From positions 62,001 through 126,000 of the forward strand of contig NZ_JAUDBQ010000002.1 in NCBI RefSeq assembly GCF_030372105.1: 64,000 nt of DNA, in the 5' to 3' direction. The notes under the pieces were generated by a model. That model did no database searches and had not been told where the DNA came from. It worked only from the letters and a program-made list of their open reading frames with translations. Source of the DNA: Cellulomonas cellasea. Lineage in GTDB: Bacteria > Actinomycetota > Actinomycetes > Actinomycetales > Cellulomonadaceae. Both the position numbers and the translations under genes were made by a program. This document shows, piece by piece, positions 1 through 64,000 of this stretch (its first letter is position 1; every line of letters begins with the position of its first letter).

Positions 1-882
1 GGCCGTCGAGGGGCGGTGCAGATGGCGGGGCTGCGGGTCCTCATGCGGGAGGGTGGGGATCGGCGTCCACCGCTCGTCCGCGACCTTGTGATGGGCCAGG
101 CCCGCGTACCGCTGCCCGGCGGGGACCTGCATGCGCAGCAGCCACTCGAGCTCCCAGCGCGCCTCGTCCCGCAGTGCGCGCTCCAGGCCGGCCGGCAGCT
201 CGACCGCCGCCCCCACCCACTCGCAAACACCCAGGAGCTGCGCTACGGCGATGCCGCCGTTCACGACGTACTTGCCCTGGTCCCCCGCGTCGTACCACCC
301 GCCGCTCACATCGAGCACGTGGTCGTCGGTCCACCCGTCGTACAGGTCGACGCCGTCGGCCGTCACCGCGCGCCCCGCCGGGAGGCACGGCACGCGCGTG
401 TCACCACCATGCGCCGAGCCGGCGACGTGCCCTGCCGGGCGCGCGTACTCCTCGCCGGCGACCTCGGGCCCGATCTCCACCCCGCTGCGCTGCAGGTGGA
501 AGAACCGCACGGCGTCGCGGGCCAGGACCTCGTACAGGTCGCCGCGGATGGCGAACGGGTCGCTCGTCGCGCCGTCCGCGCGGATCATGAAGCCGTCCCC
601 CTCGACGCCCACCGGGCCGACGTCGATCGTGTGGACGTCCAGCCCCGCCGACGCGTCATGGCCGCGCGGGGACGTCATGCCCCGCGTGAGCACCGCGCCA
701 TCACGCTCAAGGGTCCACGGCAGCGGCTCCTGGTCGCCGGTGACGAGGGTGGCGTGCGCCGGGACGCCCGGGAGGCAGCCGAGCTGGTTGACCCGTATCC
801 GGGGTCCTCGTCCGTCCGCCCCCGCCAACGCCGCGCCCGCCAACGCCGCGCCCGCCGTGTCGCCCGGGGACGGGGCGGCCAT
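1..882 (-). CDS. Glycoside hydrolase family 9 protein (cellulase/cellodextrinase type), C-terminus off the window
   Basis: Only the N-terminal 294 codons are present; the gene runs off the left edge. Residues about 27-110 resemble the Ig-like N-terminal domain of GH9 enzymes (IRVNQLG start). The catalytic domain then begins with SGGWYDAGDQGKY, the GH9 motif whose aspartates include the catalytic base. The protein probably cleaves beta-1,4-glucans or cello-oligosaccharides. There is no Sec signal: the N-terminus is MAAPSPGDTAGAALAGA with no charged n-region, so a cytoplasmic location is likely if this start is right. The ATG shares its A with the TGA of the upstream phosphoribosyltransferase gene (TGATG), suggesting translational coupling. 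A 15-bp tandem repeat lies in codons 10-19. The exact substrate cannot be read from the visible part. Confidence 0.85.
   Translation of the reverse strand, partial: MAAPSPGDTAGAALAGAALAGADGRGPRIRVNQLGCLPGVPAHATLVTGDQEPLPWTLERDGAVLTRGMTSPRGHDASAGLDVHTIDVGPVGVEGDGFMIRADGATSDPFAIRGDLYEVLARDAVRFFHLQRSGVEIGPEVAGEEYARPAGHVAGSAHGGDTRVPCLPAGRAVTADGVDLYDGWTDDHVLDVSGGWYDAGDQGKYVVNGGIAVAQLLGVCEWVGAAVELPAGLERALRDEARWELEWLLRMQVPAGQRYAGLAHHKVADERWTPIPTLPHEDPQPRHLHRPSTA
824..853. repeat. Two 15-bp tandem copies within the GH9 N-terminus
   Basis: The unit gccaacgccgcgccc occurs twice in a row (824-838 and 839-853). It adds five in-frame residues (Ala/Gly/Leu) per copy ahead of the Ig-like domain. This looks like slippage in a linker and is unlikely to alter the fold. 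Confidence 0.8.
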
Positions 883-1397
883 CAACCGGCCCGCCGGGTG
901 ACGGGCTCCTGCGCCGACCACGGGAAGGTGATCCAGCGGTCCGTGCGCCGCCACACGAAGTCGGGGTCGACCACCGAGTGCGGCTTCGCGTACAGCACCG
1001 CAGTGCGGACCTCGTCGCAGTGCTGCGCGACGAGCCGCTGCACCAGCGCGAGGGTCTCCCCCGTGTCGGCCACGTCGTCGACCACCAGGGCGCGCAGCCC
1101 GTGCATCGCCGCGGTGTCCAGGAGCGGCGGAAGCACCGTCGGCTCGAGCAGGCGCTCGTCGACGCCGGTGTAGAACTCGACGTTGAGCGCGCCGCACACC
1201 TTGGTGCCCAGCGCGTACGAGATCGCCCCCGCCGGGAGCAGCCCGCCACGGGCCACCGCCACCACCACGTCGACGTCGAAACCCGAGTCGACGACCTGCT
1301 GCGCGAGCTCGCGGCTCGCCTCGCCGAAGAGGTCCCAGGTCAGCACCTCACGATCCTCGGGGAGAGCCTGACCAGGTGCCGTTTCGGTGATCGCCAT
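882..1397 (-). CDS. Phosphoribosyltransferase domain protein (xanthine/guanine PRTase-like)
   Basis: 171 aa from ATG at 1397 (MAITETAPG). A type I PRTase fold is indicated by VVAVARGGLLPAGAISYALG near residues 37-56 and by the PRPP-binding loop LVVDDVADTGETL near 95-107, where two acidic residues are followed by the DTG turn. The family transfers phosphoribose from PRPP to a purine base, and some actinobacterial members act on hypoxanthine or xanthine. The longer upstream reading is rejected because it lacks a plausible leader. Its TGA overlaps the start of the GH9 gene by one base, an odd pairing of nucleotide salvage with glycan hydrolysis. The base specificity is not determined. Confidence 0.8.
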   Translation of the reverse strand: MAITETAPGQALPEDREVLTWDLFGEASRELAQQVVDSGFDVDVVVAVARGGLLPAGAISYALGTKVCGALNVEFYTGVDERLLEPTVLPPLLDTAAMHGLRALVVDDVADTGETLALVQRLVAQHCDEVRTAVLYAKPHSVVDPDFVWRRTDRWITFPWSAQEPVTRRAG

Positions 1398-1503
1398 TCC
1401 CGCAGGGTAGACGGGCTGCCTTGGCGCGCCGCCATGCCGAAGGTCCCGACGCGCGGGCTCGACCGTGGCCCGGGGTGGGAGCCGCCCGGGAGACAATCGC
1501 CAG

Positions 1504-2199
1504 GTGACTGACGTTCCCGCCCCCCTGGTACTGCTGGACCTCGACGGCACGCTGACCGACTCCGCCCCCGGCATTCTCTCCTCCGTCGCGCACGCCTACC
1601 GCGCCCTCGGGCTGCCGGTCCCGGACCCCGCGACGCTGCGGTCGTTCGTCGGCCCGCCCATCACCGTGTCGTTCCTCGCGCACGGCGTGGCGCCGGAGCG
1701 GCTCACCGAGGCCGTGGCCGCGTACCGCGCCGCGTTCACCGCCGAGGGCATGTTCGACAACGCGCTCTACCCCGGGATCCTCGAGGCCATCGCGCGGCTC
1801 CGGGCCGCCGGCTGCACGCTTGCCGTGGCCACCTCGAAGCCCGAGGTGTATGCCCGGCCCATCTGCGAGCGGTTCGGCATCACCGCGCTCGTCGACGGCG
1901 TCTACGGGGCGCCGCTGGACCACGTGCCCTCCACCAAGGCGACGGTCATCGCCCATGCGCTCGCCGAGCTGGGGCCCGATCGCGTGCCCGGCCCGGCGCG
2001 CACGGTGATGGTGGGCGACCGCGAGCATGACGTGCTGGGCGCCGCAGAGCACGGCATCGACTGCCTGGGCGTGACGTGGGGCTACGCGCAGCCCGGGGAG
2101 CTCCTGGGCGCGGGGGCCGTGGACCTGGTGGACGACGTCGCCTCGCTGGCGCAAGCGGTGCTCGCGCGGGTGCACGCGCCGGAGTCACGCCCGGTCTGA
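1504..2199 (+). CDS. HAD-superfamily hydrolase, phosphoglycolate phosphatase-like
   Basis: 231 aa from GTG at 1504, preceded by GGGAGA about 10 bases upstream. HAD motif I is DLDGTLTD with nucleophile Asp12 and acid/base Asp14. Motif II/III is VATSKPE near 112, and motif IV is VGDREHD near 172. A helical cap of the Gph/PpaX type lies between motifs I and II. The family dephosphorylates small phosphate esters such as 2-phosphoglycolate or pyrophosphate; the substrate is unknown here. It converges on the ABC exporter gene with only two bases between the stops. Confidence 0.85.
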   Translation: MTDVPAPLVLLDLDGTLTDSAPGILSSVAHAYRALGLPVPDPATLRSFVGPPITVSFLAHGVAPERLTEAVAAYRAAFTAEGMFDNALYPGILEAIARLRAAGCTLAVATSKPEVYARPICERFGITALVDGVYGAPLDHVPSTKATVIAHALAELGPDRVPGPARTVMVGDREHDVLGAAEHGIDCLGVTWGYAQPGELLGAGAVDLVDDVASLAQAVLARVHAPESRPV

Positions 2200-2201
2200 C
2201 C

Positions 2202-3989
2202 TCAGCGCAGCGAGCGCCGCCACTCGGCATGCAGCTCCGCGAACCGGCCGCCCGCGGCGATCAGGGCGGCCGGGCTGCCGTCCTCCACGACGCGGCCGCC
2301 GTCCACGAGAAGCACCCGGTCCGCGCCCATCACCGTGGACAGCCGGTGCGCGATGACCACCGATGTGCGCCCGGCCAGCAGGGTGCCGAGCCCACGCTGC
2401 ACGAGCTGCTCGCCGGGCACGTCCAGCGAGCTCGTCGCCTCGTCCAGCACGAGCAGCGCCGGGTCGGCGAGGAACGCGCGGGCGAAGGACACGAGCTGGC
2501 GCTGCCCTGCCGACAGTCGCACGCCCCGCTTGTCGACCTCGGTGTCGTAGCCCTGCGGCATCTGCTCGACGAGCGGGTGCAGCCCCACGGACTGGGCCGC
2601 CGCCTCGATCTCGGCGCGGGTCGCGTCCGGCCGCCCCAGGGCGATGTTCGCGGCGATCGACCCGGAGAACAGGTACGCCTCCTGGGTCACCATGACCAGC
2701 GCGCGGCGCAGGTCCTGGGGGGCGATGTCGCGCACGTCCACGTCGTCGATCAGCACCGCGCCCGAGCGCACGTCGTAGAACCGCGCGAGCAGCTTGGCCA
2801 CTGTCGACTTGCCGGCGCCCGTCTCCCCCACGAGTGCCACGCTCTGGCCCGCTGGCACGTGCAGGTCCAGGCGCGGCAGCACGCTGGGCCCGTCCCCGTA
2901 GCCGAACTCCACGCCGGCGAGCCGCACGTCGCCGCGCGGGCTCGGCAGCCGGATCGGGCGGGCGGGCTCCGGGACGCTCGGCTCCTCGGCGAGCAGTTCG
3001 GCGAGCTTCTCCAGCGCGGCGGTGGCCGACTGGAACGAGTTGTAGAACATCCCGATCTGGGTCAGCGGCGAGAAGAACCGCTTGGCGTACAGCACCGCGG
3101 CGGCGAGCACCCCGACCTCGAGGCCGCCGTCGAGCACCCGCAGGCCGCCGACCAGCAGCACTGCGGCGACTGTGACGTTGCCGATGAGCGTGAGGCCCGA
3201 GTCGAAGAGCCCGTTGAGCCGGATGCCCTCGGCGCTGGCGACGCGGTACTCCTCGGACAGCCGCCCGTACTCGGCGGCCACCGGGCGCTCGCGCCGGAAC
3301 GCCTGCACCGCGCGGATCCCGGTCATCGTCTCCACGAAGCGCACGATGAGCCGGGCGGCGGCGGTGCGCTGCTTGCGGTACTGCGCCTGCGAGCGGGCCT
3401 GGAACCAGCGGGTGAGCAGCACGCCGGGCACCACGGCGATGAGCAGCACCACGCCGCTGGGCCAGTCGAGCAGGAGCAGCGAGGCGGCGGTCAGCACCAT
3501 CGCGAGCGCGCTGGAGGCGAGGGTGGTGATGCCGCCGTCGAGTAGCTCGCGCACCGCGTCCAGGTCGGAGGTCTGGCGGGAGATGATCCGCCCGGACGTG
3601 TAGCGCTCGTGGAACTCCAGGCTCAGCAGCTGGGTGTGCCGGAACACGCGGCGGCGCAGGTCCAGCAGGATCGCCTGGCTGACGCGCGCCGCGGCGCGCA
3701 CCACCGCGGCGGTGAGGGCGCCGCCGAGCACGGCCGCCGCGAGGTAGCCGCCAGCGGCGAGCAGCAACGGCACGGGGTCGCCGTCGCGCATCGCGGGCAG
3801 CCCCCGGTCGATGGCCACGGCCACGAGCGCGGGGCCCGCCACCTGGGCGACCTGCGCGGCGACGACCAGCGCGACTGTGCCCCAGGCCGGGCCCGCCACG
3901 GGCCGCAGCAGCGAGCGGAGCAGCCGCAGCGACAGGCGCCGGACGTGGGCGTGGTCGACGTCGGCGCCCTCCAGCAGCGCGGCGCTCAT
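2202..3989 (-). CDS. ABC exporter half-transporter, membrane domain fused to ATPase (second of pair)
   Basis: 595 aa from ATG at 3989, a start fixed by the ATGA overlap with the stop of the upstream exporter gene. Residues about 35-320 form a six-helix type IV exporter membrane domain. The C-terminal ATPase has Walker A GETGAGKST, signature LSAGQRQ, Walker B LLVLDEATS and the switch histidine in VIAHRLS. The canonical DEATS shows an intact catalytic glutamate in this subunit. With its upstream partner it should form a heterodimeric multidrug or lipid exporter, of the BmrCD/TM287-288 kind, in the cytoplasmic membrane. The substrate is not inferable. Confidence 0.9.
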   Translation of the reverse strand: MSAALLEGADVDHAHVRRLSLRLLRSLLRPVAGPAWGTVALVVAAQVAQVAGPALVAVAIDRGLPAMRDGDPVPLLLAAGGYLAAAVLGGALTAAVVRAAARVSQAILLDLRRRVFRHTQLLSLEFHERYTSGRIISRQTSDLDAVRELLDGGITTLASSALAMVLTAASLLLLDWPSGVVLLIAVVPGVLLTRWFQARSQAQYRKQRTAAARLIVRFVETMTGIRAVQAFRRERPVAAEYGRLSEEYRVASAEGIRLNGLFDSGLTLIGNVTVAAVLLVGGLRVLDGGLEVGVLAAAVLYAKRFFSPLTQIGMFYNSFQSATAALEKLAELLAEEPSVPEPARPIRLPSPRGDVRLAGVEFGYGDGPSVLPRLDLHVPAGQSVALVGETGAGKSTVAKLLARFYDVRSGAVLIDDVDVRDIAPQDLRRALVMVTQEAYLFSGSIAANIALGRPDATRAEIEAAAQSVGLHPLVEQMPQGYDTEVDKRGVRLSAGQRQLVSFARAFLADPALLVLDEATSSLDVPGEQLVQRGLGTLLAGRTSVVIAHRLSTVMGADRVLLVDGGRVVEDGSPAALIAAGGRFAELHAEWRRSLR

Positions 3990-5866
3990 CGCTCGGCCCC
4001 CGGCCGCGAGCGCCCCGCGCCCCCGACGGGCTCGTCCAGGTCGAGCAGCCCGCTCAGCGAGTCCTGCGGCGGGACCTCGCGGGGATCCGGCCCCAACGCC
4101 GTGAGCACGTACCGGTAGTGCGCATGCCGCGCCAACAGGTCGGAGTGCTTGCCGACACCGGTGACGCGGCCGTCCTCGAGCACCGCGACCCGGTCCGCGA
4201 GCGCCACGGTGGACGGCCGGTGGGCGACGACCAGCGTGGTGGTGCCGGTGAGGGTCGCGCGCAGGCGGGCCGTGACGGCGGCCTCGGTGGCCACGTCGAG
4301 CGCGGAGAGCGGGTCGTCGAGCACCAGCACCCGGGGGCGCGCGGCGATGGCGCGGGCCAGGGCGATCCGCTGCCGCTGCCCGCCGGACAGGCTCAACCCC
4401 TCCTCGCCGATCACGGTGTCCAGCCCGTGCGGCAGCGCGTCCACGAAGCCCGCGGAGGCCACGTCGAGCGACTCGCGGACGAGGGCCTCGGCGGCCTCCG
4501 GGCTGATCGCGTCGGCGTCCACGCCGAGCAGCACGTTCTCGCGCACTGACGCGGAGAAGAGGATCGGGTCCTCGAAGGCGACGGCCACCGCGCGGCGCAG
4601 TTCGGCGCGCTCCACGTCGCGCACGTCCACGCCGTCGACGAGCACCGCGCCGCCGGTGACGTCGTACAACCGGGGCACGAGCTGGGCGAGGGTGGACTTG
4701 CCGCTGCCGGTGAGGCCCACCAGCGCCAGCGTCTCCCCCGGCTCGACCTCGAGGTCCACGCCGTCCAGCACGTCCCGGGACTGCGGTGGCGCCCCCGGGT
4801 GCCGGAACCGCACGTCGGCGAGCACCACGCGGCTGCCCCGGGCGGCGGGCTCCGGCAGGGCGCGCGGGGCGGCGGGGTCGCCCACGGCGTTCGGGGTGTC
4901 GACGACCTCGATGTACCGGTCCAGGGCGGCGCGCGCGTCGAGCGTCATCGCCAGGAGCTGGCCGAGTCGCTCGACGGGTCCGTTGACCACTGCCGCCGTC
5001 GCGAAGAACGCGACGAGCGCGCCGACGCTGACCGCGTCCTCGGCGGCCAGCCACACGCCGAGCCCGAGCGACACCGCCAGCACGGCCTCCGGCAGCGCGC
5101 CCAGCGCGAAGCTCACCCGGGACAGGGTGCGCGCCTTGTGGATCTCGGTGGACCGCAGATCCTCGGCCTGCCGCGCGAAGTCCTCCAGGGCGTCGCCGCC
5201 CCGGCCGAAGGCCTTGAGCACGCGGATGCCGTGCACCGACTCCTCGACGGTGGTGGCCAGGTCCCCGGCCTGGTCGCGGGCCTGCCGGGCGACGGCCTTG
5301 TAGTCCTCGCGGAAGCGGAACCCGAGCCACGCGACCGGCGCCGCGCCGACCAGGTACACCAGCCCGAGCTGCCAGGCGGTCGCGAGCATCAGCCCGACGC
5401 CCACCACCGCCGTCGTCGCGCTGACCACGAGCATGACCAGCCCGAACGCGAGCCACCGCCGCACCATGCCCAGGTCGGACATGGCGCGGGAGAGGAGCTG
5501 CCCGCCGGGCCAGCGGTCGTGGAAGGCCACCGGAAGCTCGAGCAGCCGCCCGAACAAGTCGGTGCGCATCTCCCGCTCGACGGTGGTGCCCGGCGTGAGG
5601 ATGAACGCGCGGCGGCACCACACCAGCAGGGCCTCCAGCACCCCGAGCGCGAGCACCAGCCCCGCGGCCTGCACGACGGCGCCTGGGGAGCCCTCCGTCA
5701 GCAGCGGGCCGTTCACGACCTCGCGCAGCACCTGCGGCACGGCCAACGCCAGCAGGCTCGCGCCGAGCGACGCGACGCCGCCCGCGGCGATCCGTGGCAA
5801 CGCCGGCCGCGCCCACCGGAGCAGGCGGGCCATCGCCCGCGTCGTGGAGAGCCGTTCGATGGGCAC
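3986..5866 (-). CDS. ABC exporter half-transporter, membrane domain fused to ATPase (first of pair)
   Basis: 626 aa, ATG at 5866. It has an N-terminal exporter membrane domain (about residues 20-310) followed by an ATPase with Walker A GLTGSGKST, signature LSGGQRQR, and Walker B LVLDDPLSALD. In this subunit the residue after Walker B is Asp, not Glu (DDPLS). That is the usual mark of the degenerate nucleotide site in heterodimeric exporters, and the partner gene carries the consensus site. The four-base ATGA overlap with that gene implies coupled, stoichiometric synthesis. Confidence 0.9.
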   Translation of the reverse strand: MPIERLSTTRAMARLLRWARPALPRIAAGGVASLGASLLALAVPQVLREVVNGPLLTEGSPGAVVQAAGLVLALGVLEALLVWCRRAFILTPGTTVEREMRTDLFGRLLELPVAFHDRWPGGQLLSRAMSDLGMVRRWLAFGLVMLVVSATTAVVGVGLMLATAWQLGLVYLVGAAPVAWLGFRFREDYKAVARQARDQAGDLATTVEESVHGIRVLKAFGRGGDALEDFARQAEDLRSTEIHKARTLSRVSFALGALPEAVLAVSLGLGVWLAAEDAVSVGALVAFFATAAVVNGPVERLGQLLAMTLDARAALDRYIEVVDTPNAVGDPAAPRALPEPAARGSRVVLADVRFRHPGAPPQSRDVLDGVDLEVEPGETLALVGLTGSGKSTLAQLVPRLYDVTGGAVLVDGVDVRDVERAELRRAVAVAFEDPILFSASVRENVLLGVDADAISPEAAEALVRESLDVASAGFVDALPHGLDTVIGEEGLSLSGGQRQRIALARAIAARPRVLVLDDPLSALDVATEAAVTARLRATLTGTTTLVVAHRPSTVALADRVAVLEDGRVTGVGKHSDLLARHAHYRYVLTALGPDPREVPPQDSLSGLLDLDEPVGGAGRSRPGAER

Positions 5867-5896
5867 CCTGGGCAGCCTACGGACGCCGGGCCGCCC

Positions 5897-6658
5897 TCAC
5901 ACCCCGGTCCGGGCGGTCTTCGTGTTGCTCGCCTGCGCGCGCGGGCGCACCACCAGGAGGTCGATGTTCACATGCGGCGGGCGGCTGAGCGCCCACGCGA
6001 TCGTGTCCGCGACGTCGTCGGCGACCAGCGGCTGGTAGCCCTCGTACACGGCGGCGGCCCGCTCCGCGTCTCCGTCGAACCGGACAAGCGAGAAGTCGGT
6101 GGCCACAGCGCCGGGGGCGATCTCGATGACCCGCAGCGGCTCCCCGGCGAGCTCCCAGCGCAGCGTCGTGGCGAGCATCCGCTCGGCGTGCTTGGCGCCG
6201 GTGTAGCCCGCGCCACCCTCATAGGGACCGTGCGCGGCGGTGGACGTCAGCACCAGCACGTCGCCCTCGCCGCTCGCGCGCAGCGCGGGCAGCAGCGCCT
6301 GTGTGACGCGCAGCGTGCCGAGCACGTTGAGCTCGTACATGCGGCGCCACTGGTCGATGTCGGCGCGCTCCACGGGGTCCAGGCCGAAGGCGCCCCCCGC
6401 GTTGTTCACCAGCGCGTCGAGCCCCCCGGTGGCCTCGACGTGCGCGGCCAGGCGGGCGACGTCCTCGTCGACGGTGACATCCGCGACGAACGCCTGGGCG
6501 CCGGTCTCCTGGGCGAGCTCGTCGAGCAGCTCGGCGCGGCGGGCGGTGGCCAGCACGTCCCAGCCGTCGGCGCGCAGGCGGCGCACGGTGGCGGCGCCGA
6601 TGCCGGAGGACGCCCCCGTGACGACGACGCGGCGCGGACGGGACAGGGCGGTGCTCAT
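5897..6658 (-). CDS. Short-chain dehydrogenase/reductase (SDR)
   Basis: 253 aa, ATG at 6658 with GAGGAG five bases upstream. It is a classical SDR: the nucleotide-binding TGASSGIG lies at residues 14-21, NNAG near 88, a catalytic Ser in LTSTAAHG, and YTGAK provides the Tyr-x-x-x-Lys pair. It uses NAD(P)H to reduce or oxidise a small carbonyl/alcohol substrate that cannot be named. The C-terminus (LVVRPRAQASNTKTARTGV) resembles the YdfG/serine-dehydrogenase-like group. It stands alone, transcribed towards the ABC exporter genes. Confidence 0.9.
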   Translation of the reverse strand: MSTALSRPRRVVVTGASSGIGAATVRRLRADGWDVLATARRAELLDELAQETGAQAFVADVTVDEDVARLAAHVEATGGLDALVNNAGGAFGLDPVERADIDQWRRMYELNVLGTLRVTQALLPALRASGEGDVLVLTSTAAHGPYEGGAGYTGAKHAERMLATTLRWELAGEPLRVIEIAPGAVATDFSLVRFDGDAERAAAVYEGYQPLVADDVADTIAWALSRPPHVNIDLLVVRPRAQASNTKTARTGV

Positions 6659-6733
6659 GCGATCTCCTCAGCGGATGGGTCGTGCGGGACGGCGGCGGGC
6701 GGCCGTCGGTTCGAGCCTACGGAGCCAGACATG

Positions 6734-8086
6734 TCAGCCGCGCGCGACGTGGGCGCCAGGCCCGGCCTCGGCGAGCGCCTCCGCGAGCAGGGCCAGCCCC
6801 TCGGCGGCCTCGTCGGCGGTCACGACACACGGCGGGACGACGTGCACCCGGTTCTCGGCGAGGAACGGCAGCAGGCCGCGGGCCAGGCAGCCCGCCTTGA
6901 CCCGGGCCATCACGTCCGCGCCGACGGGCTCGCGGGTCGCGCGGTCGGCCACGAGCTCGACGGCCCAGAACACGCCGAGCCCGCGAACCTCGCCCACCAA
7001 CGGGCTGCGCTCGGCGAGCTCGGCCAGCCCGGGGCCCAGCACGTCGCTGCCGATCGCGGCGGCGTGCTCCACGATCCGCTCGTCCTCCATCGCCTCGATG
7101 GTCGCCACGATCGCGGCCATCGCCAGCGGGTGGCCCGAGTAGGTGAGGCCGCCGGGGAACACGCGATCGTCGAAGGTCGCGGCGATCGGGGCGGAGATCA
7201 TCACCCCGCCAGCGGGCACGTACCCGGAGTTGACGCCCTTCGCGAAGGCCACCAGGTCCGGGCGCACGTCGAAGTGGTCGAGGGCCAGCCAGGCGCCGCT
7301 GCGCCCGAACCCGGCCATCACCTCGTCGAGGATCAGCAGCACGCCATAGCGGTCGGCGATCTCGCGTGCCCCGGCGAGGTAGCCGGGCGGCGGCACCAGC
7401 ACCCCGGCGGTGCCCGGGATCGTCTCGAGCAGGATCGCTGCGACGGTCTCGGGCCCCTCAGCCTGGATCACGCGCTCCAGGTGGCGCAGCGCGCGCTCGC
7501 CCTCCTGCTCGGGGCTCGTCGCCCAGAACTCCGTGCGGTACAGGTACGGCCCGAACACGTGCACGTGGCCGCGCGCGTACTCGTTGGGCACCCGGCGCCA
7601 GTCCCCCGTGGCGGCCACCGCCGCGCCGGTGTTGCCGTGGTACGAGCGGTACGTCGAGACGACCTTGTCGCGGCCCGTGTGCAGGCGGGCCATGCGGATG
7701 GCGTTCTCGACCGCGTCGGCGCCGCCGTTGGTGAAGAAGACGCTGGAGAACCCGGCCGGGGCGTGCTCCAGCACCTTCTGCGCGGCGCGGCCCCGCACGA
7801 GGCTCGCCGTGGACGGCGCGACGGTGGCGAGCGTGGCCGCCTGCTCCTGAATCGCGGCCACGACCCGGGGGTGCTGGTGCCCGACGTTCGTGTTGACGAG
7901 CTGGGAGGAGAAGTCCAGGTAGCGGCGGCCCGCGTGGTCCCACACATGCGAGCCCGATCCGCCCGCCACCACGAACGGGCTCAGGCGGGCCTGCGCGGAC
8001 CAGGAGTGGAAGACGTGCGCGCGGTCCAGGCTCAGCGCAGTCGCGTCGTCGTCCTCGGCATGGGCGGGCCGCTGGTCGATGCTCAT
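6734..8086 (-). CDS. Class III PLP-dependent aminotransferase (omega-aminotransferase type)
   Basis: 450 aa from ATG at 8086, with GAGGAG just upstream. Fold-type I hallmarks are FFTNGGADAVENAIRMAR (PLP phosphate region), YHGNTGAA, LILDEVMAGFGRSG (the Asp that contacts the pyridine nitrogen) and the Schiff-base lysine in AFAKGVNSGY. Members transfer the amino group of omega-amino acids or amines such as taurine, beta-alanine or GABA to pyruvate or 2-oxoglutarate. The N-terminus (HVFHSWSAQ) is like taurine- and beta-alanine-pyruvate enzymes. It is divergent from the F420-0 importer, with no evident link. Confidence 0.88.
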   Translation of the reverse strand: MSIDQRPAHAEDDDATALSLDRAHVFHSWSAQARLSPFVVAGGSGSHVWDHAGRRYLDFSSQLVNTNVGHQHPRVVAAIQEQAATLATVAPSTASLVRGRAAQKVLEHAPAGFSSVFFTNGGADAVENAIRMARLHTGRDKVVSTYRSYHGNTGAAVAATGDWRRVPNEYARGHVHVFGPYLYRTEFWATSPEQEGERALRHLERVIQAEGPETVAAILLETIPGTAGVLVPPPGYLAGAREIADRYGVLLILDEVMAGFGRSGAWLALDHFDVRPDLVAFAKGVNSGYVPAGGVMISAPIAATFDDRVFPGGLTYSGHPLAMAAIVATIEAMEDERIVEHAAAIGSDVLGPGLAELAERSPLVGEVRGLGVFWAVELVADRATREPVGADVMARVKAGCLARGLLPFLAENRVHVVPPCVVTADEAAEGLALLAEALAEAGPGAHVARG

Positions 8087-8250
8087 GGGGCCTCCTCGGC
8101 GCTCAGGGCAAGAGTGCCGCACCCGGGGGCCTCGCGGAGGGCGATCAGGGGATCGATCCGGGCGTGAGATCGGGGCGTGCGACCGGGGTGCGTGAGACAG
8201 GGTGCGCGACCAGGGACAGCGCCGCGGCGACCTACACTGATCCGCGGACC

Positions 8251-8270
8251 CCGGACGGGCATTCGTCCGG
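8251..8270 (+). other. Hairpin in the long 5' leader region of the F420-0 importer
   Basis: Arms ccggac (8251-8256) and gtccgg (8265-8270) enclose an eight-base loop. They sit in the 284-bp divergent region between the aminotransferase and the importer genes. A TACACT hexamer at 8233-8238 could be a -10 box without a good -35. I could not match the leader to a known riboswitch consensus. Confidence 0.3.
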
Positions 8271-8370
8271 TGTGGCCGCCCTGATGTGGGCGGCGAGTCC
8301 AGCGGCGCGACGTGCGCCCTCCCCCGCCCGGCCGACCGTGCCGGGAGCCACGTCGCACCTGGAGCCGTCG

Positions 8371-9402
8371 ATGAGCCTTCCGACCGTCCACCGCCTGCGC
8401 CACGTCGCCGCGCTGCCCGTCGCCGCCGCGCTGGCCCTGGGCCTCGCCGCCTGCGCCGCACCCGTCGCCGAGGCGCCCGAGGCAGCCGCGCCGGCGCCCA
8501 CCGCGCCCACCACCGCGGGCTTCACCCCGCTGACCGTCGACAACTGCGGTGTCGAGGTCGCCTTCGACGCGCCGCCCGAGCGTGTGGTGACGATCAAGTC
8601 GACGGCGACCGAGACGATGCTCGCCCTCGGGCTCGAGGACCGCCTGGTCGGCACGGCGTTCAGCGACGGCCCCGTGCCCTATGACCTCGCGGCCGCCTAC
8701 GCGTCCGTCCCCGTGCTCTCCGAGAAGGTTCCCGGCCAGGAGGCGCTGCTCACCAGCGAGCCCGACCTGGTCTACGCCGGCTGGGAGTCCAACTTCTCCG
8801 CCGAGGGCGCCGGGGAGCGCGAGGCGCTCGCCACGCTCGACATCGCCAGCTACGTGTCGCCCGCCGCCTGCCAGGGCGACGGCTACCAGCCCGACCCGCT
8901 GACCTTTGACGGGGTCTTCGACGGCATCCGGGAGGTCGCCGCGATCTTCGGCGTGCCCGAGCGCGCGGAGGAGCTCGTCGCCGAGCAGCAGGCCACGCTC
9001 GACGGGGTCGACGCGCCGGCGGCGCCGACCACCGCCCTGTGGTTCAGCTCCGGCTCGGACACCCCCTACGTCGGGGCGGGCATCGGCGCGCCGCAGATGA
9101 TCATGGAGGCCGCCGGGCTGACGAACATCTTCGCCGACGTGCACGAGTCCTGGACGTCGGTGGGCTGGGAGCAGGTCGTGGCCGCCGACCCCGACGTCAT
9201 CGTGCTGGTCGACTCCGCCTGGGGCTCCACGGAGAAGAAGATCGGCGTGCTCGAGGCCAACCCCGCCACGAGCCAGCTCACCGCGGTGCGCGAGAAGCGC
9301 TACCTGGTGGTGCCGTTCCCCGCCTCCGAGGCCGGAGTCCGCAACGCCGACGCCGTGGCCGACCTCGTGGCCCAGCTCGCCGCGCTCCCGGCGGTGGGCT
9401 GA
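8371..9402 (+). CDS. Proposed F420-0 ABC transporter, substrate-binding lipoprotein
   Basis: 343 aa from ATG at 8371, with GGAG ten bases upstream. The signal peptide ends in lipobox LAAC (Cys28), followed by an Ala/Pro linker. The rest is a BtuF/FhuD-class (cluster A-II) binding protein: RVVTIKSTATETMLALG near the start of the mature domain and LTSEPDLVYAGW in the middle. It delivers ligand to the permease encoded six bases downstream. The assignment to coenzyme F420-0 (F420 without its polyglutamate tail) follows the TIGRFAMs proposal for an actinobacterial three-gene cassette found with cofE. Here cofE and FGD lie within 3 kb. A siderophore or cobalamin ligand remains possible from the fold alone. 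Confidence 0.78.
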   Translation: MSLPTVHRLRHVAALPVAAALALGLAACAAPVAEAPEAAAPAPTAPTTAGFTPLTVDNCGVEVAFDAPPERVVTIKSTATETMLALGLEDRLVGTAFSDGPVPYDLAAAYASVPVLSEKVPGQEALLTSEPDLVYAGWESNFSAEGAGEREALATLDIASYVSPAACQGDGYQPDPLTFDGVFDGIREVAAIFGVPERAEELVAEQQATLDGVDAPAAPTTALWFSSGSDTPYVGAGIGAPQMIMEAAGLTNIFADVHESWTSVGWEQVVAADPDVIVLVDSAWGSTEKKIGVLEANPATSQLTAVREKRYLVVPFPASEAGVRNADAVADLVAQLAALPAVG

Positions 9403-9407
9403 CGCCC

Positions 9408-10568
9408 ATGACCCGCCCGACCGACGTGCCGCCGCCGACCGCGCAGCCACCGCTCAGCGCGGCGGCACGGTCGAGCGCGCGGCTCGGCGGCACGGCGGTG
9501 GAGCCGGAGCCGACGCCGAGCGGCACGGTGGGCGCGGCGGGCGGCGCTCGGACCGGCGGCCTGCGGCTAGCAGGCCTCGTCCTGGCGCTGGCGGCCGTGC
9601 TCGTCGTCACCATCCTGGTCAGCGTGACGATCGGACCGGCGGACATCGCCGTCGCGGACGTGTTGCGCAGCATCGGCCACCACCTCGGGCTGGCCGCCGA
9701 GGCGCCCGCCCGGCTGACGGACGCGATCGTCTGGGAGCTGCGGCTGCCGCGCGTGCTGACCGCCGCCGCGGTGGGCGCCGGGCTGGCCGTCGCGGGGGCT
9801 GTGATGCAGAGCCTGACCCGCAACCCGCTGGCGGACCCGTACCTGCTGGGCCTCTCGTCGGGGGCGTCCCTGGGCGCCGTCGCGGTGCTGCTGCTGGGCG
9901 TCGCGGTGGCGCTGCCCGCTGCGGCCTTCGTGGGCGCCCTGGCGGCCCTCGCCGCGACGATGGCGCTGGCCGGCTCGCTGGGCGCGCTGACGCCCACGCG
10001 AACGGTCCTGGCCGGGCTGGCCGTGTCCCAGCTGTGCGCGGCGGCGACCAGCTTCGTCATCTTCTGGTCGGCGACGGGCGACTCGTATCGGGAGATCCTG
10101 GGCTGGCTGCTTGGCTCGCTGGCCGGGTCCACGTGGGCGTCGGTGGCGATCGCCGGCACTGCGGTGCTTGTGCTCGGCTCCGCGCTGGTGGGCGCCGGGC
10201 GCACCCTCGACGCGTTCGCGTTCGGCGACACCGCCGCCGCCGCGCTGGGGGTCCACGTGCCGCGCACCCGCTGGGTGCTGCTCACCCTGGTGGCGCTGCT
10301 CACCGGCGCGCTGGTGTCCGTGAGCGGCTCGATCGGCTTCCTCGGGCTCGTGCTGCCGCATGCGGTGCGCTTCGTGGTGGGCGCCCGGCACCGGCTGCTG
10401 TTGCCGGTCGCCGCGCTGGTGGGCGCCAGCTTCCTGGTGTGGGCGGACACGGCGGCGCGCACGGTCTTCGAGCCGCGCGAGCTGCCCGTCGGGATCCTCA
10501 CGGCGTTCCTCGGGGCCCCGGTGTTCGCCTGGCTGCTGTACCGCAGCCGCACGGAGGCCGTCGCATGA
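9408..10568 (+). CDS. Proposed F420-0 ABC transporter, permease
   Basis: 386 aa from ATG at 9408, only five bases after the binding-protein stop. After about 48 polar Ala/Gly/Pro-rich residues there are roughly ten hydrophobic helices of the FecCD/BtuC class. Family motifs are ELRLPRVLTAAAVGAGLAVAG and MQSLTRNPLADPYLLGLSSG (coupling region) and FLGLVLPHAVRF near the C-terminus. It is the membrane channel of a type II importer. The gene ends in an ATGA overlap with the ATPase gene, so the three genes are one transcription unit. Confidence 0.82.
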   Translation: MTRPTDVPPPTAQPPLSAAARSSARLGGTAVEPEPTPSGTVGAAGGARTGGLRLAGLVLALAAVLVVTILVSVTIGPADIAVADVLRSIGHHLGLAAEAPARLTDAIVWELRLPRVLTAAAVGAGLAVAGAVMQSLTRNPLADPYLLGLSSGASLGAVAVLLLGVAVALPAAAFVGALAALAATMALAGSLGALTPTRTVLAGLAVSQLCAAATSFVIFWSATGDSYREILGWLLGSLAGSTWASVAIAGTAVLVLGSALVGAGRTLDAFAFGDTAAAALGVHVPRTRWVLLTLVALLTGALVSVSGSIGFLGLVLPHAVRFVVGARHRLLLPVAALVGASFLVWADTAARTVFEPRELPVGILTAFLGAPVFAWLLYRSRTEAVA

Positions 10569-11338
10569 GCCTGGACGCGCAGGGCCTGGGGTGGTCGGTC
10601 GCCGGCCGCCTGATCATCGACGACATCGAGGTGCGGGTGGGGCCGGGCACGCTCACCGGGCTGCTGGGCCCCAACGGCTCCGGCAAGTCCACACTGCTGC
10701 GGCTCGTGGCGGGCATCACGTCCCCCGACGCCGGGCGCGTGCTGCTCGACGGCACGGACCTGCGCGGCATCGGCCGCCGCGAGCGCGCGCAGCGTGTCGC
10801 CCTGGTGGAGCAGGAGTCGAGCACCGACCTGCCGCTCACCGTGCACGACGCCGTGCTGCTGGGCCGGACCCCGCACCGCTCCCGGTGGGCGGGCGACTCC
10901 GAGCAGGACCTCGCGGTGGCGGCGGAGGCGCTCGCGTCCGTGGGCGCCGCGGACCTGGCCGGGCGCCGGCTGGACACGCTGTCCGGTGGGGAGCGCCAGC
11001 GCGTGCACCTGGCCCGGGCGCTCGCCCAGCAGCCGCGGCTACTGCTGCTCGACGAGCCCACGAACCATCTCGATGTGAACGCGCAGCTCGTCACCCTGGG
11101 CCTGGTGCGCACCCTCGCGGACGCCGGCACGGGGGTGCTCGCCGCGCTGCACGACCTCAACCTCGCCGCCGCGTACTGCGACGAGGTGGTGCTGCTGTCC
11201 GCGGGCCGGGTGGTCGCCGCCGGGCCGCCGGAGCAGGTGCTCGTGCCCGAGGTGGTGGACCCGGTGTACGGGGTGAGCACCACGGTGCTGCGGCACCCGG
11301 GCACCGGCCGGCCCATCCTGGCCTTCGACCCCGCCTGA
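10565..11338 (+). CDS. Proposed F420-0 ABC transporter, ATP-binding protein
   Basis: 257 aa from ATG at 10565, overlapping the permease stop by four bases. It has Walker A GPNGSGKST (near 33), a Q-loop around VALVEQE, signature LSGGERQR, Walker B LLLLDEPTNHLD and switch His in AALHDLNLA. The layout and NHLD motif are those of the FecE/BtuD/FhuC subfamily, which energises uptake of metal chelates and cofactors. No terminator-like hairpin is obvious after it. Confidence 0.85.
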   Translation: MSLDAQGLGWSVAGRLIIDDIEVRVGPGTLTGLLGPNGSGKSTLLRLVAGITSPDAGRVLLDGTDLRGIGRRERAQRVALVEQESSTDLPLTVHDAVLLGRTPHRSRWAGDSEQDLAVAAEALASVGAADLAGRRLDTLSGGERQRVHLARALAQQPRLLLLDEPTNHLDVNAQLVTLGLVRTLADAGTGVLAALHDLNLAAAYCDEVVLLSAGRVVAAGPPEQVLVPEVVDPVYGVSTTVLRHPGTGRPILAFDPA

Positions 11339-11439
11339 GCCCGCCCGCGCCGATCGGGCGAATAGGCGCGAACTGCGCACATGGGACTCGGCCCTGCCTC
11401 TAGGGTCGGGGCTCCGCGCCGGCGACGGAAGGCCCCCGC

Positions 11440-11871
11440 ATGTCCGCCCCCACGTCCTTTCTCCTCGCCGCCGTCGCCAGCCTCGCGGTGGCTGTGGTGC
11501 TCCTCACCGTCGGGCTGCGCCAGGTGGGCGCGGCCCGCCGCGTCGACCGGGTGCGTCTGCCCGCCCGGCTGCTGCACCGCCCGTGGTGGGGCTCCAGCGT
11601 CGTCGTCGTGGAGTACCCGGCGCCTGACGGCTCTCCCCTGGTCGCGCGGATGAAGATGTTCTTCGTCTACGCCCCCGGGGCCTCCTACGAGTTCGATGGC
11701 ACGGTCTGGGCGAACCGGAACGACCCCACGGATGTCACTCCCCGGCAGACAGGACGCGTGACGGCGGGCGCCGTCGTGGCGATCGTCGGCGCGACGTTCC
11801 TGCTCGTCGCGTTCGGCACGGGGCTCGCCTCGGCGATCATCGCGGCTAGCGAGTCGATCACCGCGGCATAG
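11440..11871 (+). CDS. DUF3592-like two-helix membrane protein
   Basis: 143 aa from ATG at 11440, preceded by GGAAGG. There is one hydrophobic helix at residues about 6-26 and a second at about 110-135. The intervening region (RHRPWWG-like start, then a SYEFDGTVWANRNDP stretch) resembles DUF3592 proteins, whose beta domain usually faces outside or into the cytoplasm between two helices. Function unknown. It is convergent with cofE, with 31 bases between the stops. Co-transcription with the importer is possible (101-bp gap) but not shown. Confidence 0.65.
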   Translation: MSAPTSFLLAAVASLAVAVVLLTVGLRQVGAARRVDRVRLPARLLHRPWWGSSVVVVEYPAPDGSPLVARMKMFFVYAPGASYEFDGTVWANRNDPTDVTPRQTGRVTAGAVVAIVGATFLLVAFGTGLASAIIAASESITAA

Positions 11872-11902
11872 CCGATGCGTGGGGCAGCGGCGTAGCCGCC
11901 GC

Positions 11903-12685
11903 CTACGGCGCGTCGCCGGCCGTGGCGTCCTTCCAGCCGTCCGCGTACGCCTCGGCGCTGCCGCGCGCGAACATGTCGTCGGGCCCGGTGCGCACCAGGC
12001 TGCGCGCCCCCGGGCCGTCGTCCTGGGTGACGTGGCGGCCGAGCCCGCGCACGAGCGCCACCGGCCGCCCATCCGCCTTGCCCTTGACCAGCTCGGCGGC
12101 CGCCGCGATCTCGTCGGCCACGGCGGCCTGGCTGACCTGCAGCGCGCGCCCGTGGGAGTCGAGCGTGCCGCGCAGGTCCTCGAGCACCGCCACCCCGGCG
12201 GCCCCGATCGCCAGGTCGGTCTGTCCGAGCCGCCACGGCCGCCCGGCGGTGTCGCTGAGGATCACGCCGATCCGCACGCCGTAGCGCCGCTGCAATCCGT
12301 GGCGCAGGGCCCTGGCCGAGGCGTCCGGGTCGAGCGGAAGCAGCAAGACGGTGCCCTCGGCGGTGTTGCTGGAGTCGACGCCGGCGGCGGCCATCACCAG
12401 GCCGAGCCGGTTCTCGACGATCCGAGTCACCCCGCCGGCGTGCTCGCGGGTGGCGACCACGCGGACCGTCTCGTCGGTGATCGCCTGCTCGCGGTCGGCA
12501 GCGGCCACGATGCGCCCCTCGGCCTTCGAGACGATCTTGCTGGTCACCACCAGCACATCGCCCTCCTGCAAGCGCTGCTCGGGCGACCCGGCGTCGAGCG
12601 AAGCGCCGATCAGCGCCACCACGTCGTCCCCGGGCGACACCTCGGGAATGCCCGCCAGCGCCCAGACGCGCATCCCCTCGCTCAT
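11903..12685 (-). CDS. cofE: Coenzyme F420-0:L-glutamate ligase, single-domain
   Basis: 260 aa from ATG at 12685. It adds gamma-linked glutamates to F420-0 using GTP, completing the cofactor tail in the cytoplasm. Family features are DVVALI, a [17 protein letters not shown] stretch near residue 45, and the active-site signature [18 protein letters not shown] near 145-162. It ends after the CofE domain and lacks the C-terminal FMN-binding nitroreductase-like domain of the longer mycobacterial FbiB. Its ATG overlaps the FGD stop (ATGA), so the two are translationally coupled. No F420-0 biosynthesis gene is visible nearby, consistent with use of imported F420-0. Confidence 0.92.
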
Positions 12686-13683
12686 CGGACCAGGGCCGGC
12701 AGCACGTCGCGACCGAACACGTCGATCCACTCGCGCTGGTTGCGGCCGACGTTGTGCAGGTAGACGCGGTCGAAGCCGAGGTCCACGTACTTCTGGATCG
12801 CGGCACGGTGCACGTCCGGGTCGGCGGAGATGACCATCCGGCCCTCGAAGTCCTCGGGGCGCACCAGCTTGGCCATCTGCTCGAAGTCGAAGGGCGAGCG
12901 GATGTCGGCCTTGGGGAACTTCATGCCGCCGTTGGGCCACTCGGTCATCGCGTTGGCCATCGCCTGCTCGTCGGTCTCGGCCCACGACAGGTGGACCTGC
13001 AGCACCTTGGGCATCGACTCGGGGTCGCGCCCCGACTCGCGCGCGCCCTCGGCGAACTTGGCGAAGAGCCCGGAGATCTTCTCCAGCGGCGCCCCGACGG
13101 TGATGAGGCCGTCGGCGTGCCGCCCGGCGCGCTTGGCCGTGACGGGCCCCGCGGTGGCGACGAGGATCTCCGGCGCGACGTCGGGCATGGTCCACAGGCG
13201 CGTGGACTCGTGCTTGTAGAACGTGCCCGAGTGCTTGGTGTCCTTGCCCGCGAGCGACGCCGCGAACAGCTTCTTGATGATGTCGATGGCCTCGAACATC
13301 CGGTTGATGCGCTCGGGGGCCTCGGGCCAGTACTGGGCTGTGACGTGCTCGTTGAGCGCCTCGCCGGAGCCGAGCCCGAGCCAGTGCCGCCCGGGGTACA
13401 TCGCGGCGAGCGTCGCCGAGGCCTGCGCGACCATCGTGGGGTGCCACCGGAATGTCGGGGCCGTGACCCCGGGGCCGATGTCGCCGACTGTGCGCTCGCC
13501 CAGCGCCGTGAGCACGTTCCACACGAAGGCGGCCTCGCCCTGTGCGGGCAGCCACGGCTGGTAGTGGTCGGCGGCCATCACCCCGGAGAACCCACGCGAC
13601 TCCGCGTAGGCCGAGAGCTCCACCACCTCGGTCGGGTGGAACTGCTCCAGCGCCGCCGCATACCCGACCGTCAACCCGCTCAC
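12682..13683 (-). CDS. fgd: F420-dependent glucose-6-phosphate dehydrogenase
   Basis: 333 aa from GTG at 13683. The GTG nine bases further upstream is disfavoured because it lies inside the AGAGGT ribosome-binding site. The enzyme oxidises glucose 6-phosphate to 6-phosphogluconolactone and reduces F420 to F420H2. It is a luciferase-like TIM barrel: [12 protein letters not shown] at the start, AADHYQPW (the His and Trp used for hydride transfer and substrate contact in FGD1), [11 protein letters not shown] (the catalytic Glu) and NMVGxNQ-like [10 protein letters not shown] near the end. It precedes cofE in a two-gene operon. Confidence 0.93.
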
Positions 13684-13960
13684 GTGCCGCACCTCTCGTC
13701 GTCCTGTCCGGGCCTCGCCGTGCCCATCGCGCGGCGACCGCCGGGCTCCTCGGCAGACTAACCCCGCCGCGCGCGGGGAAGGTGTGGTCGGCGGAGCCCT
13801 TCGGACCAGTTCTCCGCAAAGGCTCGCAAGATAGTAGAACTTTCACGTACTCTCGTCCGTTGACCCACTGTCCGCGCACCGCCGCGGCTCCTGGACGCCC
13901 GCACGGCCGCCCAGACGACACCGCTCGCGGCGCCCCGTGAGCCCGACGAGGGACGACACG
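13684..13960. other. Divergent intergenic region between fgd and the DUF3105 gene
   Basis: 277 bases with a locally AT-rich core around 13815-13855 (aagatagtagaactttcacg). This is unusual for the window and probably holds the fgd-cofE and DUF3105 promoters. On the minus strand TACTAT is a reasonable -10 for fgd, but I see no convincing -35 at the right distance. No RNA gene or repeat was recognised. Confidence 0.4.
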
Positions 13961-14617
13961 ATGAGCGCTGGCAAGAGCACGAACAAGGCCGCGGCAGCCG
14001 AGCGGCAGGCGGCACTGGCCGCCGTCAAGGCGAGCCAGAAGAAGCAGGAGCGGCGGCGCACCGTGCTGATCTCGTCGATCGCCGGCGCGCTCGTGGTCGG
14101 CCTCGTCGGTGTCACCTCCGTGGTCCTGGTGAACGAGAACCGCAAGAACGCGGCAGTCGAGGCCAAGGCCGCCGAGCCGGTCGACGGCGTCGCGGACGTC
14201 CGCGAGGGCCTCACGTCGAACCACGTCACCACGGTGGTGGACTACGCACAGGACCCGCCGGCCGGCGGCGACCACGCGGCGGCCTGGCTGAACTGCGGCG
14301 TCTACACCGAACCGGTGCCCAATGAGAACGCGGTGCACTCCCTCGAGCACGGCGCCGTGTGGCTCACCTACGACCCGTCGCTGCCCGCGGACCAGGTGGC
14401 CCTCCTGGAGAAGTACTCGTCCGAGAACGCGTACGTCATCGTCAGCCCGTATGAGGGCCTCTCCGCGCCCGTGGTCGCCTCGTCCTGGGGCTACCAGCTC
14501 GAGCTCGACGGCGCCGACGACGAGCGCCTGCCCGTCTTCGTGCGCAAGTACCTGCTCAACCCCGAGCTGCCCGAGGTCGGCGCGCTGTGCTCGAGCGGAG
14601 TCGGCACGCCGGCATGA
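13961..14617 (+). CDS. DUF3105 membrane-anchored protein
   Basis: 218 aa, ATG at 13961 with GAGGG upstream. A charged, Lys/Arg/Gln-rich cytoplasmic head (1-38) is followed by one membrane helix (about 40-62). The extracytoplasmic DUF3105 domain contains [20 protein letters not shown], the [27 protein letters not shown] core and a conserved HGAV with nearby histidines that could bind metal. Function unknown. It overlaps the DUF305 gene by ATGA, a pairing that recurs in actinobacteria. Confidence 0.88.
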
Positions 14618-15354
14618 GCACCGCCCAGCAGGCCCCGGACCCGCTCCAGGAGGAGCCCGCCGCCCAGCACCGCTCGGCGCTGGCCTCTGCGCTGCGCCCG
14701 CTCGGCCCGGCCACGCTCGCCGTCATCGCCGTCCTGGTCACGCTCGCGCTCGTGGCGGGCGCGCTGATCGGGTCCGCGCTGGTGCGCCAGCCCGCGCTGA
14801 CGGCCGCGGGCGACTCGTCAGTGGACGCCGGGTTCGCACGCGACATGTCCGTGCACCACGCCCAGGCCGTGCAGCTCTCGGTGCTGGTGCGCGACCGGAG
14901 CACCGACGACGAGCTGCGGGCCGTGGCACTCGACATGCTCACCAGCCAGCAGCAGCAGATCGGCCAGATGTACGCCTGGCTGCAGATGTGGGGCCTGCCG
15001 CAGGCCGGCGCGGACGCGCCGATGGCGTGGATGGCGGCCGACCACGCGCACGGCGGCTCCGCGGCGGCGCCCGGCGACGACGCGCCCACCGGCCACGCGG
15101 CGATGCCCGGCTGGGTCACCGCGGCAGACCTGGCCCGGCTGGAGGCCGCGGACGGGGTGGACGCGGAGCGGCTGTTCCTCCAGTTGATGATCCCGCACCA
15201 CGTCGGCGGCGTGGAGATGGCCCAGGCGGCCGTCGATCGCGCGGGCCAGGCGGAGGTCCGACGCCTGGCCGCCGGCATCGTCGCGGCGCAGACCAAAGAG
15301 CTGACAGTGCTGCAGGACCTGCTCGACGCGCGTGGCGGCCCGCTGCCCGGGTGA
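14614..15354 (+). CDS. DUF305 family membrane-anchored protein
   Basis: 246 aa from ATG at 14614, overlapping the DUF3105 stop. One membrane helix is at about 33-55. The exported part is a ferritin-like DUF305 bundle with the two family histidine pairs, [13 protein letters not shown] near 77 and [14 protein letters not shown] near 190, plus M/H-rich stretches ([18 protein letters not shown]). These patterns suggest metal (copper-like) binding, but no activity is established for this copy. It is probably the partner of the preceding DUF3105 protein. Confidence 0.88.
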
Positions 15355-15416
15355 CGGCCGGCCCGGCGCTGGACCTGTGCACCGACGGGCGCCGGGATCT
15401 GGGAAGATAGTCCACC

Positions 15417-18119
15417 ATGAGCGACCTGAGTGCCGACCAGTCCCCCGACGCGACCACCGCCCCGCGAACCACGGCCCACCAGGTACCGGACAAGGTCTCG
15501 CTCGACGGGCTCGAGCAGCGCTGGGACGCCGCCTGGAACGAGCAGGGCACGTACTCCTTCGACCGCACGAAGCCGCGCGAGGCCGTGTACTCGATCGACA
15601 CGCCCCCGCCCACGGTCTCCGGCTCGCTGCACGTGGGCCACGTCTTCTCGTACACGCACACCGACGTGGTGGCGCGCTTCCAGCGCATGCGCGGGCGCGA
15701 GGTGTTCTACCCGATGGGCTGGGACGACAACGGCCTGCCCACTGAGCGTCGCGTGCAGAACTACTTCGGGGTGCGCTGCGACCCGTCGCTGCCCTACGAC
15801 CCCGACTTCACGCCGCCGCAGGTGGGCGGCGAGGGCACGAGCGGCCGCGCCGCCGAGCAGCTGCCCATCTCCCGCAGGAACTTCGTCGAGCTGTGCGAGC
15901 GGCTCACCGTCGAGGACGAGCGCCAGTTCGAGGCGCTGTGGCGCCACCTGGGCCTGTCGGTCGACTGGTCGCACCACTACCAGACGATCTCGGCCGAGGC
16001 CCGCGCGGTGGCCCAGCAGGCATTCCTGCGCAACCTGTCGCGAGGCGAGGCGTACCAGGCCGAGGCGCCGGGCCTGTGGGACGTGACGTTCCAGACGGCA
16101 GTGGCCCAGGCCGAGCTCGAGGCCCGCGACTACCCGGGCGCCTTCCACAAGGTGGCGTTCCACCGCGTGAACGAGGACGGCTCCACCGGCGAGCCGGTCT
16201 ACATCGAGACCACCCGCCCCGAGCTGCTGCCCGCCGTCGTCGCGCTCATCGCGCACCCCGATGACGAGCGCTTCCAGCACCTGTTCGGCACGACGGTCCG
16301 CTCCCCGCTGTTCGGCGTGGAGATCCCGGTGCTGGCCCACCCCGGCGCCGAGCCCGACAAGGGCGCGGGCATCGCGATGTGCTGCACGTTCGGCGATCTG
16401 ACCGACGTGACCTGGTGGCGTGAGCTGCGCTTGCCGACCCGCTCGGTGATCGGCCGCGACGGCCGCCTGCTGCGCGAGGTCCCGGCCTGGCTGGTGGACG
16501 GCGCCTCGGCGGCCGCCCCGGCGCTGTGGTCGGAGCTCGCGGGCAAGACGACGTTCTCGGCGCGCGCCGTGATCGTGGACGCGCTGCGCGAGAGCGGCGA
16601 CCTGGACGGCGAGCCGGTGGCCACGCAGCGCAAGGCGAACTTCTTCGAGAAGGGCGACAAGCCCCTCGAGATCGTCACGTCGCGCCAGTGGTACCTGCGC
16701 AACGGCGGCCGCGACGTCGCGCTGCGCGAGGAACTGCTCAAGCGGGGCGAGGAGCTGGACTTCCACCCCGAGTTCATGGGCGTGCGGTACGAGAACTGGG
16801 TCGGCGGCCTGAACGGCGACTGGCTGATCTCGCGCCAGCGCTTCTTCGGGGTGCCGTTCCCGGTCTGGTACCCGCTGGACGCGGACGGCCACCCCGTCTA
16901 CGACCGCCCGCTCCTGCCGAGCGAGGACGCCCTGCCCGTCGACCCGGCGAGCGACGTGCCCGCGGGGTACACCGAGGAGCAGCGCGGCGTGCCCGGCGGC
17001 TTCATCGGCGACCCGGATGTCATGGACACCTGGGCCACGAGCTCGCTGACCCCGCAGATCGCGGGCGGCTGGCGCACCGACCCCGACCTGTTCGCCCGGG
17101 TGTTCCCGATGAACCTGCGCCCGCAGGGCCAGGACATCATCCGCACGTGGCTGTTCTCCACGGTGGTCCGCTCGCACCTGGAGCATGGCTCGCTGCCGTG
17201 GTCGGACGCTGCGATCAGCGGCTGGATCCTCGACCCGGACCGCAAGAAGATGAGCAAGTCCAAGGGCAACGTCGTCACGCCGATGGGGCTGCTCGAGGAG
17301 CACGGCTCGGACGCCGTGCGGTACTGGGCGGCCTCGGCGCGCCTGGGCACCGACGCGGCCTTCGAGGTCGGCCAGATGAAGATCGGCCGCCGCCTGGCCA
17401 TCAAGGTGCTGAACGCGAGCAAGTTCGTGCTGTCCTTCGGCTCCCCGGAGCAGCGCGACCGCCTGCTGGACCCGGCGCTGGTGACAGTGCCGCTGGACCG
17501 GGCGGCGCTCGCCGGCCTGGCCGAGGTCGTGGACCGCGCCACGGCGGCCCTCGACGCCTATGACCACACGCGCGCCCTGGAGCTCGCCGAGACGTACTTC
17601 TGGACGTTCTGCGACGACTACCTGGAGCTCGTCAAGGACCGCGCCTACGCGGGCGGGGCCTCCGACGACGAGGTCTCCGCGGAGACGGCCTCGGCCCGGG
17701 CGGCGCTCGGCATCGCGCTGGACACGCTGCTGCGGCTGTTCGCGCCGGTGCTGCCGTTCGCGACCGAGGAGGTCTGGTCGTGGTGGCGCGAGGGCTCGGT
17801 GCACCGCGCGCCTTGGCCGTCCGCGGAGCCGCTGCGCGCGGTGGCGGGCGACGCCGACCCGGCAGTCGTGGGCGCCGCGGGCGCCGCGCTGGCCGCGCTG
17901 CGCAAGGTCAAGTCGGAGGCGAAGGCCTCGATGCGCACGGAGATCGCCCAGGTCACGCTCGTGGTGCCGCCCGCCCTGACCGCCGGGGTGCAGGCCGCCC
18001 TGGACGACGTCCGGGCTGCCGGGCGGGTCGTCGGCGAGCTCGACCTCGTGGCCGAGGACGGCGAGACCGTCGTCGCGCGTGACGCCGAGCTCCTGCCGGC
18101 CCCGCCGAAGAACCGCTGA
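15417..18119 (+). CDS. valS: Valine--tRNA ligase
   Basis: 900 aa, ATG at 15417. It charges tRNA-Val and edits mischarged threonine. Class I signatures are PPPTVSGSLHVGHVF (HIGH motif, near 63-77) and KKMSKSKGN (near 617). The CP1 editing domain follows YIETTRPELLPA, and the anticodon-binding helical domain follows the KMSKS loop. The opening sequence and the lack of a long C-terminal coiled coil match the type 2 (archaeal-like) ValRS typical of actinobacteria. A strong hairpin terminator follows the stop codon. Confidence 0.95.
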   Translation: MSDLSADQSPDATTAPRTTAHQVPDKVSLDGLEQRWDAAWNEQGTYSFDRTKPREAVYSIDTPPPTVSGSLHVGHVFSYTHTDVVARFQRMRGREVFYPMGWDDNGLPTERRVQNYFGVRCDPSLPYDPDFTPPQVGGEGTSGRAAEQLPISRRNFVELCERLTVEDERQFEALWRHLGLSVDWSHHYQTISAEARAVAQQAFLRNLSRGEAYQAEAPGLWDVTFQTAVAQAELEARDYPGAFHKVAFHRVNEDGSTGEPVYIETTRPELLPAVVALIAHPDDERFQHLFGTTVRSPLFGVEIPVLAHPGAEPDKGAGIAMCCTFGDLTDVTWWRELRLPTRSVIGRDGRLLREVPAWLVDGASAAAPALWSELAGKTTFSARAVIVDALRESGDLDGEPVATQRKANFFEKGDKPLEIVTSRQWYLRNGGRDVALREELLKRGEELDFHPEFMGVRYENWVGGLNGDWLISRQRFFGVPFPVWYPLDADGHPVYDRPLLPSEDALPVDPASDVPAGYTEEQRGVPGGFIGDPDVMDTWATSSLTPQIAGGWRTDPDLFARVFPMNLRPQGQDIIRTWLFSTVVRSHLEHGSLPWSDAAISGWILDPDRKKMSKSKGNVVTPMGLLEEHGSDAVRYWAASARLGTDAAFEVGQMKIGRRLAIKVLNASKFVLSFGSPEQRDRLLDPALVTVPLDRAALAGLAEVVDRATAALDAYDHTRALELAETYFWTFCDDYLELVKDRAYAGGASDDEVSAETASARAALGIALDTLLRLFAPVLPFATEEVWSWWREGSVHRAPWPSAEPLRAVAGDADPAVVGAAGAALAALRKVKSEAKASMRTEIAQVTLVVPPALTAGVQAALDDVRAAGRVVGELDLVAEDGETVVARDAELLPAPPKNR

Positions 18120-18132
18120 CGCACGCTCCCTG

Positions 18133-18175
18133 AACGCTCCGCGAGCCGGCCACCACAGCCGGCGCGCGGAGCGTT
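18133..18175 (+). terminator. Terminator hairpin after valS
   Basis: Arms at 18133-18150 and 18158-18175 form an 18-bp stem with one mismatch around the seven-base loop caccaca. There is no U-tract, as is usual in this GC-rich group. Confidence 0.8.
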
Positions 18176-18230
18176 CGTGCTGGCTGGAGATCGCAGGCGC
18201 GCGGGACCGAGGTCCTGCGCGTCGCCGACT

Positions 18231-18259
18231 TTGGATATATACGGTTCCTGCTGCATACT
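18231..18259 (+). promoter_or_regulatory. Promoter of the polar amino-acid ABC operon
   Basis: TTGGAT (18231-18236) and CATACT (18254-18259) are separated by exactly 17 bases and lie 35 bases before the start codon. The expected transcription start is near 18266. The palindrome at 18244-18270 covers the spacer, the -10 box and the start point. Confidence 0.6.
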
Positions 18260-18270
18260 CATGCAGGAAC
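18244..18270. promoter_or_regulatory. Inverted repeat, probable operator of the amino-acid ABC operon
   Basis: Perfect 8-bp arms gttcctgc (18244-18251) and gcaggaac (18263-18270) flank an 11-base centre, over the -10 and start point of the promoter. Binding there would block transcription. No regulator gene is adjacent, so the repressor is unknown. Confidence 0.55.
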
Positions 18271-18293
18271 TGCACCGCCGTGAGAGGACCCCC

Positions 18294-19088
18294 ATGAACA
18301 CCGCCGCCCGCCTGGCCCCCCTGGGCCTCGCCGCCCTGCTCGCGCTGACCGCCTGCGGGTCGGGTGAGCAGGCGACCTCCGACAGCGGGGTGCCCCTCGT
18401 CTCCGAGGGCCAGCTCACCGTCTGCGTGAACCCCCCGTTCGAGCCCTTCGCGTACACCGACGACTCCGGCGAGGTCGTCGGCCTCGACATGGACATCGTC
18501 AACGAGGTCGCGAAGGACCTGGGCGTCGAGCTCGTCACGAAGGTCTCCGCGTTCGAGACGATGCAGTCCGGCACGGACCTCGACACCGGCAGCTGCGACC
18601 TGGTGACCTCCGGCATGACGATCACGCCCGAGCGCGAGGCCAAGCTCGACTTCTCCGAGCCGTACTTCGACGCCGACCAGGGCCTCCTCGTGGCCGCGGA
18701 CTCCGGCATCACCGGCGTCGACGGCCTCGCGGGCAAGACCGTCGCCGTCCAGCAGGCGACCACCGGCGAGACCTGGGCCGAGGAGAACGGCCTGACCGTC
18801 GTGCAGTTCGAGGAGCTCGGCCTGCAGATCAAGGCCCTCGAGACCGGCCAGGTCGACGCCGTCGTCAACGACATCGCCGTGCTCGGCCCGTACGCCTCCG
18901 GCGACCTCGAGGTCGCGGCCACGTTCCCCACGGGCGAGCAGTACGGCATCGGCGTCAAGACGGGCAGCACCGCGCTCCTCGACGCCGTCAACGCCACCCT
19001 CGACCGGATCCGCGAGGACGGCACGTACGACGCGCTGTACACCGCGCGCATCGGCACCGCCCCCAGCACCGCCTCCTCGGAGGGCTGA
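18294..19088 (+). CDS. Polar amino-acid ABC transporter, substrate-binding lipoprotein
   Basis: 264 aa, ATG at 18294 with GAGAGGA upstream. The signal peptide ends in lipobox LTAC (Cys18). The mature part is a family 3 binding protein: LTVCVNPPFEPFAYTDDSGEVVGLDMDI, the SGMTITPEREAKLDFSEPYF hinge motif and KTVAVQQATTGETWAEE. These features match glutamate, glutamine, cystine or arginine binders; the ligand is not resolved. It is first in a three-gene operon, one base before the permease gene. Confidence 0.9.
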   Translation: MNTAARLAPLGLAALLALTACGSGEQATSDSGVPLVSEGQLTVCVNPPFEPFAYTDDSGEVVGLDMDIVNEVAKDLGVELVTKVSAFETMQSGTDLDTGSCDLVTSGMTITPEREAKLDFSEPYFDADQGLLVAADSGITGVDGLAGKTVAVQQATTGETWAEENGLTVVQFEELGLQIKALETGQVDAVVNDIAVLGPYASGDLEVAATFPTGEQYGIGVKTGSTALLDAVNATLDRIREDGTYDALYTARIGTAPSTASSEG

Positions 19089-19089
19089 C

Positions 19090-19926
19090 ATGACGACGAC
19101 GCAGCAGCTCGCGCGACCGGGCTCCCGCCAGCGCACGATGAGCCCGCGCCGCCGAGCGCGCCTCTCGCGGGCGATCCAGTACACCGTGCTGCTCGTCGTC
19201 CTCGCGGCCGTGGTGGTCGCCGCCGACTGGGACCGCGTCGGCGAGACGATGTTCAACCCGACGGTCGCCCGGGAGATGCTCCCCAGCCTCGGGCAGGCGA
19301 TGGGCAACACGATCGTCTACACGATCGCCGCGTTCGCCGTCGGCCTCAGCCTGGGCACCGTGCTCGCGCTCATGAAGCTGTCGAGCGTGCGGGTGTACCG
19401 GTGGATCGCCACGCTGTACATCGAGTTCTTCCGCGGCATCCCCGCGCTGCTCGTGGTGCTCACGGTGGGCTTCGCCGTCCCGATCGCGTTCGACGTGCGG
19501 ATCAGCTCGCTGACCGCGAAGGTCGCGATCGGGCTCGGCATGGTCTCGGCCGCATACATCGCCGAGACCCTGCGCGCCGGGATCCAGGCGGTCCCGAAGG
19601 GCCAGATCGAGGCCGCGCGGTCGCTCGGCATGTCGCAGGCCCGCACGATGGCGGTCGTCGTCATCCCGCAGGCCTTCCGCATCGTGCTCCCCCCGATGAC
19701 CAACGAGGTCATCCTGCTCACCAAGGACACCTCACTGGTCTTCCTGCTCGGCATGACGGCCGCGCAGTACGACCTGACGAAGATCGGCCGCGAGGCGCTC
19801 ACCAGCGCCACCGGCGGGCTCACCGGGCTGTTCGTGGTCGGCGCGTGCTACCTGTGCCTGACCATCCCGCTCGGGCTGCTGGCCCGCTGGCTCGAGAACC
19901 GCTCCGGAAAGGGCCGCCGCGCATGA
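19090..19926 (+). CDS. Polar amino-acid ABC transporter, permease
   Basis: 278 aa, ATG at 19090. It is a HisMQ/GlnP-type membrane protein with about five helices. Family marks are [44 protein letters not shown] (EAA loop contacting the ATPase) and [18 protein letters not shown]. It probably works as a homodimer because no second permease gene is present. It overlaps the ATPase start by ATGA. Confidence 0.92.
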
Positions 19927-20744
19927 CCTCCGCCTCTGCCACCCCCACCGCTCCCCCGGCGGGCTCCTCGCCCGCGCCTGCGCCCATCGTGACCGTCTCC
20001 GGGCTGCGCAAGTCCTTCGGCGAGCGCGAGGTGCTGCGCGGCATCGACCTGGAGGTCCGCGCCGGCGAGGTCGTCTGCATCGTGGGGCCGTCCGGCTCCG
20101 GGAAGTCGACGCTGCTGCGCTGCGTGAACCTGCTGGAGCAGCCCACCGACGGCCGCATCGAGGTGCTGGGCGCCGAGGTCACCGACCCCGACGTCGACCT
20201 GGACCTGGTCCGCACGCATGTCGGCATGGTGTTCCAGCAGTTCAACCTGTTCACCCACCGCACCGTCCTGGACAACTGCACCATCGCCCAGCGCGGGGTG
20301 CTCAAGCGCTCCCGCGCCGAGGCCGAGCGCATCGCCCTGGCGAACCTCGAGCGGGTGGGCCTGGCCGACCGCGCCCACGCCATGCCCGCACAGCTCTCCG
20401 GCGGCCAGCAGCAGCGCGTGGCGATCGCCCGCGCGCTGTCCATGGACCCCCAGCTCATGCTGTTCGACGAGCCGACCTCCGCACTGGACCCCGAGCTGGT
20501 CGGCGATGTGCTGGGCGTCATGCGCGACCTCGCCGAGGGCGGCATGACCATGCTCGTGGTCACGCATGAGATGGCGTTCGCCCGCGAGGTCGGCGACCGG
20601 GTCGTCTTCATGGACGACGGCGTGATCGTCGAGTCGGGGCCCGCGGACCAGGTCATCAGCGCGCCGCAGGAGGAGCGCACGCGCGCGTTCCTGCAGCGTG
20701 TGCTCGATCCCACGCACCAGCGCACGGCCACTGGCGCCGACTGA
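19923..20744 (+). CDS. Polar amino-acid ABC transporter, ATP-binding protein
   Basis: 273 aa from ATG at 19923, overlapping the permease stop. It is a GlnQ/HisP-type ATPase: Walker [11 protein letters not shown]-loop VFQQFNLF, signature LSGGQQQR, Walker [15 protein letters not shown] and switch His in VTHEMAFA. About 22 Pro/Ala/Ser residues precede the ATPase core. It completes the importer encoded by the two preceding genes. Confidence 0.93.
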
Positions 20745-20796
20745 CCGCCGACGGCACTAAGGTCGTCGGGTCAGATTTCACAGCACTGGAGCAGCC

Positions 20797-22647
20797 ATGC
20801 CCGAGTTCCACACCCCGTCACCGGTCGACATCGACCCCGCGTGGAGCATCAGCTCGCTGCTCGCCCGACGCGCCGCGCAAGATCCCCACGGCACCCTGAT
20901 CGAGCGCTCCACCGGGCTCGGCGGCACGTGGACGCCGGTCACGGCCGCGGCGTTCGCCGCCGAGGTCACCGCCGTCGCCAAGGGCCTCGTCGCCCGGGGC
21001 ATCGAGGTCGGCGACAAGGTCGCGATCATGTCGCGCACCCGGTACGAGTGGAGCCTGGTCGACTTCGCGGTGTGGGCGGCCGGCGGGGTCGTCGTCCCGG
21101 TGTACGAGACGTCCTCGGCGGAGCAGGTGGGCTGGATCTTCTCCGACGCGTCGGTCCGCCTCGCTGTCGTCGAGACGTCCGCGCACGCCGCGGTCGCGCA
21201 GCAGGGCGTCGGCGGCCTGGACGGCGTGCTGGTCATCGACGAGGGCGGTATCGGCGCGCTGATCCGCGAGGGCGCGGACGTGCCCGACGAGGAGGTCGCG
21301 CGCCGCACGGCCCTGGCCACTGGCGACGACCTCGCCACGATCATCTACACCTCCGGGACCACCGGCCGCCCCAAGGGCGTCGAGCTGACCCACGGGAACT
21401 TCGTGTCGCTGGTGCTCGCCGCCATCGGCTCCCTCGGGCAGATCTGCTCGGTCCCCGGCGCCCGCACGCTGCTGTTCATGCCGCTCGCGCACGTCTTCGC
21501 GCGCTTCATCTCCGTGCTGTGCGTCGCCAGCGGCGCGGTGATCGGGCACACCCCCGACACCCGCAACCTCATCGCCGACCTGGCGGCCTTCCGGCCGTCC
21601 TTCGTGCTGGCCGTGCCGCGCGTCTTCGAGAAGGTGTACAACTCCGCCGAGCAGAAGGCCGGCTCGGGCGCCCGGCTCAAGCTCTTCCGGTGGGCGGCCA
21701 AGGTCGCGATCACCTCCTCGCGCGCCGCGGACGACCCGGCCGGCCCCAGCGTCGTCCTGCGCGCCCAGCAGGCACTGGCGGGGGCCCTGGTGCACCGCAA
21801 GCTCCGCACGGTGCTCGGCGGCAACCTGCAGTACGCCATCTCCGGCGGGGCCCCGCTCGGCGAGCGCCTCGGCCACTTCTACCGTGGCATCGGCGTCCTG
21901 GTGCTCGAGGGCTACGGCCTCACCGAGACCACAGCCCCCACCACCGTGAATCCGCCGGAGCTGCTCAAGGTCGGCACCGTGGGCCCGCCGTTCGCCGGCA
22001 CGTGGGTGCGCACCGATGACGACGGGCAGATCCTCGTCAAGGGCCCGCACGTCTTCCGCGGCTACCACAACAACCCCGAGGCGACCGCCGAGGCGCTCGT
22101 CGACGGCTGGTTCCGCACCGGCGACATCGGCACGCTCGACGCGGACGGCTACCTGCGCATCACGGGCCGGTCCAAGGAGATCATCGTGACCGCCGGCGGC
22201 AAGAACGTCGCGCCCGCCGTGCTCGAGGACCGCCTGCGGGGCCACCCCCTCGTCAGCCAGGTCGTCGTCGTCGGCGACGGGAAGCCGTTCATCGGCGCCC
22301 TCGTGACCCTCGACGCCGACATGCTCTCCGGCTGGCTCGCGTCCCACGGGCTGCCCGCCATGGACGTCGCAGCGGCCGCGGCGCACCCGCAGGTCGTCGC
22401 CGCGATCAACCGCGCGGCCGAGCGGGCCAACGCGGCGGTGTCCCGCGCCGAGTCGATCCGCAAGGTCCGCATCCTCACGCTCGACTTCACCGAGGCCAAC
22501 GGGTACCTCACCCCCTCGCTCAAGGTGAAGCGCGGCGTGGTGCTCCGCGAGTTCGCGGCGGACATCGAGGGCCTGTACGTCGATGACCGCACCCCCGCCG
22601 AGCAGGAGGGCAAGCGTCCGCTGGGCCTCAAGCCCGGCTCCCGCTAA
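20797..22647 (+). CDS. Long-chain fatty acid--CoA ligase (AMP-forming), FadD15-like
   Basis: 616 aa, ATG at 20797 with GGAG nine bases upstream. It activates fatty acids to acyl-CoA through an acyl-adenylate. Motifs are IIYTSGTTGRPKGVELTHGN (P-loop A3), GYGLTETTAP (A5), DGWFRTGDIGTLDADGYLRITGR (A7/A8) and YLTPSLKVKRG with the C-terminal catalytic Lys (A10). Length and layout fit the actinobacterial FadD15 type. It stands alone behind the amino-acid ABC operon. Confidence 0.92.
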   Translation: MPEFHTPSPVDIDPAWSISSLLARRAAQDPHGTLIERSTGLGGTWTPVTAAAFAAEVTAVAKGLVARGIEVGDKVAIMSRTRYEWSLVDFAVWAAGGVVVPVYETSSAEQVGWIFSDASVRLAVVETSAHAAVAQQGVGGLDGVLVIDEGGIGALIREGADVPDEEVARRTALATGDDLATIIYTSGTTGRPKGVELTHGNFVSLVLAAIGSLGQICSVPGARTLLFMPLAHVFARFISVLCVASGAVIGHTPDTRNLIADLAAFRPSFVLAVPRVFEKVYNSAEQKAGSGARLKLFRWAAKVAITSSRAADDPAGPSVVLRAQQALAGALVHRKLRTVLGGNLQYAISGGAPLGERLGHFYRGIGVLVLEGYGLTETTAPTTVNPPELLKVGTVGPPFAGTWVRTDDDGQILVKGPHVFRGYHNNPEATAEALVDGWFRTGDIGTLDADGYLRITGRSKEIIVTAGGKNVAPAVLEDRLRGHPLVSQVVVVGDGKPFIGALVTLDADMLSGWLASHGLPAMDVAAAAAHPQVVAAINRAAERANAAVSRAESIRKVRILTLDFTEANGYLTPSLKVKRGVVLREFAADIEGLYVDDRTPAEQEGKRPLGLKPGSR

Positions 22648-22668
22648 CCCCCGCCGAGCCTCCCACCC

Positions 22669-22710
22669 GACGCCGCCGTGCCCCGCTGACCTGCGGGGCA
22701 CGGCGGCGTC
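22669..22710. terminator. Bidirectional terminator between fadD-like and baeRF-like genes
   Basis: A perfect 18-bp stem (22669-22686 and 22693-22710) with loop tgacct lies between two convergent genes. It can serve both strands. Confidence 0.85.
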
Positions 22711-22722
22711 TGGCGTTGACGG

Positions 22723-23919
22723 TCAGCTGACGCTGCGCAGCCGGTTGGTGTCGGCGGACTGGCTCGGCACCGACGTGCTGGGCGTGGAGTCGTCCGACCA
22801 CCGCAGCACCGCGCCCACGCCGTCCATGAGCTCCACCGAGCCGTTGTCGGCGAAGGTCAGGCCGGCGTCCTGGGCCACCGCAGCGCGCACCAGCGCGACA
22901 TCGGCGGGGACCAGCCCGGCGTCGCCGCCCGCCCCCATCGACTCGAGCTCCTCGCGTGACACGGCGATCTCCAACGGGTCCTTGTCGATCCACAGCCGCG
23001 CCTCGCGCAGGACCGATCCCGGCTGCAGCGAGTCTGCCGCGAAGAGCAGCTCCTGAACCTGCCCGCGCCGCAGGACGTCGACGACATCGGCCAGCGCGGT
23101 CACCGCCCCCTCGCCCCGTCCGTGCCCGATGCGGTACTGCTCGAGGATGCGCTCCTTGCGCCGGGCCCGGTGCTCGCGCAGCGTCTCCTCGACGTTCGCC
23201 CGGAACGCCTCCTGGTTCACGCCGTCCGCGCGCGAGCCGCCGGGCACCACCACGAGCCGCTCGCGCACATGGTGGCCGACGGCATCCCGCACCAGCCCCA
23301 CCGCCCGGATGTCGCCGGTGAGCAGCACCAGCTCCGGCGAGCGCTCACTGACCTGGCGGTCCAGCTCGGCGGCGATCGACTGCGCGTTGCGCTCCCAGGA
23401 GTCCTCCGCGCGGGTCTCCATGCGCCGTTGGGACGCGCCGCCCTCCCGGACCTTGTGCAGCACGTCGTGGTCGCCCTCGACGACCTCGGACTCGGCCACC
23501 TTCAAGCCGGACCAGTCAGACCAGCTCAACTCCGCGCCCTGCCGGTCGACCTCGACGAGCAGGAACCGCGTCCCCTCGTCCCCCGCCTGCGCCGCGGGCA
23601 GCAGCACCGGGACGGGTCCCAGCGTCGCCTGCGACTGGGCGGGTGACGCGGCCAGGACCCTGTCGACCACCACCCCTTCGGCGTCGGCGATGATGACCCG
23701 TCCATGGGAGCCCAGCACACCCGTCGGCTGGGCGACGAGCTCGCCGATGTCCTCCATCACCGAGATCGGCGCCCCCTGCTGCTCCAGGTCGCGACGCAAG
23801 GCCCGCCACCTGTCCAGGGAGTCCGTGCCACCGGCGGTGTTCGCGGCTGTCGAGTCGAGGTACACCGTGGTGAACGGCGCCGGGCGTCCGAGCAGGGGCT
23901 TGAGCCATTGCAGATCCAT
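22723..23919 (-). CDS. baeRF/Vms1-like protein (Rv2629-type, eRF1-related)
   Basis: 398 aa from ATG at 23919. It begins MDLQWLKPLLGRPAPFTTVYLDS, typical of actinobacterial eRF1-like proteins now grouped with Vms1/ANKZF1 peptidyl-tRNA hydrolases. A middle region (ELVLLTGDIRAVGLVRDAVGHH) and the C-terminal eL8-like region (VQELLFAADSLQPGS) are visible. A role in ribosome rescue or stress dormancy is suggested by the family only. No GGQ tripeptide is visible, so release-factor catalysis of the classical type is not supported. Confidence 0.75.
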   Translation of the reverse strand: MDLQWLKPLLGRPAPFTTVYLDSTAANTAGGTDSLDRWRALRRDLEQQGAPISVMEDIGELVAQPTGVLGSHGRVIIADAEGVVVDRVLAASPAQSQATLGPVPVLLPAAQAGDEGTRFLLVEVDRQGAELSWSDWSGLKVAESEVVEGDHDVLHKVREGGASQRRMETRAEDSWERNAQSIAAELDRQVSERSPELVLLTGDIRAVGLVRDAVGHHVRERLVVVPGGSRADGVNQEAFRANVEETLREHRARRKERILEQYRIGHGRGEGAVTALADVVDVLRRGQVQELLFAADSLQPGSVLREARLWIDKDPLEIAVSREELESMGAGGDAGLVPADVALVRAAVAQDAGLTFADNGSVELMDGVGAVLRWSDDSTPSTSVPSQSADTNRLRSVS

Positions 23920-24031
23920 AGAAGCAGCGCCTCCGGGGGTCGAGGATGTACCCGGCCGCGGCCTCCACGGCCGGGTGCTGACCTCTCCACCTTCTGCCAG
24001 AAGTGGCGCGCCCGCCACCCGCCGGGGCGGT

Positions 24032-24349
24032 TCAGTCCTCTCCTGCCGGCCCGTTCGCGATCTCCTCGTGGTGCCGGATGACCTCCTCGACGATGAACGC
24101 GAGGAACTTCTCCGCGAACACGGGGTCGAGGTCGGCCTCATGTGCCAGGTCCCGCAGCCGGGCCACCTGACGGGCCTCCCGGCCCGGGTCCGACGGCGGC
24201 AGCCCGCGGGCGGCCTTCAGGACTCCGACCTGCTGCGTCGCTTTGAAGCGCTCGGCAAGCAGGTAGACCAGCGCGGCGTCGATGTTGTCGATGCTGCCGC
24301 GGAGCCGGAGCAGCTCGGGGGGCAGCTCGTGGGGGGTCGAGTCGTTCAC
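24032..24349 (-). CDS. Monofunctional chorismate mutase, AroQ fold
   Basis: 105 aa, ATG at 24349. It is an all-helical AroQ domain converting chorismate to prephenate for Phe/Tyr synthesis. Visible signatures are [21 protein letters not shown] (active-site Arg), [23 protein letters not shown] (Lys and the D-x-x-R-E helix) and [12 protein letters not shown] at the end. There is no signal peptide, so it is cytoplasmic. The size matches the small actinobacterial mutase, which is often activated by DAHP synthase. Confidence 0.9.
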
Positions 24350-24395
24350 ATGTCGATCCTAGGCGTGGGCGATGGGCCCGCCTGGGACCCTGCCG

Positions 24396-25682
24396 TCAGG
24401 CCGACTTCTCGCGCGGCGTCCGCTTGGTGCTCGGCGCCTCGCGCGGGACGAGCGTCGGGTTGACGTTCTCGAGCACCACCTCGCGCGTGATGACGACACG
24501 TTCCACGTCGTCGCGGCTCGGCACCTCGAACATCACCTGCTGCAGGACCTCTTCCATGATGGCCCGCAGCCCACGAGCCCCCGTGCCGCGCAGCAGCGCC
24601 TGGTCCGCGATGGCCGTGACCGCGTCGTCGGTGAACTCCAGCTCGACGCCGTCGATCTCGAACATGCGCTGGTACTGCTTGACCAGCGCGTTGCGCGGCT
24701 CGGTGAGGATCCGCACCAGCGCGCCCCGGTCCAGCGGGGAGACGGTGGTGATGACGGGCACGCGTCCGATGAACTCGGGGATCAGCCCGAACTTCAGCAG
24801 GTCCTCGGGCATGACCTCGTCGTACACGTCGATGTCGTCGGCGGAGTGCAGCGGCGCCCCGAAGCCGATCCCCCGACGGCCCGCGCGGGAGGTGATGATC
24901 TCCTCCAGGCCCGCGAAGGCCCCGGCCACGATGAACAGCACGTTCGTCGTGTCGATCTGGATGAACTCCTGGTGCGGGTGCTTGCGCCCGCCCTGCGGCG
25001 GCACCGACGCCGTGGTCCCCTCGAGGATCTTCAGCAGCGCCTGCTGCACGCCCTCGCCGGAGACGTCACGCGTGATCGACGGGTTCTCGCTCTTGCGGGC
25101 GATCTTGTCGACCTCGTCGATGTAGATGATGCCCGTCTCGGCCCGCTTGACGTCGTAGTCGGCGGCCTGGATGAGCTTGAGCAGGATGTTCTCGACGTCC
25201 TCGCCGACGTAGCCCGCCTCGGTCAGCGCCGTGGCGTCCGCGATGGCGAACGGGACGTTCAGCATCTTCGCGAGAGTCTGCGCGAGGTACGTCTTGCCGC
25301 AGCCCGTGGGGCCGATCAGCAGGATGTTCGACTTCGCGAGCTCGATCGCGTCCTCGCCGGCGGAGCCCGGGGCGCGGTTCTGCTCGCCCGCCTGGATCCG
25401 CTTGTAGTGGTTGTACACCGCGACGGCGAGGGACCGCTTGGCGGGCTCCTGCCCGACGATGTACTCCTCGAGGAAGGCGAAGATCTCCTTCGGCTTCGGC
25501 AGGTCCACCATGCCCACCTCGGTGGACTCGGCGAGCTCCTCCTCGATGATCTCGTTGCACAGGTCGATGCACTCGTCGCAGATGTAGACCCCAGGGCCCG
25601 CGATCAGCTTCTTGACCTGCTTCTGGGACTTGCCGCAGAACGAGCACTTGAGGAGATCGGCCCCGTCCCCGATGCGAGCCAC
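24396..25682 (-). CDS. clpX: ATP-dependent Clp protease, unfoldase subunit ClpX
   Basis: 428 aa from GTG at 25682, preceded by AGAAGGGGA. The in-frame extension upstream lacks the conserved MARIGDG start. The N-terminal zinc-binding domain has four Cys (CSFC near 13 and CDEC near 36). The AAA+ core has Walker A GPTGCGKT, Walker [10 protein letters not shown], the sensor regions and the ClpP-docking IGF loop (RGIGFGAP). It unfolds tagged substrates and feeds them to ClpP1P2. It is separated from clpP2 by a terminator, so it probably has its own promoter. Confidence 0.97.
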
Positions 25683-25834
25683 GTCCGTCCCCTTCTCTCG
25701 TGTCGCCTCCGCCCGGCGGGCGGTGCGGTCATCCGCGGCCCCGCGCCCGAGTTGGACGCTTGACCGTGCTCCCACCATTGCACACCACGGACGCCGCCAT
25801 GTCAGCCCGCCGGGCCGCAGCGCCCCCGACATGT
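25683..25834 (-). other. clpX upstream region
   Basis: 152 bases between the clpX start and the clpP2 terminator. I found no convincing -35/-10 pair or known ClgR box by eye, although the terminator upstream implies a promoter here. Confidence 0.3.
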
Positions 25835-25867
25835 CCCGGCCGGGCCCCGCGCGGGGGCCCGGCCGGG
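25835..25867 (-). terminator. Terminator after clpP1-clpP2
   Basis: A perfect 14-bp stem (25835-25848 and 25854-25867) with loop gcgcg lies six bases beyond the clpP2 stop on the minus strand. Confidence 0.8.
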
Positions 25868-25873
25868 ATCAGG

Positions 25874-26575
25874 TCAGGACGGCTCGACGGTGGTGGCGAC
25901 GGCGCCCTTGCGGGACGCCAGCACCTGGTCGATCAGGCCGTACTCGAGGGCCTGCGCCGCCGTGAGGATCTTGTCGCGCTCGATGTCCTGGCGGATCTGC
26001 TCCACCGGACGGCTCGTGTGGTGCGCGAGGGTCTCCTCGAGCCACTCCCGCATCCGGATCAGCTCGTTGGCGTGGATCTCGATGTCGGACGCCTGCGCGT
26101 AGCCACCGTTCTCCATCGCCGGCTGGTGGATGAGCACGCGGGCGTTCGGCAGCGCGAGGCGCTTGCCGGGCGTCCCCGCCGCGAGCAGCACGGCGGCGGC
26201 CGAGGCGGCCTGCCCCAGGCAGACCGTCATGATGTGCGGCTTGACGTACTGCATCGTGTCGTAGATCGCCGTGAGCGCGGTGAACGAGCCGCCGGGCGAG
26301 TTGATGTACAGCGTGATGTCGCGGTCCGGGTCGCTGCTCTCCAGCACCAGGAGCTGGGCCATCACGTCGTCGGCGGACGCGTCGTCCACCTGCACGCCGA
26401 GGAACACGATGCGGTCCTCGAAGAGCTTGGTGTAGGGGTCCTGGCGCTTGAAGCCGTAGGCCGTGCGCTCCTCGAACTGGGGCAGCACGTAGCGGCTGCT
26501 CGGGGACGCGGGCGCCGCGCCTCCGAAGCCGCTCAAACGCCCGGCGCGGGCGATGAACTGGGACTCGATGCTCAC
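25874..26575 (-). CDS. clpP2: ATP-dependent Clp protease proteolytic subunit ClpP2
   Basis: 233 aa from GTG at 26575, with AGGAG eight bases upstream. It is a serine peptidase of the ClpP family: [11 protein letters not shown] oxyanion loop, nucleophile Ser in [13 protein letters not shown], catalytic His in ARVLIHQPA, and Asp in [15 protein letters not shown]. The N-terminal extension before [10 protein letters not shown] is typical of actinobacterial ClpP2. It forms a mixed tetradecamer with ClpP1 and docks ClpX. The gene is 43 bp downstream of clpP1. Confidence 0.96.
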
Positions 26576-26618
26576 TGGGGTTCTCCTCGTGTCTCGCGGT
26601 GGTCGGTCGGCAGCCCGG

Positions 26619-27242
26619 TCAGGAGCTCTCCGTGCCACCACCGCCCGTGACGGCGCCGGATGTGGTGACGACGTGGTCGATGAAGCCGTACTCGAGCGCC
26701 TCGGTCGCGGTGAACCACCGGTCACGATCGGAGTCGGAGTTGATCTGCTCGGGCGTCTTGCCCGTCTGCTCGGCGGTGAGCTCCGCGAGCGTCTTCTTCA
26801 TGTGCATGATCAGCTGCGCGTTGATCCGCACATCCGTGGCCGTGCCGCTGATGCCGCCCGACGGCTGGTGCATCATCACGCGGGCGTGCGGCGTGGCGTA
26901 ACGCTTGCCCTTGGCGCCCGACGAGAGCAGGAACTGCCCCATCGAGGCGGCCATGCCCATCGCGATCGTCGCGACGTCCGGGCCGATGTACTGCATGGTG
27001 TCGTAGATCGCCATGCCCGCGGTGATGGAGCCGCCGGGCGAGTTGATGTACAGCCAGATGTCCTTCTCAGGGTCCTCGGCTGCCAGCAGCATCATCTGGG
27101 CGCAGATGGCGTTCGCGTTCTCGTCGCGGACCTCCGTGCCGAGCCAGATGATGCGTTCACGCAGCAGCCGGTTGTAGATGCTGTCGTTGAGGCCGAGCCC
27201 CGCAGAGTCGGCCCGGGCGATCCCCGGCGTGTGGTCGTTCAC
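26619..27242 (-). CDS. clpP1: ATP-dependent Clp protease proteolytic subunit ClpP1
   Basis: 207 aa from GTG at 27242, with GAGGGAG upstream. The Ser-His-Asp triad lies in [20 protein letters not shown] and [28 protein letters not shown] marks the handle helix region. In actinobacteria ClpP1 and ClpP2 are both required for activity and are normally essential. It is the first gene of the clpP1P2 operon, downstream of the tig terminator. Confidence 0.96.
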
Positions 27243-27391
27243 GAAGGCTCCCTCGTCAGACTGTGTCGGCCGGACCCCGGATCACCCGAGTCCTGGCCCC
27301 TGCACGTGCTGCGACCCTAACGCGGCGCACCTGCCCCGAACGTCCCGCCGAGGCGTCTTTTCGCTGACGGCGCACACCGCCGCCCGGGCGC

Positions 27392-27430
27392 GGCGAAGGC
27401 CCCGCACCATGGGGGTGCGGGGCCTTCGCC
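27392..27430 (-). terminator. Terminator after tig
   Basis: A perfect 17-bp stem (27392-27408 and 27414-27430) with loop atggg lies 15 bases past the tig stop. It insulates tig from clpP1. Confidence 0.85.
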
Positions 27431-27444
27431 GATTCAGCTGTGGA

Positions 27445-28845
27445 TCAGGCCTTGGGCTCGTCCGTCGCCTCGGCCTCGTCGTCGAAGACGACGCCCTCGT
27501 CGTCGTCCGACACCGTCGCGGCGGCGGCCTCGGCAGCGGCGTCGGCGGCGTCAGCCGCGGCGTCCTCCTCGTCCGAGCCGATGAACTCCGACAGGTCGAC
27601 CTCGGCGCCCGAGGCGTCCTTGACCGTGACCTGGCGCAGCGCGACCGCGAGGGCCTTGGAGCGCGCGACCTCGCCGACCATCGCGGGGATCTGGCCCTGC
27701 TGGTCGACCGTCTGGATGAACGTGTTCGGGTCCATGCCGTACTGGCGCGAGGCGCTCACCAGGTAGTCGAGCAGCTCGCTCTGGCTGACCTTGATCTCGA
27801 GCTTCTCGGCGAGGGTGTCCAGGAGGATCTGGTTGCGCAGCGCGGTGGCGGCCTGCTCGGCGACCTCGGCGCGGTGCTCGTCGTCCTCCATGCGGCCCTC
27901 GGACTCCAGGTGACGGGTCACCTCGGCCTCGATGACGCCAGCCGGGACCGGGACCTCGACGGCCGCGAGCAGCTGCTCGAGCAGCAGGTCGCGGGCCTGC
28001 ACGGCCTGGTTCGAGGCCTTGATGCGGGCGGCCTGCTCGCGCAGGTCGTCCTTGAGCTCGTCCAGCGTGTCGAACTCGCTCGCGAGCTGCGCGAAGTCGT
28101 CGTCCGCGTCGGGCAGCTCACGCTGCTTGACGGTCGTGGCCGTCACGGTGACCTGGGCGGTCTCGCCCGCGCGCTCGCCACCGGCCAGCGCCGTCTCGAA
28201 CGTCGTGGTCTCGCCGGCGGACAGGCCCGTCAGCGCCTCGTCGAGGCCCTCGAGCATGTTGCCCGAGCCGATCTGGTAGCTGATGCCGCTGACCGAGTCG
28301 ACCTGCTCGCCATCGATCTTCGCCTCGAGGTCCAGCACCACGAAGTCGCCCTCGGCGGCGGGGGTGTCGACGCCCACCAGCGTGCCGAAGCGCTCGCGCA
28401 GCGCGTCCAGGCGGCCCGTGACGTCCTCGTCGGTGACCTCGACGTCGTCGACCGACAGCGTGATGCCGTCCAGCTCGGGGACCGTGATCTCGGGGCGGAC
28501 CTCGACCTCGGCGGTGAAGTGCAGCTCGCCCTCGGCGTCGGTGAGCTCGGGGACCTTCGTCACCTCGACCTCGGGCTGGCCCATCGGGCGCAGCTTGTTG
28601 TCGCGGACCGCCTCGGCGTAGAAGCCCGAGAGCCCCTCGTTGATGGCGTGCTCAAGCACGGCGCCACGACCCACGCGCTGGTCGATGATCCGCGGGGGGA
28701 TCTTGCCCTTGCGGAAGCCCGGCACGTTCACCTGCTCGGCGATGTGCTTGTAGGCGTGGTCGATGCTCGGCTTGAGCTCGTCGTACGACACCTCGACGGT
28801 CAGCTTGACCTTGGTGGCGTCCAGGCTCTCGACGGCGCTCTTCAC
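27445..28845 (-). CDS. tig: Trigger factor (ribosome-associated chaperone)
   Basis: 466 aa from GTG at 28845, preceded by TTGGAG. The N-terminal ribosome-binding domain carries the signature VPGFRKGKIPPRII near residues 40-53. A central FKBP-type prolyl isomerase domain spans about 160-240 (EGDFVVLDLEAKIDGE), followed by the helical C-terminal chaperone arms. The last 45 residues are an acidic Ala/Asp/Glu tail common in actinobacterial homologues. It sits in the conserved order tig-clpP1-clpP2-clpX. Confidence 0.96.
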   Translation of the reverse strand: MKSAVESLDATKVKLTVEVSYDELKPSIDHAYKHIAEQVNVPGFRKGKIPPRIIDQRVGRGAVLEHAINEGLSGFYAEAVRDNKLRPMGQPEVEVTKVPELTDAEGELHFTAEVEVRPEITVPELDGITLSVDDVEVTDEDVTGRLDALRERFGTLVGVDTPAAEGDFVVLDLEAKIDGEQVDSVSGISYQIGSGNMLEGLDEALTGLSAGETTTFETALAGGERAGETAQVTVTATTVKQRELPDADDDFAQLASEFDTLDELKDDLREQAARIKASNQAVQARDLLLEQLLAAVEVPVPAGVIEAEVTRHLESEGRMEDDEHRAEVAEQAATALRNQILLDTLAEKLEIKVSQSELLDYLVSASRQYGMDPNTFIQTVDQQGQIPAMVGEVARSKALAVALRQVTVKDASGAEVDLSEFIGSDEEDAAADAADAAAEAAAATVSDDDEGVVFDDEAEATDEPKA

Positions 28846-29074
28846 TTCAGTGGTCTCCAACTGCTCGGGGTGGTGCGCCGGAGTCTCCGGCCTGGTCGCG
28901 GGCGCGGGCCTCAAGGCGGTCAACGCGACTCGCAGGGCACGCGGCGGCGCGTGCGGGCAAGGAATCTGGACGCGCGCACCGGCCCATCGATCGTACGGCA
29001 CCGCGCCGCCACGGTGCCACGCGCTGCGTCGACGCAGGCCACGCAGGCGCCCATCGAGGCGAGATTCGACCATG

Positions 29075-29091
29075 ACTGGTCGGGATGGCGG
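29075..29091 (+). repeat. Left copy of 17-bp direct repeat (copy of tRNA-Pro 3' end)
   Basis: The 17-mer here is identical to 30370-30386, which is the 3' end of the tRNA-Pro gene including its encoded CCA. It flanks the IS481 element and is either a long target-site duplication or an att-type remnant. Confidence 0.75.
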
Positions 29092-29096
29092 TGTGC

Positions 29097-30365
29097 TGTT
29101 TCATGACATAGGCAACGCATGTCTCAGGACATAGGCAACACCGCTGGTGGTGTCGATGTCTGGGGATGACGCGTGCTCGCCTGGTCATCACCGCTGTCGT
29201 GCTCGAGGGCCGTTCACAGGCCGAGGTGGCTCGTGACTACGGGCTGTCTCGGGCATGGGTGAGTCGTCTGGTCGCCCGATACCGCGAGGTCGGCGAGGCG
29301 GCGTTCGAGCCCCGCTCACGGCGACCGCTGTCATCGCCGACGACGACGCCGGCCGAGGTCGTCGACCTGATCGTCGCCCTACGCCATCAACTGGCCAGCG
29401 AAGGCCTGGACGCCGGCGCGCACACCATCGCCTGGCACCTGGCCCACCACCACGGCCACCAGATCGCACCCGCCACGATCTGGCGCCATCTCAAAGCCGC
29501 CGGGCTCATCGAGCCAGCACCCAAGAAGCGCCCCCGCACGGCCTACATCCGCTTCGAGGCCGACCTGCCCAACCAGCTCTGGCAGACCGACTTCACCCAC
29601 GTCCGACTCGCCGATGCCACCGACACCGAGGTCCTGACGTTCATCGACGACCACTCCCGGCTCGTGCTGGCCTGCACCGCCCACGACCGGGTCCGCGGAC
29701 CCGACGTCGTGGCCACCTTCCGGGCCGCGATCAGCGACCACGGCGTCCCCGCCGCGGTCTTGTCCGACAACGGCATGGTCTTCACCACCCGCCTGGCCGG
29801 CGGACGCGGGGGACGCAACGGGTTCGAGTCCGAACTAGCCCGCCTGGGCGTCGAGCAACGCAACTCCCGCCCGAACCACCCCACCACCTGCGGAAAAGTC
29901 GAACGCGTCCAGCAGACCCTCAAGAAGTGGCTGACCGGCAGGCCCACCGCCACGACGATCCCCGAGCTGCAAGAGCTCCTCGACCAGTGGCGCGAGCACT
30001 ACAACACCGCCCGACCCCACAGCTCCCTCGCCCGGCGCACCCCCGCGGCGGCCTACGCCGCGAAAGCCAAGGCCTACCCCACCGGCCGCGCCGGCGCCCA
30101 CGAACGCGTCCGCCACGACCGCATCGACACCAACGGCAAACTCACCCTGCGCATCGCGGGACGCCTGCACCACATCGGCATCGGCCGGACCCACGCCCGA
30201 ACCCCCGTGATCATGCTCATCGCCGACCTCAACGTCCGCATCGTGCACGCCATCACCGGAGAGCTCCTCCGCGAGCTCACCATCGACCCCACCAAGGACT
30301 ACCAACCCCAACAACGCAACAAGCCGGACCCTGAGGGTCCGGCTTGTTGCTGATGTCCTGCGACA
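29097..30365 (+). mobile_element. IS481-family insertion sequence
   Basis: One transposase gene lies between inverted ends. The left end contains two similar 20-base end sequences (29097-29116 and 29120-29139, 18 of 20 identical), both with the core gacataggcaac. The right end, 30345-30365, reads in reverse complement as tgtcgcaggacatcagcaac and matches the left ends at most positions. The match may extend a few bases outward (gtgtg) towards the direct repeats. The element lies between the tig upstream region and tRNA-Pro. Confidence 0.85.
29166..30353 (+). CDS. IS481-family transposase
   Basis: 395 aa, ATG at 29166. The N-terminal helix-turn-helix (RSQAEVARDYGLSRAWVSRLVARY, residues about 16-39) is followed by a DDE integrase core. 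The first Asp is in WQTDFTHVRL, the second in LSDNGMVF and the Glu in NHPTTCGKVERVQQTL. All three are present and the frame is open, so the element may be active. The stop codon lies inside the right inverted repeat. The C-terminal beta region (GKLTLRIAGRLHHIGIG) is typical of longer IS481 members. Confidence 0.93.
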   Translation: MTRARLVITAVVLEGRSQAEVARDYGLSRAWVSRLVARYREVGEAAFEPRSRRPLSSPTTTPAEVVDLIVALRHQLASEGLDAGAHTIAWHLAHHHGHQIAPATIWRHLKAAGLIEPAPKKRPRTAYIRFEADLPNQLWQTDFTHVRLADATDTEVLTFIDDHSRLVLACTAHDRVRGPDVVATFRAAISDHGVPAAVLSDNGMVFTTRLAGGRGGRNGFESELARLGVEQRNSRPNHPTTCGKVERVQQTLKKWLTGRPTATTIPELQELLDQWREHYNTARPHSSLARRTPAAAYAAKAKAYPTGRAGAHERVRHDRIDTNGKLTLRIAGRLHHIGIGRTHARTPVIMLIADLNVRIVHAITGELLRELTIDPTKDYQPQQRNKPDPEGPACC

Positions 30366-30369
30366 TCAC

Positions 30370-30386
30370 ACTGGTCGGGATGGCGG
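30370..30386 (+). repeat. Right copy of 17-bp direct repeat (tRNA-Pro 3' end)
   Basis: Identical to 29075-29091. This copy is the functional one, belonging to the acceptor stem and CCA end of tRNA-Pro on the minus strand. Confidence 0.75.
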
Positions 30387-30448
30387 GATTCGAACCCACG
30401 ACCTTCCGCTCCCAAAGCGGACGCGCTACCAACCTGCGCCACATCCCG
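30372..30448 (-). tRNA. tRNA-Pro (anticodon TGG)
   Basis: 77 nt with encoded CCA. The acceptor stem pairs CGGGATG with CATCCCG, discriminator A. The anticodon loop is TTTGGGA, giving TGG with G37 as usual for Pro. The T arm contains GTTCGAAT. The 3' end abuts the IS481 element. Confidence 0.96.
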
Positions 30449-30574
30449 TGCGCCGCAGAGTCTAGTGCGCAGTGCCTGCTCAGCGCTGCGCCACGCGTCC
30501 AGGGCAGCGCGCCTGCACGACCACCCTGTCGGAGCCGCTAACCTAGACCCGCAGTCCGGCTCCGTGCCGGCCGC

Positions 30575-30648
30575 GCGGGTGTAGCTCAATGGTAGAGCCC
30601 CAGTCTTCCAAACTGGCTACGCGAGTTCGATTCTCGTCACCCGCTCCA
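30575..30648 (+). tRNA. tRNA-Gly (anticodon TCC)
   Basis: 74 nt with encoded CCA. The acceptor stem is GCGGGTG with CACCCGC, discriminator T. The anticodon stem-loop CCAGT-CTTCCAA-ACTGG gives TCC, and the T loop is GTTCGATTC. Its last 12 bases overlap, on the opposite strand, the end of the permease gene. Confidence 0.96.
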
Positions 30649-31704
30649 GCCGTCCTCGCGCCCCACGTGGCGCTCTTGCTGGCCAGGCGCCGCGCTGGCG
30701 CCCGTCCGCACCGCCGTCACGCCACTGCTCATCCTCATGCCCTTCTTGCGCAGTGCGCGCGCCCGCTCGCCCGCGGAGCGCAGGCGCGGGTTGACGTACT
30801 CGTCGATGCCGAAGTTGATGAGGGACAGCGCCATGCCGAGCAGCGCGATGCACAGGCCGGCGGGGACGTACCACCACCAGAAGTCCGGGAAGGCGCCGTT
30901 CTGCTGCGCCCAGAACAGGATCGTCCCCCAGTTGAGGTTGGTGATGGGGATGACGCCGATGAACGCGAGCGTGGTCAGGCCCAGGACGGCGGCGGTGACG
31001 GTGCCCACGAAGCTCGAGGCGATGATCGCCGTGAGGTTGGGCAGCATCTCGACGGCGATGATGCGGTGCAGCGGCTCGCCGTTGGCGCGGGCGGCCTGCA
31101 CGAAGTCGCGGTTGCGCAGCGACATGGTCTGGGCGCGCAGCACCCGCCCGCCCCACGCCCAGCCGGTGATGGCCAGCACCCCGGAGATGAGCAACAGGCT
31201 GGGGTTGTCGTACTGCGAGGCGACGATGATCATCAGCGGCAGGCCGGGCAGCACGAGGAACACGTTGGTCAGCGCCGAGAGCGACTCGCTGCGCCAGCCG
31301 ATCACGTAGCCCGCGGTGACCCCGATCGCGACGGCGATCACCGTCGCGATGACGCCGGAGGCGAAGCCCACCACCAGCACGCCGCGCGCGCCGTAGACGA
31401 TCTGGCTGAACACGTCCTCGCCCATGTGGGTGGTGCCGAGCAGGTGGTCCCATGACGGGGGCTGCTTGAGCGCGGCGAAGTCCTTGTCGAGCGGGCCGTA
31501 GGGGGCGATCAGGTCGCCGAAGACGGCCAGCAGGCAGAAGAACCCCAGGATGCACAGGCCGGTGATGGACTTGCCGTTGCGGAACATCGCGAAGGAGCGG
31601 CCGAGCCGGGCTCCGAGCGAGCGGCCGGAGGGGCTCCCGGGGGCGGGCGCCGCGTCGGCGGGCGCCAGGTCCTCCCCCGCCAGGGCGGCGTCGGTGAACG
31701 TCAT
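30637..31704 (-). CDS. Oligopeptide/oligosaccharide-type ABC transporter, DppC-like permease
   Basis: 355 aa, ATG at 31704 with GGAGG eight bases upstream. After a polar 35-residue head there are about six helices. Family features are GTTHMGEDVFSQIVYGARGVLVVG and the EAA loop FVQAARANGEPLHRIIAVEMLPN. The tail (GERARALRKKGM and about 35 further residues) is long and low in complexity. Its stop codon falls inside the tRNA-Gly gene on the other strand. It is last in the GH3-ABC operon. Confidence 0.9.
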   Translation of the reverse strand: MTFTDAALAGEDLAPADAAPAPGSPSGRSLGARLGRSFAMFRNGKSITGLCILGFFCLLAVFGDLIAPYGPLDKDFAALKQPPSWDHLLGTTHMGEDVFSQIVYGARGVLVVGFASGVIATVIAVAIGVTAGYVIGWRSESLSALTNVFLVLPGLPLMIIVASQYDNPSLLLISGVLAITGWAWGGRVLRAQTMSLRNRDFVQAARANGEPLHRIIAVEMLPNLTAIIASSFVGTVTAAVLGLTTLAFIGVIPITNLNWGTILFWAQQNGAFPDFWWWYVPAGLCIALLGMALSLINFGIDEYVNPRLRSAGERARALRKKGMRMSSGVTAVRTGASAAPGQQERHVGREDGWSG

Positions 31705-31707
31705 GGC

Positions 31708-32691
31708 TCAGGCCTCCATCTGTCGGGTGCGCGGGTCGAGGGCGGCGTACGCGACGTCCGCCAGGATGTTCGCGATCAGGACGGCGAGGGTGATGACCAG
31801 GAACACGCCCTGCATCAGCGGGTAGTCCTTCGCGGTGGTGGCGTCGAGCAAGAGCTTGCCGACGCCCGGGTAGGAGAAGACGAGCTCCATGACGAGCGTG
31901 CCGCCCACGATGAACCCGAGGGACAGCGCGAAGCTCGACAGCTGCGGGAGCACGGCGTTGCGCGCCGCGTAGTGCACGAGCACCCGCCGGGGGCTCAGCC
32001 CCTTGGCCTCGGCGACTGTCACGTAGTCCTCGTCGAGGACGGTGACCATCATGTTGCGCATCCCGAGGATCCAGCCGCCGAGCGAGGCGACCACGATCGT
32101 CAGCGCGGGCAGCGTGCCGTGCGTGATCACGTCGCCCACGAAGTCCAGCGTCCAGCCGGGTCGCGAGCTCTTGTCATAGGCGTGCGAGGCGGGGAACCAC
32201 CCGAGCGTGGTCGAGAACACCGCGATGGCGATCAGGCCCATCCAGAAGTACGGGACGGTCGAGAAGAACGTCGCGACGGGGACGGCGAGGTCGGCCCGGC
32301 TGCCGCGACGCCACCCGATGACCGCCCCAGCCGTCGTGCCGAGGAAGAAGCTGAGGACCGTCGCGATGCCGACGAGCCCGACGGTCCACGGGACGGCCGT
32401 CGCGATGACGTCGGTCACGGGCGCCAGGCCCTTGGAGAAGGAGCGCCCCAGGTCGCCGCTGAAGATCAGCCCCCAGTAATCGGCGTACTGCTGCGCGAGC
32501 GACTTGCCCGAGTCGAGGCCGAACAGGGTGCGGAGCGAGTCGATCGCCTCGGGGCTGACCTTCCCCTGGTTCTTCTGCAGGTACGCGGAGACCGGGTCGC
32601 CCTTCATCATGCGCGGCAGGAAGAAGTTGATGGTGATCGCCGCCCAGGCCGTGAACAGGTAGAAGGCGGCGCGGCGCAGGAAGAATCGCAT
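31708..32691 (-). CDS. Oligopeptide/oligosaccharide-type ABC transporter, DppB-like permease
   Basis: 327 aa, ATG at 32691 with GAGGAG upstream. Six helices are predicted. Characteristic are the N-terminal FFLRRAAFYLFTAWAAITINFFLPR, the EAA loop YVTVAEAKGLSPRRVLVHYAARNAVLP and a C-terminal ELVFSYPGVGKLLLDA. It partners the DppC-like protein to form the membrane channel. Gaps to its neighbours are three bases each, so this is one operon. Confidence 0.92.
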   Translation of the reverse strand: MRFFLRRAAFYLFTAWAAITINFFLPRMMKGDPVSAYLQKNQGKVSPEAIDSLRTLFGLDSGKSLAQQYADYWGLIFSGDLGRSFSKGLAPVTDVIATAVPWTVGLVGIATVLSFFLGTTAGAVIGWRRGSRADLAVPVATFFSTVPYFWMGLIAIAVFSTTLGWFPASHAYDKSSRPGWTLDFVGDVITHGTLPALTIVVASLGGWILGMRNMMVTVLDEDYVTVAEAKGLSPRRVLVHYAARNAVLPQLSSFALSLGFIVGGTLVMELVFSYPGVGKLLLDATTAKDYPLMQGVFLVITLAVLIANILADVAYAALDPRTRQMEA

Positions 32692-32694
32692 CGG

Positions 32695-33507
32695 TCAGCT
32701 CCTCGCAGACGGCGTCGTCGTCGCAGACCCGGCGAAGTGCTTGTCCGGGTCGGGCGAGGCGTCGCGCAGCGCCCGGGTGTACTCGTGGCGGGGCCGCAGG
32801 ATCACCTCGTCGGAGGGGCCGTGCTCGACGACCTTCCCGTGGTGCAGCACGATGATCTCGTCGCTGAAGTGGCGCGCCGTCGCCAGGTCGTGGGTGATGT
32901 ACAGGACGCCCAGGTCGGCCTCGCGCTGCAGCTCGGCGAGCAGGTTCAGCACGCCGAGCCGGATGGACACGTCGAGCATCGAGACCGGCTCGTCGGCGAT
33001 CAGCAACGAGGGCCGCGACGCGAGGGCCCGAGCGATCGCGACGCGCTGGCGCTGCCCGCCCGAGAGCTCATGCGGGCGCCGGTCGATCGTGGCGTCGGGG
33101 ACGAGGTGGACGCGTTCGAGCAGGCGGCGCACCTCCTGCTCGACCTCGTCCTGGGGCGCCACGTGGTCGAGCCGCAGCGGCCGCTCGATGTGGTGGCGGA
33201 TGGTGTGGTACGGGTTCAGTGACGCGAACGGGTCCTGGAACACCATGCGGACCTGCTGGCGGTAGCGGCGCAGCGCGCGGCCGCGGCGCGGGACCGGGGC
33301 GCCGTCGAGCAGGATCTGCCCGGAGCTCGCGCGCTCGAGCTGCGTGAGGATCTTGGCGATCGTCGACTTGCCGCTGCCGCTCTGCCCGACGAGCGCGATC
33401 GTCTGCCCCGACGTCAGGGTGAAGCTGACGTCGTCGAGAGCGAGCAGGTCGCCAGCGCCCCGGACCCTGTACCGCTTGCCGACATGCGCGAGCTCGAGGG
33501 TGGCCAT
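32695..33507 (-). CDS. Oligopeptide/oligosaccharide-type ABC transporter, DppF-like ATPase
   Basis: 270 aa from ATG at 33507, which shares a base with the TGA of the preceding gene. It has Walker A GQSGSGKST, Q-loop VFQDPFASLNP, signature LSGGQRQR, Walker B LLIADEPVSMLD and switch His in ITHDLATA. The C-terminal RHEYTRALRDASPDPD is the typical OPP-ATPase tail. It forms the heterodimeric motor with the DppD-like protein. Confidence 0.93.
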   Translation of the reverse strand: MATLELAHVGKRYRVRGAGDLLALDDVSFTLTSGQTIALVGQSGSGKSTIAKILTQLERASSGQILLDGAPVPRRGRALRRYRQQVRMVFQDPFASLNPYHTIRHHIERPLRLDHVAPQDEVEQEVRRLLERVHLVPDATIDRRPHELSGGQRQRVAIARALASRPSLLIADEPVSMLDVSIRLGVLNLLAELQREADLGVLYITHDLATARHFSDEIIVLHHGKVVEHGPSDEVILRPRHEYTRALRDASPDPDKHFAGSATTTPSARS

Positions 33508-34382
33508 CAGATCGTGCCTCCTGCCACGGCGACTGCGCCGTCGTCGTCGTGCGCGCCCCGCACGAAGCCGCCCCGCTCGCCCGTGAGGCTCGGGAACGAG
33601 CCGAGCAGGCGGCGCGTGTACTCGTGGCGCGCGTGGTGGTAGATGTTCTCGGCCGTGTCCAGCTCGACGATCCGGCCCTCGCGCATCACCGCGATCCGGT
33701 CGGAGATCTCCAGGAGCAGTGGCAGGTCGTGCGTGATGAAGATGACCGAGAACCCGAACTGCTCGCGCAGGTCCGAGATCTGACGCAGGATCTCGCGCTG
33801 CACCAGGACGTCGAGTGCCGTGGTGGGCTCGTCCATGATCATCAGCTGGGGTGTGAGCGCGAGCGCCATCGCGATCATCACGCGCTGGCGCATCCCGCCC
33901 GAGAGCTCATGCGGGTAGGAGCGCAGCCGGTCGCGGCCCACGCCGACCAGGTCGAGCAGCTCGGCGGCCTGCGCCCGGCGCTCCCCGCGGCCCATCCCCG
34001 GGCGGTGCGTCGAGAGGATGTCGTCGATCTGCCTGCCGACGGCCATGACCGGGTTGAGCGCGTTCATCGCGCCCTGGAACACCATCGACGCCTTGTCCCA
34101 CCGGAACTGGCGCATCTCGCGCTCGGTCAGGGCGTTGAGGTCGATGTCGGCTCCGCCCTCGTCGTGGAAGACCGCCGAGCCGGCAGTGATCACGGCGGGG
34201 GGCCTCAGCAGGCGCTGGAGCCCGTACGCGAGGGTGGTCTTGCCGCAGCCGGACTCGCCGGCGAGCCCGAGGATCTCGCCGCGGCGCAACGTGAACGTGA
34301 CGTCGCGGACGGCCTCGACCGGCGGGTCGACGTCGTAGACGACGCTGAAGTCCGAGACCGTCAGGAGGTTGTCGGTGCTCAC
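33507..34382 (-). CDS. Oligopeptide/oligosaccharide-type ABC transporter, DppD-like ATPase
   Basis: 291 aa from GTG at 34382, preceded by GGAGCACGA. Motifs are Walker [11 protein letters not shown]-loop [11 protein letters not shown], signature LSGGMRQR, Walker [13 protein letters not shown] and switch His in ITHDLPLL. The C-terminal [18 protein letters not shown] is the OPP_C-like region. There is no obvious Cys cluster for an iron-sulfur site. A hairpin separates it from the upstream binding-protein gene. Confidence 0.93.
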
Positions 34383-34429
34383 TCGTGCTCCCAGTTCTGT
34401 CGAGGTGACGTGGCGCGGCGGCGCACGCG

Positions 34430-34470
34430 GGCGGCGGGCGCGAGTCGGGGGACCGCTCCCGCCCGCCGCC
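34430..34470 (-). terminator. Intra-operon hairpin between binding-protein and ATPase genes
   Basis: An 11-bp stem (34430-34440 with 34460-34470, ggcggcgggcg pairing) and a 19-base loop lie just downstream of the binding-protein stop on the minus strand. It may cause partial termination or protect the 3' end of the upstream message. Confidence 0.5.
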
Positions 34471-34503
34471 TGCGTGGGTGTGCCGCTCCCAGCGGGCCGA
34501 GGA

Positions 34504-36180
34504 TCAACCCGCCGCGGTGAGCCTGGTCAGGATGAGCACCGAGATCGGCTGCGTCGGGTCCGGGTTGGCGTACGGGTCGTCGTCGCTCGGCCAGCCCGTG
34601 TAGCCGCGGGTGTTGTACTGCCCGATGAACGGCCGCGTCCCGATCGGCATCGCCGGGACCTCGTCGACGAAGATCTTCTGCACTGCCGCGAGCGCGGCGG
34701 CACGGGCCGCGTCCTCGGTCGCGCTCGCGTACTCGGCGAGGGCGGCGGTGGCGTCGGCGTTGTCGAACCGGCCGAAGTTGAAGTCGGCGGTCTCGCCCAG
34801 CGGCTCGAGCCAGCGGCCGTCCATGATGTCGCTGTACAGGTCGTACGGGGTGGCCCCCGTGTCGGTCCAGTGCAGGATCGCCTGGAAGTCGCCGGAGCCC
34901 TTGGCCGCCCACCAGGTGTCGGAGTCAGGCGTGTTGACCGTCGCGTCCACGCCCAGCGACTTGGCGGAGTCCGCGATCAGGCTGATGCCCGTCACGTAGT
35001 CGTTCCAGCCCTGCGGCACGCTCAGCTCGAAGGCGACGGCCTCGCCGTCGGGGTCCACGAGCTTGTCCCCCGCCCAGGTGTACCCGGCGGAGGTGAGGAC
35101 CGCCTTGGCGGCGGCGACGTCGACCTTGAAGGACTTCTTCGCGAACGCGTCCGAGATGTAGGCGTCGCCCACCGGGGTGGGCAGGCCGGTGACCGAGGTG
35201 AGAGCCGGCACACCGCCCTCGCGGGCGATCTCGCGGTGCTTGTCCCGGTCGATCACCAGGTTCATGGCCTGGCGGAAGGCCACGTCGTCGAACGGCTTGG
35301 CCTGGGTGTTCACGAACATCGTGTCGATCCCCAGCCCGGCCGGGGCCCAGTACACGTTGTGCTCGGGATCCTTGTCGAGGTAGGCCGACTTGACGTTCGG
35401 GATGAACGCCTGGGCCCAGTCCGCGTCGCCGTTCGCGAGGGCCGTCGTGAGCGCGGTGTTGTCGTTGTACGAGACGTAGTACAGCGTCGGCACGGCGAGC
35501 TCGCCGCCCCAGTAGTCGTCGCGCGCGGTGAGCTCGACGCTCTGCGAGTTGAAGCTGCTCAGCACGTACGGCCCGGTGCCGACCGGCTCCGGGTTCGCGA
35601 ACGTCGCCGGGTCGTCGACGGCCTCCCAGACGTGCTGCGGGACGATGTGCTTGTGCAGGACCTTGTCCTGCTTGACGTACATCGAGCTCGCGAACGAGAT
35701 CGTGACGGCGTCGCCGTCGAGCGTCACCCCGGTCATGCCGAGCGCGGCGGTGTCGAGGGCGGCGACGTCCTTGAGCAAGTTGAACGTGAAGGCGATGTCC
35801 TCGGCGGTGAAGTCCTCGCCGTCGTTCCACTTGACGCCCTCGCGGGCCACGACCTTGACGGACGTGTAGTCGTCGGACCAGGTGATCTCCGACGCGAGCC
35901 ACGGGCGGATCGGGTCGGTGGGGTCGACGGTGTTGACGAAGCCGAGCGGCTCGAGGATCGCGTTGATGTAGCCGAGCTTGAGGCCGGACGAGTCCCCGAC
36001 CCACGGGTTGTTCGTCTCGGTGGCGATGGCGCCGTCGGGCTTGGCGATCGTGAGGGCGGCTCCCCCGCCCGAGGCGCCGCTCCCGGAGGGGCCAGCGCCC
36101 TCCGTGGCGCCGCCCGAGCACGCGGTGACGAGCAGCGCGGTCGCGAGTCCGAGCGCGACGGCCGAGGTCTTCAACCTCAT
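34504..36180 (-). CDS. Family 5 extracellular solute-binding lipoprotein of the GH3-linked ABC transporter
   Basis: 558 aa from ATG at 36180. Lipobox VTAC gives Cys21, followed by a Gly/Ser linker. Family 5 (OppA/DppA/CbtA-like) features are REGVKWNDGEDFTAEDIAFTFNLL near residue 115, PVGTGPYVL, FVNTQAKPFDDVAFRQAMNLVIDR and the C-terminal lobe. Such proteins bind peptides or, in several cellulolytic bacteria, cello- and other beta-glucan oligosaccharides. The upstream beta-glucosidase favours a sugar ligand here, which is an inference from context. Confidence 0.9.
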   Translation of the reverse strand: MRLKTSAVALGLATALLVTACSGGATEGAGPSGSGASGGGAALTIAKPDGAIATETNNPWVGDSSGLKLGYINAILEPLGFVNTVDPTDPIRPWLASEITWSDDYTSVKVVAREGVKWNDGEDFTAEDIAFTFNLLKDVAALDTAALGMTGVTLDGDAVTISFASSMYVKQDKVLHKHIVPQHVWEAVDDPATFANPEPVGTGPYVLSSFNSQSVELTARDDYWGGELAVPTLYYVSYNDNTALTTALANGDADWAQAFIPNVKSAYLDKDPEHNVYWAPAGLGIDTMFVNTQAKPFDDVAFRQAMNLVIDRDKHREIAREGGVPALTSVTGLPTPVGDAYISDAFAKKSFKVDVAAAKAVLTSAGYTWAGDKLVDPDGEAVAFELSVPQGWNDYVTGISLIADSAKSLGVDATVNTPDSDTWWAAKGSGDFQAILHWTDTGATPYDLYSDIMDGRWLEPLGETADFNFGRFDNADATAALAEYASATEDAARAAALAAVQKIFVDEVPAMPIGTRPFIGQYNTRGYTGWPSDDDPYANPDPTQPISVLILTRLTAAG

Positions 36181-36304
36181 CAGGGTCTCCTTACAGGGTG
36201 GTGGTTGACGGGGGTGCTGCCGTCGCGGCGCCCTGCCTGACGACAGGAGCACGCAACGCGAATGCGGACGTCGACGTCGACGTTCCGCGAACCGCGGTCT
36301 TCGG

Positions 36305-38821
36305 CTACTCCTCTGCGGTCTCGTCGGCCCGCGCCTGGACCGCGGTGTCCAGGCGAAGGTCACGGACAGAACGCCCTGCCCGGAGCCGGTACTCGCCCGG
36401 CGGCAGGACCCAGCTCTCAGTGGCGGTGTCCCACACCTCCAGCTGGCGGCGCAGGACGGTCACGGTGACGTGGGCAACGTCGCCTGCGGCGACATCGACG
36501 CAGGCGAAGCCGCCGAGCCAGCGCACCGGACGGTCATGACCGCCGACGGGCGCGCCCGTCGGCAGGGTGGGGCCCTCGACGTAGACCTGCACGGTCTCCC
36601 GCCCGGGACGGGCCCCGGTGTTGGTGATCACCACGGTGAGGACCAGGTCCCCCTCCGCGGTCGTGGCGACCTCGCCGATGCTGTCGTAGGACCAGGTCGT
36701 CCAGCCGAGGCCGTGCCCGAAGGGCGCGGCCGGGGTGCGGCCGGCGCGTTCCCAGCCGCGATAACCGACGTGCACGCCGTCGGTGTACTCGATGACGCCG
36801 TCGACTGGCCGCGCATGCGGGACGGGCACGTCGGCCTCGTCCGCGGGCAGGGTCCACGGCAGCCGGCCCGCCGGCTCGACGGCGCCCGAGATCACGTCCG
36901 CGAGAGAGTGCCCCGCCTCTTGGCCGGGGAACCATGCCCACAGGACGGTCCGGGCCCGGTCGAGCCAGGGCAGGACGACAGGCGCCCCCGCGTTGACGAC
37001 CACGACCGCGGCGGGGGCGACGTCGAGCACCCGCTCGACGAGCTCGTCCTGGCGGCCGGGCAGCCGCAGGCCCGTGCGGTCCCAGCCCTCGGACTCGACC
37101 TCCTCGTTGGTGCCCACGACGACGATCGTCAGATCGGCGGCCCGGGCGGCCTCGACGGCTGCGGCGATCTCCTCGTCGGCGGTGGGGCCGGGCGCGCGGT
37201 GCCGCAGCTCGGCGCGGACCAGGTTGCCGTAGCCCTGCGCGCGGATCACCCGGTGCGTGGTGGCGATCTCCACCCGGCGGGGCTCGACCACGTGCACCTC
37301 GGCGGGGACGCCCTCGGGGTTGTTGATGGTCGAGTCGAGGATCACCTCGACGCCGACCTCGTCGGCGGACTGCGAGACGAGCAGCCCGTCGACGGTCGCG
37401 GTGTGGGCGCCAACGGTCCCCACCTCGATCCGGTGCTCCCCCGGCTCATCCAGCAGCACGTCGAACCGCAACGCGACGGAACCGACCTCGTCGGGCAGGT
37501 CGCGCAGCCAGCCGTCCCAGGCCGCGAGCGCGAAGGCGCGCAGTGGTGAGCCGTCGGCTGCCAGGTAGGTGACCTCCACAGCGACGCCAGCCAGGCCGCG
37601 GGCCTCGACGTCGAGGCGCGGAGCGAGGACGCGCGGGTCGCCGCCGCGGGCGACAGTGACCTGGGCTCCGGGGTACCGGGCGGCGAGCCCCTCGGCGGGG
37701 GTCACGACATGGCGGGGGCGCACCGTCGAGCTGCCTCCGCCGAGCACATGGGGGCGTACCGCGTTGGGCCCGACGAGGGCGATGGACGCGGGCTCAGGGC
37801 GGTCCCACACCGGGTTCTCGGCGTCGGCCCGCAGGACGACTGTGGACTGCGCCGCGGTGCGACGGATCAGGGCGGCGAGGTCGCCGGTGGCGGTCACCGG
37901 CCTGGCCGCCTGGTCGAGCGCGCCGACGCGGCGGGCCAGGAGCAGGAGGCGGGCGACCTTGTCGTCGATGACCGCCTCCGGCACCCGGCCGTCGCGGACC
38001 GCGTCGAGGAGGGCGCCCTCCCAGGGGCCGCCCGGCCCGGGCATCACCAGGTCGAGGCCGCCGAGCGCCGGGGCAACGGTGGTGCGGGTGGCCACCCAGT
38101 CGGACACGACGACGCCGTCGAAGCCGAGCTCGCCCTTGAGCAGCTCGGTCAGGAGGTGGCGGTGGTCGGTCATCGGGCGCGCCTCGACGGTGTCGTCCAC
38201 CTGGTTGTAGGCGGCCATCACCGACCATGCCCCCGCCGCGACCGCGCGCTCGAACGGCGCGAGGTAGACCTCGCGCAGGGTCTGCGGGTCGAGGTGGGAG
38301 ATGTACGTGGTGCGGTCTGTCTCGGAGTCGTTGGCCACGTAGTGCTTGACGCATGCGGCCACGCCCTGGTCCTGCAGCCCGCGCACGACCTGGGCGCCGA
38401 TCTCGGCGGTGAGCAGCGGGTCCTCGGAGTAGCACTCGAAGTGCCTGCCGCCGACGGGGGTGCGCTGGATGTTGACCTGCGGGGCGAGCACGACGTCCAC
38501 GCCGTGGTCGCGCGCCTCGCGGGCGAACGCCTGGCCGGTCTCGTAGGCGACGTCGCGGTCCCATGTGGCGCTGATCGCGGAGGGGGCGGGGAACAGCGCG
38601 GAGGTCTCGCCTTCGACCTCGCCCAGTCCCCGGACGCCGACGGGCCCGTCCGAGACCGCGACGGGCCGCAGGCCGAGGCCGGGGTCGCCGTGGAGCCGCC
38701 AGGCCGACTCCCCGGTGAGGAGGCGGACCTTCTGCTCGAGCGGGAGGCCGTGGGCCGTCACGCGCAGCGCCGCGAGCTCTGGAGAGCTCTGGCCTGCCTG
38801 GAGGGACTGCGTCGTCACCAC
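36305..38821 (-). CDS. Glycoside hydrolase family 3 beta-glucosidase-type enzyme
   Basis: 838 aa from GTG at 38821; a second GTG three bases later is equally possible after the GAGGAG site. The GH3 N-terminal barrel contains KHYVANDSE (substrate-binding Lys-His) and VVSDWVATRTT with the nucleophile Asp. The C-terminal alpha/beta domain holds GTNEEVESEGWDRTGLRLPGRQDELV. A PA14-like insertion lies around 400-520, and a fibronectin type III-like domain ends the protein. There is no signal peptide, so it should hydrolyse imported oligosaccharides or glycosides in the cytoplasm. It leads the ABC importer operon. Confidence 0.93.
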   Translation of the reverse strand: MVTTQSLQAGQSSPELAALRVTAHGLPLEQKVRLLTGESAWRLHGDPGLGLRPVAVSDGPVGVRGLGEVEGETSALFPAPSAISATWDRDVAYETGQAFAREARDHGVDVVLAPQVNIQRTPVGGRHFECYSEDPLLTAEIGAQVVRGLQDQGVAACVKHYVANDSETDRTTYISHLDPQTLREVYLAPFERAVAAGAWSVMAAYNQVDDTVEARPMTDHRHLLTELLKGELGFDGVVVSDWVATRTTVAPALGGLDLVMPGPGGPWEGALLDAVRDGRVPEAVIDDKVARLLLLARRVGALDQAARPVTATGDLAALIRRTAAQSTVVLRADAENPVWDRPEPASIALVGPNAVRPHVLGGGSSTVRPRHVVTPAEGLAARYPGAQVTVARGGDPRVLAPRLDVEARGLAGVAVEVTYLAADGSPLRAFALAAWDGWLRDLPDEVGSVALRFDVLLDEPGEHRIEVGTVGAHTATVDGLLVSQSADEVGVEVILDSTINNPEGVPAEVHVVEPRRVEIATTHRVIRAQGYGNLVRAELRHRAPGPTADEEIAAAVEAARAADLTIVVVGTNEEVESEGWDRTGLRLPGRQDELVERVLDVAPAAVVVVNAGAPVVLPWLDRARTVLWAWFPGQEAGHSLADVISGAVEPAGRLPWTLPADEADVPVPHARPVDGVIEYTDGVHVGYRGWERAGRTPAAPFGHGLGWTTWSYDSIGEVATTAEGDLVLTVVITNTGARPGRETVQVYVEGPTLPTGAPVGGHDRPVRWLGGFACVDVAAGDVAHVTVTVLRRQLEVWDTATESWVLPPGEYRLRAGRSVRDLRLDTAVQARADETAEE

Positions 38822-38853
38822 GGGCTCCTCGTCGTCGAGAGTGCGTGGGCGTT

Positions 38854-38882
38854 ACCTTACAGCCCAGTCAGTAAGTTGCCAA
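38854..38882 (-). promoter_or_regulatory. Promoter of the GH3-ABC operon
   Basis: On the minus strand TTGGCA (38882-38877) and TAAGGT (38859-38854) are separated by exactly 17 bases. They match the actinobacterial housekeeping consensus well and lie 33 bases before the GH3 start codon. Confidence 0.7.
38856..38875. promoter_or_regulatory. TetR-type operator inside the GH3 promoter
   Basis: The 20-mer cttacagcccagtcagtaag is symmetric at CTTAC.G.C..G.C.GTAAG. It fills the spacer and overlaps the -10 box. The core resembles the TTACTGAC-type half-sites bound by many TetR proteins, and a tetR gene is divergent from here. Confidence 0.7.
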
Positions 38883-39048
38883 CCCCCGCATTCTCGCAGG
38901 TCAGAGGGCATATTGAGATCTGGGTGCCAGCAGATCAGTGTGGAAACGCGTGTCCCGCGCGTACACTCGCCGCCCAAGAGGGGCTGCCTCGCATCAAGGC
39001 GCAGACCCCGACCACGCGACGGCGCACGACAGGATGTGACCCACGCCG

Positions 39049-39735
39049 ATGAGCACCACGAAGCGGCCGCCACGGGCACGGCCCGAGACCCTGCGGCGAC
39101 GTCAGGAGATCCTTGACGCCGCGATGACGACCTTCGGCAGCAAGGGCTTCAACAACGGGCCGCTCACCGAGATCGCGGAGCAGGTCAACATGACCCACGC
39201 CGGGATCCTGCACCACTTCGGCTCCAAGGATCAGCTCCTCCTCGAAGTGCTCAGCCACCGCGACCGCACCGACGTCGCCGAGTTCGACGACCAGCACATC
39301 CCCGGCGGGGTGGACCTGTTCCGGCACCTCGTGCGCACCGCGTTCCTCAACGCCCAGCGCATCGGGATCGTGCAGGCGTACGCGGTGCTGTCCGCGGAGT
39401 CCGTCACGGACGACCACCCCGCGCGCACCTACTTCGAAGGCCGGTACCAGACGCTGCGCGGCGAGACGGCGGAGGCCTTCGAGCTGCTCTGCCGCGAGCG
39501 CGGGATGGACGTTCCCGAGACCGTCGCCCACGCCTCGGCGGCGATCCTCGCGGTCATGGACGGCCTCCAGGTCCAGTGGCTGCTCGACCCGACGCAGGTC
39601 CAGCTCGGCGAGGCCAGCGCGTTCGCCATCGAGGCGATCGTCGCCGCAGTCCTCTCCCCCCAACCCTCCGCGCTCGGCGACCCCGAGACGTGGCCGGCCA
39701 AGCCCGGGCACGCCACTCCCGCGACCACCAGCTGA
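39049..39735 (+). CDS. TetR-family transcriptional regulator
   Basis: 228 aa, ATG at 39049. The N-terminal HTH is RRQEILDAAMTTFGSKGFNNGPLTEIAEQVNMTHAGILHHFGSKDQLL (residues about 18-65, described by its TetR pattern). The C-terminal ligand domain ends in a Pro-rich tail. It is divergent from the GH3-ABC operon, and the palindrome in that promoter makes it the obvious repressor. Release by an oligosaccharide or glucoside is inferred from the operon content. Confidence 0.9.
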   Translation: MSTTKRPPRARPETLRRRQEILDAAMTTFGSKGFNNGPLTEIAEQVNMTHAGILHHFGSKDQLLLEVLSHRDRTDVAEFDDQHIPGGVDLFRHLVRTAFLNAQRIGIVQAYAVLSAESVTDDHPARTYFEGRYQTLRGETAEAFELLCRERGMDVPETVAHASAAILAVMDGLQVQWLLDPTQVQLGEASAFAIEAIVAAVLSPQPSALGDPETWPAKPGHATPATTS

Positions 39736-39816
39736 CAGCGCAGGCTGCCCCGCCCACGACTCGCCCCGCGATGACCTCCTGCCTAGCCTGGCAGGACCAG
39801 CGACAGGGGGGCGTCC

Positions 39817-41061
39817 ATGCTTGCCCACGACGACATCACGATCGATCCGGCGCTCGCGGACTTGTACCGAGACCTGCACCGGCATCCCGAGCTCGGATTC
39901 CAGGTGCACCGGACCGCGGGGATCGTCGCGGACCGGCTCGGCAGCCTGGGCTTCGACGTCACCACCGGGGTCGGCCAGACGGGCGTGGTCGGACTGCTGA
40001 GGAACGGCCCGGGCCCGGTCGCGCTGCTACGGGCCGACATGGACGCCCTGCCGGTCAAGGAGGACACCGGGCTCGACTACGCGAGCACCGTCACGACGAC
40101 CGACCAGGACGGCAAGACCGTTCCCGTCGACCACGCGTGCGGCCACGACCTGCACACCACGTGCCTGCTGGGCGCCGCCGAGGTGCTGGCCCACGACACC
40201 GCGAGCTGGTCCGGCACGCTGCTACTCGTGTTCCAGCCCGCCGAGGAGCTGGGCGCCGGAGCCCAGGCCATGGTCGACGACGGGCTGTACACGCGGTTCC
40301 CGAAGCCCGACGTGGTGCTCGGCCAGCATGTGGCGCCGTTCCCCGCAGGCAAGATCGCCGCGCACCCCGGCCCGGCGTACGCGGGCTCGGACTCGCTGCG
40401 GGTGCGCCTGGTCGGCAAGGGGGCGCACGGCTCGATGCCGCAGGCGTCCATCGACCCCATCGTCATGGCCGCCGCGACCGTGCTGCGCCTGCAGACGGTC
40501 ATCTCCCGGGAGATCCCGAGCACGGCCACAGCGGTGCTCACCGTCGGCTCGGTGCACGCCGGCGACGCGGCGAACGTCATCCCGGGCGACGCCGAGCTGC
40601 AACTGAACATCCGGAGCTACGACACCGATGTCCGGCAGCACATCCTCGACGGCGTCGACCGCATCGTGCGGGGCGAGGCCGCGACGGCGGGTGCGCCGCA
40701 GGAGCCGACGATCACCGAGATCGAGCGGTTCCCCGTGGTGGTGAACGACCCCGTGGCGCTGCAGAAGACCCTCGACGCGTTCGCGGCGTGGCTCGGAGCG
40801 GACAAGGTCATGGACCCCGGCGCCGGGGCCGGCAGCGAGGACGTCGGCATCTTCGCGACCGCCGCCGGCGCGCCCCTGTCCTACTGGCTGCTGGGCGGCA
40901 CCGACCCCTCGCTGTTCACCACCGGGGACATGACCGACCCGGCGCTGCGGACCGTGCCCTCCAACCACTCCCCGCACTACGCGCCCGTCATCGAGCCGAC
41001 GCTGACGATCGGCGTGAGCGCGCTCGTCATCGCCGCACGGACCTGGCTGCCGCCCGCGTGA
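39817..41061 (+). CDS. M20D-family amidohydrolase/aminoacylase (HipO/AmhX-like)
   Basis: 414 aa, ATG at 39817 after a GGGGGG stretch. It is a dinuclear metal-dependent hydrolase with DLHRHPELGFQ, LLRADMDALPV, metal ligands in DHACGHDLHTT, the Glu pair in FQPAEELGAGA, GQHVAPFPAG, and the final His in SNHSPHYAP. Members cleave N-acyl amino acids or similar amides in the cytoplasm. The substrate is unknown. It lies downstream of tetR but with an 81-bp gap and is probably independent. Confidence 0.9.
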   Translation: MLAHDDITIDPALADLYRDLHRHPELGFQVHRTAGIVADRLGSLGFDVTTGVGQTGVVGLLRNGPGPVALLRADMDALPVKEDTGLDYASTVTTTDQDGKTVPVDHACGHDLHTTCLLGAAEVLAHDTASWSGTLLLVFQPAEELGAGAQAMVDDGLYTRFPKPDVVLGQHVAPFPAGKIAAHPGPAYAGSDSLRVRLVGKGAHGSMPQASIDPIVMAAATVLRLQTVISREIPSTATAVLTVGSVHAGDAANVIPGDAELQLNIRSYDTDVRQHILDGVDRIVRGEAATAGAPQEPTITEIERFPVVVNDPVALQKTLDAFAAWLGADKVMDPGAGAGSEDVGIFATAAGAPLSYWLLGGTDPSLFTTGDMTDPALRTVPSNHSPHYAPVIEPTLTIGVSALVIAARTWLPPA

Positions 41062-41164
41062 GCGCCGCCGCTCCCCCGGCGAGCCCGTCCGCATTCTGAG
41101 ATCTAGTCTGAATCGGACACGGAGCCGCCCGTGGGGGGCGACTCGCCGAGCGAGGAGGAGCACC

Positions 41165-42385
41165 GTGCCGAGCAACAGAGCCGTTGCCTACAAGGGGCCG
41201 GGTGTCGTCGAGGTCATCGACACCGACTACCCCGATTTCGAGCTGCACGACGGGCCAGGGGTGAACCCGGCCAACATCGGGAGGAAGGTCGAGCACGGCG
41301 CGATCCTCAAGACTGTCGCGACCAACATCTGCGGATCCGACCAGCACATGGTGCGCGGGCGCACCACGGCGCCGCCGGACTTGGTGCTGGGCCATGAGAT
41401 CACCGGCGAGGTGGTCGAGGTGGGCTCGGACGTCGAGTTCATCAAGGTCGGCGACCTGGTGTCGGTGCCGTTCAACATCTCGTGCGGGCGATGTCGCAAC
41501 TGCAAGGAGCGCAAGACCGGCGTCTGCCTGAATGTGAACCCGGACCGCCCGGGCAGCGCGTACGGGTACGTGGACATGGGCGGCTGGGTCGGCGGGCAGG
41601 CCGAGTACGTGCTGGTGCCCTACGCCGACTGGAACCTGCTGAGGTTCCCGGACAAGGACCAGGCGATGGAGAAGATCCTCGACCTGGCGATGCTGTCGGA
41701 CATCTTCCCCACCGGCTTCCACGGGGCGGTGACGGCAGGCGTCGGAGTCGGGTCCACCGTCTACGTCGCAGGCGCCGGGCCCGTCGGGCTCGCCGCGGCG
41801 ACGAGCGCCTTGCTGCTGGGGGCGTCGGTGGTGATCGTCGGCGACATGAACGCCGACCGGCTCGCCCAGGCCCGCAGCTTCGGCTGCGAGACGGTCGACC
41901 TCACCCAAGGGGACCCCGCCGACCAGATCGAGCAGATCCTCGGCGTCCCCGAGGTCGACTGCGCCGTCGACGCCGTCGGCTTCGAGGCGAAGGGGCACGG
42001 GTCCGACTCCGGCCACGAGGCCCCGGCGACAGTCCTCAACTCGCTGATGGACATCACCGCCGCCGGCGGCGCGCTCGGCATCCCCGGGCTCTACGTCACC
42101 GGCGACCCGGGCGGCATTGACGAGGCCGCGCAGAAGGGCTCGCTGTCACTGAGCCTCGGCACCGGGTGGGCCAAGTCGCTGTCCTTCACCACCGGCCAGT
42201 GCCCCGTCATGAAGTACAACCGGGGCCTGATGATGGCGATCCTCGGCGACCGCGTGCACATCGCGGACAACGTCAACGCCGTCCCGATCTCGCTCGACGA
42301 GGCGCCGACGGGGTACGCGGAGTTCGACGCCGGGGCTGCACGCAAATACGTGCTCAACCCGAACGGGTACCTCGCCGCGGCCTGA
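41165..42385 (+). CDS. Zinc-dependent alcohol dehydrogenase, glutathione-independent formaldehyde dehydrogenase-like
   Basis: 406 aa from GTG at 41165, with GAGGAG upstream. It is a medium-chain dehydrogenase with a catalytic zinc site in TNICGSDQHMV and LGHEITGEV, and structural zinc cysteines in CGRCRNCKERKTGVC. The Rossmann motif is AGAGPVGLAA near 198. The long insert GFEAKGHGSDSGHEAPATVLNSLM and the overall length are typical of Pseudomonas-type FdhA, which dismutates or oxidises aldehydes with bound NAD. A related aldehyde or alcohol substrate is possible. Confidence 0.9.
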   Translation: MPSNRAVAYKGPGVVEVIDTDYPDFELHDGPGVNPANIGRKVEHGAILKTVATNICGSDQHMVRGRTTAPPDLVLGHEITGEVVEVGSDVEFIKVGDLVSVPFNISCGRCRNCKERKTGVCLNVNPDRPGSAYGYVDMGGWVGGQAEYVLVPYADWNLLRFPDKDQAMEKILDLAMLSDIFPTGFHGAVTAGVGVGSTVYVAGAGPVGLAAATSALLLGASVVIVGDMNADRLAQARSFGCETVDLTQGDPADQIEQILGVPEVDCAVDAVGFEAKGHGSDSGHEAPATVLNSLMDITAAGGALGIPGLYVTGDPGGIDEAAQKGSLSLSLGTGWAKSLSFTTGQCPVMKYNRGLMMAILGDRVHIADNVNAVPISLDEAPTGYAEFDAGAARKYVLNPNGYLAAA

Positions 42386-42474
42386 GCGACGCGGTGCGGA
42401 GGGGTGGTTGATGCCGACCGCCCCTCCGCGCACCACCACTTGATTCTCCGCGTGGGCGCTGCTGGAGTACCGGC

Positions 42475-43107
42475 ATGAGCCTCCTCCTACCCCAGGACCG
42501 CGTGCTGCTGACGGGCGACTCGATCACCGACTGGGGCCGTGACCGCTCCGACCCGACGAGCCTGGGCACGGGGTACGCGATGGTCGTGGCGTCGCTCGCC
42601 GGGGCCCGACGCCCGGACCTCGGGTTGACGTTCCTCAACCGGGGCGTCGGCGGCGACACCTCCACGATGCTGCGCGACAGGTGGCAGCGCGACGCGCTCG
42701 ACCTGCAGCCCACCGTCGTGTCGATCCTCATCGGCGTCAACGACACCTGGCGGCGCTTCGAGGGCGGAGGGGCGCCCACGTCGACCGACGAGTACGAGGA
42801 CGCGCTCCGGTCGATCCTCGACGCGACGCGGGACGCCCTGGGCGCGCGGATCGTGCTCATCGAGCCGTTCCTCGCGCCGGTCAAGCCCGAGCAGCACGCC
42901 TGGCGCTCCGACCTGGACCCGCGCATCGCTGTGGTGCGACGCCTGGCGGCCGAGCACCGGGCGACGCTCGTGCCGGCGGACGGGCTGTTCGCCGCGGCCG
43001 CGGTGCGCACCTCCCCCGAGCAGTGGTGCTTCGACGGCGTGCACCCGACGGCGGCCGGGCACGGGCTGCTCGCGCAGGCGTGGCTCGACGCGGTGGGCGT
43101 GCGCTGA
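42475..43107 (+). CDS. SGNH/GDSL-type esterase
   Basis: 210 aa, ATG at 42475. Block I is LTGDSITDWG with the nucleophile Ser near residue 16. Block II is NRGVGGDT, block III IGVNDTW and block V DGVHPTAAGH with the catalytic Asp-His. There is no signal peptide, so it is an intracellular esterase or acetylesterase. In cellulolytic actinobacteria such enzymes often deacetylate sugars, but nothing here fixes the substrate. Confidence 0.9.
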   Translation: MSLLLPQDRVLLTGDSITDWGRDRSDPTSLGTGYAMVVASLAGARRPDLGLTFLNRGVGGDTSTMLRDRWQRDALDLQPTVVSILIGVNDTWRRFEGGGAPTSTDEYEDALRSILDATRDALGARIVLIEPFLAPVKPEQHAWRSDLDPRIAVVRRLAAEHRATLVPADGLFAAAAVRTSPEQWCFDGVHPTAAGHGLLAQAWLDAVGVR

Positions 43108-43140
43108 CCACGGCGCCGTTCCGCTCTGGGTGGACGACCT

Positions 43141-43169
43141 TTGCGCACGTCAGCGCGACGGGATAGCGT
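43141..43169 (+). promoter_or_regulatory. Promoter of the cysteine leader-cysK-cysE operon
   Basis: TTGCGC (43141-43146) and TAGCGT (43164-43169) have a 17-base spacer. The expected start near 43176 gives a leader of about 285 bases before cysK, containing the short ORF and hairpins. Confidence 0.6.
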
Positions 43170-43211
43170 CATAGGCATCTGCGACCGCCAACCTGGAAGA
43201 GGGTGAGCACG

Positions 43212-43310
43212 ATGCGCACGCGCACGCACGCCGCCTCCTCCTGTTCGGCCGTCGGCGACGCGACGCAGTGTTCACACACGCGGTGCTGTCGCACGCACTG
43301 CTGTCGATAG
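43212..43310 (+). CDS. Cysteine-rich leader peptide (uORF) upstream of cysK
   Basis: 32 codons from ATG at 43212 with a good GAGGGTGAG site. The peptide has six Cys, and its end reads [12 protein letters not shown] then stop: two Cys-Cys pairs in the last eight codons. It starts about 36 bases into the predicted transcript. A 9-bp stem begins directly after its stop codon (43311). This is the arrangement of a translation-coupled attenuator in which ribosomes starved for Cys-tRNA stall at the pairs. Poly-Cys uORFs with such a role have been reported in mycobacteria. The peptide itself probably has no other function. Confidence 0.75.
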
Positions 43311-43376
43311 AGCGCTGGCCGCTCCACCTCTGACGGTGGAGGCCCGACGCCGGGCATCTGTCCCCGCGCCAGCGCT
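43311..43376 (+). promoter_or_regulatory. Three-stem RNA structure between the leader peptide and cysK
   Basis: The outer 9-bp stem agcgctggc/gccagcgct (43311-43319 with 43368-43376) encloses two perfect hairpins: ctccacc/ggtggag (43322-43328, 43335-43341) and gcccg/cgggc (43342-43346, 43351-43355). A ribosome stalled at the terminal Cys codons would cover the 5' arm of the outer stem. Confidence 0.6.
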
Positions 43377-43461
43377 CGCCCCACCTCGCACCATCGCCGC
43401 GCGCGATCGCGTCCGGCGCTCCCCTGGCCGCCCCCGGCGGTCCCGTTCAGACGAGGACGAC

Positions 43462-44397
43462 ATGGCCCGCATCTACGACGACGCGACGAAGCTCATCGGC
43501 AACACCCCGCTCGTGCGCATCAACCGGCTGACCGAGGGGCTCGGCGCGACGGTCGTCGCGAAGCTCGAGTTCTACAACCCGGCCAACTCCGTGAAGGACC
43601 GCCTGGGCGTCGCGATCGTCGACGCCGCCGAGGCGTCGGGCGAGCTGCCCCCGGGCGGCACCATCGTGGAGGCCACGAGCGGCAACACGGGCATCGCGCT
43701 GGCGATGGTCGGCGCGGCGCGCGGCTACGACGTGGTGCTGACCATGCCCGAGACGATGTCGAAGGAGCGGCGCGCCCTGCTGCGCGCGTTCGGCGCCGAG
43801 CTGGTGCTGACGCCCGGCTCGGAGGGCATGAAGGGCGCCGTCAACAAGGCCGAGGAGATCGCGAAGGAGCGTCCGGGCTCGGTGCTCGCGCGCCAGTTCG
43901 CGAACGAGGCCAACCCGGAGATCCACCGCCGCACCACGGCCGAGGAGATCTGGGCGGACACGGACGGCGAGGTCGACATCGTCGTCGCCGGCATCGGCAC
44001 GGGCGGCACCATCACGGGTGTCGGCCAGGTGCTCAAGGAGCGCAAGCCGAGCGTGCAGATCGTCGGCGTGGAGCCGGCCGAGTCGGCCATCCTCAACGGC
44101 GGCGCCCCCGGCCCGCACAAGATCCAGGGCATCGGGGCGAACTTCATCCCCGAGGTGCTGGACCAGAAGGTCTACGACGAGATCATCGACGTGAACGCCG
44201 AGACTGCCGTCGAGGTCGCGCGCCGCGCCGCGAAGGAGGAGGGGCTGCTCGTCGGCATCTCGTCCGGCGCCGCGCTCGACGCCGCGATCCAGCTCGCGGG
44301 CCGCCCGGAGAACGCGGGCAAGCTCATCGTCGTGATCATCCCGTCCTTCGGCGAGCGCTACCTGACGTCGATCCTCTACGCGGACCTGCTGGACTGA
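43462..44397 (+). CDS. cysK: O-acetylserine sulfhydrylase (cysteine synthase A)
   Basis: 311 aa from ATG at 43462 ([18 protein letters not shown]), with GAGGACG upstream. The in-frame extension upstream is part of the leader. It is PLP-dependent: the Schiff-base Lys is in [13 protein letters not shown] (near 43), the substrate loop is [11 protein letters not shown] and the phosphate-binding loop GTGGTITG. It makes cysteine from O-acetylserine and sulfide. One base separates it from cysE, so the last two steps of cysteine synthesis are co-expressed behind the Cys-rich leader. Confidence 0.96.
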
Positions 44398-44398
44398 C

Positions 44399-44989
44399 GT
44401 GCCCTTCTCCATGCTGAGCCGGTTCGTGCGCGTGCTGCGCGACGACCTCGAGGCAGCGCGCCGCCGTGACCCGGCGGCGCGCTCGAACCTCGAGGTCGCA
44501 CTCGGCTACCCCGGCGTCCATGCCGTATGGGCATACCGGGTGTTCCACCGGATGTGGCGCGAGCCTGGCCTGCGGCTGCCCGCGCGTCTGCTGTCGCAGG
44601 CGACGCGGGCCGCCACCGGCATCGAGATCCACCCCGGGGCGCAGATCGGCCACCGGCTGTTCATCGACCACGGCATGGGCGTGGTCATCGGCGAGACCTC
44701 CGTGGTGGGCGACGACGTGGTGCTGTTCCACGGCGCGACGCTGGGCGGCAAGGCCATGCGCAAGGGCAAACGGCATCCGACCCTCGGCGACGGCGTGGTG
44801 GTCGGCGCGGGGGCCAAGATCTTGGGGCCGGTGTGGATCGGCGACGGCGCGCAGATCGGCGCGAACGCGGTGGTGCTCGACGACGTGCCCCCGGGCGCGG
44901 TCGCCGTCGGCGTCCCGGCGCAGGTGCGCACGCGGCCGGTGGCCTCGCCCTCCGCGCATGAGGTCGACGATCCCGCGATCTACATCTGA
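44399..44989 (+). CDS. cysE: Serine O-acetyltransferase
   Basis: 196 aa from GTG at 44399; ATG at 44411 is an alternative. The short helical N-terminal part ([23 protein letters not shown]) is followed by a left-handed beta-helix of hexapeptide repeats: [24 protein letters not shown] holds the catalytic His-Asp region, and [16 protein letters not shown] the CoA loop. It acetylates serine with acetyl-CoA. The C-terminus ends DDPAIYI; a terminal Ile is the feature that docks into CysK to form the cysteine synthase complex. Confidence 0.94.
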
Positions 44990-45000
44990 GGGTCGCCCAC

Positions 45001-45030
45001 TTGTTCTAGTTGTGCGCTAACAACTAGAGT
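45001..45030 (+). promoter_or_regulatory. Promoter of the gntR-DUF1648 pair, probably leaderless
   Basis: TTGTTC (45001-45006) and TAGAGT (45025-45030) are 18 bases apart. The -10 box ends six bases before the ATG at 45037, so the transcript should start at or next to the start codon, with no Shine-Dalgarno site. Confidence 0.6.
45005..45028. promoter_or_regulatory. GntR operator palindrome
   Basis: Perfect 9-bp arms tctagttgt and acaactaga surround gcgcta. It covers the promoter from -35 to -10 of the gntR gene, as expected for an autoregulated YtrA-type repressor. Confidence 0.7.
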
Positions 45031-45036
45031 GCACTC

Positions 45037-45390
45037 ATGCTCTTCCGCGTCGACCCGTCGTCCCCGGAACCTCTCTTCGCCCAGATCGGCGACCAGGTCC
45101 GGGCTGGCATCGTGCGCGGCGAGCTCACCCCCGGCATGCGCCTGCCCTCCGCACGCGACCTCGCCGCCTCGCTCGACATCAACCTGCACACGGTGCTCCG
45201 CGCCTACCAGGACCTGCGCGACGAGGGCGCGATCGAGCTGCGGCGCGGCCGCGGCGCCGTCGTCAGCGCCCACCCGGCGCAGGACTACCGCCCCCTGCAC
45301 GAGGCCATCGAGACCGTCGTGAGGATCTCCCGCGAGCTCAGCCTCTCCCCCGAGACCACCACAGCACTGCTCCGAGAGGCCTTGCGATGA
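45037..45390 (+). CDS. GntR-family regulator, YtrA subfamily
   Basis: 117 aa, ATG at 45037. The winged HTH covers residues 8-75 (PLFAQIGDQVRAGIVRGELTPGMRLPSARDLAASLDIN by pattern), followed by a short helical tail of about 40 residues. There is no large effector domain, which is the YtrA type. Such repressors usually control the membrane-protein genes in their own operon. Here the partner is the DUF1648 protein, overlapping by ATGA. Confidence 0.93.
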   Translation: MLFRVDPSSPEPLFAQIGDQVRAGIVRGELTPGMRLPSARDLAASLDINLHTVLRAYQDLRDEGAIELRRGRGAVVSAHPAQDYRPLHEAIETVVRISRELSLSPETTTALLREALR

Positions 45391-46397
45391 CGTCCTCCCC
45401 CACCCTCGCGCCCGCCACCGACGGCGCCTCGGCGCGCCCGCGCGTGCCGCACCGGACGCTCACGTCGGTGCTGACCCTGCTGGTCCCCGCACTCGTGTTG
45501 GCCGCCACCGCCGTGGTCGCGTTGTCCTGGGCTCCGGACCTGCCCGATCCGGTCGCCTCCCACTTCGGCGCCGACGGCCCCGACGGGTTCAGCTCGCTGC
45601 GCGCGTTCGTGTGGACCAGCGTCGGGATCGGCGCGCTGCTCGCCGTCCTCGGGTGGGGCATTGCCGCCGTGGTCGGGCGCGCGAGCACGGCACGCCGGAC
45701 AGGCGTCGGCGCCGCCGTCGGCGGCTCGCTGCTCCTCGCCACCACGGTGCTGGGAACCCTCGACGCGCAGCGCGGGCTCACTGACGCCGCGGAGGCTGGC
45801 GACATCAGCGGGGTCGTCCTGCTCTGCCTCGTCATCGGCGGCATCGGCGGGGCCCTCGCGGCGCTGCTCACCCCCGGCGACCGGCCGCAGCCCACCACCG
45901 ACCCGGTGCCCCCGACGGCGACACGGGTGCCACTGGCGCCCCAGGAGCGCGCGACGTGGGTCCAGCGGGTCACCGGCCGCTCGATGATCGCCGTCGCGGG
46001 GACGCTGGTGGTCGTGGCGGTCATCACCGCGCGGGTCGCGGACAGTCCCGTGGCGTTGGCGCCGCTCGCCGTGGTGCTGGTCGTCCTGCTGGCGCATGTG
46101 CAGTTCACCGTGACGGTGGACAGCCGCGGGCTGCGGGTGCGCTCACTGCTGGGCTTCCCCCGGCTGACCGTCCCGGCGGACGAGGTGCTGCACGCCGAGG
46201 AGGTGTCGGTGTCACCGCTGCGGGAGTTCGGCGGTTGGGGCTACAGGGTCGGCGCGAGCGGCCGGGTCGGCATCGTGGTGCGCCAGGGCGCGGCGCTGCA
46301 GGTGACGCGCACCGGCGGGCGGGTCTACGTGGTCACCGTGGACGACGCCGCCACCGGCGCCGCCCTGCTGAACACCCTCACCGCGCGCACCCGCTGA
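45387..46397 (+). CDS. DUF1648-domain integral membrane protein
   Basis: 336 aa from ATG at 45387. The first helix is at about 25-48. It is followed by the DUF1648 motif LPDPVASHFGADGPDGFSS, then about five more helices up to 235, and a PH-like beta domain at the C-terminus (FTVTVDSRGLRVRSLLGFPRLTVPADEV). DUF1648 proteins are often encoded next to GntR/YtrA regulators and are linked with cell-envelope stress or antimicrobial resistance. No mechanism is known for this one. Confidence 0.88.
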   Translation: MTSSPTLAPATDGASARPRVPHRTLTSVLTLLVPALVLAATAVVALSWAPDLPDPVASHFGADGPDGFSSLRAFVWTSVGIGALLAVLGWGIAAVVGRASTARRTGVGAAVGGSLLLATTVLGTLDAQRGLTDAAEAGDISGVVLLCLVIGGIGGALAALLTPGDRPQPTTDPVPPTATRVPLAPQERATWVQRVTGRSMIAVAGTLVVVAVITARVADSPVALAPLAVVLVVLLAHVQFTVTVDSRGLRVRSLLGFPRLTVPADEVLHAEEVSVSPLREFGGWGYRVGASGRVGIVVRQGAALQVTRTGGRVYVVTVDDAATGAALLNTLTARTR

Positions 46398-46404
46398 CAT
46401 CGGC

Positions 46405-46430
46405 CGGCCGTCTCAGCGGACAGACGGCCG
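46405..46430 (+). terminator. Hairpin after the DUF1648 gene
   Basis: A 9-bp perfect stem cggccgtct/agacggccg (46405-46413, 46422-46430) starts seven bases after the stop codon. Confidence 0.6.
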
Positions 46431-46477
46431 CCCACCGTGCAGGATGGGGTCTCTCGACGACGAGATGAGGCTTGGCG

Positions 46478-47506
46478 ATGCGACTCGGCTATCACACCGG
46501 CTACTGGTCCGCGGGCCCCCCGCCCGGCGCGCAGGAGGCGGTGATCGCCGCCGACCGGCTCGGGCTGGACTCGGTGTGGACGGCTGAGGCCTACGGCTCG
46601 GACGCGTTCACGCCGCTTGCCTGGTGGGGTTCGCGCACGTCGCAGATCCGTCTGGGCACGGCGATCGCGCAGCTCTCCGCCCGCACCCCGACCGCCGCCG
46701 CGATGGCCGCCCTTACGCTCGACCACCTCTCCGGCGGGCGGTTCGCCCTCGGCCTCGGAGCGTCCGGCCCGCAGGTGGTGGAGGGCTGGTACGGCCAGCC
46801 GTACCCGCGCCCGCTGGCCCGCACGCGCGAGTACATCGCCATCGTGCGCGACGTCCTGGCCCGCGAGGCGCCCGTCACGCATGACGGCGACTTCTACCAG
46901 CTCCCCTATGTGGGCGGCGCCGGGCTGGGCAAGGCGCTGCGCTCCACGGTGCACCCGCTGCGCGCCGACCTGCCGATCCTGCTTGCCGCGGAGGGCCCCA
47001 AGAACATCGCCCTCGCCGCGGAGATCTGTGACGGCTGGCTGCCGATGTTCTACTCCCCGCGGATGGACGCCACGTACCGCGAGCTGCTCGCGGACGGCTT
47101 CGCCAAGCGGCCCGCCGGGGCCAGCGCCGTCGAGGACTTCGAGGTGACGGCCACCGTCCCCGTGGTGCTCGGCGACGACGTGGAGAAGGCGGCCGACACC
47201 GTGCGGCCGTTCATCGCGCTGTACGCGGGCGGCATGGGGGCGAAGGGCGCCAACTTCCACCGCGACGTGCTGGACCGCCTCGGGTACGGCGAGGCCTGCG
47301 ACGAGATCCAGGCGCACTACCTGGAGGGCCGGCGGGCGGAGGCCGCGGCGGCGGTGCCGCTCGAGCTCGTGCAGGACATCGCGCTGGTGGGGCCGCCGGA
47401 GGCGATCCGCGCGCAGCTTCCCGCATGGAAGGACACCGCGATCACGACGATGCTCGTGCAGACGGACCCGAGGATGCTGCCGGCGATCGCCGACCTGCTC
47501 GCCTGA
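46478..47506 (+). CDS. Luciferase-like monooxygenase-family oxidoreductase, probably F420-dependent
   Basis: 342 aa from ATG at 46478, with GAGATGAGG upstream; the TTG two codons earlier is less likely. It is a TIM-barrel LLM protein: MRLGYHTGYWSAGPP, AADRLGLDSVWTAEAYGSDAF, LGTAIAQLSARTP, LGLGASGPQVVEGWYG, and PILLAAEGPKN. The WYG and ASGPQV features are those of the F420-dependent LLM subgroup rather than FMN enzymes. The substrate is unknown. If the F420 assignment is right, it would draw on the cofactor salvaged at 8-13 kb. Confidence 0.85.
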   Translation: MRLGYHTGYWSAGPPPGAQEAVIAADRLGLDSVWTAEAYGSDAFTPLAWWGSRTSQIRLGTAIAQLSARTPTAAAMAALTLDHLSGGRFALGLGASGPQVVEGWYGQPYPRPLARTREYIAIVRDVLAREAPVTHDGDFYQLPYVGGAGLGKALRSTVHPLRADLPILLAAEGPKNIALAAEICDGWLPMFYSPRMDATYRELLADGFAKRPAGASAVEDFEVTATVPVVLGDDVEKAADTVRPFIALYAGGMGAKGANFHRDVLDRLGYGEACDEIQAHYLEGRRAEAAAAVPLELVQDIALVGPPEAIRAQLPAWKDTAITTMLVQTDPRMLPAIADLLA

Positions 47507-47515
47507 GTCCCTCGG

Positions 47516-47553
47516 CCGCCGCGGGCGCCTGCTGTGCAGTGGGCCCGCGGCGG
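47516..47553 (+). terminator. Hairpin after the LLM gene
   Basis: An 11-bp perfect stem ccgccgcgggc/gcccgcggcgg (47516-47526, 47543-47553), ten bases after the stop. Confidence 0.65.
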
Positions 47554-47589
47554 AGCCATGCCCGGGCGCCCGACTGTCGAGACGACTCG

Positions 47590-47618
47590 TTGCCTCACCA
47601 CCCTCTGACCGCTACTCT
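47590..47618 (+). promoter_or_regulatory. Promoter of the organosulfur operon
   Basis: TTGCCT (47590-47595) and TACTCT (47613-47618) with a 17-base spacer. The predicted start near 47625 gives a leader of about 305 bases before the ATPase gene, including the poly-Cys uORF. Confidence 0.65.
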
Positions 47619-47693
47619 CATCCCGTTCCCACCAGGTGAACACCGCGTCTCAGAGTATGGACGCACCTCACGAGCGGAGAGGCAGGCCGGCCG

Positions 47694-47789
47694 ATGTCGC
47701 ACCCGATGCCCGTCTCCCGCCACCGCCAGAGCCGCTGTCGGCCCCGCCGCTGCTGTTGTTGTCCGCAGCCGCACCGCCCCCGCGTCTGA
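47694..47789 (+). CDS. Poly-cysteine leader peptide (uORF) upstream of the organosulfur operon
   Basis: 31 codons from ATG at 47694, with GGAGAGGCAGG upstream. The peptide is Arg/Pro-rich and contains SRCRPRRCCCCPQPHRPRV: one Cys, then four consecutive Cys codons (TGC TGT TGT TGT) eleven codons before the stop. This closely resembles the poly-Cys uORFs described ahead of mycobacterial sulfur genes. It is best explained as a Cys-tRNA sensor controlling translation or transcription of the downstream transporter and sulfur-assimilation genes. It lies in neither of the two long open frames that cross this region. Confidence 0.8.
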   Translation: MSHPMPVSRHRQSRCRPRRCCCCPQPHRPRV

Positions 47790-47879
47790 CGCCTCGACGC
47801 GCACCACGACCCCGGTCCCCCGCCGGGCTCGCATGGGCCGGTGCACGACCTCGCCCGCAGTGTGCGCGGCACCCGGCCC
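47781..47879 (+). promoter_or_regulatory. Structured RNA between poly-Cys leader and ATPase gene
   Basis: Stem cgcgtc/gacgcg (47781-47786, 47796-47801) includes the leader stop codon. A second stem, gggccggtg with cacccggccc (47835-47843, 47870-47879, one bulged C), lies closer to the first structural gene. These could be alternative structures set by ribosome position. Confidence 0.45.
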
Positions 47880-47930
47880 CGGTGAACCCGCCTGAGCCGA
47901 CAGTGCCCGCCTGACCCCCCCAGGACGGCC

Positions 47931-48767
47931 ATGGCCATCACGACCACCAGCACGCGCTCGGCGCTCGACGTCGCCCTGAGCGGGGTGCGCCGCACCTTCA
48001 CCACGCCCACCGGTCCCCGCACCGTCCTCTCCGGCGTCGACCTGCGGCTGCGCGCCGGGGAGATCGTCGCGATCCTCGGGCCCTCGGGCTGCGGCAAGTC
48101 GACGCTGCTGCGCCAGGTGTCCGGCCTGGACACGCCCGACGCCGGCCAGATCCTCATCGACGGCGGCCCGGTCACCGGCATCGACCGGCGCACCGCCGTC
48201 GCGTTCCAGGAGCCCCGGCTGCTCCCCTGGCAGACCCTCAGCCAGAACGTCGCGCTCGGGCTCCCCCGCGGGACGCCGAAGCCAGAGGGCCGCCAGCGCG
48301 TGGCCGAGCTGCTCGAGCTGGTCGGCCTGACCGCGTCGGCCGGGCTGCGACCGCGCCAGGTGTCCGGCGGCATGGCGCAGCGCGCGTCACTGGCACGGGC
48401 CCTGGCCCGCAACCCCGGCGTGCTGCTGCTCGACGAGCCCTTCGGCGCCCTCGACGCCCTCACGCGCCTGAAGATGCAGGACCTGCTGCTCGACGTGCAC
48501 GCCGCCGAGCCCACCACCGTGCTGCTCGTGACGCATGACGTGGAGGAGGCGCTCTACCTCGCCGACCGCGTGATCCTGCTGACCACCCTCGCCGCCGAGC
48601 ACGCCGCGGACAGCTCGATCCAGTCCGTCATCGACGTGCCGGGCGCACGCCCCCGCGACCGCGCCGACGCGGCCCTCGCCGCGCTGCGCGCGAGCCTGCT
48701 CGAGGGACTCGGCGTCGACACCCACCACCGGCCCCAGCCGGACCCTGATCAGCACCACTCCATCTGA
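47931..48767 (+). CDS. Sulfonate/sulfone-type ABC transporter, ATP-binding protein (SsuB/TauB-like)
   Basis: 278 aa, ATG at 47931 after AGGACGG. Walker A is GPSGCGKST, the Q-loop VAFQEPRLLPWQ is the hallmark of the nitrate/taurine/sulfonate ATPases, the signature is VSGGMAQR (Met in place of Gln, as in SsuB), Walker B LLLDEPFGALDAL and switch His VTHDVEEA. The C-terminal 35 residues are Asp/His/Gln-rich. First structural gene after the poly-Cys leader, followed by binding protein and permease. Confidence 0.9.
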   Translation: MAITTTSTRSALDVALSGVRRTFTTPTGPRTVLSGVDLRLRAGEIVAILGPSGCGKSTLLRQVSGLDTPDAGQILIDGGPVTGIDRRTAVAFQEPRLLPWQTLSQNVALGLPRGTPKPEGRQRVAELLELVGLTASAGLRPRQVSGGMAQRASLARALARNPGVLLLDEPFGALDALTRLKMQDLLLDVHAAEPTTVLLVTHDVEEALYLADRVILLTTLAAEHAADSSIQSVIDVPGARPRDRADAALAALRASLLEGLGVDTHHRPQPDPDQHHSI

Positions 48768-48797
48768 CCTGCCCCCACCCCCTCCCCTGGAGAGACC

Positions 48798-49850
48798 ATG
48801 CAGATCCGTACCGCCCTGTCGCTGACAGCGACGACGCTCGCCGCCGCCCTGCTGCTCAGCGGGTGCGTGAGCGGAGAGGGTGGCGTCACCGACAAGGCCC
48901 CCGAGCCCGACGCCACCGAGGTCGCCGCCGAGGGCTGGAGCGCCGACACGCTCACGCTCGACTTCGCGACGTACAACCCGCTGAGCCTGGTCATCAAGGA
49001 CCAGGGCTGGCTCGAGGCCACGCTCGGCGACGACGTGACGGTCAACTGGGTGCAGTCGGCAGGCTCGAACAAGGCCAACGAGGCGCTCCGCGCGGGCGCC
49101 ATCGACGTGGGCTCCACAGCCGGATCGGCCGCGCTGCTCGCCCGCTCGAACGGCTCGCCGATCGTCGCCATCGACATCTACTCGCAGCCGGAGTGGGCCG
49201 CGATCGTCGTCCCGCAGGGCTCGGACATCACGTCGGTGGCCGACCTCAAGGGCAAGTCGGTGGCCGCCACCAAGGGCACCGACCCGTACTTCTTCCTGCT
49301 GCAGGCGCTCGAGGAGGCCGGCGTCGGCCTCGACGAGGTCGAGGTGCAGAACCTGCAGCACGCCGACGGCAAGGCAGCGCTCGAGTCGGGCGCCGTCGCC
49401 GCGTGGTCCGGGCTGGACCCGCTGATGGCGGCCAGCGAGGCCACCGCGGGCTCGAAGCTCGTCTACCGGAACATCGACTTCAACACCTACGGGTTCCTCA
49501 ACGCCACGGAGACGTTCCTGGAGAAGAGCCCCGACCTGGCGCAGCTCGTGGTGGACGCCTATGAGAAGGCGCGCGCCTGGGCCCAGGAGAACCCCGACGA
49601 GGTCGTCGCGATCCTCGCCGAGGTCGCGGGCATCGACCCGGCCGTCGCGAAGACGGTGATCACCGAGCGCACCAACCTCGCGGTCGACCCGGCCCCGGGC
49701 GAGGCGCAGCGCAAGGTGCTCGAGATCGTCGGCCCGATCTTCGTCGAGTCCGGCGATGTCGCCAGCCAGCAGCTCATCGACGACGCCCTCGCGAAGCTGC
49801 TCGACGACACGTACGTGAAGAAGGCCGACCCCGCGAACGTCACGGGCTGA
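48798..49850 (+). CDS. Sulfonate/sulfone-type ABC transporter, substrate-binding lipoprotein (SsuA-like)
   Basis: 350 aa, ATG at 48798 with GGAGAG upstream. Lipobox LSGC gives Cys23. The mature domain is NMT1/SsuA-like: LDFATYNPLSLVIKDQGWLEATLGDDVTVNW, GSNKANEALRAGAIDVGSTAGSAALLA, and KSVAATKGTDPYFFLLQAL. It binds an aliphatic sulfonate or related anion. The next gene is the permease, but a strong hairpin lies between them. Confidence 0.9.
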   Translation: MQIRTALSLTATTLAAALLLSGCVSGEGGVTDKAPEPDATEVAAEGWSADTLTLDFATYNPLSLVIKDQGWLEATLGDDVTVNWVQSAGSNKANEALRAGAIDVGSTAGSAALLARSNGSPIVAIDIYSQPEWAAIVVPQGSDITSVADLKGKSVAATKGTDPYFFLLQALEEAGVGLDEVEVQNLQHADGKAALESGAVAAWSGLDPLMAASEATAGSKLVYRNIDFNTYGFLNATETFLEKSPDLAQLVVDAYEKARAWAQENPDEVVAILAEVAGIDPAVAKTVITERTNLAVDPAPGEAQRKVLEIVGPIFVESGDVASQQLIDDALAKLLDDTYVKKADPANVTG

Positions 49851-49860
49851 CGCACCACAG

Positions 49861-49893
49861 CCCCTGGCCCGGCCCGCGCGGCCGGGCCAGGGG
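49861..49893 (+). terminator. Strong hairpin between binding-protein and permease genes
   Basis: A perfect 14-bp stem (cccctggcccggcc, 49861-49874, with 49880-49893) and a five-base loop, ten bases past the binding-protein stop and inside the operon. Partial termination or 3'-end protection would raise binding-protein output over the permease. Confidence 0.7.
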
Positions 49894-49949
49894 CGCCACC
49901 GTCGCCTCCCCCGCGGCGGAACCGCACCACGCACACCTCAGGAGCACTC

Positions 49950-50870
49950 ATGTCCGTCCCCGTCGGGATCCCCGGTTACGGCCCGGTCACGGACGACGCC
50001 GGCCGGACGCTGCCCGCCGTGCGCGCGTTCAACCCGTTCGACACCGCGGGCCGTGAGCCCTCCGGCCCGCACCGGTCGGATGACACGCCCCCGGGCCGGC
50101 GACCGCGTGCCCTCACCGAGCGTCGGGCAGTGCGAGCCCTGGCGGGCCTGGCGCTGCCCGCGCTCCTACTGGCGCTGTGGCAGTGGGTCACCACCACCGG
50201 GCGGGTGCCCACGTACCAGCTCCCGACGCCCGAGTCGGTCTGGCTGGCGGCGATCGACCTGGCCGAGCGCGGGCTGCTCGGCCAGTACGTGGCCATCTCG
50301 ACGCAGCGCGTGCTCATCGGCTTCGCGGTGGGCGCGCTGCTCGGGCTCGCCGTGGGCGCGCTGGTCGGGCTGTCCCGGGTCAGCGACGTGCTGCTGGCCC
50401 CGACGCTCGGCGCGGTGCGCGCCGTCCCGTCCCTCGCCTGGGTGCCGCTGCTGCTGCTGTGGGTCGGCATCAACGAGGACTCCAAGCTCATCCTCATCGC
50501 GATCGGCTCGTTCTTCCCGGTCTACACGACCGTCGCTGGCGCGCTGCGGCATGTGGACCCGCACCTGGTCGAGGCCGGCCGCGCGTACGGGCTGACCGGC
50601 GCGCGATTGCTCGCCCGCGTCCAGCTCCCCGCCGTGGTGCCCACAGTCATCTCCGGGCTGCGGCTCGCCCTCGCGCAGTCGTGGCTGTTCCTGGTGGCCG
50701 CGGAGTTGCTGAACTCCTCGATGGGCCTGGGCTTCCTGCTGCTCGACTCCGGCCAGAACGGCCGCATCGACCGGATGATCCTCGCGATCGTGCTGCTCGC
50801 CGTGCTCGGGAAGCTCACCGACTCGCTGATCGGCGTGGCCGAGAAGTCGCTGCTGCGGAGGTGGGCGTGA
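49950..50870 (+). CDS. Sulfonate/sulfone-type ABC transporter, permease (SsuC-like)
   Basis: 306 aa, ATG at 49950 with AGGAGC upstream. A polar N-terminal extension of about 60 residues precedes six helices. The coupling loop is VEAGRAYGLTGARLLARVQLPAVVP, and LWQWVTTTGRVPTYQLPTPESVW is typical of SsuC/TauC. It shares the GTGA start-stop overlap with the acyl-CoA ligase gene, so transport and metabolism genes form one transcript. Confidence 0.9.
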   Translation: MSVPVGIPGYGPVTDDAGRTLPAVRAFNPFDTAGREPSGPHRSDDTPPGRRPRALTERRAVRALAGLALPALLLALWQWVTTTGRVPTYQLPTPESVWLAAIDLAERGLLGQYVAISTQRVLIGFAVGALLGLAVGALVGLSRVSDVLLAPTLGAVRAVPSLAWVPLLLLWVGINEDSKLILIAIGSFFPVYTTVAGALRHVDPHLVEAGRAYGLTGARLLARVQLPAVVPTVISGLRLALAQSWLFLVAAELLNSSMGLGFLLLDSGQNGRIDRMILAIVLLAVLGKLTDSLIGVAEKSLLRRWA

Positions 50871-52951
50871 GCACCGACGTGGGCAACCCGACGATCTCCG
50901 CGCTGCAGATCGAGGACCGCGCCTTCCCGGCGCCCGCCGAGTTCGCCGCGCAGGCCAACATCGGCCCGGCCGAGCACGCCCGGCTCCTGGCCGCGGCCGC
51001 CGCCGACCCGATCGCCTTCTGGGAGGACGCCGCGCGCCGGCTGCAGTGGGACACCCCCTGGCACACCGCGCACACCTGGTCCCCCGCGGTTCCCGTCCCC
51101 AACGGCGAGCCCGACGAGCTGACAGTGCCGCAGGCGCAGTGGTTCGTGGGCGGGCGGCTCAACGCGGCCGTGAACTGCGTGGACCGGCACGTCGACGCTG
51201 GGCGCGGCGACAAGGTCGCATTGCACGTCGAGGGCGAGCGGGGCGACCGCCGCTCCATCACCTACGCCCAGCTCCAGCGCGAGGTCGCGCAGGCCGCGCA
51301 CGCGCTGACCGCGCTCGGCGTCGGCAAGGGCGACCGGGTGGTCGTCTACCTGCCCGTCATCGCCGAGACGGTGGTCGTGACCCTGGCCATCGCCCGGATC
51401 GGCGCGGTGCACTCGCTGGTCTTCGGCGGGTTCTCCGCGGAGGCCGTCCGGTTCCGTGTGCAGGACACCGGCGCCAAGGTGCTGGTCACCAGCGACGGGC
51501 AGTTCCGCCGCGGCCAGGCCATCGAGGTGAAGTCCGCCGCCGACGCCGCGGTCGAGGGCATCGACCACGTGGAGCACGTGCTCGTGGTGCGCCGCACCGG
51601 CCAGGACGTCGCGTGGACGCCGGGCCGGGACGTGTGGTGGCACGACGCCATCGCCGCCGTGCCGGACGTGCACGAGGCCGAGTCCTTCGACTCCGAGACC
51701 CCGCTGTTCATCATCTACACCTCGGGCACCACCGGGAAGCCGAAGGGCCTGGTGCACACCACCGGCGGCTACCTCACGCACGCCGCCTGGGCGCACTGGG
51801 CGCACTTCGACGCCAAGCCCGACGACGTGCACTGGTGCACCGCCGACCTGGCCTGGGTCACCGCGCACACCTACGAGATCTACGGCCCACTGGCCAACGG
51901 GCTCACGCAGGTCATCTACGAGGGCACGCCCGACACCCCGCACCGCGAGCGCCACCTCGAGGTCATCGAGCGCTACGGCGTCACGACGTACTACACGGCC
52001 CCCACGCTGCTGCGCACGCTCATGACGTGGTTCCCGGACGGCCTGCCGGGCACGTACGACCTGTCGAGCATCCGCCTGCTCGGCACCGTCGGCGAGGCCA
52101 TCAACCCCGAGGCGTGGGTGTGGTTCCACGAGCAGGTCGGCGGTGGCCGCGCGCCGATCGTCGACACCTGGTGGCAGTCCGAGACGGGCGCGGCGATGAT
52201 CGCGCCGCTGCCCGGCTCGACAACCCTCAAGCCGGGCTCGGCGACCCGCCCGCTGCCGGGCATCTCCGCGAAGGTGGTGGACGACCAGGGCGAGCCGGTG
52301 CCGTTCGGCTCGGGCGGCTACTTGGTCGTCGACCGCCCGTGGCCCGGCATGGCGCGCACGGTCTGGGGTGACGAGCAGCGTTACCTCGACGCGTACTGGC
52401 GCCGCTTCGCCGGGCGGGGCGTCGACGGCCAGGGGTACTTCCTGGCGGGTGACGGCGCGTCGTGGGACGCGGACGGCGACATCTGGCTGCTCGGCCGCAT
52501 CGACGACGTGGTCAACGTCTCCGGCCACCGGCTGTCCACCATCGAGATCGAGTCGGCCCTCGTCGCGCACCCAGCGGTGGGCGAGGCGGGCGTCGCCGGT
52601 GTCCGCGACGCGGTGACCGGCCAGGCCGTCGCGGCCTTCGTCATCCCGACGCAGGCGCCCGCGCGCCATGCGGACGGCACGGTGGACACGGCCGCTTGGC
52701 ACGCCGCCACGGCCGCGCTGCGCGAGGACCTGCGCGCCCATGTCGGGCGGGCCATCGGGCCGGTGACCAAGCCCCGCGACGTGCTACTCGTCCCCGACCT
52801 GCCCAAGACCCGTTCGGGCAAGATCATGCGCCGCCTGCTGGCCCAGCTCCTCGACGGGGACCCGCTCGGCGACGTGACGTCGCTGCAGAACCCCTGGGCC
52901 GTCGACGACATCGCCGAGCTGCTCGCGACCCGCCCAGGATCACGCGCCTGA
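50867..52951 (+). CDS. Acetyl-CoA synthetase-type acyl-CoA ligase (AMP-forming) in the organosulfur operon
   Basis: 694 aa from GTG at 50867, overlapping the permease stop. It is close to Acs: IIYTSGTTGKPKGLVHTTGGYL, ADLAWVTAHTYEIYGPLANG, WWQSETGAAMI, and the C-terminal PKTRSGKIMRRLL with the acetylatable catalytic Lys. The Trp that limits Acs to acetate (DTWWQSETG) is present, favouring acetate or a two-carbon acid. The location between sulfonate transport and SfnG suggests either activation of a C2 sulfur-derived acid (for example sulfoacetate) or supply of acetyl-CoA for O-acetyl amino acids. Neither is proven. Confidence 0.88.
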   Translation: MSTDVGNPTISALQIEDRAFPAPAEFAAQANIGPAEHARLLAAAAADPIAFWEDAARRLQWDTPWHTAHTWSPAVPVPNGEPDELTVPQAQWFVGGRLNAAVNCVDRHVDAGRGDKVALHVEGERGDRRSITYAQLQREVAQAAHALTALGVGKGDRVVVYLPVIAETVVVTLAIARIGAVHSLVFGGFSAEAVRFRVQDTGAKVLVTSDGQFRRGQAIEVKSAADAAVEGIDHVEHVLVVRRTGQDVAWTPGRDVWWHDAIAAVPDVHEAESFDSETPLFIIYTSGTTGKPKGLVHTTGGYLTHAAWAHWAHFDAKPDDVHWCTADLAWVTAHTYEIYGPLANGLTQVIYEGTPDTPHRERHLEVIERYGVTTYYTAPTLLRTLMTWFPDGLPGTYDLSSIRLLGTVGEAINPEAWVWFHEQVGGGRAPIVDTWWQSETGAAMIAPLPGSTTLKPGSATRPLPGISAKVVDDQGEPVPFGSGGYLVVDRPWPGMARTVWGDEQRYLDAYWRRFAGRGVDGQGYFLAGDGASWDADGDIWLLGRIDDVVNVSGHRLSTIEIESALVAHPAVGEAGVAGVRDAVTGQAVAAFVIPTQAPARHADGTVDTAAWHAATAALREDLRAHVGRAIGPVTKPRDVLLVPDLPKTRSGKIMRRLLAQLLDGDPLGDVTSLQNPWAVDDIAELLATRPGSRA

Positions 52952-53017
52952 GCCCACCACGCCAACGCACCACCACCACCGCCCGCCACACCGCGCCATC
53001 AACAGCAGGGGGACCCG

Positions 53018-54154
53018 ATGAGCACCGACGCACGCACCGCCCACGCGACCACGGCCGACAGCGCTCCCGACGACCTGAAGTTCGCGTACTGGGTCCCGAA
53101 CGTCTCGGGCGGCCTGGTGGTCAGCGACATCGAGCAGCGCACCGACTGGGGCTACCAGTACAACCGCGACCTGGCGCGCACGGCCGAGGCGAACGGCTTC
53201 GAGTACGCGCTCTCGCAGGTGCGCTACGCGGCCAGCTACGGCGCGGCGCAGCAGCATGAGTCGACGAGCTTCTCCCTCGCGCTGCTGCTGGCCACCGAGC
53301 GGCTCAAGGTCATCGCCGCCGTGCACCCCGGCCTGTGGCACCCGGGCGTGCTGGCGAAGTTCATCATCACCGCCGACCACCTCTCGGGCGGGCGGGCCGC
53401 CGTCAATGTGGTGTCCGGGTGGCTCAAGCAGGAGTTCACGAACTTCGGCGAGCCGTGGCTCGACCACGACGAGCGGTACCGCCGCACCGCCGAGTTCATC
53501 CAGGTGCTCCGCGGGCTGTGGACCGAGCAGGACTTCGAGCTGCTCGGCGACTTCTACCGCATCCACGACTTCACGCTGCAGCCCGCGCCCGTCGACGTCC
53601 CGGGCCGCCCGCACCCGGAGATCTTCTTCGGCGGCAACTCCACCGCCGCGCGCGCCACCGCCGGGCGGCACGCCGACTGGTACTTCTCGAATGGCAAGGA
53701 CTTCGACGGCTTCGCCGAGCAGCACCACGAGGTCTCGGCGCATGCCGAGGCCGCCGGGCGCGACGTGCGGTTCGGGCTGAACGGCTTCATGATCGTGCGC
53801 GACTCCGAGAAGGAGGCCCGCGAGGTCCTCCGGGAGATCGTCGCGAAGGCCAACAAGCCGGCCGTCGAGGGCTTCCGCGACGCCGTGACGCAGGCCGGGA
53901 AGGCCACGCGCGACGGCAAGGGCATGTGGGCCGACTCGACGTTCGAGGACCTGATCCAGTACAACGACGGTTTCCGCACTCAGCTCATCGGCACGCCGGA
54001 GCAGGTCGCGGAGCGCATGGTCGAGTACAAGAGGCGCGGCGTGGACCTGTTCCTGCTGGGCTACCTGCACTTCCAGGAGGAGATCGAGCAGTTCGGCCGT
54101 GCCGTGCTGCCGCTCGTCCGAGAGATCGAAGCCGAGGAGGCACGAGTCGCATGA
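53018..54154 (+). CDS. sfnG: Dimethylsulfone monooxygenase-like FMNH2-dependent enzyme (SfnG-like)
   Basis: 378 aa, ATG at 53018 with AGGGGG upstream. The SfnG opening FAYWVPNVSGGLVVSDIEQRT is followed by YNRDLARTAEANGFEYALSQVRY, LSGGRAAVNVVSGW, and PEIFFGGNSTAARATAGRHADW. SfnG cleaves dimethylsulfone to methanesulfinate with FMNH2 and O2, and the SsuD relatives release sulfite from sulfonates. No flavin reductase gene is nearby, so FMNH2 must come from elsewhere. It overlaps the sulfhydrylase gene by ATGA. Confidence 0.88.
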   Translation: MSTDARTAHATTADSAPDDLKFAYWVPNVSGGLVVSDIEQRTDWGYQYNRDLARTAEANGFEYALSQVRYAASYGAAQQHESTSFSLALLLATERLKVIAAVHPGLWHPGVLAKFIITADHLSGGRAAVNVVSGWLKQEFTNFGEPWLDHDERYRRTAEFIQVLRGLWTEQDFELLGDFYRIHDFTLQPAPVDVPGRPHPEIFFGGNSTAARATAGRHADWYFSNGKDFDGFAEQHHEVSAHAEAAGRDVRFGLNGFMIVRDSEKEAREVLREIVAKANKPAVEGFRDAVTQAGKATRDGKGMWADSTFEDLIQYNDGFRTQLIGTPEQVAERMVEYKRRGVDLFLLGYLHFQEEIEQFGRAVLPLVREIEAEEARVA

Positions 54155-55521
54155 CCGACCGACGCTGGGGATTCCGCACGCGGGCCCTGCACGCAGGGGG
54201 GATCCCCGACGCCGCCACTGGCGCGCGCGCCGTCCCCATCTATCAGACGACCTCGTTCGTCTTCCAGGACACGGACGACGCCGCGAACCTGTTCGCGCTG
54301 CAGAAGTACGGGAACATCTACTCCCGCATCGGCAACCCCACCGTCGCGGCCCTCGAGGAGCGGATCGCGTCGCTCGAGGGCGGCATCGGCGCGGTGGCCA
54401 CCGCCTCGGGCATGGCGGCGGAGTTCATCACGTTCGCCGCGCTCGTGGGCGCCGGCGACCATGTGGTCGCGTCCGCGCAGCTCTACGGCGGCACCGTCAC
54501 CCAGCTCGACGTGACGCTGCGCCGGTTCGGCGTGGAGACGACGTTCGTCGCGGGCACCGACCCGGCGGACTACGCCGCGGCGATCCGCCCCGAGACGAAG
54601 GTCGTCTACACCGAGGTCGTCGCCAACCCGTCCGGGGAGGTCGCCGACCTGGAAGGGCTCGCCGAGGTGGCGCATGCCGCCGGCGTCCCGCTGGTGGTGG
54701 ACGCCACGCTGTCGACGCCGTACCTGATCCGGCCCATCGAGCACGGCGCGGACATCGTCATCCACTCCGCCACCAAGTTCCTGGGCGGCCACGGCACCAC
54801 CCTGGGCGGCGTGGTCGTCGAGTCGGGCCGGTTCAACTGGGGCAACGGCAAGTTCCCGCAGATGACCGAGCCTGTGCCGTCCTACGGCGGCGTGAGCTGG
54901 TGGGAGAACTTCGGCGAGTACGGGTTCCTCACCAAGCTGCGCAGCGAGCAGCTCCGGGACATCGGCCCGGCGCTGTCCCCGCAGTCGGCATTCCAGCTGC
55001 TGCAGGGCGTGGAGACGCTCCCCCAGCGCCTCGACGCCCACCTGGCGAACGCGCGCGCTGTGGCCGAGTGGCTCGAGGCGGACGACCGTGTCGCCTCCGT
55101 CGCATGGGCCGGGCTGCCCAGCCACCCGCACTATGAGCGGGCCCTGCGCTACCTGCCCGCCGGCCCGGGCGCGGTGTTCGCGTTCCGCCTGGCGGCCACG
55201 GCCGACCGCACCGGACGCGACGTGGGACGCAGGTTCATCGAGTCGCTCCAGCTCGCGAGCCACCTCGCGAACGTCGGCGACTCGCGCACCCTGGTGATCC
55301 ACCCGGCGTCCACGACGCACCAGCAGCTCAGCCCCGAGCAGCTGCTCACCGCGGGCGTCCCCGAGGACCTGGTGCGGATCAGCGTCGGACTGGAGGACGT
55401 CGAGGACATCCTCTGGGACCTGGACCAGGCCCTGGCGGCCGCGATCGAGCCCGTCGCCGAGCCCGCGCCCGTGCCAGCAGCCGAGTCCGCCTCCGGGGAT
55501 GTCGTGGAGGTGGCCCGATGA
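54151..55521 (+). CDS. O-acetylhomoserine/O-acetylserine sulfhydrylase
   Basis: 456 aa from ATG at 54151, overlapping the sfnG-like stop. It is a Cys/Met-metabolism PLP enzyme: TRALHAGGIPD, YSRIGNPTVAALEERIASLEGG, ATASGMAA, Asp in LVVDATLSTPYL and the PLP Lys in IHSATKFLGGHG. The long insert with EPVPSYGGVSWWENFGEYGFLTKLR is typical of O-acetylhomoserine sulfhydrylases (MetY/CysD) that use free sulfide. The final 30 residues are a Glu/Pro/Ala tail. It would fix sulfide released from organosulfur compounds. Confidence 0.92.
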   Translation: MTDRRWGFRTRALHAGGIPDAATGARAVPIYQTTSFVFQDTDDAANLFALQKYGNIYSRIGNPTVAALEERIASLEGGIGAVATASGMAAEFITFAALVGAGDHVVASAQLYGGTVTQLDVTLRRFGVETTFVAGTDPADYAAAIRPETKVVYTEVVANPSGEVADLEGLAEVAHAAGVPLVVDATLSTPYLIRPIEHGADIVIHSATKFLGGHGTTLGGVVVESGRFNWGNGKFPQMTEPVPSYGGVSWWENFGEYGFLTKLRSEQLRDIGPALSPQSAFQLLQGVETLPQRLDAHLANARAVAEWLEADDRVASVAWAGLPSHPHYERALRYLPAGPGAVFAFRLAATADRTGRDVGRRFIESLQLASHLANVGDSRTLVIHPASTTHQQLSPEQLLTAGVPEDLVRISVGLEDVEDILWDLDQALAAAIEPVAEPAPVPAAESASGDVVEVAR

Positions 55522-56006
55522 CCGCCGACCGCACCTGGACCGGCCCCAGCGCCCCCGAGCGCCTCTCGCTGCTGCGCGGGACGCGATCGGTGGCCATTGT
55601 CGGGGCCTCGAACAACCCGTCCCGCGCGAGCTACTTCGTGGCGACGTACCTGCTCTCGAGCTCGCCGTTCGAGGTGTACTTCGTCAACCCGCGCGCCACC
55701 GAGATCCTCGGCCGGCCGGTGTACCCGTCGCTCGCGGCACTGCCCGTCGTCCCGGACCTGGTGGACGTCTTCCGCCGCCACGACGACCTGCCCACGGTCC
55801 TCGAGGAGACTGTCGCCGTGGGCGCGAAGGCGCTGTGGCTGCAGCTCGGGTCCTGGCACGAGGAGGTCGCCCGCGACGGCGAGGAGGCCGGACTGCGGGT
55901 CGTCATGGACCGCTGCCTCAAGATCGAGCACGCGCGGTTCCACGGCGGGCTGCACCTCGCCGGCTTCGACACCGGTGTGATCAGCTCGCGGCGCTCGCTC
56001 GGCTGA
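55518..56006 (+). CDS. CoA-binding domain protein (YccU-like)
   Basis: 162 aa from ATG at 55518, with an ATGA overlap. A Rossmann-type CoA_binding domain fills the protein: RSVAIVGASNNPSRASYFVATYLL, YFVNPRATEILGRPVYPSLAALP, DLVDVFRR, and VMDRCLKIEHARF near the end (a conserved Cys). It is related to the succinyl-CoA synthetase alpha N-domain. Its biochemical role is unknown. It recurs next to O-acetylhomoserine sulfhydrylase genes in actinobacteria, suggesting a link to the sulfhydrylase or the CoA ligase in this operon. Confidence 0.87.
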   Translation: MTADRTWTGPSAPERLSLLRGTRSVAIVGASNNPSRASYFVATYLLSSSPFEVYFVNPRATEILGRPVYPSLAALPVVPDLVDVFRRHDDLPTVLEETVAVGAKALWLQLGSWHEEVARDGEEAGLRVVMDRCLKIEHARFHGGLHLAGFDTGVISSRRSLG

Positions 56007-56018
56007 GCCTGGCGCGAT

Positions 56019-56354
56019 CTACGCGCTCGGCGGGTCGTCGGGGAACCAGACGGCCCGCCGCAGCGCGACGCGCTCGCCATCGGCGGTGAGCGGCGTCTCC
56101 TCTTGCGCGTACCGGGGCAGGGCGCGCCCCGGCGAGTGCGGGCGTCCGCTCGCGTTGACCACCCGCCACCAGGGCACGTCCCCACCGGCGCGGGCCAGCA
56201 CTGTGCCGACCTGGCGGGGTCCGCCGCGCGGTGTGCCGCCCTCGGAGACGAAGAGCTCGGACACGGCCTCAGCCACCGTGCCGTACGTCATGACCCTGCC
56301 CGGGGGGATGAGCTCGACCAGGTCGAGCACCGCCTCGGTGTACTCCTCGTCCAT
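56019..56354 (-). CDS. Alkyltransferase-like protein (ATL), MGMT homologue without the active-site cysteine
   Basis: 111 aa from ATG at 56354, with GGGAGG upstream; a longer reading to 56399 is less likely. The MGMT C-terminal fold is seen in VLDLVELIPPGRVMTYGTVAEAV (helix and Tyr/Arg finger region) and VGTVLARAGGDVPWWRVVNASGRP. Where MGMTs have PCHR, this protein has PWWR, so it cannot accept an alkyl group. ATLs bind O6-alkylguanine and flag it for nucleotide excision repair. Confidence 0.88.
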   Translation of the reverse strand: MDEEYTEAVLDLVELIPPGRVMTYGTVAEAVSELFVSEGGTPRGGPRQVGTVLARAGGDVPWWRVVNASGRPHSPGRALPRYAQEETPLTADGERVALRRAVWFPDDPPSA

Positions 56355-56400
56355 GCGGGCCTCCCTCGCTGGGCGGGTCAGGTCAGGTGGGTTGAGCACA

Positions 56401-57498
56401 TCAGAGTGGGTCGCGGTGCACCAGCACGAGGGCCCGGTCGTCCCCCTCGCCGGTGCGCACCCCGTCGAGCACCGCCTCGGCGCCGCCGCGCCTCGTGGCG
56501 ACGAGCCGCTCGGCGGCGCCCATCAGACGGTCGATCCCCATCGACACGTCATGCCCTGGCGCCTCGATCAGGCCGTCGGTGTACAGCATGAGCGCGTCGC
56601 CGGGCGCGAGCCTGCCCGTCACGGGCGCACAGCGGAGGTCGCGCACGATGCCGAGCGCCGGCGCCCCGATGCTGTTGACGATCTCGAGCCGACCGGAGCC
56701 CGCATGGAGCTGGACGGCTGGCGGGTGCCCGGCGGAGGCGACCCAGAACTCGCCGGTGCGCAGGTCGACGGTGAGGTGGATCGCCGTGGCGAACCCCTCG
56801 TCCCAGTCCTGCGCGAGCAGGTAGTCGTTCGCGGCGGGCAGGAACTCCTCGGGTGGCATGGCGCCCAGCAGGCCGCCGAAGGCCCCGGAGAGCAGCAGCG
56901 ACCGCACGCCGGCGGCCTGGCCCTTGCCGGACACGTCCACCACGGCGATCTCGAGCAGCGTCTCGTCTTTGGCGGTGCTGGCCACGATGAAGTCGCCGGA
57001 GAACGCCTCGGCGTTGGCGGCCCGCAGCGCGCTGTCCACCCGCCAGGAGTGCGGCAGCCGTGGGATGCGCCCATGCGCGGCGAGCCTGTCGCGCAGGTCG
57101 ACGAGCATCAGCCCGCCCGGCGCGCCCTGCAGGCCCAGGCGCTCACGCTGGAAGGCGAAGGCCAGCAGCGCGACCACGGAGATGCCCTGCACGAGCATCT
57201 CGCCGGGGCTGAACGACCCGTTCCGGCCGATCGCCATGGCCAGGGTCTCGACGACGATGACGGCGCAGAGCACCACCATGCCGCGCAGCCGCAGCAGGAA
57301 CGCCCCGAGGAGCTGCACCAAGATGAGCACCGACACCGGCGCCCAGTCCCAGGGCGCGACGATCGCGGCGGAGGCCACCACCGTCAGGAGCACGAGCCCC
57401 CACGTCAGCGCCTTCTGCGACATCGGCAGGCCGCGGCGGAGCCACCCGGCGGGCGACGGCACGCGCGCGCGCAACTCCTCGAACCTGCCTGTGCCCAC
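56401..57498 (-). CDS. SpoIIE/RsbU-type PP2C phosphatase with N-terminal membrane domain
   Basis: 365 aa, ATG at 57498. Residues about 28-115 contain four hydrophobic helices, then a cytoplasmic phosphatase domain with SGDFIVAS, LEIAVVDVSGKGQAAG (metal-binding Asp), WVASAGHPPAVQL and LMLYTDGLIEAPGHD. Such enzymes dephosphorylate anti-sigma-factor antagonists. No kinase or antagonist gene is adjacent, so partners are elsewhere. The sensor part has no recognised ligand domain. Confidence 0.9.
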   Translation of the reverse strand: MGTGRFEELRARVPSPAGWLRRGLPMSQKALTWGLVLLTVVASAAIVAPWDWAPVSVLILVQLLGAFLLRLRGMVVLCAVIVVETLAMAIGRNGSFSPGEMLVQGISVVALLAFAFQRERLGLQGAPGGLMLVDLRDRLAAHGRIPRLPHSWRVDSALRAANAEAFSGDFIVASTAKDETLLEIAVVDVSGKGQAAGVRSLLLSGAFGGLLGAMPPEEFLPAANDYLLAQDWDEGFATAIHLTVDLRTGEFWVASAGHPPAVQLHAGSGRLEIVNSIGAPALGIVRDLRCAPVTGRLAPGDALMLYTDGLIEAPGHDVSMGIDRLMGAAERLVATRRGGAEAVLDGVRTGEGDDRALVLVHRDPL

Positions 57499-57553
57499 GC
57501 GCCGAGAGTAACTGCCCCGCCTGAGACGACGCCGCGCTGACCAGCGAAAACTG

Positions 57554-57582
57554 TTGGCTCGGCAACGTGAGACGCGACACTA
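57554..57582 (+). promoter_or_regulatory. Promoter of the Eis-like gene, probably leaderless
   Basis: TTGGCT (57554-57559) and CACTAT (57577-57582), 17 bases apart. The -10 box ends seven bases before the ATG at 57590, and no ribosome-binding site precedes the start. Confidence 0.55.
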
Positions 57583-57589
57583 TGGCGGG

Positions 57590-58864
57590 ATGACCCCCGC
57601 GCTTCCCGACGGTTACCGCCTGATCCGTGTCCCTCACAGCCGCAGCGTCGAATTCCGTGAGGTCGACCACCTCGCATTCGGCTACGAGCCCGACCCCGAG
57701 ACCGTCGCGCAAGTCCCCGACTACCTGGAGTGGGATCGCACCTCCGCCGTCGAGGCCCCCGACGGCAGCCTGGCGGCCGTCCACGCGTCCTACGCCTTCA
57801 CGCTGCCGGTGCCCGGCGCCCAGCCCGTCGAATGCGCGGGGCTGACCTGGGTCGGCACCCGCCCGGACCAGCGGCGCCAGGGCCTGCTCTCGGCGATGAT
57901 CGCGGACCACTTCGCGCACTGCGAGGAGCGCGGCGAGCCCGTCTCGGCGCTGTACGCGGCGGAGTCCGCCATCTACGGGCGCTTCGGCTACGGCTCGGCG
58001 GCCGACGACCTTCGAGTGACGATCCCGCGCGGTGTCGCGCTGCGTGACGTGCCCGGCTCATCCGACCTGACGCTGCGCTTCGCGAAGCTCGACGCCGCGG
58101 CGCATGGCGGGCTCGTCGAGCAGGTCCATGCCGCGGCCGGCGTGGGTCGCCCGGGATGGATCGGCCGGAGCACCGACGCGCTGCGGGCCAGCGCGCTGGC
58201 CGACCCGCCGGCGTGGCGGCAGGGCGGTGAGCCGCTGAGGATCGCGACCGTGCACGGCCCCGACGGCGAGCCCCGCGCGTATGCGCTGCTGCGCCGCAAG
58301 GAGGAATGGGCCGACAACGTCGCCAAGACGAAGGTGCTGGTGCGGGAGTCGGCGGCCGTCGACGCCGCCGCGGCGCATCGGCTGTGGTCGTTCCTCCTCG
58401 ACATGGACCTCACCGCGTCGGTGCAGAGCGGCCCGCTGCCGGTCGACGACCGCATCCGGGAGATCCTCGTCGACCCGCGCCTCGCCACCGCGAAGATCAC
58501 CGACAACGTGTGGGTGCGGCTGGTCGACCTCCCCGCCGCGCTCACCGCGCGCCGCTACTCCGGGCCGCTCGACGTGGTGCTGGAGGTCACCGACGCGCGG
58601 CTGCCCGCGAACGCCGGGCGTTGGCGGCTGGCCACCGGCCCGGTCGGCGCGGACGCCGCCTATGACGTGCGGGTGACGCGCACCGAGGACGACGCCGATG
58701 TGGCGCTGGACGTCCGGGAGCTCGGCGCGGCCTACCTGGGCGGGCGCTCGCTGGCGGCTGCCGGCCATGCCGGGCTTGTCGAGGAGCGCCGCGCGGGGAG
58801 CCTGCACGCGACCAGCACCGCGTTCGCGTGGCCGCTGGCGCCGGTGTGCTCCTGGATGTTCTAG
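57590..58864 (+). CDS. Eis-like GNAT N-acetyltransferase
   Basis: 424 aa from ATG at 57590. An N-terminal GNAT domain (residues about 10-130) holds the acetyl-CoA loop VGTRPDQRRQGLLSAMI. A second GNAT-like region begins around 150, and the C-terminus is SCP2-like with a conserved terminal carboxylate (LAPVCSWMF). This three-part order is that of the Eis family, hexameric acetyltransferases that modify aminoglycosides and other amines in mycobacteria. Activity of this copy is unknown. Confidence 0.9.
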   Translation: MTPALPDGYRLIRVPHSRSVEFREVDHLAFGYEPDPETVAQVPDYLEWDRTSAVEAPDGSLAAVHASYAFTLPVPGAQPVECAGLTWVGTRPDQRRQGLLSAMIADHFAHCEERGEPVSALYAAESAIYGRFGYGSAADDLRVTIPRGVALRDVPGSSDLTLRFAKLDAAAHGGLVEQVHAAAGVGRPGWIGRSTDALRASALADPPAWRQGGEPLRIATVHGPDGEPRAYALLRRKEEWADNVAKTKVLVRESAAVDAAAAHRLWSFLLDMDLTASVQSGPLPVDDRIREILVDPRLATAKITDNVWVRLVDLPAALTARRYSGPLDVVLEVTDARLPANAGRWRLATGPVGADAAYDVRVTRTEDDADVALDVRELGAAYLGGRSLAAAGHAGLVEERRAGSLHATSTAFAWPLAPVCSWMF

Positions 58865-58900
58865 CCGCCGCGTTCTCGCCGCAGCGTTTCAGCCGCGACG

Positions 58901-58951
58901 CGCCACGGGGCGCCCCGGGTGGTCGACCGACCCCTGGGGCGCCCCGTGGCG
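58901..58951. terminator. Bidirectional terminator between eis-like and rpiB genes
   Basis: A perfect 16-bp stem (58901-58916 with 58936-58951) around a loop that can itself pair partly, between convergent genes. Confidence 0.8.
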
Positions 58952-58970
58952 TGTCCGGACCTGGGACGCG

Positions 58971-59429
58971 TCAGCCGCGGCTGTGCGCCTCCACGTAGGC
59001 GGAGATCATCTCGATGCGCCGCGAGTGGCGGACGTCGCCGCTGAACGGCTCGGCGATGAAGGCGTCGACGATGGCCAGCGCCTCGTCGATGGTGTGCTGC
59101 CGCGCGCCGAGCGCCACGACGTTCGCGTCGTTGTGCGCGCGGGCGAGCTGGGCGATCTCCGGCTTCCACGCGAGCGCCGCGCGGATGCCCGGCACCTTGT
59201 TCGCGGCGATCTGCTCGCCGTTGCCCGAGCCGCCCAGCACGATGCCCAGGCTCCCCGGCTCGGCGGCGACGGCCTCGCCCGCGGCGAAGCAGAACGGCGG
59301 GTAGGCGTCCAGCGCGTCGTACTCGAAGGCGCCGTGGTCCACGACGTCGTGTCCTGCGGCCTGGAGGTGGTCGACGAGCGCGGCCTTGAGCTCGTAGCCG
59401 GCGTGGTCTGTGGCAACGTGAATGCGCAT
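58971..59429 (-). CDS. rpiB: Ribose-5-phosphate isomerase B
   Basis: 152 aa from ATG at 59429; the reading could extend upstream but MRIHVATDHAGYE is the conserved start. It interconverts ribose 5-phosphate and ribulose 5-phosphate. Motifs are ATDHAGYELK (phosphate/base region), GIVLGGSGNGEQIAANK (anion hole; Ser in place of the Cys seen in some RpiB, as in actinobacteria) and HNDANVVALGAR. No second rpi gene is visible. It is divergent from the M13 peptidase gene. Confidence 0.94.
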   Translation of the reverse strand: MRIHVATDHAGYELKAALVDHLQAAGHDVVDHGAFEYDALDAYPPFCFAAGEAVAAEPGSLGIVLGGSGNGEQIAANKVPGIRAALAWKPEIAQLARAHNDANVVALGARQHTIDEALAIVDAFIAEPFSGDVRHSRRIEMISAYVEAHSRG

Positions 59430-59471
59430 ATGAACATCCTGCCTCAGTTCGAGGTGTTCTAGCCTGCACCT

Positions 59472-61463
59472 ATGACCCACAGCGGAATCGACCTCACCGC
59501 CCTCGACCCTGCGGCCCGGCCGCAGGACGACCTCTTCGGACACGTCAACGGGCGGTGGCTCGCCTCACACCAGATCCCCGCCGACCGGGCCTCGGACGGC
59601 GCGTTCCGCGCGCTGCACGACCGCGCCGAGGAGCAGGTGCGGGACATCATCACCGACGCCGCGCAGCAGGCCGCCGACGGGGCGCAGGCGCCCGAGGACA
59701 TCCAGTCCAAGATCGGCGCGCTGTACGCCAGCTTCATGGACGAGGACGCGGTGGAGGCCGCCGGCACGCAGCCGCTGCGCCCCGACCTCGAGCTCATCGA
59801 GCAGGCCGGCGACCAGGCCGCGCTCACCGAGGCGCTCGGCGTGCTGCAGCGCACGGGCGCCGCGGGCGCCGTGGGCTTCTGGGTCGACAACGACGCCAAG
59901 GACCCGACGCGCTACATCGTGTACCTCGCCCAGTCCGGCTTGGGGCTGCCCGACGAGTCGTACTACCGCGACGCGCAGTACGCGACGGTGCTCACCGCTT
60001 ACCGCCCGCATGTCGCGCGCATGCTGCTGCTCGGCGGCGTCGCGGCCGACCAGGAGCAGGCGGACGAGCTCGCCGGGCGCGTGGTGTCCCTCGAGACGCG
60101 CCTCGCGCAGGGGCACTGGGATGTGGTACGCGACCGCGACGCCGAGCTCACGTACAACCCGATGACGCTCGCCCAGCTCGCCGAGCAGGCGCCCGGCTTC
60201 GACTGGGCCGCGTGGGCCCGGGCGCTCGGCGCCCCCGAGGCCTCGCTGGACGACCTGGTCATGCAGGAGCCGTCGTACGCGCAGGCCTTCGCGACGCTGT
60301 GGTCCGAGCTGCCGATCGAGGACTGGAAGGCGTGGATGGCGTACCACGCGGTCAGCTCGCGGGCGCCGTACCTCACCCGCGAGATCGTGCAGGCGAACTT
60401 CGACTTCTACGGCCGCACCCTCACCGGCGCCCAGGAGCTGCGGGACCGGTGGAAGCGCGGAGTCAGCCTGGTGCAGGGCGTGCTCGGCGAGGCCGTCGGC
60501 GAGGTGTACGTCGAGCGGCACTTCCCGCCGTCCCACAAGGAGCGGATGAACGAGCTCGTCGCGCACCTCGTCGAGGCGTACCGCGAGTCCATCAGCGCCC
60601 TCGACTGGATGAGCGAGGAGACGCGGGCCAAGGCGCTGGCCAAGCTCGACTCCTTCACCCCGAAGATCGGCTACCCGGTGAAGTGGCGCGACTACTCGGC
60701 GCTGGAGGTGCGGCCCGACGACCTGGTCGGCAACGTGCGCCGCGCGTCGGCCTTCGAGCAGGACCGCGAGCTGAACAAGATCGGCAAGCCGATCGACCGC
60801 GACGAGTGGTTCATGACCCCGCAGACGGTCAACGCCTACTACAACCCCGGGATGAACGAGATCGTCTTCCCCGCGGCGATCCTGCAGCCCCCGTTCTTCG
60901 ACGCGGAGGCCGACGACGCCGTGAACTACGGCGGCATCGGCGCCGTGATCGGCCACGAGATCGGCCACGGCTTCGACGACCAGGGCTCGAAGTACGACGG
61001 CGACGGCCGGCTCGAGGACTGGTGGACCGAGGAGGACCGCGCGGAGTTCGACAAGCGCACCAAGGCGTTGGTCGACCAGTACTCGGCGTACTCCCCCCGG
61101 CAGCTCGACGGGTCGCACCACGTGAACGGCGAGCTGACCATCGGCGAGAACATCGGCGACCTGGGCGGCCTGTCGATCGCGCTGAAGGCCTACCGCATCG
61201 CGCTGGGCCGCCCGCTCGACGAGGCGCCCGTGATCGACGGGCTCACGGGCGTGCAGCGGGTCATGCTCAGCTTCGCGCAGACCTGGCAGGGCAAGTACCG
61301 CGACGAGGAGCTCATCCGCCGCCTCGCGACGGACCCGCACTCCCCCGACGAGTTCCGCACCAACGGCGTGGTGCGCAACGTGGACGAGTTCTACGAGGCG
61401 TTCGACGTCCAGCCCGAGGACGCGCTGTACCTGGCGCCCGAGGAGCGCGTGCGGATCTGGTGA
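59472..61463 (+). CDS. M13-family zinc metallopeptidase (PepO/neprilysin-like)
   Basis: 663 aa, ATG at 59472. It is a full-length M13 enzyme with an N-terminal helical domain. NAYYNPGMNEIVFPAAILQPPFFD precedes the zinc site VIGHEIGHGFDDQGSKYDGDG (HExxH plus the Asp-Asp pair), the third zinc ligand Glu is in GENIGDLGGLSIALKAY, and the terminal region ends APEERVRIW. There is no signal peptide, so it is a cytoplasmic oligopeptidase, as in several actinobacteria. Confidence 0.95.
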   Translation: MTHSGIDLTALDPAARPQDDLFGHVNGRWLASHQIPADRASDGAFRALHDRAEEQVRDIITDAAQQAADGAQAPEDIQSKIGALYASFMDEDAVEAAGTQPLRPDLELIEQAGDQAALTEALGVLQRTGAAGAVGFWVDNDAKDPTRYIVYLAQSGLGLPDESYYRDAQYATVLTAYRPHVARMLLLGGVAADQEQADELAGRVVSLETRLAQGHWDVVRDRDAELTYNPMTLAQLAEQAPGFDWAAWARALGAPEASLDDLVMQEPSYAQAFATLWSELPIEDWKAWMAYHAVSSRAPYLTREIVQANFDFYGRTLTGAQELRDRWKRGVSLVQGVLGEAVGEVYVERHFPPSHKERMNELVAHLVEAYRESISALDWMSEETRAKALAKLDSFTPKIGYPVKWRDYSALEVRPDDLVGNVRRASAFEQDRELNKIGKPIDRDEWFMTPQTVNAYYNPGMNEIVFPAAILQPPFFDAEADDAVNYGGIGAVIGHEIGHGFDDQGSKYDGDGRLEDWWTEEDRAEFDKRTKALVDQYSAYSPRQLDGSHHVNGELTIGENIGDLGGLSIALKAYRIALGRPLDEAPVIDGLTGVQRVMLSFAQTWQGKYRDEELIRRLATDPHSPDEFRTNGVVRNVDEFYEAFDVQPEDALYLAPEERVRIW

Positions 61464-61475
61464 CCGCGCGCACGA

Positions 61476-61520
61476 GATGAGTAGAGGGCCCCGCCGCTTG
61501 GCTGGGGCCCTCTACTCATC
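61476..61520. terminator. Bidirectional terminator between M13 peptidase and small secreted protein genes
   Basis: A perfect 17-bp stem (61476-61492 with 61504-61520), loop of 11 bases, between convergent genes. Confidence 0.85.
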
Positions 61521-61535
61521 TGGTGCCGCCTGCGG

Positions 61536-62066
61536 TCAGGGGACCTTGACGAAGGCCGACCGGGCCAGGCGGAAACCCTCGCCGGACTCGCCGACGCACG
61601 TCACACCGTCGGTGGCGCTGGTGCACGTGTACGCGCCGACCATCTCCACGCTGCCGTACTCCAACTCGGCGCCGGCGTTCGCCGCGGACCTGTCGGGCGA
61701 CTCGGCGCACGGCTCGCTGACCCCGGTCGCGTCCACCACGAAGACCTGCTCCTGCGCGTCGGAGCACTCCGCCGTCGGCGCGAAGCCGGCGCTGGCGATC
61801 GAGCAGGTCACGCCGTCGACAGTCATGTCGCAGGCGATGTTGCCGCTCGGCAGCGTGAACGACACCGGGTCCGCCTCGACGGCGTCCGCGCTCGGCTCCG
61901 GCGCCACCTGTCCCACAGAGCTCGCCGACTCGTTGGCCTGCGGCTTCTCGTCATCGGAGCCCCCGAGCCCGACCACCAGCAAGACGAGGAACGTCGCCAC
62001 GAGGATCACGTCGATGCCGAGGAAGACCTTCATCCCCGTGCTCAGCCTCATGCCGGTGTCGGCCAT
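61536..62066 (-). CDS. Small membrane-anchored extracytoplasmic protein, unknown function
   Basis: 176 aa from ATG at 62066, chosen for the GAGGGG site nine bases upstream; GTG at 62084 is the alternative. There is one membrane helix (about 15-38, KVFLGIDVILVATFLVLLVV), then a Ser/Glu/Pro linker. The outer domain has six Cys in the pattern IACDM, VTCSI, AECSD, EPCAE, YTCTS and VTCVG, suggesting disulfides. Similar proteins occur in related actinobacteria as hypotheticals. I do not recognise a family. Confidence 0.75.
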   Translation of the reverse strand: MADTGMRLSTGMKVFLGIDVILVATFLVLLVVGLGGSDDEKPQANESASSVGQVAPEPSADAVEADPVSFTLPSGNIACDMTVDGVTCSIASAGFAPTAECSDAQEQVFVVDATGVSEPCAESPDRSAANAGAELEYGSVEMVGAYTCTSATDGVTCVGESGEGFRLARSAFVKVP

Positions 62067-62179
62067 GTGATGCACACCCCTCACGTCCCGCGGCGCCGTC
62101 CGGCGCCTGCGCGGCAGACAGCATCACACAGCGGCGGGGGCGCGACCAGCCGTTCCGCGCGCCTCTGAGCCGCCGGGCG

Positions 62180-62851
62180 TCAGTCGAAGCGTGGGCCCTC
62201 GGTGCGGCTGCGCTTGAGCTCGTAGAACCCGGGCACGCTCGTGATCAGCGCGAGCCCGTCGAACAGCCGCCCGGCGTCCTCGCCGCGCGGGATGGGCGTC
62301 AGGACGGGGCCGAAGAACGCCGTGCCGTTGAACGCCACCACCGGGGTGCCCACCTCGTCGCCGACCAGCGCGATGGCCTGCTCGTGGGACGCGCGCAGCT
62401 GGGCGTCCCACTCGTCCGAGCCGGCCACGTCGGCGAGCTCCGGCGGGAGCCCGACCTCGGCCAGCGACTCCGCGATGATCGCGGCGGTGTCGCTGCGCCC
62501 GCCGGGGTGCCGACGTGCGCCCATCGCGTCGTACAGCGCCTTGATGTGCTTCTCGCCGTGCAGATGGGCGGCGGCCGTGATGACCCGCGCCGGGCCCCAC
62601 GCCTCGTCCAGCATCCGCCGGTACTCCTCGGGCAGGTCGCGGCCCTCGTTGAGCACGGCCAGGCTCATCACATGCCAGCGGACGTCCACGTCCCGGACCT
62701 TCTCCACCTCCTCGACCCAGCGGGAGGTCATCCACGCCCACGGGCACGCCGGGTCGAACCACATGTCGATACGCCCGCGGCTCTGTCCCGGGGCGGTGGG
62801 GGAAGAGCCGGTGGGGATGGCCGATGGTGGCGTCTGCGGCAGCTCAGGCAC
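62180..62851 (-). CDS. Mycothiol-dependent nitroreductase Rv2466c-like, DsbA superfamily
   Basis: 223 aa from GTG at 62851, with GAGGAG six bases upstream. The thioredoxin-fold redox motif is DPACPWAW: the first Cys is present but the second position is Ala. HVMSLAVLNEGRDLP and a C-terminal GTPVVAFNGTAFFGPVLTPIPRGEDA (cis-Pro loop) follow. The family uses mycothiol to reduce disulfides or nitro compounds. A single Cys implies a monothiol mechanism with external mycothiol, assuming the host makes it. Confidence 0.88.
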   Translation of the reverse strand: MPELPQTPPSAIPTGSSPTAPGQSRGRIDMWFDPACPWAWMTSRWVEEVEKVRDVDVRWHVMSLAVLNEGRDLPEEYRRMLDEAWGPARVITAAAHLHGEKHIKALYDAMGARRHPGGRSDTAAIIAESLAEVGLPPELADVAGSDEWDAQLRASHEQAIALVGDEVGTPVVAFNGTAFFGPVLTPIPRGEDAGRLFDGLALITSVPGFYELKRSRTEGPRFD

Positions 62852-62931
62852 AGGTGTCTCCTCGTCGTCGTGGGTCACTGGCCCCAACCCTGGCCGGCCT
62901 GTGCGCATTCCACTGGGGGCCTAGATCGGCC

Positions 62932-63801
62932 TCAACTGCCCTCCACCGGCAGCCAGAGCTCGACGGTGGCGGTGCTGAAGTCGTCGGCGCGGTCGATCAC
63001 CGCGACCAGCTCGGGACCGGGGCGCAACCGCCACGGGTTCGACGGGAACCACTCGGTCGCGGTGGCAGCCCACACGTCCTGCAGCGCGTCCGGGTAGGGG
63101 CCTGCCGCGCGGAAGACTGCCCACGAGCCAGCCGCCACGGGGAGGACATCAAGGTCGTCGGGAACCTGTGCCCCGTCCGTGACGGCCACGCCGTGCAGGT
63201 ACGTCAACTCCGTGCCCTCCCGGCGGTCCGGGTCGATGTCGGCGCTCACGGCGAGCAGCCCACGCGACTCGGCGTCCCCCAGGCCCTTCAGGCGCACATG
63301 CTCCTGCGGGGCCAAAGACGTGACGTGCTGCTGGATGGCGGGGTTGGCGCCGTGGTGCACGAGCGGGACGCGTGTGGCGTGCCCTGCGAGGCGGAAGGCG
63401 GGGCGGGAGACGATGCGGACGCCCATCGGACATGCTCCTTCGACGGTGAGGCGGAACCTGAGGCGTGGCTGGGCGCGGAAGGGGCCACCGTCACGCCGGG
63501 CCCGGCCTGGGCTGAGGCCGTGCACGGACTCGAACGCCCGGCCGAAGGCCTCTGCCGAGCCGTAGCCGTAACGCACGGCGATGCGCAGCAGGTCTCCGGA
63601 CCCGGTGACGACCTCGGCCGCGGCGACAGTCATCCGCCTGCGACGCACGTACTCCGACAGCGGCATCCCGGCCAGTGCGGAGAACATGCGACGCAGATGG
63701 TGCTCGGTGGTGCCGAGCTTGGCGGCGAGACGGACGACGTCGAGGTCCTCGGTGAGGCTCTCCTCCACGAGGTCCACGAGCCGGTTGAGCCAGGCGATCA
63801 C
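62932..63801 (-). CDS. AraC-family regulator with GyrI-like effector domain
   Basis: 289 aa from GTG at 63801, with GGGAG upstream. The DNA-binding domain is at the N-terminus: two HTH motifs, LDVVRLAAKLGTTEHHLRRMFSA and LLRIAVRYGYGSAEAFGRAF, residues about 18-100, ending in LSPGRARR. The C-terminal half (MGVRIVSRPAFRLAGHATRV onward) is a GyrI-like/BmrR-type small-molecule domain. This is the Rob-like order. It is probably a regulator responding to hydrophobic or toxic compounds. Its targets are unknown. Confidence 0.92.
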   Translation of the reverse strand: MIAWLNRLVDLVEESLTEDLDVVRLAAKLGTTEHHLRRMFSALAGMPLSEYVRRRRMTVAAAEVVTGSGDLLRIAVRYGYGSAEAFGRAFESVHGLSPGRARRDGGPFRAQPRLRFRLTVEGACPMGVRIVSRPAFRLAGHATRVPLVHHGANPAIQQHVTSLAPQEHVRLKGLGDAESRGLLAVSADIDPDRREGTELTYLHGVAVTDGAQVPDDLDVLPVAAGSWAVFRAAGPYPDALQDVWAATATEWFPSNPWRLRPGPELVAVIDRADDFSTATVELWLPVEGS

Positions 63802-63882
63802 GGTGCTCCCTTCCGCTGACGACTCTGGCGTCCCGCATGCGGCAGAACCCGATCATCGCGGTCCGTTGCGATCAGGGCGGCG

Positions 63883-64000
63883 TCACTGCGGCTCACCGAA
63901 GGCCCGGGCCCGATACGAGTGACTGTGCGGCAGCGTGGCGCCCACGGGAGGGGTCATCGGTTCGAGCGTCGTGAAATGATCGGCTCGGCCACGAGCCCGA
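63883..64000 (-). CDS. Possible C-terminal end of a gene entering from the right
   Basis: The minus-strand frame ending with TGA at 63885-63883 stays open for 38 codons to the window edge. Its end reads TLPHSHSYRARAFGEPQ. Third-position GC is only moderately high compared with the neighbours, so coding is uncertain. No family can be recognised from this fragment. Confidence 0.3.
   Translation of the reverse strand, partial: RARGRADHFTTLEPMTPPVGATLPHSHSYRARAFGEPQ

Follow-up and report, generated by a model that had tools for sequence, protein, structure and literature searches.

A cysteine-rich upstream reading frame as a candidate ribosome-mediated attenuator of organosulfur genes in Cellulomonas cellasea

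Introduction

Can the supply of cysteine be read by a ribosome translating a very short peptide, and can that reading be passed on to genes that scavenge organic sulfur compounds? The question is raised by a locus in Cellulomonas cellasea, where a leader of about 300 nt carries a short upstream open reading frame (uORF) with a run of cysteine codons. The window referred to throughout is the whole stretch of DNA analysed, 64,000 nucleotides of contig NZ_JAUDBQ010000002.1 (positions 62,001 to 126,000), and all coordinates given below are those of the window.

The organosulfur gene cluster

A luciferase-like gene (46472-47506) is followed by the ~300-nt leader and then by seven collinear genes (47931-56006).

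47922-47925, + strand: AGGA, ribosome site of the ATPase gene (from the sequence)
47931-48767, + strand: ABC transporter ATPase, SsuB/TauB/NtrD-like (PF00005; best NCBIfam match PRK11247, below cut-off)
48798-49850, + strand: substrate-binding protein, SsuA family (TIGR01728, 217.8 bits, cut-off 163.5)
49950-50870, + strand: ABC permease (PF00528)
50867-52951, + strand: acetate--CoA ligase-like protein, AcsA-type (TIGR02188, 817.9 bits, cut-off 724.95)
53018-54154, + strand: dimethylsulfone monooxygenase SfnG (TIGR04021, 620.3 bits, cut-off 382.95)
54151-55521, + strand: Cys/Met metabolism PLP enzyme, probably of the O-acetylhomoserine sulfhydrylase type (PF01053)
55518-56006, + strand: CoA-binding protein (PF13380)

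The SsuA-family and SfnG matches lie above their curated cut-offs and thus identify a cluster for organosulfur (sulfonate/dimethylsulfone) scavenging; the AcsA-like ligase is not sulfur-specific. The initial annotation spoke of a seven-gene operon, which holds for the collinear arrangement, with co-transcription of the seven genes being probable. SfnG, the SsuA-family protein and the Cys/Met PLP enzyme are sulfur-supply genes located downstream of a uORF with Cys codons, and the sulfur supplied by the operon would presumably feed the supply of cysteine.

The substrate-binding protein is 100% identical to that of Cellulomonas timonensis SN7. In the window, as in several loci of Arthrobacter/Pseudarthrobacter, sfnG separates the ligase gene from that for the PLP enzyme; no SfnG match was seen at that position in C. 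timonensis (L037) or in the other loci titled Cellulomonas. A record titled Vibrio cholerae strain 35D (L116) contains an Arthrobacter-like copy of the operon and is probably mislabelled or contaminated.

A short reading frame with four consecutive Cys codons

The leader contains the following elements of a Cys leader peptide.

47676-47682, + strand: GGAGAGG, Shine-Dalgarno-like site of the uORF, 11 nt before its ATG (sequence, genus alignment)
47694 (ATG) to 47787-47789 (TGA), + strand: 31-codon uORF encoding the Cys leader peptide MSHPMPVSRHRQSRCRPRRCCCCPQPHRPRV (sequence, genus and family comparison)
47751-47762, + strand: TGC TGT TGT TGT, four consecutive Cys codons, the proposed sensor (sequence)

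A 31-codon uORF with the peptide motif RCCCCP had been proposed ahead of the seven organosulfur genes, and its presence (47694-47789) is borne out. Five of its codons specify Cys, four of them consecutively, and no ORF of up to 70 amino acids with a CCCC run arose in 5,000 dinucleotide shuffles of 47590-47930 (a CCC run arose in 11 of the same 5,000), for which reason we regard the uORF as selected rather than a product of chance. The Cys codons of the operon and its upstream gene are TGC in six cases and TGT in one (small numbers), and the block in the uORF uses TGT. In an alignment of five genus members the sequence TGYTGTTGT is invariant in 5/5, as is TGYTGTTGTCCGCAGCCGCACCGC.

The uORF was also said to lie hidden between two longer frames, and this is correct: + strand frames of 156 and 92 codons span it (47425-47895 and 47636-47914). 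G006 retains both, and G001 and G005 have neither; the Cys frame stays open throughout the five genus members, as does a minus-strand frame that reaches in from the ATPase gene across the leader. Judged by these comparisons, the Cys reading frame is under selection. Leader peptides of this kind escape routine gene calling. Searches of six leader peptides against curated NCBIfam (E up to 10) returned no family for any of the six, and at the Rfam gathering threshold the whole window yielded two tRNAs only, with no match in the leader.

A second Cys-rich uORF with a Shine-Dalgarno-like site, encoding 32 residues, is found at 43212-43310 on the + strand and is presumably the cysK leader with which the initial annotation contrasted the present one.

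Conservation of the uORF in the genus and the family

To place the uORF in a wider context, we collected the regions upstream of the orthologous ATPase gene across the GTDB family. The ATPase was matched in 71 genomes; G083 and G186 (contig ends) and G050 and G094 (less than 150 nt upstream) were dropped, leaving 67 leaders. A leader was scored positive if it contained, within 400 nt of the ATPase, a uORF of up to 70 codons with at least three Cys in eight codons (the 3-in-8 rule). By this rule 41/67 leaders are positive, as against 1/67 on the antisense strand and 48/1,340 shuffles; with at least four Cys in eight codons the figures are 30/67, 0/67 and 0/1,340. The positive leaders comprise 5/5 in the window's genus (g1), 29/31 in g4, 4/15 in g2, 2/3 in g18, 1/2 in g24 and 0/11 in five other genera, and small shifts in the assumed ATPase start of G103, G179 and G036 leave these group counts unchanged. 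Group g4 is probably mostly Cellulomonas and g2 mostly Actinotalea. G025 is counted in this 67-leader table and is absent from the tail examples and from the helix-length, arm/partner, folding and spacing sets described below.

Within the genus, the leader of G006 is 98% identical to that of the window, and among close relatives the Cys codons are not freely substituted: the run shortens from four to three and flanking Cys codons move, with the block staying in place. The pattern CCCPQPHR occurs once each in 5/7 genus genomes, the two members without it also being without an ATPase match at E 1e-75. Among the 214 other genomes of the GTDB family the pattern was not found, because the peptide has another sequence in them. 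Across the family a leader has between 1 and 7 Cys codons, the number falling to 1 in some g2 members, and clustering of the codons persists.

Less stringent searches extend the series. A uORF preceded by a Shine-Dalgarno site and carrying one or more Cys close to its end occurs in 58/67 leaders versus 82/670 shuffles, and the same with a tail of the form M-x-(x)-R-A/T-G in 38/67 leaders versus 0/670 shuffles, the tail rule having been drawn up after the data had been seen. Examples of the tail include CCVMQPRTGPR, CCSPHRTGS, CGCMPRAGA, CRMRQCAGM and CCRMQPRAGR. The weaker leaders form one series with the poly-Cys ones.

Named loci with enough upstream sequence (72 in total) give a similar distribution. 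The 3-in-8 rule is satisfied by 21/27 of the loci titled Cellulomonas, Actinotalea or Cellulosimicrobium; among the remaining ones, mostly Arthrobacter relatives and Microbacteriaceae, 3/45 pass, all three without the tail. A looser scan from L065 onwards found the tail only in L066, L067, L071 and L081, all titled Cellulomonas or Actinotalea. In the genome from which the window comes, five sulfate-reduction loci (L186-L190) have no uORF with a Shine-Dalgarno-like site and at least three Cys in eight codons. In three Arthrobacter/Pseudarthrobacter loci (L078, L097 and L099) the translation of the region ahead of the ATPase contains a common stretch, SDHPERxRDLD, which may represent another conserved leader element.

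That the Cys run arose by chance in an unselected, GC-rich leader is scarcely credible. Shuffles made genus by genus do satisfy the 3-in-8 rule in 0-10% of cases, but an origin by chance has to contend with the total lack of CCCC runs in short ORFs of the 5,000 shuffles, the 41 to 1 imbalance between sense and antisense leaders, the recurrence of CCCPQPHR in five of seven genus genomes and the open Cys frame in all five members aligned.

Probable promoter and 5' untranslated region

Upstream of the uORF lie two further elements.

47590-47595 and 47613-47618, + strand: promoter with -35 TTGCCT, 17-nt spacer and -10 TACTCT (from conservation)
47648-47662, + strand: degenerate palindrome copy TCTCAGAGTATGGAC, 3 mismatches to TCTCA-N5-TGAGA (from relatives' leaders)

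The promoter had been described as clear. Conservation bears this out, with one of two forms of the element, GCTACTGTC or GCTACTCTC (the latter in the window and G006), kept in all five aligned genus members, and with a related element recovered in 20/31 g4 leaders by a motif script that also demanded a GTCTC/GAGAC-type word nearby. The consensus score does not: a consensus promoter scan returned no promoter-like sites and left TTGCCT and TACTCT unscored. Transcription probably starts near 47625, which would leave ~70 nt of transcript, including GGAGAGG, ahead of the ATG of the uORF. The conserved -10 element ends 75 nt before the ATG, with the Shine-Dalgarno-like site in between, an arrangement that, as read from the sequence, speaks against a leaderless start.

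The palindrome TCTCA-N5-TGAGA was first spotted with the script that selects such words; the 67-leader count is unbiased. With up to one mismatch it is present in 36/67 family leaders versus 6/670 shuffles, and exactly in 20/67 versus 0/670. In the window's genus it is degenerate, with 0/5 leaders having a copy with up to one mismatch, and the window copy at 47648-47662 was not recovered by a 2-mismatch scan. Wherever both were seen, the palindrome sits downstream of the promoter-like element, and it is possibly an operator or a hairpin of the 5' untranslated region.

Alternative helices in the leader

The initial annotation mentioned paired RNA segments, and folding does predict two alternative helices, P1 and P2, that share one arm.

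47771-47779, + strand: P1 5' arm GCACCGCCC, in the uORF tail (predicted)
47835-47844, + strand: shared arm GGGCCGGTGC, pairing with 47771-47779 in P1 or with 47869-47879 in P2, each helix with one bulge (predicted)
47869-47879, + strand: P2 3' arm GCACCCGGCCC (predicted)

In an alignment of 20 leaders of the Cellulomonas group (A2), the uORF tail GCACCGGC pairs with GCCGGTGC in 20/20, and all 8 bp of P1 are paired in each. A second helix (CGYGG/CCRCG) contains one doubly changing pair. Covariation in A2 is weak: one of 13 pairs changes on both sides, which 193/500 shuffles also reach, and the covariation score is reached by 26/500. The control shuffles are not clearly exceeded because P1 hardly varies within A2.

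Between subclades P1 does vary. Leaders with the uORF arm GCACCGG have the partner CCGGTGC in 20/21 cases and CCAGCGC in 0/21 (CCGGCGC is also present in three), and those with GCGCTGG have CCAGCGC in 9/10 and CCGGTGC in 0/10. With GCGCCGG, the arm's own Watson-Crick partner is found in 2/10, a G-U partner in 2/10 and neither in 6/10, and 22/63 leaders carry none of these three arms. The P1 arm and its partner thus change together between subclades as far as the aligned sequences go, the co-change representing few evolutionary events among related rows.

Taken singly, leaders often give no significant result. P1 in the window has 6 perfect bp, or 9 with the bulge, and its length in the genus is not above chance, 65-83% of shuffles reaching it in the 5/5 members. 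A perfect helix of a length significant at P <=0.05 is seen in 0/5 g1, 13/29 g4 and 3/14 g2 leaders. Genome by genome, the duplex energy between uORF tail and leader mostly fails to reach significance, with a mean z of -0.18 for the genus and -0.59 for g4. No arm-partner pair is present in 25/63 leaders with a candidate uORF, including nine g4 leaders with a poly-Cys uORF.

Ribosome spacing and the predicted exchange of helices

The remaining 38 of the 63 leaders have both arm and partner, and for these we measured how far the arm lies from the last usable Cys codon, counting from that codon's first base and leaving aside Cys codons 10 nt or less from the arm. Outside the genus the distance is 13 or 16 nt in 32/33 leaders (G007, with 61 nt, is the exception), and within the genus 11 nt in 5/5. 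In the window, 10 nt separate the end of the six-base core of the P1 arm from the stop codon. The footprint of a ribosome extends ~12 nt past the first base of its A-site codon. With spacings of this order, a ribosome stalled on the Cys codons would leave the arm free, or almost free, and one that has advanced to the stop codon would cover it.

Folding of the window leader with the ribosome at different positions predicts an exchange of this kind. With the ribosome stalled at C15, C20, C21 or C22, the mean P1 probability is 0.44-0.93 and that of P2 0-0.01; with the ribosome at the stop codon, P1 is 0 and P2 0.50-0.60. A ribosome at C23 already abolishes P1, positions from there to the stop codon give P2 values anywhere from 0 to 0.84, and in free RNA P2 is 0.71. 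Of the 38 leaders, 31 reach a predicted P1 of 0.5 or more under stall; the seven that fall short include one genus member (G005, 0.09). When the ribosome is placed at the stop codon, the freed partner pairs further downstream above the mean of 15 shuffles in 34/38 (one tie, three below).

A different reading of the peptide is that a Cys- and Arg-rich product binds metal or senses redox state, its Cys codons serving as no sensor of tRNA. Short Cys clusters can indeed bind metals, as is generally known, yet we judge this reading very improbable: Cys number and layout vary widely in relatives (CCCC, CRCCPCC, CCRSACC, CGCM), as would sooner be expected if codons are counted than if a metal is bound, and the Cys block adjoins the stop codon and P1.

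A proposed mechanism and its output step

We consider it highly probable that the leader is a ribosome-mediated cysteine attenuator. A Cys-sensing attenuator is what the initial annotation had supposed, and that idea gains support from the Cys-rich uORF in all five genus genomes with the ATPase and in 29/31 g4 leaders, from the co-changing helix arms and from the ribosome-sized spacing. In the mechanism that we propose, for which we infer the start site, uORF translation, the cysteine response and the output step (Rho-dependent termination or reduced ATPase translation), transcription would start near 47625 and the uORF would be translated from its own Shine-Dalgarno site. A shortage of Cys-tRNA would stall the ribosome on the Cys block, the uORF tail ahead of it would remain free to pair with 47835-47844 (P1), and P1 would prevent the rival hairpin P2 (47835-47844 with 47869-47879), allowing the operon to be expressed. 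When cysteine is ample, the ribosome would reach the stop codon and cover the tail arm, P2 would form and little operon expression would be expected.

How might the formation of P2 reduce expression? The region in question is as follows.

47790-47930, + strand: C-rich untranslated leader, C 0.48, G 0.31 (base composition)

One possibility, which we put somewhat short of an even chance, is that the Cys sensor acts through Rho-dependent termination in this C-rich leader once the ribosome leaves the uORF. By its excess of C over G, 47790-47930 comes 104th among 6,386 segments of the same length (141 nt) taken from the two strands, mean C is 0.42-0.56 and mean G 0.25-0.34 across the leader groups, and a scan found no terminator-like site in the leader. 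The C-richness and the lack of a terminator-like site fit an output of this type, as does the proposal of Rho-dependent termination, offered as a weak prediction, for actinobacterial cys leaders (Seliverstov 2005, PMC1262725). The Rho site is nonetheless only putative, C-richness being weak evidence in DNA so rich in GC.

The same Cys sensor might instead have a translational output, with RNA structure sealing the ribosome site of the ATPase gene when cysteine is plentiful. Sealing of a ribosome site is reported to occur in M. smegmatis, and in leaders of the Cellulomonas group CGTCC at the ribosome site of the ATPase is complementary to an upstream GGACG, the helix between them forming in the ribosome-at-stop folds of G053 and G096. 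The helix is predicted as well for the stalled state of G053 and the free state of G096, however, and the window is without the GGACGTCC element. A thermodynamic model predicts no consistent direction of change in the exposure of the ATPase ribosome site across 25 leaders, and in the window an exposure of 0.28-0.45 in every ribosome state. Masking of the site as the output is not supported by these predictions, and we regard sealing by RNA structure as a rival slightly less probable than Rho-dependent termination.

On the output step we lean slightly towards Rho-dependent termination rather than a translational effect. A wider generalisation, which we put forward as speculative and unlikely to hold in all its parts, is that of a Cys attenuator common to the Cellulomonadaceae, led by a Shine-Dalgarno site, with a near-fixed, ribosome-length spacing to the tail helix, Rho-dependent output rather than site masking, and a Cys number (1-7) that tunes the sensitivity of organosulfur uptake.

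Comparison with known systems

Work by Canestrari in 2020 reportedly describes cysteine-responsive attenuation by polycysteine leaderless short ORFs in mycobacteria. In both cases a Cys-rich uORF with contiguous Cys codons (CCCC in the window) heads a sulfur-metabolism transcript, and attenuation follows cysteine supply, as would be the case here. The mycobacterial short ORFs, however, are leaderless, whereas the uORF in the window has a Shine-Dalgarno-like site and probably a 5' untranslated region of ~70 nt; the window genes serve organosulfur uptake; and the tail helix P1 is common to many relatives. In the mycobacterial case, stalling reportedly unmasks a downstream ribosome site, whereas here the modelled exposure changes in no consistent direction.

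In the trp attenuator of E. coli, a stalled ribosome frees one helix and a ribosome at the stop codon covers it. The geometry is alike, but the leader in the window has no U-tract terminator and would respond to cysteine instead of tryptophan.

Cys leader peptides have been predicted for the cys operons of Mycobacterium and P. acnes and for cbs of B. longum, and these resemble the uORF in the window in having runs of Cys codons near the stop codon and no conserved terminator (Seliverstov 2005, PMC1262725). They precede other genes, and no conserved hairpin was found for them, whereas relatives of the window have a helix with co-changing arms. Cys-rich uORFs have also been noted in mycobacteria (Shell 2015, PMC4633059). 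The uORFC-8-2 motif upstream of cysS in Rhodobacterales (PMC8632094) likewise has tandem Cys codons in a uORF within a candidate attenuator RNA; it is alphaproteobacterial, belongs to cysS and ends with an intrinsic terminator.

Among the matches listed from open-licence papers, no prior report on the leader described here was seen. Cysteine attenuation is already known as a kind of control; the uORF in the window is led by a Shine-Dalgarno-like site and would serve organosulfur uptake. It would bring to the Cellulomonas family, and to the scavenging of organosulfur compounds (sulfonate/dimethylsulfone), a form of attenuation for which mycobacteria have supplied the experimental tests. It suggests that such control can do without leaderless initiation, and its relatives provide a graded natural set of leaders, with 1 to 7 Cys codons, for measuring how sensitivity depends on codon number.
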